DNA of 36,530 bases from a virus. The notes under the pieces were generated by a model that had not been told where the DNA came from, did no database searches, and was given only the letters and a program-made list of their open reading frames with translations. This document shows positions 1 to 36,530 of this stretch, one piece after another (the stretch's first letter is position 1; each line of letters opens with the position of its first letter). The stretch covers positions 1-36,530 of the IMG/VR virus record IMGVR_UViG_3300006921_000055. One strand, 5' to 3'. Both the position numbers and the translations under genes were made by a program.

Positions 1-2283
1 GACATCAGATTCTTGAACTTCTTGTGTAGTCTCTGTGGTAAGTTCGCTGACTTCGGCGTCTCTCTCTCCCACTGTTTTGCTATCTCCGGTTTGTTCTTGT
101 ACATCCACCGTCTCTGTGCTTGGCTCTTGAATGGCATCAGCTTGTTCTTTTAAAAGTTGTTCTTTCTTTGATTGTATCTGTTCTGTAGTTGGATTTACTA
201 CACCTTCTTTATTAAGAGCTTCTACTGCAAACTCCTCAGTCACTATATTAGTTGTTGTGCTAACGTCATCACCATCAATGGTAATCTCAGTTTCTCTAGC
301 TTCACCTTCTGTAATAGGATTCTCTTGAAGGGATTTAATCTTAGACTTTATCTCTGATGCTTTATCTTTAGCAAACTGAGTATCATTACCTTTTAAACCA
401 TCTAACTCAACCTGAAGCTCTGTTATTGCGTTTAATGTAGGCTCATTAATACTAGAGTCTACTTTTAAAATATCATTCTTTATAGTAGCCTCCTTAAACT
501 TCTCGTCATAAATTGCTTGAAGTTCAGAATCATTCTCTATATTAATGTCTGCTTTAAGTAATTGCTCAGGAGTTGACTCTCGTAAAAACTTAGCCATCAT
601 AGGCCCCGACACCTTAGCGTCATTACCCGTACCATTAATCTTGTACTTAGGAGATTTATATAAACCATACCCTACGGATATTGGTGCTGTAGCTGTACCT
701 GCCACACCTTCAAATAAAATCTCTGCCACGTCCATCTCTTGACCTGCAGCTACCCTACCTGCTATCTCACCTACAGAACCACCTACAGCTTCAGTTGCCC
801 CACCGACTGCTGACGCTACCAATTTTCTACCCGTAGATTTAGCTACGGAGGTTGTTAACTTACTCGCTACACCACCAAACGCTGCATCTACAGCTCCAAT
901 AGTTAAACCTCTAGCTACAGCTTTAAACCTAATATCGTCCATCATCTCTTCATTCTGAAGAACTTCACGGATATTTTCATTAGTCATCGGCTTATCACCA
1001 AGCTGCTCTTGGAGTAGCTCTGAGTAAGTAAGACCTGCCTCTAAAGTTGTACCTGCGCCACCCATAGCTCCCGCTATAGCTCCCGCTCCAACACCAAAAG
1101 GCGTAAATGTAGCTGTCCCCGCAAGTGCTCCTGCACCCGCACCCGTGGCTGCACCTGCTAATACTGCAGGTGTTATCATAGCACTAACCGAGGATACAAA
1201 TAGTTGTGGTATAACAGTTGGGTTAGCGGCAACGCCTTTTATAAAACCAAGAACACCACCACCATCTTTTTGATATATTTTTTGGAAGTCACGCATTTCA
1301 TCAGATTCACCTGCGTCCTGCATTCTTTTTTGTGCAGCTATAAAGTCTTGTATATCTTCATCGCTTGCGTCAGCACCCTTTGCAAATAATTCAAGCGACT
1401 CATCTACTGAACCACCCTGTGCTTGACCTGCCGCACCGGCTCTATATAAGTCACCAAATAAATCTGTAACTACATTCTTACCGAATGTTCTTTCAAGAGC
1501 TGTATCTTTTTCGCCTTGCTTAAACTCAGCGTCTGAGAAGTCTAAATTAATGTTTTGAGGTTTAGGGGCAAAGTCTGTTGGAACAGACTCTTCAATAACA
1601 CTTAAGGCTTCTTCTTTTGTTATGCCGGTATCGTCAGGGTTAATACCTGTAGCTTCCATATAGTCAGACTTCCAACGAGTAGGATGGTCTTTTGATTTCA
1701 AGTCTACCCCACCCTCACCTTTACTTCCCCAATGATACATACCATCAACTTCATTAGGTTGAGGTGTAATACCTGCCTTCCAAGCACCACGATAGTCGTA
1801 GTTTGAATTATCAATTTGAGGTTCCTCACTATAGGTTTGCTTAAACTCCTCTCTCCAAGCTACAACATTTGGGTCTGTAGCCATCCAATTTTGAAACTCA
1901 ATCTCTTCCTGCTCTGTTAGTGTAGAGTCTGTTGGAACAGACTCATCTACAATTGAAATCTCTTGCTTTTGTATTGATTGAGGGCTAGCCTCTTGTATTG
2001 GAACTGAAACATCCGATGAGATAACTTCTTCCTGCTCTGTTGGTGTAATGGATTCCGTAACGTCCTCTTGAACAATAGAAACGGATTCGTCTTTTTTTTT
2101 TACTCCAACAAGGATTGAGAATTCTTCTATAGATTTTCCGTATCCCTTTTCTTTAAATAAAGTATACGAATCATTTAAAGCATCAGGATTTGTATTTATA
2201 AGATTTACGTATTCATCAAAAGATTTAGTATAACCTTTCTGTTTAAATAACTCGTAAGAATCTTTTAGTGCTTGCTCGTTCAT
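1..2283 (-). CDS. Large internal virion / ejection protein, C-terminus cut off by window edge
   Basis: An open frame runs without a stop from ATG at 2283 to base 1, giving 761 codons in the window. Residues 8-29 and 38-59 are two copies of a short repeat (DSYELFKQKGY / DSYTLFKEKGY). A Pro/Thr/Glu-rich linker follows. Residues 163-210 form an aromatic module (YDYRGAWKAG, then HWGSKG, then HPTRW) of a kind I recall in phage internal proteins. Residues 345-420 are strongly Gly/Ala-rich and hydrophobic, as expected for a membrane-active segment. The rest is acidic and helical. It lies last in an operon after two other internal-protein candidates, in the position of T7 gp16, so ejection with the DNA is the inferred role. 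No transglycosylase, protease or RNA polymerase motif is visible in this portion; such a domain could lie beyond the edge. Confidence 0.75.
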   Translation of the reverse strand, partial: MNEQALKDSYELFKQKGYTKSFDEYVNLINTNPDALNDSYTLFKEKGYGKSIEEFSILVGVKKKDESVSIVQEDVTESITPTEQEEVISSDVSVPIQEASPQSIQKQEISIVDESVPTDSTLTEQEEIEFQNWMATDPNVVAWREEFKQTYSEEPQIDNSNYDYRGAWKAGITPQPNEVDGMYHWGSKGEGGVDLKSKDHPTRWKSDYMEATGINPDDTGITKEEALSVIEESVPTDFAPKPQNINLDFSDAEFKQGEKDTALERTFGKNVVTDLFGDLYRAGAAGQAQGGSVDESLELFAKGADASDEDIQDFIAAQKRMQDAGESDEMRDFQKIYQKDGGGVLGFIKGVAANPTVIPQLFVSSVSAMITPAVLAGAATGAGAGALAGTATFTPFGVGAGAIAGAMGGAGTTLEAGLTYSELLQEQLGDKPMTNENIREVLQNEEMMDDIRFKAVARGLTIGAVDAAFGGVASKLTTSVAKSTGRKLVASAVGGATEAVGGSVGEIAGRVAAGQEMDVAEILFEGVAGTATAPISVGYGLYKSPKYKINGTGNDAKVSGPMMAKFLRESTPEQLLKADINIENDSELQAIYDEKFKEATIKNDILKVDSSINEPTLNAITELQVELDGLKGNDTQFAKDKASEIKSKIKSLQENPITEGEARETEITIDGDDVSTTTNIVTEEFAVEALNKEGVVNPTTEQIQSKKEQLLKEQADAIQEPSTETVDVQEQTGDSKTVGERDAEVSELTTETTQEVQESDV
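1572..1589. repeat. Inverted repeat AGTCTGTT-GG-AACAGACT inside the large virion gene
   Basis: Eight-base arms at 1572-1579 and 1582-1589 are perfect complements around a two-base centre. It encodes part of the peptide ESVPTD (about residues 232-237). The same arms occur at 1925-1944 and in the terminator at 17789-17810. Confidence 0.8.
1925..1944. repeat. Inverted repeat GAGTCTGTT-GG-AACAGACTC inside the large virion gene
   Basis: Nine-base arms at 1925-1933 and 1936-1944 are perfect complements. This copy encodes ESVPTD at residues 114-119, so the peptide is repeated as well as the DNA. Confidence 0.8.
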
Positions 2284-2292
2284 ATCTTAATC

Positions 2293-4527
2293 TTAATATT
2301 GTGATGTATCTAAGTCAGTCGTAATATCAGAATCCTTGTCGAATCCATACACATCAGCTAAGCCATTAAGGTTTGCTTTACCAATAGATGTTAAATAACT
2401 TCTAAGTTTATCTCTCTCCTCAGTATCAGATGAATCAAAGTAGTTGTTAGTGTCAATTGTAACAGTCTCTTCAACTCCCGGGAAGGATAATGTAACTTGA
2501 TTACTAAACCCAAGACCTCTTTCTCCTGCAGTCTCAATCACCATATTACCAAACCCTCTTAGTGGACCGTCACCTCCAATCATTTCCTCAAGAGCAGCCT
2601 TAAAGTTCTCATCGTCTGAACCTACCTCTTCATCTGATATACTAAATAAATCTCTATCAATAGCGCCATCAACTATATTTGCTAACTGAAGCTCGTATGA
2701 CGAGTCTACTTGCTCAGCAGTTTGAACCGTAGTAGAGGCATCGTAGTCAGTGTAAGTACCTTGGTCATCGTAACCCATATCATCCATAATATCTACAACA
2801 TTAAGCTCATTAGCTACTAACGCTGACATAGACTCAACAAAGTCTCTTTTATTCTCTATTGGTATACGTTTAACTATAGGCGTCTTTCCATCAACATCAA
2901 ACATCTCGATAACAACCTCGTTGTTATTTCTTTCAATGTTTGTAATGTCTCTGTTAGCGTTAGATATATAGTTTAGTGCCGCATCAATTTGAGATTCAGT
3001 ACCATCAAACACGTGGCCAATCTTACTAACGTAGTTAGATACAAGTTTTTTCTCCTCCTTATCTTTAGCTTCCCACTGTGTTGGCTTATTTATTTTTGTA
3101 ATCTGTGCTTGAGTGTATACATTTTTTAACTGTTTTTCCTCATCAAGATACTTAAGTTCTATTCTTTCTTTTTCCTCCTTAGTCTTAGCTGCAGCCATAT
3201 CAGAATCGTGCTTAGCTGCACGTTGTTCCATAATAGCTTCAGTGTTTTCAATAGATAAGTCCATTGTCTCAAGCTCCTTAGGATTTTTCAAAGCAAGATG
3301 TTTAATCACTTGGTCTAGCTTTTCATTAGATAATCCCATAGCCTTCAACTCTAGTGGAGTTTTCTGAGCTATAACTGATATTTTTTGTTCAGCAGCCTCA
3401 TTATCTAATTCTAGCTTGCCTTTCTTAAGGCTTTTTGTATCCTCAAAGAAATCAATGGCTTGCTGTGTTTGCTCATTAGCCAATACTTGCGCCTCTTTCT
3501 TTTCTTTATCGAACTCAGTAACCTCAACACCTATCTTAGAGTTTATAGCCGTTCTAAGTATCTCTGATGCTTCAGCCTCCTGCTTCTTCGTAAGCAATGG
3601 TTGTGAAGCACCACTATTAGGATTGGTTGGGTCAGGAACTAGATATATAACACCCTCCTCCTGCACCTCAGGTAGCTTGTTGTTTGGTAGTGTTTCAAAC
3701 CTGTACTCTTTACCTGCTCTATTTGTAAGTATACTTGCTGCATTATGAGTGTTAACCAACTCTCTTTGTATTAAATCATCAGTGGCTTTTTTAAAGTCTT
3801 CGCTCTGAAGCATAGATGTTTTCATACCCTCTGATGTATTTGGGTCGTTAAGTATCTTTTGAAACTTCACGTCATACGCTCCCTTGATTCCTTCAGAAAA
3901 CTTATTAACATCAAAGTTATCTATCTTACGCTCAACTGTATTCTTTAAGCTAAAGATTGACTTTCTATCACTAGGGTTTGAAGACATAACCATATTACCG
4001 TCACCATCGTCAACCATTTTAGCTACAGACATTTGACCTGTAACCGGGTCAATGTATACACCTGAGTTTGCAGGGTCACCAAATGCTTGTATCTGTGAGT
4101 TTTGGTATATTTCTTCAGCCGAAGCATTACCCGATTGAGCTCTCTCTAAACTAGCTGCATAATCAGTATTAAACTTTTTTGAAACCTCAAACATATCAGT
4201 CGTTCCTTGCTTAAGGTTTGCACGCATTGCGTTGTACTCCCTAAGAGGTAGCTGACCTGATTTAAGTTTCTTGTCTAAGTCAAGCATATACATTGAAGCG
4301 TCATTAGCAAACCTAGACATTCTCTCATTAGCACCATCGTGCTGACCTTGAGGAGTGTCATTAAACTCACGCATATAATCACGTGACTCCTCATCAAGTT
4401 TTATCTTTAAATCCTCTCGTCTTTTATCTTCAGCTATTAACTTAGCACTAAGGTCAGTGCTAATTTGTCCCCAATCAACACCTTCAACAACAGGTCTTTT
4501 ACTTTGTCCGTAATATGATTTAGCCAT
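2293..4527 (-). CDS. Internal virion protein, T7 gp15-like by position and size
   Basis: 744 residues, highly charged and mostly helical, with long coiled-coil-like stretches (about 20-130 and 330-500) and an acidic C-terminus. No enzymatic motif or membrane segment is visible. It starts at an ATG that overlaps the stop of the preceding gene (TAATG at 4525-4529) and ends 9 bases before the next start, so the three genes are probably translated together. T7 gp15 is 747 aa and sits between gp14 and gp16; the match in length and order suggests a tube-forming ejection protein, but I cannot show homology by eye. A generic structural protein is the alternative. Confidence 0.7.
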   Translation of the reverse strand: MAKSYYGQSKRPVVEGVDWGQISTDLSAKLIAEDKRREDLKIKLDEESRDYMREFNDTPQGQHDGANERMSRFANDASMYMLDLDKKLKSGQLPLREYNAMRANLKQGTTDMFEVSKKFNTDYAASLERAQSGNASAEEIYQNSQIQAFGDPANSGVYIDPVTGQMSVAKMVDDGDGNMVMSSNPSDRKSIFSLKNTVERKIDNFDVNKFSEGIKGAYDVKFQKILNDPNTSEGMKTSMLQSEDFKKATDDLIQRELVNTHNAASILTNRAGKEYRFETLPNNKLPEVQEEGVIYLVPDPTNPNSGASQPLLTKKQEAEASEILRTAINSKIGVEVTEFDKEKKEAQVLANEQTQQAIDFFEDTKSLKKGKLELDNEAAEQKISVIAQKTPLELKAMGLSNEKLDQVIKHLALKNPKELETMDLSIENTEAIMEQRAAKHDSDMAAAKTKEEKERIELKYLDEEKQLKNVYTQAQITKINKPTQWEAKDKEEKKLVSNYVSKIGHVFDGTESQIDAALNYISNANRDITNIERNNNEVVIEMFDVDGKTPIVKRIPIENKRDFVESMSALVANELNVVDIMDDMGYDDQGTYTDYDASTTVQTAEQVDSSYELQLANIVDGAIDRDLFSISDEEVGSDDENFKAALEEMIGGDGPLRGFGNMVIETAGERGLGFSNQVTLSFPGVEETVTIDTNNYFDSSDTEERDKLRSYLTSIGKANLNGLADVYGFDKDSDITTDLDTSQY

Positions 4528-5297
4528 TAGTAAAGTTTAAAAGGATTATATAGAAGTTGTGATGTCTCATAATTAGAGTAAGTATTTGGATACTGCTGAG
4601 GTAGGTTTGTTGGCAAGGACATATTCTGAGAAGGTACGACCTGTGGGTATGTGTTGGCATCGCTAGCAAACACTCCAAAACTATCAGTATTATTGGATAC
4701 TAACGTATTATTGGTATCTACCGTATTATCAGTGTCTACCGTGCCGTCAGAACCATACAACTCTGACGCTTCTAATCCCATCATAGCCATATTACCTATA
4801 CCTTGAATCCCTTGAGCTATAGATTGATTAGCTGCGTTTTGTGCTTGTGCGGAAGCTATACCCGCACCTTCAGCCTGAGATAAAGATAAGTTAGCTCTTG
4901 ATGTTCCCAACTTCGATTCCTCGGTAGCGACCAATTTATTTAAAGCCTCTAAGTCTTTAGTTTGTTGGTCAGTGATATTTTGCTGTGCTAAGTTTGACTG
5001 AGCAAGTACCCTACCTGCAGTAGCTGCACCACCTCTATCTGATTCTTTGGCTACCTCCATAGCTTGAGCACTTGCCTGTGTTATTGCATTTCTTTGGTTT
5101 TCGTAAGGAGTCTTACTAATTCCAAGCTGTTCAAAGTAATTAACATCAAGCTGAGCTTCAGCATCTTTAAATGCTTTATCTGCTGCAGTTTGAGCATCTT
5201 TAGCAAGCCTATTTTGTTTTCCTGCTTGAACAAAACTAGCCCCTGTTCCTACCGCACTTATTCCTAACGCAATTGCTGTTCCTGTAGCTATACCCAT
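4527..5297 (-). CDS. Internal virion protein, T7 gp14-like
   Basis: 256 residues. The N-terminus is a Gly/Ala-rich hydrophobic segment (residues 2-25, GIATGTAIALGISAVGTG), followed by a long Ala/Gln-rich helical region (about 28-175) and a Ser/Asn/Asp-rich disordered tail. A hydrophobic start followed by Ala-rich helices is the typical layout of T7 gp14-type ejection proteins, which form a channel in the outer membrane. The stop overlaps the start of the next gene by one base, and the gene lies directly after a GNAT-like gene in the position of T7 gp13. The function is inferred from layout, not from a catalytic motif. Confidence 0.65.
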   Translation of the reverse strand: MGIATGTAIALGISAVGTGASFVQAGKQNRLAKDAQTAADKAFKDAEAQLDVNYFEQLGISKTPYENQRNAITQASAQAMEVAKESDRGGAATAGRVLAQSNLAQQNITDQQTKDLEALNKLVATEESKLGTSRANLSLSQAEGAGIASAQAQNAANQSIAQGIQGIGNMAMMGLEASELYGSDGTVDTDNTVDTNNTLVSNNTDSFGVFASDANTYPQVVPSQNMSLPTNLPQQYPNTYSNYETSQLLYNPFKLY

Positions 5298-5298
5298 A

Positions 5299-5703
5299 TT
5301 ATAATGTTTTAATCATTTCTTTATTGTACGAATCTCCCGTAGTATAACCCTGCTGCTCATAAACACCAATAAGTCCGTTATGCTTTATAAGTGCATAAGC
5401 GAACTTATTATCTAGGCTCTTTGCAACTGATGTTAATGTCTGTATCAATATTGATAACGCTTCTTTACGTGATTCCTTATAGTCTTTGTTTGATATAATC
5501 CAATCCACCCACGCTACTTTTGAGTTGGTGTTGTACAAAAAACCTGCACATACAGGTGTATCACCATCCCAAACCATTATGCCACCCTGACCATCTTGAG
5601 GTAGGAAATCTCTACTAGGAGCTACCCATCCCCAATCCTGCCACCACCCCTTAAGGATGTTGTCATAATCTTCGTGCTGCAGTGGAGTTGTATTAAATTT
5701 CAT
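5299..5703 (-). CDS. GNAT-fold protein, possibly virion-associated (T7 gp13-like position)
   Basis: 134 residues with a GNAT-like pattern: an N-terminal helical region with a Trp-rich patch (GWWQDWGW, residues 19-26), strand GGIMVWDGDTPVCAGF (about 40-56), central strand KVAWVDWIISN (about 63-73), a helix after the usual acyl-CoA site (KESRKEALSILI), and a C-terminal GVYEQQGY (about 112-119), which resembles the F-Y-x-x-x-G-F/Y end of acetyltransferases. T7 gp13 (138 aa) occupies the same place before genes 14-16. It could be an active N-acetyltransferase or a GNAT fold reused as a virion assembly factor. A TATCTTTG promoter element lies 7 bases before its ATG. Confidence 0.65.
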   Translation of the reverse strand: MKFNTTPLQHEDYDNILKGWWQDWGWVAPSRDFLPQDGQGGIMVWDGDTPVCAGFLYNTNSKVAWVDWIISNKDYKESRKEALSILIQTLTSVAKSLDNKFAYALIKHNGLIGVYEQQGYTTGDSYNKEMIKTL

Positions 5704-5710
5704 TTAGTAG

Positions 5711-5718
5711 CAAAGATA
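5711..5718 (-). promoter_or_regulatory. Bacteroidota-type -7 element TATCTTTG
   Basis: Read on the minus strand this is an exact match to TAnnTTTG. Its last base is 7 bases from the ATG at 5703, so the transcript would start within a few bases of the start codon. No -33 TTTG is seen at the usual spacing. Confidence 0.5.
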
Positions 5719-5725
5719 CTAAATT

Positions 5726-6523
5726 TTAAGGATAACTTTTCATTAGCTCAGACTCAATAGCAAAGAGCTCACTTGCTGTAGTAACTGTGTTAGGAAGCGT
5801 GAGCGTTACCTCAGCATAATGTCCCATCACTCCAAGAGATTCAGCCTGTGCATTCTTAAAGTACATAGCAAAATGACCTGCACTTGGGATTGTACCTCCT
5901 GTATGATTTATTCTAATATAGTTCGTAGCTATAGTGTCACCATTACTCACTGCGGTAACAACTCCGGCAAAAGAAAGGGTAGAACCCGAGCCTGCATATA
6001 TTGAATCACCTATAGATAATTGATTATTAATTTCAAGAGAGACAGCAAATCTTAAATCAGCTACTGAACCTCCACCGGTTAAAGAATTAATCACACCAAC
6101 ACCACCATTAGCTCGTGACTTAAAGTCAGACTCGGTTAATGCCCCTCCTCCCGTTACGCCATTAGTTCGCACATATGCAAAGTAATTACCCTCTTTCTTT
6201 ACAAAAGAAGTGTTAGTTATAGAACTTGACTGAGCCGCTACATCTGTAAGGAGTTCAGCAGACCACGCGTCAGTAGATTCAAGATTAAGCGTTTTAAAGA
6301 GCTTGTTATCTAAAGGCATTTCATTTATAACAGTCTTTATAGTAGATGCATACGTGGTCCCGTAATAGCTATTACGTGTATCGTTGGTATTATGTCTATA
6401 TAGCTGACCTTTATTAAATGAATATAAGTAGTTATTCATTCCTATCATATAGTCAGGGAAGTAGCTATAAAATGAAGGGAATCCTTTAGACCCTTCACTG
6501 TAAGTTATTGTATAATTTGCCAT
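5726..6523 (-). CDS. Conserved-looking virion structural protein
   Basis: 265 residues. The first half is rich in aromatic residues (GFPSFYSYFPDYMIGMNNYL, about 14-33), followed by YRHNTNDTRNSYYG, a pattern I recall from structural proteins of other Bacteroidota phages. The second half (about 130-250) reads as alternating beta strands with Gly/Ser/Thr turns. It starts one base from the stop of the 327-aa gene upstream and is the last gene of the tail block before the ejection genes. A tail or spike component is inferred; there is no enzymatic motif. Confidence 0.65.
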   Translation of the reverse strand: MANYTITYSEGSKGFPSFYSYFPDYMIGMNNYLYSFNKGQLYRHNTNDTRNSYYGTTYASTIKTVINEMPLDNKLFKTLNLESTDAWSAELLTDVAAQSSSITNTSFVKKEGNYFAYVRTNGVTGGGALTESDFKSRANGGVGVINSLTGGGSVADLRFAVSLEINNQLSIGDSIYAGSGSTLSFAGVVTAVSNGDTIATNYIRINHTGGTIPSAGHFAMYFKNAQAESLGVMGHYAEVTLTLPNTVTTASELFAIESELMKSYP

Positions 6524-6524
6524 C

Positions 6525-7508
6525 TTAACAAGCTTGTATTTGAGTTACTATTCCGTTTATAACTAAGAAGTAACCATTAGCTGCTGACACTCCATTTAAG
6601 TTAGCTCCCGCCGCTTTATAATAACCATTAGTTAGCTTCGTAGCTCCGTTGGCATCAGAAAAAACCCAATCCTTTATAGCTAAAACATTATCTGTAGTTG
6701 AAGCCACCGGCCCTATATATGCAGTGCTTCCTAAACTTGTTTGACTACAGGCGTTTACAGGATTAGTCGTTTGAGCTGATGTAGATATATTTTTTAAAGT
6801 TGTAGGGCATCCAACAGAAAGGGAGGGGCCTGTTTTTGATGTACCACAAACAACATCGAAGTCAATAAGTAATGATTGAGCCCCTGCTGTGGCTTTAGGA
6901 ACGTAAGTTATAAGTTTACCCGCCATACCTGCAGCTAGACTTGTAGCGAGCTTATTAGTTGTTGTTATAGAAGTTGTAGTTCCTGAGTTATACCAAGTAC
7001 TTAGCGTTGGGTTGTAGTGGTAGATAGGAAAATTAGTATTCCCTGATGCCCAATTAGAGCAACCTGTAGTTCCACCACTTGCAGCCCAAAAATAAGATTT
7101 TATGTTAGCGTTTGGAGCTGCTATTGCGCTAGTATAATTAGTAGCTAAATTAGATGAAAATGTATTATAATGTGCGCTGTTAAAAATAATGTCAACACCT
7201 ATGGGGTTGCTAGAAACTCCATTTATTTCAATCTTAATTGCACCTGCAGCAGTTCCGGTAGTTACCTCACCGCTTAATTGCCCGGAAACTGAATCAGGCA
7301 TAGCAAATATTACATCATTTTCACACCCAACCGGACAATCAGGGCAAGCAACCGCAGAGCCTAAGCTTGTAGCTGATTGATACCTAGTGGTAACACCATC
7401 AGAGTAGTATCCGGGAGTTGCTAGCGTTGTCATTTCAACGTCAGTAAAAACTGCAGTAGCGTTCGCTAGTGTGTCTGCATTTATATATAAGTCTATAAAG
7501 TTTGCCAT
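6525..7508 (-). CDS. Tail-associated beta-rich protein with Cys cluster
   Basis: 327 residues, poor in charged amino acids and very rich in Ser, Thr, Ala, Asn and Gly, typical of a phage surface protein. A Cys cluster CPDCPVGC lies at about residues 56-63, with further cysteines spread along the chain. The C-terminal 50 residues (ending QIQAC) form a compact strand-rich unit. It lies 3 bases after the giant stabilisation protein, whose own C-terminus is also Cys-rich, so the two may contact each other. No family is recognised with certainty; receptor binding or tail decoration is possible. Confidence 0.55.
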   Translation of the reverse strand: MANFIDLYINADTLANATAVFTDVEMTTLATPGYYSDGVTTRYQSATSLGSAVACPDCPVGCENDVIFAMPDSVSGQLSGEVTTGTAAGAIKIEINGVSSNPIGVDIIFNSAHYNTFSSNLATNYTSAIAAPNANIKSYFWAASGGTTGCSNWASGNTNFPIYHYNPTLSTWYNSGTTTSITTTNKLATSLAAGMAGKLITYVPKATAGAQSLLIDFDVVCGTSKTGPSLSVGCPTTLKNISTSAQTTNPVNACSQTSLGSTAYIGPVASTTDNVLAIKDWVFSDANGATKLTNGYYKAAGANLNGVSAANGYFLVINGIVTQIQAC

Positions 7509-7511
7509 AAA

Positions 7512-10500
7512 TTAAGAACAATCACAATCTGTTACTATTACCGTCACGTCACTTGACGGAGGAGTTATTCTAGGATACTGCTGAGAGCAAATAGTTATAT
7601 CTCTTAAACCACCTGCAAGCGAAGTCTCTGCTTTAGCTCCACTAGTATTTTGGTATGTTATGGTTAGAGTTGTACTACTGTTATTACGTATACGATACTC
7701 TGTGGTAGTAGCGGTACAGCTACAATCACAGCAAGCTTCCTGTAAAATGGAAGAGGTTTGAGAGCCTATTTTTTGACAAATTAATGATAACGGCTTAAGT
7801 CTTAAATCCCAAACTAAATACAGATAAGTGTAAGTTGTGTTAGGTACAGTAAATGAGGCTGAGCTAGTTATACCACTAGTAGTTGGTGTTAGTGTGGTTG
7901 AACCACCTTTAATAGCTGTTAACAATGAATTTAAACCTGCCTTAGTATTCGGATACAAGGTATTTGTTGCTAAATACATAAACCTATTAGATGATTCAAC
8001 AGAATAATTGTCAGTTGAGTATTTGTTAGTCTTCATCGTTAATAGGTTACCCTTTATTGGTATAGCACCGTCGCCTTGAAACCCGTCAAGAACTTGGTAA
8101 TAAGATGAAAACACACTATCCCTTGCGTTAACTCCAAAATTAACAACCTCATCAGGAGATACTGACTGAGCAGCACCTCCAAAGTATTCCCAATTATGGT
8201 GAATGCTTTTTGTTGCGTCATCATTATTTGTTAGAACAATATCAACAACTTTTAATGGTGAACCTTCAGGACATCTAGACGTTATATTAAAGTCAGAGTC
8301 CTTCCCTCCAATTTGAGTTAAAGTTACATTATACTTAGACGGTAGTTGTTTGTTTTTTGTAAATACAGTAACCGTGCTGTTGCCGGATATTGTTGCGTTA
8401 TGCTGCACAACACCATCCCATTCAACCTTAAGTGTTACCGGCGTTGTAGCGGGAACAGTAAAGTCTATTTTAACATCTCCTATTGTTGTAGGCGTATCTA
8501 CGCAGTAACTAACACTATTTTCTTTTAAAAGAAATGATTGTCGTTGACCACAAGGGATACACTCATCAACTGTCGGCACTAAAATATCGTTGCTAGATAG
8601 CACATATTCATTCATATACGGGTCGTACGCTCCTAACTTTTGAGTACTAAAGCTATCTTTAAATAAATCTCTAAACCAACTACGCATACCAAACTCAGAT
8701 ATAACATTAAGCTGTTCATTTGAAGCACTACTTCCTTTTAATTGTATAACAGCAGCTCTTTTAGCATCTGTAAAAAACTTGTCAGAACCATAAGATGTAA
8801 AGCTTTCAGTGTTATCGCTAATACCAAAGTCTTCAATCCTAGCTACTTGTTTACCTAAGACCTCAGGCACAGATGTAAGAACATTACCTCCGGACGCATC
8901 TGATAATAAGTTTTTACCCGATAGAACGTATGAGATTTTATCCTCTTGCAAAACAAGTATGTCAGTCTCACGAGCAAACATTTTGTTTATAGGGCCAAAA
9001 GAATTCTCAAGTGACTTAAAATTAGCTAAACCTAAATTAAATTCATTTAGTCTATTTAAGTTTGTCTCATCGTTATATACACCGCTATATGTTATATCGC
9101 TTTTTCTGTGAGCTCTTTTATAGTCCTGCTCAGCAACCGTAGTTACACGATTACCCATAACCATCTCGTTTCCTTTTATAGAATCTTGTATACTATAACT
9201 TTCAACTCCATTACCAAATGTAAAACAGTTAGCAAAGTTTAAAAATAATATTGCAGGCTGAGTAGCTGATTGGTCTTGGTCTTCTGAATTAGCAAAATTA
9301 CCCCCATCAAGGTGGTATCCATTAGTAGTATCAATAGGGTATGAATCTTGTCCTTCATACCAAACGTCAGGTAAAGCTTCAGATGGCTCTGTTTCAAATG
9401 CTAGAATGGTATTAGCTCTGAATATTTCAAATGTAGCTCTTATCTTAGCATCACCTCCACTACCCGCACAAGACTGAGTACCTGATATTAAAAACTTTAT
9501 TTCATTAGATTTTCTGTACCATTGGTATCTATTTGTATTAAAAGATGCCGCATCTTTAAAGGCGTCTATATCTACTTGCGAAGTAGCAAGGTTTGAATCG
9601 TAAAAATTATTTATACTTGAAGGGTCTTTATCTCCTGTATCTATAAGGTCTCCTATATTCTCCCCATTCCACCAATCAATAATACTATCATAAGCGACAG
9701 GTGAAATGAACTCTTTTTCAAAAGTGTAGCTTCTACGCTCACATCCTCCAATCCCAAAAAAAGCTGTTTGCTTATTTCTGTATAGGTCAAGATTTATTCT
9801 AATCTTAGAACCCGCAGGTATATCATTAACAGTAAAGCTTCCACTACTAGCAGTGCTAAAGCCATCATACTCTAAAGTTACATTTTCACCCCCTGAGTTT
9901 TGCTCCGCAATTTGCTGTCCGGGAAGTATCTCTGAATTAGGTATCGTGGCAACAGAAAAGTTATTAGCTAGCATCTTCATATAGGTGCCTGATGGAGCAT
10001 CAACTCCCGTGATAAAGTCAGCGGCTTGAGTTTTTTTCTCTAAAACCGTAGCTGTTACGCAGCTATTTAAAGCACCAAAAGCATCTCGCTTTACATTATA
10101 CACGTCACCCTCTTCAACCTTTGCTATATTCTCACCCTCTAGTAAAAAGTATGTGTGGCTATCGCTAGTGTCTGTAAAGTAGAACCTAGAATAGATAGTC
10201 TCGTACTTGTCAGCGTCAGGTTTAATTACAAACTTATATCGTGTAGCAAAGTCAGGCGCAAGCTGAGTATTTGGTATAGTAACTTTTATTTTATTTTGAT
10301 TAACGCTTTGTGAGCAAGGAACTCTGACCGTGTTGTTAGGGCTAACTAAAGCTGTGGTAGCTCTATTGAAATCATCCATATAAACAATCCCAACCTCATA
10401 TCCTCTATTACTATGTAAACTTAATGGGCTTGTAATTTTCTGAAATGAAAAGTTTGCAGCACTTATGTCATAATACTCATACACTGTATTAGCTGCTGAA

Positions 10501-12188
10501 GGGCTGCTAGGGTTTGATGTATAAGCCATAGCTACAACCTTTATAAAAAGGAATGTGCTATTAGTTACTAGTGCTGTTATCGGCCCATCCAATGCTGTTA
10601 TACCACTTTTATGTTTATGGTAATCTGCACCTGCAGGGTTTTCTAAGGTACTTAATAACTGACAATTAAACGTGTCAGTAAATGTAGTGCCATCACAAAA
10701 AGTAGCTGATGTTATTTTGATATTTGAAGATGTACCTATCTTAGACTGAAAGTCAGTACTACTAATAAGTTCGCTAACGCTGTTAAAATTCTGCGGTAGA
10801 GTATAACTAAACCCCATATCAATGTTTTGATTTGAAGTAGATGGCTTTGGTGTTGGTGTTCCTGTGAAATTAGTACCATCTTTATTGCTTACTCTAAAGC
10901 TAAAGCTTAAAGTAGAGCCTGCAACTAACTCATCATTTATATCCGATAAGTCTATACTTACCATTCCTTTAGATGTATTAGAGCCATTTATAGTGTAAGT
11001 AGTATCAGTTACAGTCGGGGATGTAGTAATCTTAGCGACCCCAAGAGATTGTGAGTCAACCTCTGTAAAGTAATCAAGCCTAGTATTTAATCCATTTCTA
11101 GTTAAGTTATAGCCATCAACATAGTTACCATACATAATACGATTACCCATTAATGTTTGTGTTTTGGCTAACAATGGAACATTGTCGTATAATCTTAGAA
11201 TTTCTCCGCTAGAAAGAACTGTGAATATTTTATTATCTGTAAACGAATAGTTGTATGTTTGATTATCTAAATACCCTAAGTTAGATTTATTTAGGGATTC
11301 GATAATTTTTATATCTGAAGAGTCTGAGTCTTTAAATAATATTTCTATATCAGTAACTCTTTTACCTCCTGAATTAAAATTAATGGTAGCAGTGTTAAAT
11401 GAGTTAACCATACCTTCATTAAGATTCGTTTCAGTAGATAAAAAAAACGGCTTGGTATTAAACACAGGGTTTGTAAATATAGATGTGGCTGAGTACTCAT
11501 CATCCTCATACTTATATCTATAGCCAAAGCATAGAAATTTATCTTCTAAAAAAGTTTCAGTTCCGCCCGTGGTTACACCTGTAACTAAAGGAGCTTGATG
11601 AGGTGGTTTAACAACCACTAGTAAATCATCTTCAGAAAATAAATCGTTACCCGTTAAAGAGGTAGGGTATTCGTAGTTTTTGTTTACATTTATTTTTCTA
11701 GGAGGATTATAGTTATCTGTAAAGAATAGTAAATTATCCACCTTATTCACCTCGGTAATTAAGTATGCAGGGTTAAAATTTAAAGTAGTGTTAGTAGCGT
11801 CATTAGCATTTTTAAAACTAATCACGTGGTACTCAGTGCTTAAAGTATTAATATTAAATGATACTATCAGGTCGGCTTTACCTGTAGATACAGCAGACTG
11901 ACCACTATCGTGTATAAACCAATATATAGTTTCATTTGCTCCATCCTCGAAAGCACCTATACATCTAGCACTATTAGTTAAGTCACGCTCACTACCATCA
12001 AAAAAACCTAAATTAATTGTAGTTAAAAGCTCGTTCCCTTTTGAGTTTTCAACAGAACCAATTTCCGAATCCTCTGTAGAGCCGAGTCGTACATTCATTG
12101 CGTCAACGTACTGACCGTTAGGCACAAGTCTCTCATCAAGTGACTTGTTCATTTTACCTGCTATAAAATTCCTTTTGCTATTAGCCAT
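7512..12188 (-). CDS. P22 gp10-like tail stabilisation protein, greatly extended
   Basis: 1,558 residues. The N-terminus carries the signature seen in phage stabilisation proteins: residues 5-18 RNFIAGKMNKSLDE, then LVPNGQYVDAMNVR and GSVENSKGNELL. These proteins plug the neck below the portal in P22 and related phages; P22 gp10 is 472 aa, so this one is about three times longer. The first ~1,200 residues fit a repetitive beta-propeller/beta-sandwich architecture (YWFIHD, LLFFTDNYNPPRKIN, the latter typical of the family). The last ~350 residues look like added Ig-like modules and end in Cys clusters (CCDCSC and a terminal CDCS). It starts just after the connector genes, as expected for a tail protein. 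Family confidence is high; the role of the extension is unknown. Confidence 0.85.
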   Translation of the reverse strand: MANSKRNFIAGKMNKSLDERLVPNGQYVDAMNVRLGSTEDSEIGSVENSKGNELLTTINLGFFDGSERDLTNSARCIGAFEDGANETIYWFIHDSGQSAVSTGKADLIVSFNINTLSTEYHVISFKNANDATNTTLNFNPAYLITEVNKVDNLLFFTDNYNPPRKINVNKNYEYPTSLTGNDLFSEDDLLVVVKPPHQAPLVTGVTTGGTETFLEDKFLCFGYRYKYEDDEYSATSIFTNPVFNTKPFFLSTETNLNEGMVNSFNTATINFNSGGKRVTDIEILFKDSDSSDIKIIESLNKSNLGYLDNQTYNYSFTDNKIFTVLSSGEILRLYDNVPLLAKTQTLMGNRIMYGNYVDGYNLTRNGLNTRLDYFTEVDSQSLGVAKITTSPTVTDTTYTINGSNTSKGMVSIDLSDINDELVAGSTLSFSFRVSNKDGTNFTGTPTPKPSTSNQNIDMGFSYTLPQNFNSVSELISSTDFQSKIGTSSNIKITSATFCDGTTFTDTFNCQLLSTLENPAGADYHKHKSGITALDGPITALVTNSTFLFIKVVAMAYTSNPSSPSAANTVYEYYDISAANFSFQKITSPLSLHSNRGYEVGIVYMDDFNRATTALVSPNNTVRVPCSQSVNQNKIKVTIPNTQLAPDFATRYKFVIKPDADKYETIYSRFYFTDTSDSHTYFLLEGENIAKVEEGDVYNVKRDAFGALNSCVTATVLEKKTQAADFITGVDAPSGTYMKMLANNFSVATIPNSEILPGQQIAEQNSGGENVTLEYDGFSTASSGSFTVNDIPAGSKIRINLDLYRNKQTAFFGIGGCERRSYTFEKEFISPVAYDSIIDWWNGENIGDLIDTGDKDPSSINNFYDSNLATSQVDIDAFKDAASFNTNRYQWYRKSNEIKFLISGTQSCAGSGGDAKIRATFEIFRANTILAFETEPSEALPDVWYEGQDSYPIDTTNGYHLDGGNFANSEDQDQSATQPAILFLNFANCFTFGNGVESYSIQDSIKGNEMVMGNRVTTVAEQDYKRAHRKSDITYSGVYNDETNLNRLNEFNLGLANFKSLENSFGPINKMFARETDILVLQEDKISYVLSGKNLLSDASGGNVLTSVPEVLGKQVARIEDFGISDNTESFTSYGSDKFFTDAKRAAVIQLKGSSASNEQLNVISEFGMRSWFRDLFKDSFSTQKLGAYDPYMNEYVLSSNDILVPTVDECIPCGQRQSFLLKENSVSYCVDTPTTIGDVKIDFTVPATTPVTLKVEWDGVVQHNATISGNSTVTVFTKNKQLPSKYNVTLTQIGGKDSDFNITSRCPEGSPLKVVDIVLTNNDDATKSIHHNWEYFGGAAQSVSPDEVVNFGVNARDSVFSSYYQVLDGFQGDGAIPIKGNLLTMKTNKYSTDNYSVESSNRFMYLATNTLYPNTKAGLNSLLTAIKGGSTTLTPTTSGITSSASFTVPNTTYTYLYLVWDLRLKPLSLICQKIGSQTSSILQEACCDCSCTATTTEYRIRNNSSTTLTITYQNTSGAKAETSLAGGLRDITICSQQYPRITPPSSDVTVIVTDCDCS

Positions 12189-12189
12189 A

Positions 12190-13113
12190 CTACTTAATCC
12201 ACTTGTTTTGTCCTCTCATATTCATAAGTAATCTACCCGGATGAATATTACTAATTCTTATTTTAGCATTACGTAGAAGTGCTGACTTCTTTTTTCTTGC
12301 TCTATTTATAATGTATTCTTGCACGCCTAGTTTATTATCTAATATAGAATATTGGATATACGAATAGACAAACTCCTCAAATAATTTATTAACTGTTACT
12401 AGCGAATTGTCACCGCCTTCCATACCGTCAGAGACATACTCAACAATAACGCTTTTACCTGACATTGTAGAGTCAAAATTAATAACGCCTGCCTTCGCAT
12501 CTATTCTAAAGGTAGGGTTAGCATTAGCTGTCTCTGTATTAAGCCCGTAGCGAGCCCCTATTGCAAAATCAAAGTACCATATCCCATCACAGCAATAACC
12601 CTCTGCGTTGTTGTATGCACTATTCTCGTTTAAGTATATAGTCTTTTTAGTGCCTGTGATTCTATCAATATCAATTGGAGAGAACTGAGGTTTTAGTACA
12701 TTACCTGCCTCGTCAAATAGTATTTTATCATTGTTATCTTGTAGGTATGCTTGTGCTGATGTTAACTGAATATTCTCAGTCATTGGATATAATACACCAT
12801 TCTCATATAGTGACACACGAACCCAATTAACATAGTCCGCAGGAAGAACAATACGTACAGCGTCATCAACATTTAACTGTAAAGCTTTAATCTCTTTAAA
12901 CGCATCGTAATTAAGTTCTTGTACTGCACGTTTCGCGTGGAATAGAATCTTATAACGCTCCTCGTTATTAACTAAAGAGTGGTTACCTTGATACATTAAC
13001 ATAAAATTGTTAACGATATCTTTCAAGCTAACGTATTGGTATGAACCCCAATTAGCATCCTCGGGGTTTGCGCCTGAGTTTTCGTAGTACTGATACTGAG
13101 ATATATAAGCCAT
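12190..13113 (-). CDS. Putative head-tail connector / ring protein
   Basis: 307 residues with a mixed helix-strand fold. The N-terminal third has SLKDIVNNFML and a helical YKILFHAKRAVQELNYDAF pattern. The middle is rich in strands (VRIVLPADYVNWVRVSLY), and the C-terminus is basic (RKKKSALLRNAKIR). It overlaps the upstream gene's stop by one base and ends one base before the stabilisation protein. Gene order (small adaptor, this protein, gp10-like protein) matches podovirus neck assemblies such as those of P22 and crAss-like phages, where ring proteins sit under the portal. The assignment rests on position and composition. Confidence 0.6.
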   Translation of the reverse strand: MAYISQYQYYENSGANPEDANWGSYQYVSLKDIVNNFMLMYQGNHSLVNNEERYKILFHAKRAVQELNYDAFKEIKALQLNVDDAVRIVLPADYVNWVRVSLYENGVLYPMTENIQLTSAQAYLQDNNDKILFDEAGNVLKPQFSPIDIDRITGTKKTIYLNENSAYNNAEGYCCDGIWYFDFAIGARYGLNTETANANPTFRIDAKAGVINFDSTMSGKSVIVEYVSDGMEGGDNSLVTVNKLFEEFVYSYIQYSILDNKLGVQEYIINRARKKKSALLRNAKIRISNIHPGRLLMNMRGQNKWIK

Positions 13114-13817
13114 TATTGCTGTAGGTTATTTTGTTGTTCTTCTGCCTGTGAGTATTGCACCACCATCGTCTCTCGTATTTCAACACCTGCGTACTTACAT
13201 ATCTTTACAACTAAATCATTTAGGTTGTCAAGTGGTAATTCAAAGTCTTTATAATCAGCAGCAGATGCGTTAAATACAGGGCCTTGTGCTACTAATGCTG
13301 TATTGTAAGTCCACTTTGGTGTTAAAGGATACCGCACGTACTGAGCTGTTATATCTGTATCTCCATTAATTGTAGCAGGATACACCGTCATTTTAGCGGC
13401 TTCGGTAGTATACGCAGGAAAGTCTAAGCTTGGAGCTGTAAGTATAGAGGCGTTGAGCATTGAGATTTTACTTTGACTCACTCTCTCCACTTCAGTGCTT
13501 CCATACATAACTCTATTGATTAGATAGTAATCAGAAGGCATTGTATATGTATTGGTGTTAGCTGTAGCTTGAGTTAACTGTGCTGTTTTAGAAAATAAAT
13601 CAATGACCTCGAGTATACCTTTAGATAAATCAGCATACTCAGTTCCTGACCTGCGTGCATTTTCTAAGTTAATCTGTGTGTTATATTGGTAAAAGTAATC
13701 CTCAAATATCTCTAACTGAGCTTGTTGTGCGTATAGGTTAAAGTCTGATGGGGATAGGTATCCGTAGTTATTCTTATTAAGTATAGCAAGGACTGTATTT
13801 CTTACTGTATCTATCAT
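13113..13817 (-). CDS. Putative head-tail adaptor / ring protein
   Basis: 234 residues. The N-terminal 60 residues are helical (RNTVLAILNKNNYGYLSPSD, then FNLYAQQAQLEIFEDYFYQY), the middle is strand-rich with MPSDYYLINRVMYG (about 94-107), and the last 40 residues are helical and Gln-rich. This helix-strand-helix plan is common among adaptor proteins that bind below the portal. It opens the connector/tail transcription unit: a terminator and a TATATTTG element lie just upstream. The stop overlaps the next start by one base. Confidence 0.6.
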   Translation of the reverse strand: MIDTVRNTVLAILNKNNYGYLSPSDFNLYAQQAQLEIFEDYFYQYNTQINLENARRSGTEYADLSKGILEVIDLFSKTAQLTQATANTNTYTMPSDYYLINRVMYGSTEVERVSQSKISMLNASILTAPSLDFPAYTTEAAKMTVYPATINGDTDITAQYVRYPLTPKWTYNTALVAQGPVFNASAADYKDFELPLDNLNDLVVKICKYAGVEIRETMVVQYSQAEEQQNNLQQ

Positions 13818-13832
13818 CTTAAAATCTTTTCA

Positions 13833-13840
13833 CAAATATA
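13833..13840 (-). promoter_or_regulatory. Bacteroidota-type -7 element TATATTTG
   Basis: An exact TAnnTTTG match on the minus strand, 15 bases before the ATG at 13817 and directly after the terminator at 13844-13874. A start of transcription for the connector/tail genes is inferred; no clear -33 element is seen. Confidence 0.55.
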
Positions 13841-13843
13841 CGC

Positions 13844-13874
13844 AAAAAAAAAGAGCCCTATAAAAGAGCTCTTT
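13844..13874 (-). terminator. Intrinsic terminator after the surface-protein block
   Basis: Stem AAAGAGC (13850-13856) pairs with GCTCTTT (13868-13874) around an 11-base loop. On the minus strand it is followed by a T run (plus-strand A run 13844-13849). It lies 22 bases after the stop of the gene at 13897. Confidence 0.7.
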
Positions 13875-13896
13875 AGTAGTTTATTTGCTTGCTGTA

Positions 13897-15417
13897 TTAG
13901 CTTGCAACTATATCAGTTATAAGCACCGGAGGAGTTATTTCTAAAACCTCATCAGTATTATTTCCGTTAGCTAAGCTAATAATGCTGTCTTGGAAGAAGT
14001 TCCTCATCTGTACTTTTGAAGATGCAGAAGCCCCTACATATGTTATAGTAAGAGTGTCGGCTCCATCAGTAAGTCCATTGTTTATCTTAACAGTGTTAAC
14101 TGTTGGTGCGCTTACCATTGATACGTTATCAACTCCAATTAGTTTTGGTTGATTTACAATCTCTTGTAATGATACGCTATTAAGTGTAAACGATGAGCCT
14201 ATCTCACCTTTTATACCAAAGTATATACTTTGGTTTGAGCCTGTTTTCTTATACCTATATTCATTCTCACCTACGGTTATTGGGATAGAATCATAAGAAT
14301 TATTAGCAAACCAAATAAAATCACAATCACCTGATATTGACTTTACGTCAATCTTGACAAGATACTCTTCATTTGCAGTCGTTGCATCTCCTGACACTTT
14401 AATAACAGTATTATTTGCGCTTTGTGCGGTAAACTTAAGCGTTTTATCTGAGAAATTAAATACAGAGTTTACACCACCTGCATTACCTGCAAGATTATAC
14501 CTCTCATACCCATAAGCAAACTGATTGGTTGGTTGCATAGAGATGTTTGAAAATGTGGTTGTCTTTCCTGAAGAATGGTCTCCTGCATAAAAAGTTAAAA
14601 TAAGACTTGTCAACTCAGCTACAAACGTAAAACTAGCTGAACCACTAGTGACATCTACATCTATCTCACCTGACGTCATAAAGGTTGCTGCTAAAGTATT
14701 AACAGCTAAATCACCTGTAATTTTAGCTATATTAAACTTATATTCAGTCCCTATTACGGTAGGTACGTTTAAAGTCACGTATTGATTATTTGCAGTTGAG
14801 GTACACGTAAGAACATTATCTGTAACTGTTGCTGTTGAGAGATTAGGGCTACCTGCTGTCCACTGAGATAAAGTAGTAACAACCGTTCCTGCTGATACAT
14901 TAGTAAAATACCCATTAGTTACAAGCTCTTGAATACCTGTTTCTTTTACAGATACGTTATCAATGGTAAAAACTGTATTAGTGGCACCAATATAAGGTTG
15001 TATACTTACACCTGTTGAGCTTGGTGTAAAGGTAAATGTTTCTGTAACAGCCTGACCACCACTAACTAAAGTACCTCCTTGGTAAACTACTGATTGAGTC
15101 GACCCCCCTGTTGTTGATGTCATTAGACCTAGTGAACCATTATTCCCCGATAAAATCTGCATAGTAATAGTCATCTCGTACTGCTTACCCGCAACTAAAC
15201 CAATGTTTTGATAAGCCCCACCGGAACTATTTGTACTTAGAGTCACCTTAAGCTTTCCGTTGTCGTAAGCTATACTAGAGTCTTTTGCAGTCCACCCTTC
15301 TATATCAGTAGCAAAATCACCGTTTGTTACTTTTTCAGGGCCATACCCATTAAAAGAACCATTACTTAGGACCTCAGGTCCCAAGTATGATTTATTTAGT
15401 TTTAAAAAATTTGCCAT
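13897..15417 (-). CDS. Virion surface protein with carbohydrate-binding-like modules
   Basis: 506 residues. It starts MANFLKLN, a strand also seen at the start of its three upstream neighbours. Residues ~20-160, ~165-295 and ~300-420 look like successive beta-sandwich modules of the CBM4/9 type: the first two open with TNGDF/TNGYF and the modules end in strands such as IDNVSVKE, FSNISM and LNSVSLQE. The last 78 residues (from VDNVSM, about 429) resemble the core of the 90- and 96-aa proteins encoded upstream, suggesting that the modules were inserted into that small fold. A role in decorating the head or tail and binding polysaccharide is inferred. It is the last gene before a terminator. Confidence 0.7.
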   Translation of the reverse strand: MANFLKLNKSYLGPEVLSNGSFNGYGPEKVTNGDFATDIEGWTAKDSSIAYDNGKLKVTLSTNSSGGAYQNIGLVAGKQYEMTITMQILSGNNGSLGLMTSTTGGSTQSVVYQGGTLVSGGQAVTETFTFTPSSTGVSIQPYIGATNTVFTIDNVSVKETGIQELVTNGYFTNVSAGTVVTTLSQWTAGSPNLSTATVTDNVLTCTSTANNQYVTLNVPTVIGTEYKFNIAKITGDLAVNTLAATFMTSGEIDVDVTSGSASFTFVAELTSLILTFYAGDHSSGKTTTFSNISMQPTNQFAYGYERYNLAGNAGGVNSVFNFSDKTLKFTAQSANNTVIKVSGDATTANEEYLVKIDVKSISGDCDFIWFANNSYDSIPITVGENEYRYKKTGSNQSIYFGIKGEIGSSFTLNSVSLQEIVNQPKLIGVDNVSMVSAPTVNTVKINNGLTDGADTLTITYVGASASSKVQMRNFFQDSIISLANGNNTDEVLEITPPVLITDIVAS

Positions 15418-15418
15418 C

Positions 15419-16351
15419 TTATGAAAGTGTTATAGCTGTTGTTGTCAACACCTGATTATATTTATGGTCTCTAAACTCATCAAGCGGAATATCTAACCTA
15501 CTAGCTGTTGCTGACTGAGCGTTCAATCTCTGAACAAATCTCTCAATCACGTCAGCCACAAAGTATGTATTTACTGCGTTGTTAAGCTGTGTTAGAGTAA
15601 CCTTGTCGGCTTGAGGGCCTGAAGCAAACCAAAATGATGATGCATTAGCTGCACTTGTCGCCTCGTCATACTCAGAAATAATGTAGTTATCTATCTTAAG
15701 AATCTGATTACCTCTTGTATCGCCGTTACCTGCAAATATAGAAAATGCATCTCCTGCAATTGAAAGGCTATCATTAGATAGTAACAATGTATTATTATCA
15801 AGAACCTCTACAATAATTGCTTCAGTATTATCTGTAGTATTAAACACTACGTCACCAACTTTGCAAGTCGATAAAAAATCACCCCCATCTACTTGAAGGT
15901 AATTACCTAGTGATACTTCTTTTACGCTTATATAATCTACTGAAAATTTACGTTGAGTTGTTCCCGCAGCGACAGCATATAAATAAAGTATGGAGTTTGT
16001 TACACTTGAAGTCACCCTATAGTCAAATGTATTGTTTGCAGACGTGCTAGCTATAACTTGACTGCCTCCAAATTGTACTTGTAAAGCTCCTGAAACATAA
16101 CTACTCATTTTCCACCTTACCGAGTATTCTACACCATTTGTTACACCAAGGCCATTTTGCTGTAAAGCAATAGGGGAAGTGGCGTCTACTGAAGCTTTTT
16201 CGCTAGAAGTAGAAATACTCCATCCCGAGGGAAAACCCCAACCATCCGTAGACTTGAAGTTACTGCTCTTTACCACCTCTGCTGACCCATAAGTCGGAGT
16301 CACTGTCGTTCCGCCTGTTAGTTTCAGCGGTATTCCTAAATACTTTGCCAT
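15419..16351 (-). CDS. Virion surface protein, one carbohydrate-binding-like module
   Basis: 310 residues. The start MAKYLGIPLKL resembles the neighbours' MEKFIKL and MEKYLKI. Residues ~25-148 form one CBM4/9-like module (a W-containing strand, then YSVRWKMSS, ending YISVKEVSLG). Residues ~150-205 resemble a small beta barrel (GDVVFNTTDNTEAIIVEV). The C-terminal ~100 residues (from ILKIDNY) are a helix-strand unit ending LTTTAITLS, comparable with the ends of its neighbours. Gaps to both neighbours are 1-4 bases, so it belongs to one operon with them. A decoration or fibre protein is the likely role; the sugar-binding function is inference. Confidence 0.65.
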   Translation of the reverse strand: MAKYLGIPLKLTGGTTVTPTYGSAEVVKSSNFKSTDGWGFPSGWSISTSSEKASVDATSPIALQQNGLGVTNGVEYSVRWKMSSYVSGALQVQFGGSQVIASTSANNTFDYRVTSSVTNSILYLYAVAAGTTQRKFSVDYISVKEVSLGNYLQVDGGDFLSTCKVGDVVFNTTDNTEAIIVEVLDNNTLLLSNDSLSIAGDAFSIFAGNGDTRGNQILKIDNYIISEYDEATSAANASSFWFASGPQADKVTLTQLNNAVNTYFVADVIERFVQRLNAQSATASRLDIPLDEFRDHKYNQVLTTTAITLS

Positions 16352-16355
16352 ATGA

Positions 16356-16628
16356 TTATGATACTACGATTGCCGACACTGCTACAACAGGTGTAATAGT
16401 ATCTTGATTACTAGTCCACGACTTTTCATATAAAGCTGTCATAGTATTCTGTAATTGATTCTCTAAAGTATAACTAGCATCAGAATCATTAGTTAAGGTA
16501 GCTTTTGCTCCCCCAAGATAATAAACAATTGTACTTGTACTTCCGTTACCAATAATCATTTTTACATTAGACAAACTTAATGTCTCTGTTCCTGAGCCTG
16601 TCACGGCTAGTTTTATAAATTTTTCCAT
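16356..16628 (-). CDS. Small virion surface protein, paralogue of the next gene upstream
   Basis: 90 residues: N-terminal strand MEKFIKL, then LSNVKMIIGN, a Thr/Ser-rich strand pair, a helix LENQLQNTMTALYEKSWTSN, and a strand end AVSAIVVS. The same order of elements is found in the 96-aa protein upstream (MEKYLKI ... CSNVAHVY ... DVRDAISDAIIAARQTSWTQ). The two look like diverged duplicates. Low charge and small size fit a capsid decoration protein or trimeric spike base. No enzymatic role is suggested. Confidence 0.65.
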   Translation of the reverse strand: MEKFIKLAVTGSGTETLSLSNVKMIIGNGSTSTIVYYLGGAKATLTNDSDASYTLENQLQNTMTALYEKSWTSNQDTITPVVAVSAIVVS

Positions 16629-16637
16629 TTTCTTAAG

Positions 16638-16928
16638 TTATGCTAAGGTTATTCCTGTTGCCACTTTTGGCATATCTACTAAAAATTCTACTTGAGTCCA
16701 AGAAGTTTGTCTTGCCGCTATAATAGCATCAGAGATAGCATCCCTTACGTCAAAAGCAACTGCTGCAGCGTGAGCTATTGTAGCAGTAGTACCATCAGTG
16801 TAATCTACTCTAGTTGAAGCTGCTGTTGCACTTGCAGAGTATACGTGAGCTACATTCGAGCAAGACACTAACTGATAAGGATTCGCCGCAGGTCTTGAAG
16901 ATGTAGAAATTTTTAAATATTTTTCCAT
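16638..16928 (-). CDS. Small virion surface protein, first of a four-gene family
   Basis: 96 residues: strand MEKYLKIS, CSNVAHVYSA, strand pair STRVDYTDGTTATIAH, helix VRDAISDAIIAARQTSWTQV, and C-terminal strand PKVATGITLA. This looks like the minimal form of the fold from which the neighbouring 310- and 506-aa proteins seem to be built. It opens its own transcription unit: a TATCTTTG element and a terminator for the previous gene lie directly upstream. A highly expressed capsid decoration role is plausible from its place after the major capsid gene, but not shown. Confidence 0.65.
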   Translation of the reverse strand: MEKYLKISTSSRPAANPYQLVSCSNVAHVYSASATAASTRVDYTDGTTATIAHAAAVAFDVRDAISDAIIAARQTSWTQVEFLVDMPKVATGITLA

Positions 16929-16959
16929 CGTTTAAAAAATTAGATGATTAATAATGAAA

Positions 16960-16967
16960 CAAAGATA
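16960..16967 (-). promoter_or_regulatory. Bacteroidota-type -7 element TATCTTTG
   Basis: An exact TAnnTTTG match on the minus strand, 31 bases before the ATG at 16928 and just after the terminator at 16971-16996. It would start the surface-protein operon that ends at the terminator at 13844. Confidence 0.6.
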
Positions 16968-16970
16968 GCA

Positions 16971-16996
16971 AAAAAAAAGGAAGCATTTCTGCCTCC
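16971..16996 (-). terminator. Intrinsic terminator after the 250-aa gene
   Basis: GGAAGCA (16979-16985) pairs with TGCCTCC (16990-16996), with one mismatch and a four-base loop. On the minus strand an eight-base T run follows (plus-strand A run 16971-16978). The A/T flanks extend the stem, so it may also work in the other direction. Confidence 0.7.
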
Positions 16997-17003
16997 ATTT
17001 TTA

Positions 17004-17756
17004 TTACTTAGTCTCTGCAACTTTTTCGAGAAACTCTAGAACCTCTAAACCATCATCGCTCTGAAGGTATGAAGAAACCACATACAGTGGGTCTTCTCCG
17101 TACGGAACAACAAGCATACGCTTCTTATTAGTAGGAGTGTTAAAGAATACCTCTTTCTTATTCTTTCTAAAAGCTAATAAGCCTTTATCAAAGAATGATT
17201 GTATCATTGAGTCAACCTGTAAAGATGAATCGTTTACAACCTCTAAAAACGCCATAGGATTTTGCTTAGCAAATAATAAAATATCTCTACGAAGTTCAGA
17301 TGATGTAATTGTGCTAGGGTCAGTACCAAAGGCTACACGAGTAACCGCTTCTATTTGGTCTATGTTTAACTCACGAGCTGCAATCAATGCGTCAGCCTCT
17401 AAGTTTAAGTCCTCTAAAATCTCAGTAGCTTCTTTTGTTTTATCAACTAAAGAGTACTTAACATCCTTTGCGGGATGTAATTCTAAAAACTTCTGTAATG
17501 ATTGGTTTGATTTTGGAACCGTTAAAAACCCATCCTCAAATACAATTGGCTCTAGTATTGCGTTGCCATCTTGCTCGTCCTCGAATGGACTCTGTTGGTT
17601 TCTTGCGTATCGAAGTGCTCTTTGCTCACCCTTCTCCTCATCAAACCATAGTAATGGGAATCTTCTTGAATTTCTTGAAGCAAGCATAAACGATAAAGGT
17701 GCGTCTTCACCTAATAGCTTGTACTGCTTATCTACGTACTCTACTGTTTTTTTCAT
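17004..17756 (-). CDS. Conserved phage head-region protein of unknown function
   Basis: 250 residues, mixed charge, no membrane segment. Visible features: APLSFMLASRNSRRFPLLWF (residues 19-38), ALRYARNQQSPFEDEQDG (about 47-64), a helical middle rich in Glu/Asp, and a C-terminal strand/helix part containing FFDKGLLAFRKNKKEV (about 188-203). I recall similar proteins beside the capsid gene in uncultured marine phages, but not a proven function. It follows the major capsid gene after a hairpin with no promoter element of its own, so it is probably expressed by read-through. Head completion or capsid maturation is possible. A long open frame on the opposite strand is a shadow of this gene. Confidence 0.6.
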   Translation of the reverse strand: MKKTVEYVDKQYKLLGEDAPLSFMLASRNSRRFPLLWFDEEKGEQRALRYARNQQSPFEDEQDGNAILEPIVFEDGFLTVPKSNQSLQKFLELHPAKDVKYSLVDKTKEATEILEDLNLEADALIAARELNIDQIEAVTRVAFGTDPSTITSSELRRDILLFAKQNPMAFLEVVNDSSLQVDSMIQSFFDKGLLAFRKNKKEVFFNTPTNKKRMLVVPYGEDPLYVVSSYLQSDDGLEVLEFLEKVAETK

Positions 17757-17780
17757 TTGAATTTAATTTGAATTTAAAAA

Positions 17781-17810
17781 AAGTAAAAGGAGTCTGTTCG
17801 AACAGACTCC
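17781..17810 (-). terminator. Terminator after the major capsid gene, perfect 22-base palindrome
   Basis: GGAGTCTGTTCGAACAGACTCC at 17789-17810 is a perfect palindrome lying 12 bases after the capsid stop codon. On the minus strand it is followed by TTTTACTTTTTTT. Because no promoter element lies between it and the next gene, partial read-through is likely. Its arms match the two inverted repeats at 1572 and 1925. Confidence 0.75.
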
Positions 17811-17822
17811 CTTTATAATCTA

Positions 17823-19253
17823 CTACTCTTGGAATAAGAAGAAGTTGTTTGCACCTAAAGTACATACAGCTCTCTCAGACAAGAAGTTAACTTCCATTGC
17901 ATCCAAGTCAGAAGTAGCTGCACCACCTGCTGAACCTGTAATCCAAGTCTTGTAACGTCTGTCTTCAGTTTGTGAAGCTCTGTAACGTACGTGTAAGAAA
18001 GGACGCTTAGCGTTCTTACCTAAGATTTGGTCATATACTGAAGTTGAACCTGCAGGAACTAACATCCCGTTAATTCGACCTGAGCCTACACCTGTTGGTA
18101 AACCACCGCGCATAGTTGGGTCATTCAAGTATTTCCAATCAGACTTGTAAAAGTCATAACCTCTTCGGAATCCTGTGAATCCTAAGTTTAATGCCATCTC
18201 TTGGTCGTTGTCAAATAAACCATATGAAGTACCACCTGCTCCGTAAGAGTTTTGTGCTGCTAACATATCATCAATATCGAATCCAAACTGACGGTCAACG
18301 AACATTACGTTCTCCTCAATTGCACCTTGCTTATCAAGACGTTGGATGATTGCGTCAAAGTCACCTAATACATTAGGGTTACCTCCTGACCATACATTTC
18401 CACGTTGGCTTACAGAGTAGAATACACCTTCAGAACCACCTTGTCCATCCGTACCACCTGTATTACCAAACTCTTTTGCTGCACCTGAAGCATTTGCTGC
18501 AGGAACTGCTTCTAACATAGCTGTCTCTAAGTAGTCGTCAAAACGTAAACGAGTTTCGTGCTCTGATTTCAAGTACCAAAGATATCCGTTCGCTCCATTC
18601 TCAGTAGTTACTTCAACCCATCCAATCTGAGCCATATCAGAACCTGATACTGCGTACTTATCTTTTAAGATAATTGGCTTATTCTCAAAGAATACGTCAT
18701 CAGCTTCTAAAGAACCTACCATTCCTGCTGTTCCTTTCTTGAACTCAGAACCGTAGATAAACATTGTATACTTATCAGTAGCAACAGGTAGGTGGTTTGC
18801 TCCATAGTAAGCAAGAGTAACCGCTCCCGTTGCCGTATTTACAGTAGTCACTACAGCTTTAAGGTTTTTACCTCCTGTGTTTCTAGTTAACATAACTGTT
18901 TGACCTACACGTACAGCAACGCTTCCGCCGCCCGGCACTAAAGTATCGTTAATAGTCCAAACCGCACTTCCTGCTGCTGCACCTGCCGCACAAGTAACAT
19001 CAACATACTTAGTGTGTAAACGCCCTTGTTCCGCCCATTTGATAAGGTCAGAGTTAGAAGGCATCTCTGCTCCTACTAAACGTAAAAAAGATGCTACGGT
19101 ACGATTCCCGTAACGCTCAAATTCCTTCTCATAAGTATCAGGTAGATACTGATTTAAGAAATTAAAATCTGTAATATAGTTGCTACTTAAAGCAACCTGC
19201 TCCGAACTTGGCTGTAAATCAAAGCCCGGTGTTCCTTGTACTGAACCTGCCAT
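17823..19253 (-). CDS. Major capsid protein
   Basis: 476 residues. It lies directly after the acidic scaffold gene and before a strong terminator, the standard position of the major capsid gene, and has the Gly/Ala-rich, evenly mixed composition of HK97-fold capsid proteins. Residues ~20-70 form an N-terminal helical arm (FNFLNQYLPDTYEKEFERYG). A strand-rich insertion occupies about 75-165 (TVMLTRNTGGKNLKAVVTTV). The middle contains the long-helix region near DDYLETAMLEAVPAANAS, and the C-terminal part has FLHVRYRASQTEDRRYKTW. The start codon is preceded by an A-rich leader instead of a Shine-Dalgarno site. No N-terminal protease or delta domain is apparent. Confidence 0.85.
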   Translation of the reverse strand: MAGSVQGTPGFDLQPSSEQVALSSNYITDFNFLNQYLPDTYEKEFERYGNRTVASFLRLVGAEMPSNSDLIKWAEQGRLHTKYVDVTCAAGAAAGSAVWTINDTLVPGGGSVAVRVGQTVMLTRNTGGKNLKAVVTTVNTATGAVTLAYYGANHLPVATDKYTMFIYGSEFKKGTAGMVGSLEADDVFFENKPIILKDKYAVSGSDMAQIGWVEVTTENGANGYLWYLKSEHETRLRFDDYLETAMLEAVPAANASGAAKEFGNTGGTDGQGGSEGVFYSVSQRGNVWSGGNPNVLGDFDAIIQRLDKQGAIEENVMFVDRQFGFDIDDMLAAQNSYGAGGTSYGLFDNDQEMALNLGFTGFRRGYDFYKSDWKYLNDPTMRGGLPTGVGSGRINGMLVPAGSTSVYDQILGKNAKRPFLHVRYRASQTEDRRYKTWITGSAGGAATSDLDAMEVNFLSERAVCTLGANNFFLFQE

Positions 19254-19272
19254 TTTTTCTAATTTTTAAAAT

Positions 19273-20355
19273 TTATTTTCTTTTAATACTCCTAATCTTT
19301 AAGCCGCGACCCGAGTCATTACTTAAAGACTTATACTGTGTTCCTGATTTAGACGATACCTCAGGAGTGTTACGAGTTGTCATATTGATATTCTTAGTCT
19401 TCCTCATTACATCCTCTGTGGCATTTGCCTTACCCTGCTCATAAAAATACTGAGCAAACTTCTCAGGGTTCATTGCAACTGCTAACGCTTTATGGTATCC
19501 TGCAGCATCTTTCATTAGTCCGTTATCATCTAGATACTTGTTAACAAAGTTCATAGGTGATAAATGTGACTTCTTAGTTTCTTCTGCACTACCCGTACTA
19601 TACGTAACTTTATCTTCTCCAATATTGAACTCAAAACCTTTGAACTCATTGTTGAAAACTTCGTTAGTCTTTTGTGTAAACCACTCAGACTTTCGTTTAG
19701 TCTCCTCTTGCTGCGTTGCAGCCTCGCTTAAATATTGCTTGTAAGCATTGTACTGTTCCTTCTCGCTCTCAGAGACAGCTTCCGGCCTTGACTCAAGGGG
19801 TTGCTTGTATTTCTCTTGTTGCTCAACAAAATAGTTTTTAGCTTTAGCAATAGCTTTTTTCTTTGCTACTTTGACTTTCTTAATATCCGACTCATCATCT
19901 AAGTCTGCATCGTAGGAGTACTCATCCATTAATGATTGTATATCATCATCGTCAAGAGCTGTCTCCGTAGCCTTAAGGTAGTCACGTAGCAAAGCGTCAG
20001 GATTCGCTTCATCAAAATTACGTTGTAACTTAACGTAATCACTTATCCCACGTCCTGTTTCTTTTTTATATTTAAAATAAGCAGCAACATCTTCAGGTAA
20101 CTCTTCTTGAGATTCTCTCTCAGCAAAAAGCTCATCCATAGATGTAATCTCCTTATTATATCTATTCTTAATATGTGAAAGAACTTGCTCTTCAGTTAAG
20201 CCTTCGGATTCAGTAGTCTCTACTACTTGCTCAACAACTTCTTCTTTAGATGTTGAATCGTCAAACTGCTCTTCGTGCTTTTCTAATAATTCTTCTTCGA
20301 CTTGTGCTACAGATTTCTCTTCTATATCGTCTACTGCTCTTACTTTAATTTCCAT
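19273..20355 (-). CDS. Capsid scaffold protein
   Basis: 360 residues, strongly acidic in the first ~170 (many EEE and DDD runs), helical, with no hydrophobic core pattern. The C-terminus is basic (LKIRSIKRK), as in scaffold proteins that hold the capsid protein through a basic tail. The region AGYHKALAVAMNPEKFAQYF (about 283-302) is a short conserved-looking helix. It is encoded between portal and major capsid genes. No protease catalytic triad is visible, so a simple scaffold is more likely than a scaffold-protease fusion. Confidence 0.8.
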   Translation of the reverse strand: MEIKVRAVDDIEEKSVAQVEEELLEKHEEQFDDSTSKEEVVEQVVETTESEGLTEEQVLSHIKNRYNKEITSMDELFAERESQEELPEDVAAYFKYKKETGRGISDYVKLQRNFDEANPDALLRDYLKATETALDDDDIQSLMDEYSYDADLDDESDIKKVKVAKKKAIAKAKNYFVEQQEKYKQPLESRPEAVSESEKEQYNAYKQYLSEAATQQEETKRKSEWFTQKTNEVFNNEFKGFEFNIGEDKVTYSTGSAEETKKSHLSPMNFVNKYLDDNGLMKDAAGYHKALAVAMNPEKFAQYFYEQGKANATEDVMRKTKNINMTTRNTPEVSSKSGTQYKSLSNDSGRGLKIRSIKRK

Positions 20356-20371
20356 TTGATTTGATTTTATG

Positions 20372-20379
20372 CAAAGTTA
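20372..20379 (-). promoter_or_regulatory. Bacteroidota-type -7 element TAACTTTG
   Basis: Matches TAnnTTTG on the minus strand, 16 bases before the ATG at 20355 in the 53-base gap after the portal gene. A TTG lies 15 bases upstream of it, shorter than the usual spacing. It could give separate expression of scaffold and capsid proteins. Confidence 0.5.
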
Positions 20380-20408
20380 AACAATTAATTAATACAATTT
20401 AAGCGTAC

Positions 20409-22844
20409 CTATCTAGGTGAAAATTCAGATAAATCAAAACCATCTAAGCTATCCTCATTAGATTCAAACGTCATAGGAGGGAGGTTGTTTTTTCTTTGAG
20501 ATATTAATTTACTCTGCTCAGTATTCTGTTGACTTATACGAGCACTCTTTGCGTCTTCACGTTGAGTCTCTCTGCTCTGTAATGCATTCTCAGATATATC
20601 TCTAAGACGCATATTAAAATCAAACTCTTTATCCATAAGGGTAGCCTTAAGCTGTGCCTCGTTATTCATCTTCTGAATATCAAATGCAACTTCTGCTTGC
20701 TTAATCTGCATCTTAGCTTGAGTCTCAGCTTGTATCTTCTGCATAGCTGTTTGAGCTGCAAGTTGTTGTGACTTAATTTGTTGCTGAGCTGTAATGGCTT
20801 GTTTTTGCATAGCCATCTTCTCATCACGCTCCTGCTTCTTGATGCGTTTAACTTTAAGAAGTTGATTAGCAACCTTAAGGTTTCTAAGTTCTCTAATATC
20901 AATTGCATCCTCTAGATTTATATCTCCCTTAGATAGAGCCATTTGTATATTCTGCTCTAATTGAGCTCTCTCCTCCTCATCAGGGGATACCTCTATAAAT
21001 ATACCAAAGTCATATATATACAACTCATTAATCTCTTTAAGGATACCGACATTGTATTTACCTATCTGATTAGCGAACTCATCCTTAAAGTCTGCGTACT
21101 CTAAAATATCCGAGACTCTATATGTTAGAGCTTGAGCTAAACTTCTGTACATAAATAAACTTGCGTCTAGTATATGTCTTGTAGCTGTATTAGAATTTAA
21201 AGCTGCTAACTTCTGCACACCTACCAATGAATTAGGGTCAGGAGTTGAACCATCTCTAGCTTCATTTAACCCCGTTACCGCACGTATCATTCCTAAGTAA
21301 TGGTTATAGTTCCCTATAAGCATCTGCGTTTTACTAGCCCCCGAATTTGATGTAAGCTGTTGAATAGGAACTTTACCTTGATTGTACTCACCATCCTGCG
21401 TATAACTTCTACCTATTACACTACCTGTTTGGAAGTATAAACGTAAAGCATCTTCAGGGTTATAAGCATTACCCGTACCTAAGTCAACTTCATTTAATCC
21501 GTCTGCATCTATATAAACACCATCAGGGACAACCTTAGATATAACTTGCTGTAGTTTTAAGTGAGTCATCTGAATTAAATCAGCAAAAGGAATCATCCTT
21601 CTAACTAATGACTCAATCACACCCTTATACATTCTTGGGGCTACAGCTACATAGTTTGGTATAGCGTGTTGACTAGCTGACTTAGGTCGAACCATATTCT
21701 CAGCAAGCTCCCACTTTAATATTATATTAGTACCCATAACCATTACGCCATCGTACCATACATCAATAGTCTTCTCAACCTTCTCAAACTTACCCTCATC
21801 CATCATCTCTTGTGGTGGATTAAATTGGTCGTCTTTCTCAATCATCTTAGAACCACCATTATCGTACACCTTCTTTTTGTATACAATCTTTTTTGTGGTC
21901 TTATAGTTAAAGTATAATAATGTAGCAGAGTCCCTAGAGAATATATTATCTTGGAACATCTGTGCTGTGTTATAATAGTCATACCAACTCTGACTATACT
22001 TTGATATTTGCTGTAGGTCATCATTAGTTAAAGAAGGGTCTATCTTCATTAACTCTATTATAGGTAGAGTCTTTATCTCTCCCCAATAAAAACAGTCTTT
22101 AAAGTGAGGGTCTTCAGTGTAGCTATAAACTACATTTGCAGGGTCTACATAGCTAATTTTAACTCCTGAACCCGGAAGGAACTCGTGCTTTGCTACACCA
22201 ATACCAATTACTGTAAGGTCATAGTCGAATCTTTTACGTAGGTCAACGTATTCATTTTCAGCAAGCAAAGTATTTATAGCTTCCTCTTCTGCTATCTCAA
22301 TAGCAGGTTTATAGTTGAGGTTCATATACAACGAAAGCTCCTCATCATTTTCAGGTAAATCATCAGGGTCCATAGTAAATGGATTCATACCTGTGTTCTC
22401 CTGTATAGTCGTAAGAACTTCTTTGGCAGCCATCTGCCCTTGTATCATATCCTGAAACTTACTACGCTTATCTTGAGACATAGCATCCTCAGCATACGCA
22501 CTAACCTTAAACAACCTATCAGACATACCGTTAACAACGATATCTACAAACTTAGGGAGTATAGGTACAGGAGTCCAATCTAAATTAAGATAAGATAAAT
22601 CTCCATCTACAGCAAGCTCGTTTTTATATTTAGCAATTGACTGTTCGCCTCTTGCATACAAACGTAGTCTCCTAAAATCTCTTTGTTGGTCGTAAAACTT
22701 ACAGTTGCTAGAGTCTTTCTTAAACCATTCATACTGAATGGCTTGACCTATCTGTAATCCAAACTCGTCTGTAGCTTTTTCAGCATCAGAAACAAATTGA
22801 CTAGGAAATCCTGCAGCCGTAATATTTATATTTACCTCTTTCAT
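20409..22844 (-). CDS. Portal protein
   Basis: 811 residues, encoded one base after TerL and before the scaffold gene, the expected position. The sequence has the usual portal plan: an N-terminal mixed region, a central wing/stem part (YVAVAPRMYKGVIESLVRRM, about 395-414, followed by IQMTHLKLQQVI), LNEARDGSTPDPNSLVGVQK (about 524-543), and a very long Gln/Lys/Ala-rich C-terminal helix (about 660-790) like the barrel of P22-type portals. P22 portal is 725 aa, so the size fits a podovirus. The C-terminal 20 residues are acidic. The gene forms the dodecameric entry for DNA and binds the terminase and the connector proteins encoded downstream. Confidence 0.88.
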   Translation of the reverse strand: MKEVNINITAAGFPSQFVSDAEKATDEFGLQIGQAIQYEWFKKDSSNCKFYDQQRDFRRLRLYARGEQSIAKYKNELAVDGDLSYLNLDWTPVPILPKFVDIVVNGMSDRLFKVSAYAEDAMSQDKRSKFQDMIQGQMAAKEVLTTIQENTGMNPFTMDPDDLPENDEELSLYMNLNYKPAIEIAEEEAINTLLAENEYVDLRKRFDYDLTVIGIGVAKHEFLPGSGVKISYVDPANVVYSYTEDPHFKDCFYWGEIKTLPIIELMKIDPSLTNDDLQQISKYSQSWYDYYNTAQMFQDNIFSRDSATLLYFNYKTTKKIVYKKKVYDNGGSKMIEKDDQFNPPQEMMDEGKFEKVEKTIDVWYDGVMVMGTNIILKWELAENMVRPKSASQHAIPNYVAVAPRMYKGVIESLVRRMIPFADLIQMTHLKLQQVISKVVPDGVYIDADGLNEVDLGTGNAYNPEDALRLYFQTGSVIGRSYTQDGEYNQGKVPIQQLTSNSGASKTQMLIGNYNHYLGMIRAVTGLNEARDGSTPDPNSLVGVQKLAALNSNTATRHILDASLFMYRSLAQALTYRVSDILEYADFKDEFANQIGKYNVGILKEINELYIYDFGIFIEVSPDEEERAQLEQNIQMALSKGDINLEDAIDIRELRNLKVANQLLKVKRIKKQERDEKMAMQKQAITAQQQIKSQQLAAQTAMQKIQAETQAKMQIKQAEVAFDIQKMNNEAQLKATLMDKEFDFNMRLRDISENALQSRETQREDAKSARISQQNTEQSKLISQRKNNLPPMTFESNEDSLDGFDLSEFSPR

Positions 22845-25091
22845 CTATCTTAAAAATTCACTGATTGACCCCTTGTTATTATATCTCCCAAAGGTAATAC
22901 TTATTTTTGACTCTTTTTGCTCCGGAAGGTAGGTGTGCTTTTGGTTTGCCATTATAGCTAGCCCTGAGCTTATAGAGGCATCAAACTTAGTTCTGTTGTT
23001 AATATCAAACTTAGCCCAATCCTCTAGAGTTTTAGCAAATGGCATTGTACCCATCTCGTCCGAATCTCTGTAGTTGTTATTTATATCTAAACCGATATGC
23101 TTTTCAATGTAAGATTCAATTGCAGATGCGTGAGACTGCTTAACATCCTCAGATGAGTTAGGTATTCCCCCTAGCTCTTTCTCTGTTCTAGAGAGTTTGT
23201 TAAACTGCTTGTCAGGTCTGTTCATTGAATAACCTCTGTAACCTCTATTTTTAAAGTGATACAATAATCTAGGTTTATTGTTTTCACATAATATTGGCAT
23301 ACCATAAAATATGCAAGCCATAAGAACCTCTTCAAAAAATATCTCAGCCGTCTGAGGCCTTGCGATATACTCTAAGAAAAACTCACTACTTGGAGCTTCA
23401 TCCATATTAAACTTAGTTAGCCCGTGAAGAGAACCGTTAGACCCCTTGCCTCCAACCGTTCCTGATATATCATACGAGTCACATCCAAACGAACCTATGT
23501 GTTCATTCCCGGGATATTTCATCCCTCTTTTTGTTATGATGTTATTCTGTAAGTTTTTATTTGGAACCCAACTTACTAAGAATCTTCCTCGAGTATCAGG
23601 GCTAAATATAACTTGAGTGTCTTTCTGACCATCCTTCCAATGAAATGACCCACGTGTTACGTGGTGCTCCATTATTAATGAATCGTTATAATCTATCTGT
23701 TGATATATCTTAGTTAGATTAAATAAAGAAGACTTACTCTCATCTCTAAATGCGTGAGACTCAGTACGTGGGAATTGTCTATAAAATTCATTTAACGCGT
23801 CAGCGTCACTTTTTAAAGAGTCTACCTCTGCGGTCCAATAATCTACAGCCCCATTACTAATCATTTCACCATCCACACCTTCGATTGGACTTGCAGGTTT
23901 TTTAAACACAGGCATTCCATACCTATCTATAAAGCCTTCCATATTCCATTCCATAGGTATAAACAATGCATACATCCCACTTTTAGTCTGACCGTTTGCA
24001 TTTCTGCTACCTACGTTCGAATCTTCGTACAGCTTTTTAAAGTTATCTCCACCCTTAGATAATGCATTTGATGTTGAGCCCATCATACACTTACCAATAA
24101 TCTTACTACCCAAACGTAGACACGTTTTTGTTACACGCCAATTGTTTAATATGTTGTTTGGCTTAATCCACTTCCCGCTTTCATCGTGTACTAGAAGCAA
24201 TAGCTTTTCACCATCATACGAGTTATCATCCGTATTCTTCCAATCTATTGTAGTATCCAAACCTTCAAGCTCTTCAGCTTCAACATCGTACATATTTTTC
24301 TTGGTAATTTTAGATGCAGGAATTCTAAAAGCTAATTCAGTCTTTGGTTTATCCATACCATCCATAATCGGCTTAAAGAAAAAAGGAAGTCTACCGTTGA
24401 TTGGAACTACCTTATCTGTAAACATCTTTTTAGCATCCGAACCGGTCTTAGATAATATACCTACTCTAGAGTCTTTTGCTAGTGTACCTGTATTAACAGC
24501 CTCTGACGACCCCATAAAAGAAAAACCTGAACGTCTTATCTTTAAGTAAGTCATCCCAAAAGAACGCTTATCAGCTTTACAAGCTTCCCAAAAAATAAAA
24601 AAGATTCTGTTAGCCTCACGATAGTCAGGGTAACCAACATCAATGCTAGTCCATTGCAGATACATATAATGAGACCCCGTAATATACGTAGGCTCCCCTT
24701 TATTCATAAACCAATAACCGTCCTCCCTTCTGTCAAACTCAGTCTCAATATAGTCAACCCACCTATCCTTGAAAGCAGCAGGCATCTCATTCCATTGAAA
24801 TATTGAGTTTATCTTTTGTAATTCTTTTGGGAACTCTGCTCGCTCCCAATACTGAAGCGATTTAGTTTTATGTCTTTGCGGTATTGATTCAGCTCTTGAA
24901 GGTAATCCTATCTTTAATCCTGATATTTCTACCACCTCACCTACCTGCCCGGTCTTAGATATATTTATAAAGTCGTATTGTTCGTTGTATCCATACAACC
25001 AACTTCTACCGCTATTCTTTTTCTTTAGCGGCCCTTTAGGAATATAATTCTCAACTACTCTGTATAAGTTATTTTGACCTTCGTTCTGCAA
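22845..25091 (-). CDS. terL: Terminase large subunit
   Basis: 748 residues. The ATPase part has a degenerate Walker A near KIRRSGFSF (residues 184-192) and a Walker B LLLLVHDE (297-304), followed by CMMGSTSNAL (335-344), the coupling motif. YRQFPRTESHAFRDES (437-452) is typical of terminase large subunits. The RuvC-like nuclease follows, with Asp in GCDSYD (536-541) as likely metal ligands and further acidic residues near 565-605. It cuts and pumps the DNA through the portal encoded next. The start is unusual: no ATG or GTG is available before residue 103, and the best start is TTG at 25091, inside the end of the upstream gene (23-base overlap). Confidence 0.9.
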   Translation of the reverse strand: MQNEGQNNLYRVVENYIPKGPLKKKNSGRSWLYGYNEQYDFINISKTGQVGEVVEISGLKIGLPSRAESIPQRHKTKSLQYWERAEFPKELQKINSIFQWNEMPAAFKDRWVDYIETEFDRREDGYWFMNKGEPTYITGSHYMYLQWTSIDVGYPDYREANRIFFIFWEACKADKRSFGMTYLKIRRSGFSFMGSSEAVNTGTLAKDSRVGILSKTGSDAKKMFTDKVVPINGRLPFFFKPIMDGMDKPKTELAFRIPASKITKKNMYDVEAEELEGLDTTIDWKNTDDNSYDGEKLLLLVHDESGKWIKPNNILNNWRVTKTCLRLGSKIIGKCMMGSTSNALSKGGDNFKKLYEDSNVGSRNANGQTKSGMYALFIPMEWNMEGFIDRYGMPVFKKPASPIEGVDGEMISNGAVDYWTAEVDSLKSDADALNEFYRQFPRTESHAFRDESKSSLFNLTKIYQQIDYNDSLIMEHHVTRGSFHWKDGQKDTQVIFSPDTRGRFLVSWVPNKNLQNNIITKRGMKYPGNEHIGSFGCDSYDISGTVGGKGSNGSLHGLTKFNMDEAPSSEFFLEYIARPQTAEIFFEEVLMACIFYGMPILCENNKPRLLYHFKNRGYRGYSMNRPDKQFNKLSRTEKELGGIPNSSEDVKQSHASAIESYIEKHIGLDINNNYRDSDEMGTMPFAKTLEDWAKFDINNRTKFDASISSGLAIMANQKHTYLPEQKESKISITFGRYNNKGSISEFLR

Positions 25092-25350
25092 ATCCTTGTT
25101 TAGTATCTGTTCTCTTAGGCCCTTGAGCCTCTATGTTTAAGTTGTCTTGCTCGTTATCAATACGTTTAAGTATCTCAAATGCATCGAATATAGATAACTT
25201 CTTAGACGCTGCTGCATTCTTTAATTTATCTGCAGCTAAATCATCCTCAGGGTCAGGCTTTATAATATCCTCTTTAGCAACCTTTATTAGTTGCTTAACA
25301 GCTTTATAACCCGCATCTATAATTTCTTTCCTTAACTCTGTAGAGTCCAT
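25069..25350 (-). CDS. Candidate terminase small subunit
   Basis: 93 residues, helical and charged: a first helix ELRKEIIDAGYKAVKQLIKV, an acidic linker PDPEDDLAADKL, a second helix ending FDAFEILKRID, and a basic end GFAERRSK. It overlaps the start of TerL by 23 bases and is joined to the gene before it by a TAATG overlap. A short helical protein encoded directly before TerL is the usual setting of the small subunit, which recognises viral DNA. No helix-turn-helix is clear, so this rests on position. Confidence 0.5.
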   Translation of the reverse strand: MDSTELRKEIIDAGYKAVKQLIKVAKEDIIKPDPEDDLAADKLKNAAASKKLSIFDAFEILKRIDNEQDNLNIEAQGPKRTDTKQGFAERRSK

Positions 25351-25811
25351 TATATTTTTTTTAAAAACATTACTTGAACTAATCTTGCCTCATCATCAAC
25401 TCCAAAGTTTTCTTTTATATTTCTAGAATGTAATTCTTTAGAGTCAAACCAACACATTCTATTAAACTTATAATCAATAACTTTTATATCATTAGGAATA
25501 TAGACTGTTGTTCCCGCACCTTCAGGGTACCTTTCGTTTAAATAAAAAAGAACTGTAATATCACCCATCATCTCATCACTGTGTAAATAATTAGGCTCAT
25601 CTTGAAGATAAGGAGATTGACGTATAAAATTAAAAGCTACTTCATAACCTGTAAATATATCCAATACTTTTTTTTCAAACTCATCGTTACTTCTAGGCTG
25701 TATTCCTTTAAACACATTGACTCCATCAGAGACATCTATAAAAGAGTTACTTAAAACTTCTCTTACATAATCTTTAGGGTTAGGTAGTACTTGGTCAATT
25801 ATTCCAAACAT
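25350..25811 (-). CDS. 2-oxoglutarate/Fe(II)-dependent oxygenase
   Basis: 153 residues, a compact double-stranded beta-helix oxygenase. The iron ligands are visible: H77 and D79 in LHSDEM, and H128 in SKELHSR. R143 (EARLVQVMF) is placed to bind the 2-oxoglutarate carboxylate. GAGTTVYIP (98-106) is the typical strand after the HxD motif. Related phage enzymes resemble prolyl hydroxylases; the substrate cannot be read from the sequence and could be a virion or host protein. It lies in a chain of genes joined by TAATG overlaps on both sides, so it is made with the GroES-like protein and the candidate small terminase. Confidence 0.8.
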   Translation of the reverse strand: MFGIIDQVLPNPKDYVREVLSNSFIDVSDGVNVFKGIQPRSNDEFEKKVLDIFTGYEVAFNFIRQSPYLQDEPNYLHSDEMMGDITVLFYLNERYPEGAGTTVYIPNDIKVIDYKFNRMCWFDSKELHSRNIKENFGVDDEARLVQVMFLKKI

Positions 25812-26374
25812 TAAACCTTCATAGTTATCTGATGGTCAAATACTCTGTATAAAACCTCATCATCAATTGTAAACTCATACTCGCTGTCAGGTGTAAAGAA
25901 AACCCTATCACCATTTTGCACGCCTTGAGACTTTAAGTAATCATTCGAATATACCATATCACCCATAAGAGGCTCATACTTACAAGCCTTATCCATAAAG
26001 CTATCTAGCTTATCTATAGGCTTTACAAAACAAAATCTATCGTGGCTATTCCAACTTCCATCTTTTTTATACAAATAGAATTGGTCGTTATCTACAAAAA
26101 ATAAATCATCCTTGAAATAACTCTTACCACTCTTACGTCTACCTTTTATGTCGTTGTAGAACTTAAACACATTGTGGTGAACTAAAAGTATATCGCCTAT
26201 ATTTACAGGACCTTCATATCCTACAGGAGTCTCAACCACCGTAGCCTGCCTATTAGAAAACTTATGCTCTTCCTCTGAGGTATTAACAATAAACTCCATA
26301 CCACCAATATCTTTAGTGTTAGTATATCGCTTACCCTCAATAGGTCTTACTATAAAATTAAATGGGGACTTCAT
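25811..26374 (-). CDS. GroES-like protein with two probable co-chaperonin domains
   Basis: 187 residues from ATG at 26374, which overlaps the preceding stop (TAATG); an in-frame GTG at 26386 is less likely. Residues 5-119 follow a GroES outline: FNFIVRPIEGK, a gap-like loop region 18-40, ATVVETPVGYEGPVNIGDIL (44-63), LVHHNVFKFY, and an end HDRFCFVKPI. Residues 133-187 again match the C-terminal half of GroES: GVQNGDRVFFTPDSEYEFTI (151-170), then LYRVFDHQITMK. Two half or full GroES units in one chain suggest a gp31-type co-chaperonin or a GroES fold used for another purpose. The call is from pattern reading; the separate 85-aa GroES at 33197 is a clearer family member. Confidence 0.6.
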   Translation of the reverse strand: MKSPFNFIVRPIEGKRYTNTKDIGGMEFIVNTSEEEHKFSNRQATVVETPVGYEGPVNIGDILLVHHNVFKFYNDIKGRRKSGKSYFKDDLFFVDNDQFYLYKKDGSWNSHDRFCFVKPIDKLDSFMDKACKYEPLMGDMVYSNDYLKSQGVQNGDRVFFTPDSEYEFTIDDEVLYRVFDHQITMKV

Positions 26375-26529
26375 TATGACCCGCACGCTTCACAGTCCTC
26401 GTCATCTATACTGCAAGCCTCGGGCTGTTCTTTTTCTTCTAGGTCAACTATCCAAGAATCTAAAGTGTCTTTTTTAGACTCCTCTGCTCTAGATGCAGAG
26501 TCTTTTATAAAATCGTCTTCGTAACTCAT
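26374..26529 (-). CDS. Small acidic protein with C-terminal Cys motif
   Basis: 51 residues, ATG at 26527-26529, stop overlapping the next start (TAATG). Very acidic (MSYEDDFIKD, then DLEEKEQPEA) and ending with C39, C47 and C50 (CSIDDEDCEACGS). The spacing could bind a metal or form a disulphide, but no known family is recognised. The frame, the tight fit between neighbours and the coupling overlap support a real gene. It is one of three very small Cys-ended proteins in the window. Confidence 0.6.
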   Translation of the reverse strand: MSYEDDFIKDSASRAEESKKDTLDSWIVDLEEKEQPEACSIDDEDCEACGS

Positions 26530-26530
26530 T

Positions 26531-26755
26531 CTAAAAGTTTATATTGTATTCGATTGAAATTGGCATATTAGAGTTAAACTCTTTCCACAAAACTATAACA
26601 TCCTCACGTTGTATCCAAATCTTATAGGATATAGATTGTTTGTCATACTGAATTAAATGTATTTTATGCGACGCTCCTAGTATCTCCTGACCAACTAAGT
26701 AGTGCATTGCACCTGACTTATAATCCGGGCCTACAGATATTTTACGAATATCCAT
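26531..26755 (-). CDS. Small conserved-looking phage protein, unknown function
   Basis: 74 residues: MDIRKISVGPDYKSGAMHYL, then GASHKIHLIQYD, and an end NSNMPISIEYNINF. Short strands with one helix (REDVIVLWKEF) suggest a compact folded protein. The Cys-ended gene starts two bases after its stop and the fibre-like gene ends four bases before its start. I recall similar short proteins in Bacteroidota phages but no function. Confidence 0.6.
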   Translation of the reverse strand: MDIRKISVGPDYKSGAMHYLVGQEILGASHKIHLIQYDKQSISYKIWIQREDVIVLWKEFNSNMPISIEYNINF

Positions 26756-26759
26756 AGCT

Positions 26760-27017
26760 TTAGAATGCAGCTATAGCTACTCTCTTCCAAACATTAGTAG
26801 CCGTGCATACATACAAAAAATTTGCGTCTAAAGCTATTTGACCCTTAACGCCTGTAGCTGTAGCTGAAGCAGGAACCGCATTACCATTAAAAAGAGTTAA
26901 AGCATCACCTAGTGTAAAGTTTTTTGTTGAGTTAGCAGGCGTTGCGTTAGCGTCACTCCCTATTAACTTATCATCAAGTGCAGGAGTTGTTGTTGCGTAT
27001 GTACTTATTTTTGGCAT
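26760..27017 (-). CDS. Small tail-fibre-type or surface protein
   Basis: 85 residues, low charge, MPKISTYATTTPALDDKLIG at the start, a middle NFTLGDALTLFNG and an end GQIALDANFLYVCTATNVWK followed by a short hydrophobic tail. The last part is the pattern often found at the tip of phage fibre and collar proteins (G-Q-I-A-x-D-x-x-x-L-Y-V-C). It is probably a small virion protein or a fibre-tip subunit. It lies 2 bases after a coiled-coil protein gene. Confidence 0.6.
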   Translation of the reverse strand: MPKISTYATTTPALDDKLIGSDANATPANSTKNFTLGDALTLFNGNAVPASATATGVKGQIALDANFLYVCTATNVWKRVAIAAF

Positions 27018-27019
27018 AA

Positions 27020-27253
27020 CTATTTCTTTTCAGGTGGTTTTATTTCTCCTGTCTCAATATTGATGACAGAATCTTTACCGTATTTATCTATTAACTTTCT
27101 TTCCTCTTGTGCTGACTGCTCTTTAAGAGCTGACATCTTTCCTATAAGAGCGTGCTGCTGTAGGACTGTTTCACCTAACTGCATCTTGCACTTATTGAAT
27201 TCTTTTAATGAACCTTGAAGAGTCTCTAACTCTTCTTTTGTTAAATTTGCCAT
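27020..27253 (-). CDS. Small coiled-coil protein
   Basis: 77 residues, almost wholly one amphipathic helix (residues 3-60, TKEELETLQGSLKEFNKCKM) with a short polar tail GEIKPPEKK. No catalytic motif. It is the first gene after a TATCTTTG element at 27275, so it opens the operon that includes the GroES-like protein, the oxygenase and the terminase genes. Its role is unknown; a scaffold-like or chaperone-like coiled coil is possible. Confidence 0.6.
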   Translation of the reverse strand: MANLTKEELETLQGSLKEFNKCKMQLGETVLQQHALIGKMSALKEQSAQEERKLIDKYGKDSVINIETGEIKPPEKK

Positions 27254-27274
27254 TTGATTAGATTTAGTTTTCTA

Positions 27275-27282
27275 CAAAGATA
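27275..27282 (-). promoter_or_regulatory. Bacteroidota-type -7 element TATCTTTG
   Basis: An exact TAnnTTTG match on the minus strand, 21 bases before the ATG at 27253. A TTTG lies 24 bases upstream, inside the end of the holin-like gene, which is longer than the usual spacing. Confidence 0.55.
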
Positions 27283-27286
27283 GGAA

Positions 27287-27676
27287 TTATTTCTTAGATG
27301 AACCTCCAAAGAAAAAGTCTACTATAGTATTTACCTTACTAGACATAGCTCCAAAGACTGTACTTATAAATCCTATTTCATAATCAGACAACTCAAGTGT
27401 ATTCATTACGAAGTATTCAAACATCGTGTAAGATAAAAAGAAGTAAGCTGCTGTAAATATAATAGCAAGAGCTTTTTGTATTATATTGTCATCGCTAAAC
27501 ATTGAGCGTGCACTTTTTCTATCCTCAACCTCTAAAGCATACATCTCCTTCTCGTGGTTCTGAACAACCTCCTCAAGCTTTTGCTTTAAAGCTAAACGCT
27601 CCTCATCTGTCGTTACAACCTCATCTATAATCTCTGTGGCTTGACCTAATAAACTACCTAGTATATGTTTAAACAT
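27287..27676 (-). CDS. Holin-like membrane protein
   Basis: 129 residues from ATG at 27676 (MFKHILGSLL); the longer frame from 27745 would overlap the endolysin by 77 bases, while this start overlaps by 8. Residues 5-60 are a charged helical region with DRKSARSMF. Then come two hydrophobic segments, about 66-90 (IIQKALAIIFTAAYFFLSYT) and 98-120 (IGFISTVFGAMSSKV), and the end VDFFFGGSSKK. This layout resembles the phage/gene-transfer-agent 3TM holin family, whose members often end in a FFFGSS-type tail. Directly following the peptidase gene, it probably makes the membrane holes for lysis. Confidence 0.7.
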   Translation of the reverse strand: MFKHILGSLLGQATEIIDEVVTTDEERLALKQKLEEVVQNHEKEMYALEVEDRKSARSMFSDDNIIQKALAIIFTAAYFFLSYTMFEYFVMNTLELSDYEIGFISTVFGAMSSKVNTIVDFFFGGSSKK

Positions 27677-28124
27677 CTGCGTATCTGTATTTAACATCAC
27701 CATCTTCGTCTTTAAACGCTTCAAGTACCTGTTTTCTATTACCATTCTTAACTAAAGATATATGTATCCAAGAAAAATCAAACTCGTTAATCATTTGGTC
27801 AAACTCTATCCCTGATTCTAATATCCAATCATAGATAGCTTTATTGTCCATCACTCCGTTTTCCCAATACTGTAAATCCAAAGCTTCACCTTTGCAATGC
27901 TGCGACTTAGAGCTCCCACCAATAGCACGATTAAGTGCTTTGGAACGATAACCACTACTAATCCTGATAGGACCAATAGCGTCACGAAGAGGTTGTAAAA
28001 GAAAGTCAACAGCACGCTGCAAATTACGTAGATGTTTTTTAGTCGGCTCATTATCTATGTCTAATCTTTTAGCTGTATTACTATTTGTAAATTCAGACAA
28101 TAAAAAATTTTTACTTAACCTCAT
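27669..28124 (-). CDS. Endolysin, M15 family zinc peptidase
   Basis: 151 residues. The zinc site of the M15 (VanY/D-Ala-D-Ala carboxypeptidase-like) family is present: H76 and D83 in SSKSQHCKGEALDL and H121 in WIHISL. SSGYRSKALNRAIGG (56-70) is the conserved loop before the first ligand. FLLSEFTNS at the start is usual for short phage members. It cleaves cross-link peptides of host peptidoglycan. No signal peptide is seen, so it would need the membrane protein encoded next to reach the wall. Two tiny membrane-protein genes lie directly upstream. Confidence 0.88.
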   Translation of the reverse strand: MRLSKNFLLSEFTNSNTAKRLDIDNEPTKKHLRNLQRAVDFLLQPLRDAIGPIRISSGYRSKALNRAIGGSSKSQHCKGEALDLQYWENGVMDNKAIYDWILESGIEFDQMINEFDFSWIHISLVKNGNRKQVLEAFKDEDGDVKYRYADV

Positions 28125-28130
28125 AACTTA

Positions 28131-28235
28131 TTAGTGTGTTACTACTATAAATCCAACCACATATGGCATAACCATTAAAGCCCAAAATAAAATGTAGGCA
28201 ATTTTTGGGTTATTTAGTTTATAAAAAAAATTCAT
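28131..28235 (-). CDS. Tiny single-span membrane protein, lysis region
   Basis: 34 residues: MNFFYKLNNP, then a membrane segment (about 11-32, IAYILFWALMVMPYVVGFIV) and the end TH. Its ATG overlaps the preceding stop (TAATG at 28233-28237) and its stop lies 6 bases before the endolysin start. Size, hydrophobicity and place suggest a lysis accessory (small holin, pinholin or antiholin), but no family is recognised. Confidence 0.5.
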   Translation of the reverse strand: MNFFYKLNNPKIAYILFWALMVMPYVVGFIVVTH

Positions 28236-28396
28236 TACTTAATATTGTTAGATTTATACGTTGTATAGAAATTATATATTGTATAAGCTAAACCTATAAC
28301 TAAAGCAGTTAATCTTAAAAATTGTTCAACCTCTGTTAAGCTAACCCCTATTGCAGCTCCGTTTACTGCTATGTTTTTTATCACGTCCTTATCCAT
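28235..28396 (-). CDS. Small membrane protein, possible holin component
   Basis: 53 residues: a polar start MDKDVIKNIAVNGAAIGVSL, a helix EVEQFLRL and a membrane segment (about 28-44, RLTALVIGLAYTIYNFY), ending KSNNIK. It starts one base after the stop of the basic-protein gene and is coupled to the next gene by TAATG. Small one-span proteins beside an endolysin are often holins or regulators of lysis; this is inference from context. Confidence 0.55.
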   Translation of the reverse strand: MDKDVIKNIAVNGAAIGVSLTEVEQFLRLTALVIGLAYTIYNFYTTYKSNNIK

Positions 28397-28397
28397 C

Positions 28398-28691
28398 TTA
28401 CCACTTTGCTTTATCCGCCCAATATGCAGCAGAACATTTACCCTTAGCTATATTCTTTGCGTGACGTGCTTTAAACGAACGCCTTTTTGCACTCATCTTT
28501 GAGCCCTCACCTTTTTTAGGAGCTCCGGCTGTCTTTGCTCCCTGCTCACCAAACCGTATTGTCTTCACCTTACCATTACAGTTGGTGACAACGATATGTG
28601 ATTTCTTTGGGTGACTAGGAGTTCGCTTTGGCTTATTAAGACCTGAGACTCCTGCCCTTTTTATTGCTGACGCTTTTCTTTTGCTATCCAT
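28398..28691 (-). CDS. Small very basic phage protein (DUF5872-like)
   Basis: 97 residues from ATG at 28691; an in-frame GTG at 28712 is less likely. Rich in Lys and Arg: GVSGLNKPKRTPSHPKKSHI in the first third, TIRFGEQGAKTAGAPKKGEG in the middle and a C-terminal unit KRRSFKARHAKNIAKGKCSA followed by AYWADKAKW. The last part is the pattern of a small basic domain common in phages (I recall it as DUF5872). It is likely nucleic-acid binding or packaged in the virion; the function is not established. Confidence 0.7.
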   Translation of the reverse strand: MDSKRKASAIKRAGVSGLNKPKRTPSHPKKSHIVVTNCNGKVKTIRFGEQGAKTAGAPKKGEGSKMSAKRRSFKARHAKNIAKGKCSAAYWADKAKW

Positions 28692-28739
28692 AAATATTTT
28701 ATACTTACGCACTTAAATGTCGCTGAGCTAGTCCACATA

Positions 28740-29096
28740 TTATATAATATCAGTTTGATTGTCTGAACAAAATTTAGAAGCCTCTGAGCTAGTCATTAAA
28801 CTATTACTAGGATAAGACTTGCCCTCGCCCAACTTAATTAAAGAAGATAACTCTCCTTTAAGCCAAGATGCTTCAAGCTGTACTATATAGTACTCAACAT
28901 CATCTACCCTTATCATTGGATTAGCCCCAAACTTACCTCCATTACTTTCACCAAGCTCTTTGAAGGTTGGGTGAATAACACCGTTTTGAATACCCTCTTC
29001 GTCATACTCAGGTATACCATAGCTACTTATTAACTCGTCCGGTATTAAGCTATTAAAAGTTGCGTCGTTTAAACACAAAAATACATTTCCTCTCAT
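28740..29096 (-). CDS. Unknown protein
   Basis: 118 residues, slightly acidic, mixed helix and strand: MRGNVFLCLNDATFNSLIPD, GIPEYDEEGIQNGVIHPTF, and a strand pair VDDVEYYIVQLEASW. Not recognised. It stands alone between gaps of 48 and 33 bases, without a promoter element I can identify. Composition and codon pattern match the neighbours, so it is probably a real gene of the accessory block. Confidence 0.55.
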   Translation of the reverse strand: MRGNVFLCLNDATFNSLIPDELISSYGIPEYDEEGIQNGVIHPTFKELGESNGGKFGANPMIRVDDVEYYIVQLEASWLKGELSSLIKLGEGKSYPSNSLMTSSEASKFCSDNQTDII

Positions 29097-29129
29097 ATCT
29101 AAATATATACTTTATTTAAACAAATAAAT

Positions 29130-29366
29130 TTATCTATCGTCACTAGAATTTTTACTAGATAAAACCATCATAGTTAATACTGCTCGTAAATCTTCAGGAG
29201 TAATAGTGTTCTCTCCACCTTGAAACAAGTCCTCTATTGAATCAAGCAACTCAGCTCTAGTTCGTTTATCACTAGAAGCAACAGAAACTTTAGTATCTCT
29301 GTTTGTTCCTACTAAGGATTTATATCCGCTTCTTAATGTTGAACTTTTATAATCTCGTTTTGCCAT
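29130..29366 (-). CDS. Small protein following the fibre gene, unknown
   Basis: 78 residues: basic start MAKRDYKSSTLRSGYKSL, then a helical pair RAELLDSIEDLF and TPEDLRAVLTMMVLS with a polar tail. The second helix pattern (T-I-T-x-x-x-L-R-A-x-L-x-x-M-V) is often seen in short proteins next to tail-fibre genes. It lies 10 bases after the LamG protein gene, so a role in fibre assembly or attachment is possible. Confidence 0.55.
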   Translation of the reverse strand: MAKRDYKSSTLRSGYKSLVGTNRDTKVSVASSDKRTRAELLDSIEDLFQGGENTITPEDLRAVLTMMVLSSKNSSDDR

Positions 29367-29376
29367 TTCTATTTAT

Positions 29377-31623
29377 TTAAAATCCGTAATCTGATGAGAA
29401 GTCATCACTAAATGATGATGATGGAGTATGTGCAGATAAACCTGCGTTATAATTGTTTTCTATTTCGTCAGCATCTAAAGCAGTATCATAAAGTAATACA
29501 TCACTTATTATTTCTGAATAACTTAAATCTGCTCTAGAACTCCATCTACCTATCTCTAAAACATTTGTATTATTTGGTATAGCACCTGAAAAAGATGTTG
29601 AAGTTGAAAAATCTCCGTTTATATAAGTTTTTATAACTGAACCATCATATGTTGCTGCTAAATTAACCCAACCTGATGTTGCTATTGTACCACTATCTAA
29701 ATTTGTATCTCCAATATAAAATCTAAAATGTGATGAACGTTTTATAAGTGCATAATCTTTTTTTCCACTATCAGTATTATATTTAGCAACTAAACCTTTA
29801 TTATTTTCTGTGTTAGATTTTATCCAACATTGAATTGTTATAGCACTTGTAGGATTTATAGAAGCATCATCAGGCACCTCAGCATAACCCGAACCATCTA
29901 AATTTAAACTATGCTCTCTAAGTCGAACAGGGTTACCCGTAATGTCTTTAGAAGGGTCATTAGGGTTTGATATTAAAGTAACATCAATATTTGCATTCTG
30001 AGTTAAAGGAGATGCTAAAAAATAATTTAAGTTTGACAACTTATTCCAATCCATCATACCTAATTGCGGTATTGTACGTTCGGCTGTTTCCCAAGAGGCT
30101 CCTACAATTTTGCCGACAGAAATTACTTTTGCCGAAACATTAGTCATTTTAAAATCATCACTATTATCAAACACCTCAAATGCAGGGCGATTTGAAGCTC
30201 CACCACCGGTGTAAATGAAAGTATAAGTACCGTTTGATTCAACTCTAATTCCGCTTTGAGGCGGTCTAGAAATAGCAACACTTCCTGCAGGCTCTTTAAT
30301 TCTCATAACAACTGTATCACCTACTGCCACATCATATATAGTGTATGTAAATAATATAATTGAGGTAGGGGCCGGTACAGACCCTGTATTACTACTAGTT
30401 AGAAGTACCCCTGCATCTCTAGAATTAATAAATTGAAAGTAACCATCTCCAAATGTTCCTGCACCTGTACTACTAGACCATTCAGTTGTTCCTAAAGGAA
30501 AGTCTCCATCAGGAATAAGCTCAGAACCTAAAGGGACTCCGCTATTAAATGCAACATTACCATTACCCTCGCTCAAATGCCAATAGCCTTTTAGATTAGA
30601 TAAGGCAATACTTGAAGCAGAATTGTCAGTAACAAGATGCTGAGGATTGTTGTAGTCAAAGGTTACATCAGCTTGAGTCCAAGCTACATCGTAGATTTGT
30701 AAATCAGATAGTTTACCCTCATAATGTCTACTTGTTCCATCTCTACCAATATCAGATTGTGAAGCACTATCTGACAACGCAGTTGTTGTTTGAGCAGCTA
30801 TAAGAGTACCATCAATATATACTGATGTTGTTGTTCCGCTTACTGATACTACAAGCCTAGACCATTTATTGTTTAAATCTGATATTGTGTAATTAACTGC
30901 TGCTCCACTTGCATTTGTATAAATAACTAGAGTATCATTATCATTAAGCCAAGCATTAAATCTACCATAATCTATTATAGTTTGGTACGATGTACTAGCT
31001 GATACAACAGGATTTAACCAACAAGCAAAGGTCATATTTGTTGCAGGATTTGATTGTAAACCTAAATTAACATAATCTGTACTGCCATTAAAATCAAGAC
31101 ACTTACCTGTATATAGAGTAGCGTTGTTTGAGTTACCCGATTTATCAGGTGCGATTTGAGTTACTTCTTGAATTTTAAGAGTTGTTATTGTAGCATCTCC
31201 CGCAGACTTATTTTTTATATATACATTAGTTTGTGTCGGAACAAAAATAACTGTATCACTAAAAGCACCCGAAGATGAAGTTGAATAATACTCTACATTA
31301 TCATTAGCATTACCTACACGAATACCACTAGAAGCATCAGTTGTACCTGCGATAGTTAATTTATAAGCTTTCCCAACCTCTACTAATGTCTTATATACAC
31401 CACCATCAGGGTTTGACTTGAAAGTATTAGCAGTCTTTTCTGTTATGTCTACGTCACTCCACCCACTTGTAGTAAAGTCATAACCTTCAGTTAAGTCCTC
31501 CCCAAGAATCTCGCTCTTCTCGAAAGGTAGCCACATTTTTAAGCCGGAGGTAACTATTCCGGCTATTAGATTAACAACTGCTAGGGTTGAGCTTAATATT
31601 ATATTACCAATAATATTTATCAT
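29377..31623 (-). CDS. Surface/fibre protein with two LamG-like domains
   Basis: 748 residues. Two concanavalin-A/LamG-type domains are visible: residues ~174-330 (CLDFNGSTDYVNL, FACWLNP, YIDGTLIAAQ, DLQIYDVAWT) and ~571-735 (SLNLDGSGYAEVPD, IQCWIKS, TYINGDF, VLLYDTAL). Between and before them are beta-rich modules (~45-155 and ~365-505) like carbohydrate-binding units. The N-terminus is odd for a fibre: residues 2-25 are hydrophobic (INIIGNIILSSTLAVVNLIA), which could be a membrane anchor or a buried attachment helix. LamG domains bind glycans or proteins, so adsorption to a surface polysaccharide is a reasonable inference. It may be a second receptor-binding or head-fibre system distinct from the tail block at 5.7-16.9 kb. 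Confidence 0.75.
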   Translation of the reverse strand: MINIIGNIILSSTLAVVNLIAGIVTSGLKMWLPFEKSEILGEDLTEGYDFTTSGWSDVDITEKTANTFKSNPDGGVYKTLVEVGKAYKLTIAGTTDASSGIRVGNANDNVEYYSTSSSGAFSDTVIFVPTQTNVYIKNKSAGDATITTLKIQEVTQIAPDKSGNSNNATLYTGKCLDFNGSTDYVNLGLQSNPATNMTFACWLNPVVSASTSYQTIIDYGRFNAWLNDNDTLVIYTNASGAAVNYTISDLNNKWSRLVVSVSGTTTSVYIDGTLIAAQTTTALSDSASQSDIGRDGTSRHYEGKLSDLQIYDVAWTQADVTFDYNNPQHLVTDNSASSIALSNLKGYWHLSEGNGNVAFNSGVPLGSELIPDGDFPLGTTEWSSSTGAGTFGDGYFQFINSRDAGVLLTSSNTGSVPAPTSIILFTYTIYDVAVGDTVVMRIKEPAGSVAISRPPQSGIRVESNGTYTFIYTGGGASNRPAFEVFDNSDDFKMTNVSAKVISVGKIVGASWETAERTIPQLGMMDWNKLSNLNYFLASPLTQNANIDVTLISNPNDPSKDITGNPVRLREHSLNLDGSGYAEVPDDASINPTSAITIQCWIKSNTENNKGLVAKYNTDSGKKDYALIKRSSHFRFYIGDTNLDSGTIATSGWVNLAATYDGSVIKTYINGDFSTSTSFSGAIPNNTNVLEIGRWSSRADLSYSEIISDVLLYDTALDADEIENNYNAGLSAHTPSSSFSDDFSSDYGF

Positions 31624-31626
31624 AAC

Positions 31627-32097
31627 CTACCAAAGAGCTATAATGAATGTAGCGTCTGTGTTTGTAGAGTTAACTCTAATAACAGAGTTTAGCGGCATAA
31701 ACATTCCGGTAGGGATAGCTTTAAATGTAACAACATCACCTGAAGTGTTAACAACAGTAATGTCGCCTGAACCTCCGCAATATAAAGCACATCCGTTCTG
31801 AGGGTTATTAGCTTGAGAGTACACAGTATAAGCTGTGTTCGTTGGAATAGTAGCTGAAGTTCTAAGTACAGTAGCACTCTCAATATCTGTTACTGTTGCT
31901 GCAACTGCTCCGGCATATACAATATCACCTATAGCTACACCTTTGTTTATAAAGTCACCACTAGTATCAGTAAGTTTATTTGCAGTACCGGAAGTACTTG
32001 TTCCCGTTTGAGTAACTGCTGCTATATTTGGTATATTAACAGTGTCGCTAGGGATAACATTTAAGAATCTACCTGCTTGTAATTTTTGATATGCCAT
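31627..32097 (-). CDS. Small beta-rich virion protein
   Basis: 156 residues, few charges: MAYQKLQAGRFLNVIPSDTV at the start, GTANKLTDTSGDFINKGVAI (about 38-57), then GDIVYAGAVAATVTDIES (58-75), NGCALYCGGSGDITVVNTSG (about 102-121) and a hydrophobic end TFIIALW. I recall this pattern in many marine phage virion proteins (small spike or decoration units). It lies just before the LamG protein and is coupled by TAATG to the preceding small Cys-containing gene. Confidence 0.65.
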   Translation of the reverse strand: MAYQKLQAGRFLNVIPSDTVNIPNIAAVTQTGTSTSGTANKLTDTSGDFINKGVAIGDIVYAGAVAATVTDIESATVLRTSATIPTNTAYTVYSQANNPQNGCALYCGGSGDITVVNTSGDVVTFKAIPTGMFMPLNSVIRVNSTNTDATFIIALW

Positions 32098-32264
32098 TAC
32101 TTATTATCTTTATTGTATGGGAAAACCCTATTTAATGTATCCTTTCTTTTACCGCACCCGCAGTCTTCTTTACCGACAGCTTTAGTAACTTTCTCGACAA
32201 CAGCCTTTATTCCTGTTGCTTTAGTGAACTTCTCTACAGAGTCTCCTAATCCTTTTGATTTCAT
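32097..32264 (-). CDS. Small basic protein with CGCGKRK motif
   Basis: 55 residues, ATG at 32262-32264; the stop overlaps the next ATG (TAATG). Sequence outline: MKSKGLGDSVEKFTKATGI, a Val/Lys helix, then DCGCGKRKDTLNRVFPYN. I recall similar short proteins with a CxC-basic motif in Bacteroidota phages. The two cysteines (C35 and C37) could hold a metal with partners. Function unknown; frame, coupling and composition make it a convincing gene. Confidence 0.65.
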   Translation of the reverse strand: MKSKGLGDSVEKFTKATGIKAVVEKVTKAVGKEDCGCGKRKDTLNRVFPYNKDNK

Positions 32265-32282
32265 TTTACTTGTACTTAAAGG

Positions 32283-32501
32283 TTATTTACCGCCTAAGTT
32301 CCCTCTGTAAACAGAGTTCTTTCTATCCCAAGTATATGTGATACCGTTCTCTGTAAAGGTTGGTTTATTTTGCATCTTAGGGCCGGTCTTCTTAGGCTTA
32401 TTAGCATCCGACTTAAGAACACCAAAAGAAGCTTGCTTCTTTGGGGTCTCTTGAGGTGTTTCAGCTAAAGGCTTGCCTAAATCTCTTTTATACTTAGCCA
32501 T
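32283..32501 (-). CDS. Small basic, Pro/Lys-rich protein
   Basis: 72 residues. The first 45 are disordered and basic (ETPQETPKKQASFGVLKSDA); the last 25 form a compact unit NGITYTWDRKNSVYRGNLGG, probably a strand pair. It overlaps the stop of the gene before it by one base. Not recognised; a virion-associated or DNA-contacting protein is possible. Confidence 0.55.
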   Translation of the reverse strand: MAKYKRDLGKPLAETPQETPKKQASFGVLKSDANKPKKTGPKMQNKPTFTENGITYTWDRKNSVYRGNLGGK

Positions 32502-32719
32502 TACTTTTTGATTATAGAACTTAAATGTGCTCCTACTTTACCACCTTTAATACATTGGTGCTCGTATGACATTGAGTGGTCTCCACCATAAGCGTGACCG
32601 TAATCTTTCTTAGACATAGCTTTAGACTCATCTCTTCTTGACTTCATTGACTGAGACTTCTTTCCGTTCTTAGCTCCTAATGATTCGTCTAACCTTGAAT
32701 TGTAACCTTGCTTTTTCAT
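32501..32719 (-). CDS. Small basic protein, first gene of the accessory operon
   Basis: 72 residues, Lys/Ser-rich: MKKQGYNSRLDESLGAKNGK, SMKSRRDESKAMSKKDYGHA, then GGDHSMSYEHQCIKGG and an end SSIIKK. The His/Gly-rich C-terminal part recurs in small phage proteins I have seen but has no known role. It starts 17 bases after a TATCTTTG element and is coupled to the next gene by TAATG. Confidence 0.6.
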   Translation of the reverse strand: MKKQGYNSRLDESLGAKNGKKSQSMKSRRDESKAMSKKDYGHAYGGDHSMSYEHQCIKGGKVGAHLSSIIKK

Positions 32720-32736
32720 AATGTTTTTTGTTTCTA

Positions 32737-32744
32737 CAAAGATA
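32737..32744 (-). promoter_or_regulatory. Bacteroidota-type -7 element TATCTTTG (minus strand)
   Basis: An exact TAnnTTTG match 17 bases before the ATG at 32719, within the divergent gap shared with the plus-strand gene. It would start the accessory/surface operon. Confidence 0.6.
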
Positions 32745-32760
32745 GCAAATTATTTTGTGC

Positions 32761-32768
32761 TACTTTTG
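32761..32768 (+). promoter_or_regulatory. Possible -7 element TACTTTTG (plus strand)
   Basis: Fits TAnnTTTG, 28 bases before the ATG at 32797, facing away from the minus-strand element at 32737. No clear -33 partner is seen. If used, it makes a TTG start at 32755 impossible. Confidence 0.4.
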
Positions 32769-32796
32769 TTCCTACAAATCTACAAAATTTAATCGA

Positions 32797-33231
32797 ATGA
32801 ATAATGACTACTTAAAGTATTGGCGTGTAATAAGATACTTCATAAAAGCCAAGTACAATCTATCGCAAGGTGACCTAGATGTAATACTCTTCTTAAACTC
32901 AGAAGGTTACTTTGGTAAAGCAAAGTTTGATGAGTTTGATGAACTGCTAAGTTGGGATAAGGGTAGGTTTAAAAGATTGCTACGTGATGGGTGGATACAG
33001 GTCTTTAGAAAAAGATGTGGCCCAACAAAAACAGTATACGTCCTCTCATACAAAAGTAAAAGAGTATGCACGTCAATCTACAATAAGTTAAGCGGTGAAG
33101 AGATACCTACTAGTTTATCAGGCAACCCTATGTTTGCTAAGAATGTAAAATATACCGATAAGGTATATAGGAATTTTATTAAAGAGATGAACGCTGCTAC
33201 ACGACAACAACAACATCGTGCTCCTGAATAA
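32797..33231 (+). CDS. Winged-helix-like (MarR-type) DNA-binding protein
   Basis: 144 residues from ATG at 32797 (MNNDYLKYWRVIRYF); a TTG start at 32755 would lie before the candidate promoter element. It is the only convincing plus-strand gene. The order helix (YFIKAKYNLSQGDLDVILFL), short helix (FDELLSWDKGRFKRLLRDGW) and basic wing (FRKRCGPTKTVYVLSYKSKR) matches winged helix-turn-helix regulators. It could control the divergent operon or the convergent chaperone genes. Its last 35 bases overlap the end of groES on the other strand, so transcripts of the two could interfere. Confidence 0.65.
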   Translation: MNNDYLKYWRVIRYFIKAKYNLSQGDLDVILFLNSEGYFGKAKFDEFDELLSWDKGRFKRLLRDGWIQVFRKRCGPTKTVYVLSYKSKRVCTSIYNKLSGEEIPTSLSGNPMFAKNVKYTDKVYRNFIKEMNAATRQQQHRAPE

Positions 33232-33454
33232 TCGTAAACTGTTCGCTCTCAATAAACATAGAGTAACCGGCTCTGCTATCGTAGTATATCGTGTCACCCT
33301 TGTTGATTACATTCACATCTGTACCTGATTCAGCTACATTAGCTTTCTTGTAACGTATACCATCAACATCATCACCCGATAATAAAAGACCCGACTTAGT
33401 CTTTACCTCTTCCTTGATTTCTTTGATTGCTATATATTTTCCTATTGGCTTCAT
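33197..33454 (-). CDS. groES: GroES co-chaperonin
   Basis: 85 residues (E. coli GroES 97). The start KPIGKYIAIKEIKEE matches the first strand. Residues 14-33 form the mobile loop with the hydrophobic triplet LLL (23-25, SGLLLSG), which in GroES (IVL) binds GroEL. The rest follows the barrel: ANVAESGTDVNVINKGDTIY (38-57) and the final strand FTIIQEHDVVVV. The dome loop is shortened. It caps GroEL during folding; groEL lies 0.9 kb upstream on the same strand. Its ATG directly adjoins the phoH stop (TAGATG). Confidence 0.85.
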   Translation of the reverse strand: MKPIGKYIAIKEIKEEVKTKSGLLLSGDDVDGIRYKKANVAESGTDVNVINKGDTIYYDSRAGYSMFIESEQFTIIQEHDVVVVV

Positions 33455-34111
33455 CTAATATCCTGTTAAAAGTTTTAGTACATCGTTTATTGCTTGGTGT
33501 CTATGGTTGTCCTCTAGGATTACCTTGAACACGTGCTTGCTATCCTTAATCTTATGAACATCATCAATAGCTGAGTTTAGAGACGACCCTAAGTCAATCT
33601 GCTGATTGTCTCCGCAGAATATCATTATTGAGTTTCGACCGAGCCTACCTAAAGCCATCCTTAATTGTGGCTTGGTTAGATTCTGAAACTCATCTACTAT
33701 AACAACAGCGTTGTCAAATGTTCTACCCCTGAAGTGTGCAAGAGACACAAGCTCAATCTCCTCCTGCTCTACCATCTTCGCTATCTTCTCAGGCTTATTA
33801 TAAACCTTACGCATATTCGACATAATAGGTACAAGCCAAGGCTCTAGCTTCTCCTTCTCATCACCGGGTAAGAACCCGTTATCCTCAGTGGCTACTGTAG
33901 GGCGTGTGATTATTATCTTATCATACTGCCTTTTGAAAAATAAATCTAAGGCCACCTGTACGGCTAAGAGAGTCTTACCTGAGCCTGCTTTCCCTACAAT
34001 AAAACTGTAGGCGTGATTCATTATGTTCTCCTTTGCTTTCTTTTGCTCGTCCGATAAGGTTATGTTAAACTTTACATTCCCTCGTGGTGGCTTCTTATCT
34101 TTATTGCCCAT
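33455..34111 (-). CDS. phoH: PhoH-family ATPase
   Basis: 218 residues. Walker A GKAGSGKT (40-47), ITRPTVATEDNGFLPGD (68-84) and Walker B VVIVDE (136-141, followed by FQNLTKPQL) with CGDNQQIDLG (166-175) are the hallmarks of the PhoH family, which resembles the ATPase part of superfamily 1 helicases. PhoH is common in marine phages and may act in RNA handling; the exact role is unsettled. It is encoded between the small Cys gene and groES, apparently in the groEL transcription unit. Confidence 0.9.
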   Translation of the reverse strand: MGNKDKKPPRGNVKFNITLSDEQKKAKENIMNHAYSFIVGKAGSGKTLLAVQVALDLFFKRQYDKIIITRPTVATEDNGFLPGDEKEKLEPWLVPIMSNMRKVYNKPEKIAKMVEQEEIELVSLAHFRGRTFDNAVVIVDEFQNLTKPQLRMALGRLGRNSIMIFCGDNQQIDLGSSLNSAIDDVHKIKDSKHVFKVILEDNHRHQAINDVLKLLTGY

Positions 34112-34128
34112 CTAGATTTTTTACACGA

Positions 34129-34290
34129 TTACTTAGGACAGTTGCAGTTGCTACAATTTTGTGCTTTATCTTTAGATACCTTTGAACAACGCTTAATGGT
34201 AGGCCTTTCTTGATTGACGCTCGCAAAGCTTTTGATATTATTCCACGCATCTTTTATAGTTTTAATTACTACCGATAAACTACTTGTCAT
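34129..34290 (-). CDS. Small protein with C-terminal Cys cluster
   Basis: 53 residues, ATG at 34288-34290. An N-terminal helix (SLSVVIKTIKDAWNNIKSF, about 4-22), a basic middle (ERPTIKRCSKVSKDK) and a Cys-rich end (C36, then CSNCNCPK) that could bind a metal. It overlaps the preceding tiny gene by 11 bases and ends 17 bases before phoH. No family recognised with certainty; similar helix plus zinc-ribbon-like small proteins are common in phages. Confidence 0.5.
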   Translation of the reverse strand: MTSSLSVVIKTIKDAWNNIKSFASVNQERPTIKRCSKVSKDKAQNCSNCNCPK

Positions 34291-34366
34291 CTTTGTCTAC
34301 AAATACATTAGTATAAATAATATACAATGAAATCGCTGCTAATATAATTATAATGTTTGATACCAT
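34280..34366 (-). CDS. Possible 28-residue membrane peptide
   Basis: 28 residues: MVSNIIIILAAISLYIIYTN followed by VFVDKDDK, one hydrophobic span with a charged tail. It starts 3 bases after the groEL stop and overlaps the next gene. Too short to be sure; the position in the gap and coupling overlap favour a real leader-type peptide or small membrane protein. Confidence 0.35.
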   Translation of the reverse strand: MVSNIIIILAAISLYIIYTNVFVDKDDK

Positions 34367-34369
34367 AAC

Positions 34370-35971
34370 TTATTTTGTCTCATAACTTCGTGCCATCGTA
34401 ACAATAGCGTTAGTACTTAATAGAGTGACAGCTACTGACACAGCATTTTGCAGTGCGTTCTTTGTAACCTTCATAGGGTCAATAACACCCATCTTATACA
34501 TATCTCCCCACTCACCATTCTTTACGTTCATTCCGTAGTTAGAGTCATCATACATAAGTCTCTCCTTCACTTCATCAGACAACTCTAAACCTGCATTAGA
34601 AAATATCTGTAACAAAGGAGCACGAAGTGCTTTCGCTAAAATCTTTCCCGCAACCCCATAGTTGTCATCCTCTATGTACGTAGCTTGTTTATAAAGAGCT
34701 ACACCTCCACCCGGAAGTATACCCTCGTGAGTAGCTGAACGTACAGCACACACTGCATCATCAACCCTGTCATATAATTCTTTATGCTCTAGTTCAGTCT
34801 GACCACCAACGTATATCACTCCAACACCGCCGGTTAGAGACGCTATCCTTGATTGTATAAATTCCTTCTCATCCTTTGTCTTAGATAAAAGCTGTGCTGA
34901 GTATAACTGCTCAACCCTATCATCTATATCCTGCTGAGAAACAACAGACTCATCCTTCACGATGATTGTAGAGTCTCTATCAATTATAACCTTCTTAGCT
35001 TTACCTAAATCACTTGGCATAATTAAACTTAAATCATCACCCGTCTTCTCACTATAGTAAGTAGCGCCAACAGATAATGCAATATCATTCATTAACTCGT
35101 GCTGCTTGTAACCAAAGTTCGGCGGCTGAACACAACAAACCTTAAGCCCGTTCTTCATAACATTAGCCGACAACGTGTTAATTACATTAGTTGAACAAGG
35201 CGCAATGATTAATAACTTACTCCCTTCCTGTATAATTGGTTTTAATACATTCTCAATCTGTAGTATGTTATTTATCTCAGCGTCACTAACCAATATATTC
35301 ACATCCTCAAAGATGCACTCATCCTTCTTATGGTTGTTTACAAATAAGTTAGATGAATATCCTCTATCTACCTTAACACCCTTTGTGGTCTCAAAATACG
35401 TATCAGGGGTTTGTGAGCGTTCAACTGTAACGATACCATCCTTACCTACTTCTTTATAGACATTGGCTATTACACCGCCTATAAATGAGTCGTTATTAGC
35501 TGATATAGTTGCTACACTAGTCAACGTCTTATTAGTTACAGGCTTGCTCATCTTCTTGAGGTTTTTAATAACATCCTCAGTAGCATTTACAAGTTGCCTG
35601 AAAACCTCCGTCTTATTATCAGATGCCTTAATCATACTATCTCCATTTCGAACCAAGGCGTTAGACAACACAATAGCTGTTGTAGTTCCATCACCCGCAG
35701 ACACAGCAGTCTTCTCCGCAGCCTCCTTTACTATTCTGACTGCAAGATTCTCCACAGGGTCAAGCAAGCTAATAGACTTAGCCACTGTGACTCCATCCTT
35801 AGTAACGGTCATTCCCGATAAATGTTCTTGTGATTCGATAAGCACTGTGTGTCCTTGAGGCCCAAGAGTGCTCTGTACTGCATTAGTGATTTTCTCTAGA
35901 CCATTAAACAACTTTGTTCTGCCTTCTTCTGAGAAATGTAACTCCTTAGGAGTGTAACCTGATTGATTCAT
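34370..35971 (-). CDS. groEL: Chaperonin GroEL, phage-encoded
   Basis: 533 residues (E. coli GroEL 548). The ATP site is intact: TLGPQGHTV (35-43), TKDGVTVA (57-64), GDGTTT (93-98) and D405 (RVDDAV), the residue that activates hydrolysis, followed by EGILPGGGVAL. The apical domain is present (about 190-375), with CVQPPNFGYKQHELMNDIA (280-298) in the place of the AVKAPGFGDRR region. It has diverged clearly from host-type GroEL and lacks the C-terminal GGM repeats, ending MARSYETK. With GroES it probably folds phage proteins such as the capsid protein or replaces the host chaperonin. A strong Bacteroidota-type promoter lies directly upstream. Confidence 0.93.
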   Translation of the reverse strand: MNQSGYTPKELHFSEEGRTKLFNGLEKITNAVQSTLGPQGHTVLIESQEHLSGMTVTKDGVTVAKSISLLDPVENLAVRIVKEAAEKTAVSAGDGTTTAIVLSNALVRNGDSMIKASDNKTEVFRQLVNATEDVIKNLKKMSKPVTNKTLTSVATISANNDSFIGGVIANVYKEVGKDGIVTVERSQTPDTYFETTKGVKVDRGYSSNLFVNNHKKDECIFEDVNILVSDAEINNILQIENVLKPIIQEGSKLLIIAPCSTNVINTLSANVMKNGLKVCCVQPPNFGYKQHELMNDIALSVGATYYSEKTGDDLSLIMPSDLGKAKKVIIDRDSTIIVKDESVVSQQDIDDRVEQLYSAQLLSKTKDEKEFIQSRIASLTGGVGVIYVGGQTELEHKELYDRVDDAVCAVRSATHEGILPGGGVALYKQATYIEDDNYGVAGKILAKALRAPLLQIFSNAGLELSDEVKERLMYDDSNYGMNVKNGEWGDMYKMGVIDPMKVTKNALQNAVSVAVTLLSTNAIVTMARSYETK

Positions 35972-35994
35972 TTTGTATTTGATTTAATTTACTG

Positions 35995-36025
35995 CAAATA
36001 TAAAACATATTTTTTAATACGCAAA
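35995..36025 (-). promoter_or_regulatory. Full Bacteroidota-type promoter for groEL
   Basis: On the minus strand TTTG (36022-36025) is followed after exactly 19 bases by TATATTTG (35995-36002), close to the known -33/-7 consensus. The ATG at 35971 is 23 bases further on. This is the best promoter in the window. Confidence 0.75.
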
Positions 36026-36194
36026 TGTTACTTTTAGTCCGCCCTACTATATATATATATATTCCCCTTTATTATTATTTTTTTATTTCTATAAATTAGG
36101 GTTAAAATTAACATTATTAACAGTAGTACTGATAATCAAATAGTTAACTAAAAATAATTGACATTAAATCAACATCACTTTAACATATAATGTC
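36026..36194. other. AT-rich non-coding gap before groEL
   Basis: Together with flanking signals this forms a 300-base gap (35972-36274) without a gene. It holds a TA-repeat tract (about 36049-36061), A/T homopolymer runs and no reading frame with coding character. It could be a spacer, a binding region for regulators or a replication-related sequence; no iterons or further hairpins are seen. Confidence 0.5.
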
Positions 36195-36222
36195 AAAAAA
36201 AAGAGGGAACTTAATCCCTCTT
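36195..36222 (-). terminator. Intrinsic terminator after the small rightmost gene
   Basis: AAGAGGGA (36201-36208) pairs perfectly with TCCCTCTT (36215-36222) around a six-base loop. On the minus strand a T run follows (plus-strand A run 36195-36200). It separates the 63-aa gene from the groEL promoter. Confidence 0.8.
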
Positions 36223-36274
36223 CTAGAATTGAAAGTCACTACCCAATCAATTCAACCATCAAACACAATGTATC

Positions 36275-36466
36275 TTAAAATCCTTTCATAAACTTTTTCA
36301 TATCTTTTCTCATCTCAGCTCGCTCAATACCATCAGCAATCATTGAAGTCTTTTCATTCTTCTTAACCATCTTGCGAAGTTCTGCCGCTTCCTCGATTCC
36401 ACTCTTTCCTACCGGACGGTTGTTAATTAATCGACCATCCTTTACTGTTAATCCGCTATAATCCAT
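36275..36466 (-). CDS. Small helical protein, unknown
   Basis: 63 residues: MDYSGLTVKDGRLINNRPVG, then a Lys/Glu-rich helix (KSGIEEAAELRKMVKKNEKT) and a second (IERAEMRKDMKKFMKGF). No catalytic motif. It is followed by a strong terminator, so it ends a transcription unit. Upstream (36467-36530) there is only AT-rich sequence with a poor -7-like TATATTTA. Role unknown. Confidence 0.55.
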   Translation of the reverse strand: MDYSGLTVKDGRLINNRPVGKSGIEEAAELRKMVKKNEKTSMIADGIERAEMRKDMKKFMKGF

Positions 36467-36530
36467 CTTTATATATTTTTACGTGTAAACTAATTAATCC
36501 TAAATATAATATGTACTCCGAGAACTTAAA

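Follow-up and report, generated by a model that had tools for sequence, protein, structure and literature searches.

Our analysis of a 36,530-nucleotide virus sequence (IMG/VR record IMGVR_UViG_3300006921_000055; the whole stretch is hereafter called the window) points to a dedicated phage folding machine, which is probably a single GroEL heptamer with a roofless GroES, both expressed from one promoter. In a broader form of the proposal, for which we see the chances as evenly balanced, evolution has given the marine Bacteroidota phages of a widespread clade a naturally single-ring GroEL served by a roofless GroES of their own, and so an enlarged cage. What would be new relative to the known phage pair, as far as sequences can tell, is an abandoned ring–ring face together with a roofless cognate lid. 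The features concerned are as follows.

34370–35971, minus strand: groEL, Group I chaperonin, 533 aa (PF00118, E = 9e-58 over 28–526; PHROG groEL, E = 6.5e-137)
33455–34111, minus strand: phoH, PhoH-like ATPase, 218 aa (PF02562, E = 1.4e-53)
33197–33454, minus strand: groES/Cpn10, 85 aa (PF00166, 37.2 bits; cut-off 21.1)
32755–33231, plus strand: convergent gene, phrog_17028, function unassigned, with a 35-nt overlap at the groES 3' end
35995–36025, minus strand: Bacteroidota-type promoter motif TTTG-N19-TATATTTG, 23 nt before the groEL ATG
about 36193–36222, minus strand: 8-bp hairpin and T run, AAGAGGGA-6 nt-TCCCTCTT TTTTTT, read in the sequence
34472–34711, minus strand: putatively recombined groEL segment, about aa 420–499, equatorial, holding the right-hand inter-ring site

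The chaperonin locus and its distribution

The profile matches bear out the initial annotation of a full-length GroEL, and groEL, phoH and groES do share one orientation, with the groES ATG directly abutting the phoH stop codon. The hairpin with its T run terminates the gene upstream of groEL and thereby parts the groEL operon from it. In 70 of 79 lineage loci the 80 nt preceding groEL contain a -7 box (TAnnTTTG), as against 6.4% of background windows, and in nearly all of these loci the box lies 18–34 nt from the groEL start. Promoters of the TTTG-N19-TATATTTG type number two in the whole window where 1.3 are expected; the count is thus near chance, but given the frequencies across the lineage the placement before groEL is not. 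The three genes probably form one operon behind a terminator and a Bacteroidota-type promoter, so that the single promoter supposed earlier is plausible. In most loci the leader between the -7 box and the groEL start (35972–36002) contains AAATCAAATCAAAT, a conserved repeat-like sequence and possible translation signal.

A scan of IMG/VR with the window GroEL gave 80 loci at 56–84% identity. GroES follows groEL in all 77 of those with enough downstream sequence, and also in the podovirus ctfjg026 and in one MAG contig; the convergent phrog_17028 gene comes next after groES in 77 of 77 loci, in ctfjg026 and in the MAG contig. The lineage GroES is 85–87 aa long in almost all loci, and its tail-to-tail overlap with the convergent gene (33197–33231 in the window) is a conserved arrangement, being exactly 35 nt in 57 of the 80 loci and 32–41 nt in 75. 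A Pfam search of the convergent gene gave no match. Contig L086 (WLWP01000006.1, 61,607 bases), from a MAG labelled Pseudomonadales, carries the lineage set of groEL, groES and convergent gene and is probably a misbinned phage.

That PhoH belongs to the core of the chaperonin module is ruled out, since 68 of the 80 loci carry both chaperonin genes without phoH and four state changes on the tree suffice to account for its distribution. It lies between groEL and groES in just 12 loci, all in one subclade, and the commonest lineage arrangement is a 4-nt groEL/groES overlap; phoH is therefore best read as a later insertion in that subclade.

The pair had been called uncommon in a podovirus-like genome. 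It is in fact universal in the lineage, and both genes are also found in elemoviruses, in Cellulophaga phage phi38:1 and in the unrelated Flavobacterium phage immuto. GroEL has been reported from 36 genomes of marine phages that cluster with phi38:1, the 'group 2' marine phages (PMC5332604), and some phages are described as encoding both chaperonin subunits (PMC7185714). The phage groEL–groES pair itself is therefore already known, and its rarity is ruled out by the 77 long-enough loci and the cultured elemoviruses. The putative label podovirus-like draws on how relatives are named (ctfjg026, Podoviridae sp.; elemoviruses, vB_FspP).

The window TerL is related to those of Flavobacterium elemoviruses (46%), Cellulophaga phages phi19:3 and phi38:1, and Tenacibaculum phage Gundel_1. 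TerL matches with a recorded host are phages of Flavobacteriia only, and the host of the window phage may be flavobacterium-like. TerL and portal homology and a shared gene order make the window phage elemovirus-like. Elemoviruses (for example vB_FspP_elemoE_10-3D) resemble the window lineage in having adjacent groEL and groES in that order, followed by the same convergent gene; they differ in that no PhoH lies between the two, their GroEL is just 38% identical to that of the window, and several of its ATP-loop residues are changed (P33Y, G88S, T91C). Cellulophaga phi38:1 and Calle_1 (Callevirus) likewise encode both subunits and have a related TerL (36%), but cpn10 precedes groEL with one gene between them, and their GroEL belongs to a different branch. 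At the other end of the window, positions 1–2283 hold an open-ended frame of 761 aa matching phrog_32588; the ctfjg026 gene at that place is 11.6 kb long, and the gene possibly encodes a giant virion-associated protein.

Origin of the phage groEL

The initial annotation proposed that the phage uses its own chaperonin, and named a GroEL placed among host flavobacterial sequences as the result that would speak against this. No sequence among 43 dereplicated bacterial GroELs exceeds 41% identity to the window GroEL. In a maximum-likelihood tree the lineage GroELs form one clade (100% SH-aLRT, stem 0.75) outside all Bacteroidota and Pseudomonadota sequences sampled; elemovirus, crAss-like and other long-branched phage GroELs, whose placement is unsure, were left out of the inferences. 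A search of genomes for close bacterial relatives turned up just two MAG contigs, both with phage-type genes, and host GroEL sequences were therefore taken from phylum draws. One genome so drawn as a Bacteroidota relative (G067) holds two GroELs of phage type along with GroES of that type, at loci L134 and L139, which are probably phage contigs in that bin.

Recent capture of groEL from the host is ruled out by the tree, and a recent origin by capture or contamination from a host flavobacterium is hardly credible, given also the gene neighbourhood common to 80 phage loci. Among solved structures, the nearest in sequence is the reconstructed GroEL of the FCB-group ancestor; this is what capture has in its favour, and because of it the ultimate source of the gene may be Bacteroidota. 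The genes of the locus are under purifying selection, with dN/dS of 0.13–0.15 for GroEL and about 0.05–0.06 for PhoH and GroES (GroES near 0.055). A conserved pair under such selection and not of recent host origin is in keeping with a chaperonin of the phage's own.

The window groEL is itself a mosaic, the only one among 81 sequences. Between nucleotides ~1261 and 1500 it is 60–88% identical to L020/L024-type phages and 23–68% to L002/L003, whereas the rest of the gene is nearest L002/L003, mostly at 80–97%. We consider recombination within the clade likelier than a chimera produced in assembly, for which we see a minor but real chance. The uniqueness of the pattern, the metagenomic source of the record and the position of the break points in conserved stretches are what a chimera would lead one to expect; against it, the reading frame, indels and conserved residues are all intact within the segment, and the adjoining DNA is otherwise L003-like. 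Moreover, the nearest donor-type segment found is only ~75% identical in protein, a distance that rules out the mere splicing-in of a sampled genome. The mosaic segment includes the right-hand ring-contact site of the window GroEL.

The GroEL ring and the GroES lid

The ATP site of the window GroEL is conserved. Residues D52, D87, T89–91, D398, G414–416 and D495 are all identical to those of Escherichia coli, and these positions are invariant across the 80 relatives except for G415 (66 of 80). The D405 singled out earlier is the equivalent of the catalytic D398. The sole changes among the ATP-site residues checked are V483 and K484 in place of E. coli A480 and A481, sites also changed in the other members of the phage clade; apart from these, the motifs are intact as first described. 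An AF2 model (pLDDT 84) has the three-domain fold and matches GroEL structures in Foldseek (E 7e-48 to 2e-44). The Gly-Met-rich C-terminal tail is typical of Group I chaperonins but not universal among them, and the window GroEL, which ends in ...TMARSYETK, does lack it. It thus has the Cpn60 profile, the fold, the ATP site and a GroES encoded alongside that mark a Group I chaperonin, and has neither the Gly-Met tail nor the inter-ring contacts.

In GroEL, the salt bridges K105–D435 and R452–E461 stabilize the ring–ring contact, and they are missing in the single-ring mtHsp60 (PMC5575113). Both are kept in all 43 bacterial GroELs but in only 1 of 53 from the lineage; the window GroEL has S, N, L and E at K105, D435, R452 and E461 respectively, and does not keep the contact set of the two bridges with A109, S463 and V464. 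Ten inter-ring positions defined in the literature have a median rate percentile of 97 in the lineage as against 51 in bacteria (p = 2.8e-7). The strands 37–49 and 516–522, which we take to be those that hold neighbouring subunits together within one ring, evolve more slowly than average in the lineage (p = 0.0016), and so do the ATP-site positions. When rates were averaged over 11 residues, the most accelerated stretch was centred on residue 110 and the third on 466, that is, on both ring-contact sites, and among 256 bacterially conserved positions R452 ranks 1st in variability within the lineage, A109 8th, E461 10th and K105 25th. On this evidence, the surface joining the two GroEL rings appears lost across the whole phage group.

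Missing contacts are no proof of a single ring. Two other phage chaperonins, OBP and AR9, in which sequence comparison finds the same two bridges absent, are reported to be single rings by electron microscopy (PMC5934643, PMC9598537), whereas the chaperonin of phage EL, although it does not have the GroEL-type interface, still assembles as a double ring through other (1:1) contacts when no ATP is present (PMC7185714). The window GroEL might likewise stack on lineage-specific contacts rebuilt from other residues, with the phage GroES as its lid, and the helices of the ring–ring face are still predicted in its model. We think such a double ring unlikely, though it deserves to be kept in mind: segment 416–496 averages 39% identity in the lineage as against 68% elsewhere, the accelerated stretches centre on this very face, and a conserved alternative interface is not expected where the face varies so strongly within the lineage.

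These comparisons make one heptameric ring, closed by a roofless lid of its own, likelier than the GroEL14–GroES7 complex first envisaged. Absent ring contacts had been set down as evidence against that complex; they do tell against the double ring, and leave a working single ring untouched. Counting against the single ring is the position of the right-hand contact site of the window GroEL within the recombinant segment.

The 85-aa GroES with its mobile-loop triplet was correctly described: it matches the Cpn10 profile and has the loop SG-LLL-SG, the LLL triplet recurring in 58 of 80 lineage GroES. The mobile loop is 1–2 residues longer than in bacteria. The roof segment has 7 residues in all 80, as it also does in the 83-aa elemovirus GroES, compared with 16 in Pseudomonadota and 10–16 in Bacteroidota; some Bacteroidota roofs are already short at 10–11 residues, so the shortening is partly ancestral. 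The AF2 model (pLDDT 92) is a confident barrel with a roof segment devoid of strands, and its structure matches include T4 gp31 (1g31). The protein therefore has the profile, the beta-barrel and the mobile loop with hydrophobic triplet of a GroES, and no roof beta-hairpin. In T4 gp31, the missing roof loops and the greater length of the mobile loop are linked to a larger chamber for the T4 capsid protein (PMC6318259).

The apical groove that binds GroES and substrate has, in the lineage GroELs, switched to new residues that are conserved there (E. coli numbering): L234E in 94%, V264A in 100%, V263A in 87% and Y203L in 91%, with S at 263 in the window GroEL.

A proposed single-ring folding cage

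We propose that, in an infected flavobacterium-like host, one Bacteroidota-type promoter would drive a Group I GroEL and its own GroES lid, and that the GroEL would keep ATP cycling and the heptameric ring while giving up the contacts that stack two rings. The working form would be a single ring capped by the roofless phage GroES, and probably roomier. The SR1 mutant of E. coli GroEL traps its substrate because GroES stays bound, and a weaker GroES contact restores function (PMC5575113); by analogy, a similar weakening could come from the altered groove residues and the LLL triplet. The altered groove (L234E, V263A/S, V264A, Y203L) and the LLL loop would then tune lid affinity such that the lid leaves without needing a cue from a second ring, and might also prevent the phage proteins from assembling with host GroEL. 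The clients are likely to be phage virion proteins, candidates being the capsid protein and the 1,558-aa protein suggested earlier, and a roofless lid like that of gp31 would fit a bulky one. The search for a major capsid protein gave a 476-aa protein (17823–19253) that matches a 'virion structural' PHROG only, and no solved structure. The genes, their conservation, the residue changes, the promoter motif and the phylogeny are observed, and the single ring, the tuned lid, the clients and the host are the parts of this scheme that we infer; the pair and the convergent gene, conserved in every long-enough locus, count in its favour.

The phage GroES might instead mainly cap host GroEL, leaving the phage GroEL as a lidless holdase. 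T4, whose gp31 is such a lid (PMC6318259), is the precedent, and the EL, OBP and AR9 chaperonins work without a co-chaperonin (PMC9598537). In the lineage, however, groES always lies close to groEL, and groove residues that are changed yet conserved suggest a private GroES partner. We hold this division of labour to be quite improbable.

The single-ring cage with its cognate lid would share features with several known systems. Like the lineage GroES, T4 gp31 is without roof loops and has the longer mobile loop, but it works on host GroEL. EL, OBP and AR9 are, like the window GroEL, phage-encoded with an altered ring–ring face; they are about 22–25% identical to it and need no co-chaperonin, whereas the window phage has a cognate GroES. 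The cage proposed for the whole clade, to which we gave even odds, would be a minimal viral one, unlike the chaperonins of giant phages, which have no lid. Mitochondrial Hsp60/Hsp10 and SR1 have lost the inter-ring salt bridges and kept a GroES-type lid (PMC5575113), but neither is viral, SR1 is engineered, and the bacterial GroES used with it keeps its roof.

Single-ring cycling of a Group I chaperonin with a GroES lid is a long-standing question, studied mostly on engineered SR1 and mitochondrial Hsp60. The clade supplies many natural sequences in which the ATP site and intra-ring strands are conserved, the ring–ring face is seemingly abandoned and a cognate lid is present, and cultured relatives exist in the elemoviruses on Flavobacterium sp. 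BAL314. If the proposal is true, a compact folding cage of larger volume would explain why these phages keep both genes.

Among unrelated phages, the inter-ring salt bridges are partly lost in the GroELs of immuto, Vibrio phage K471 and phiTY18 (L151, L153 and L159) and kept in that of Bacteroides phage SJC03, which suggests that these bridges have been lost repeatedly in phages.
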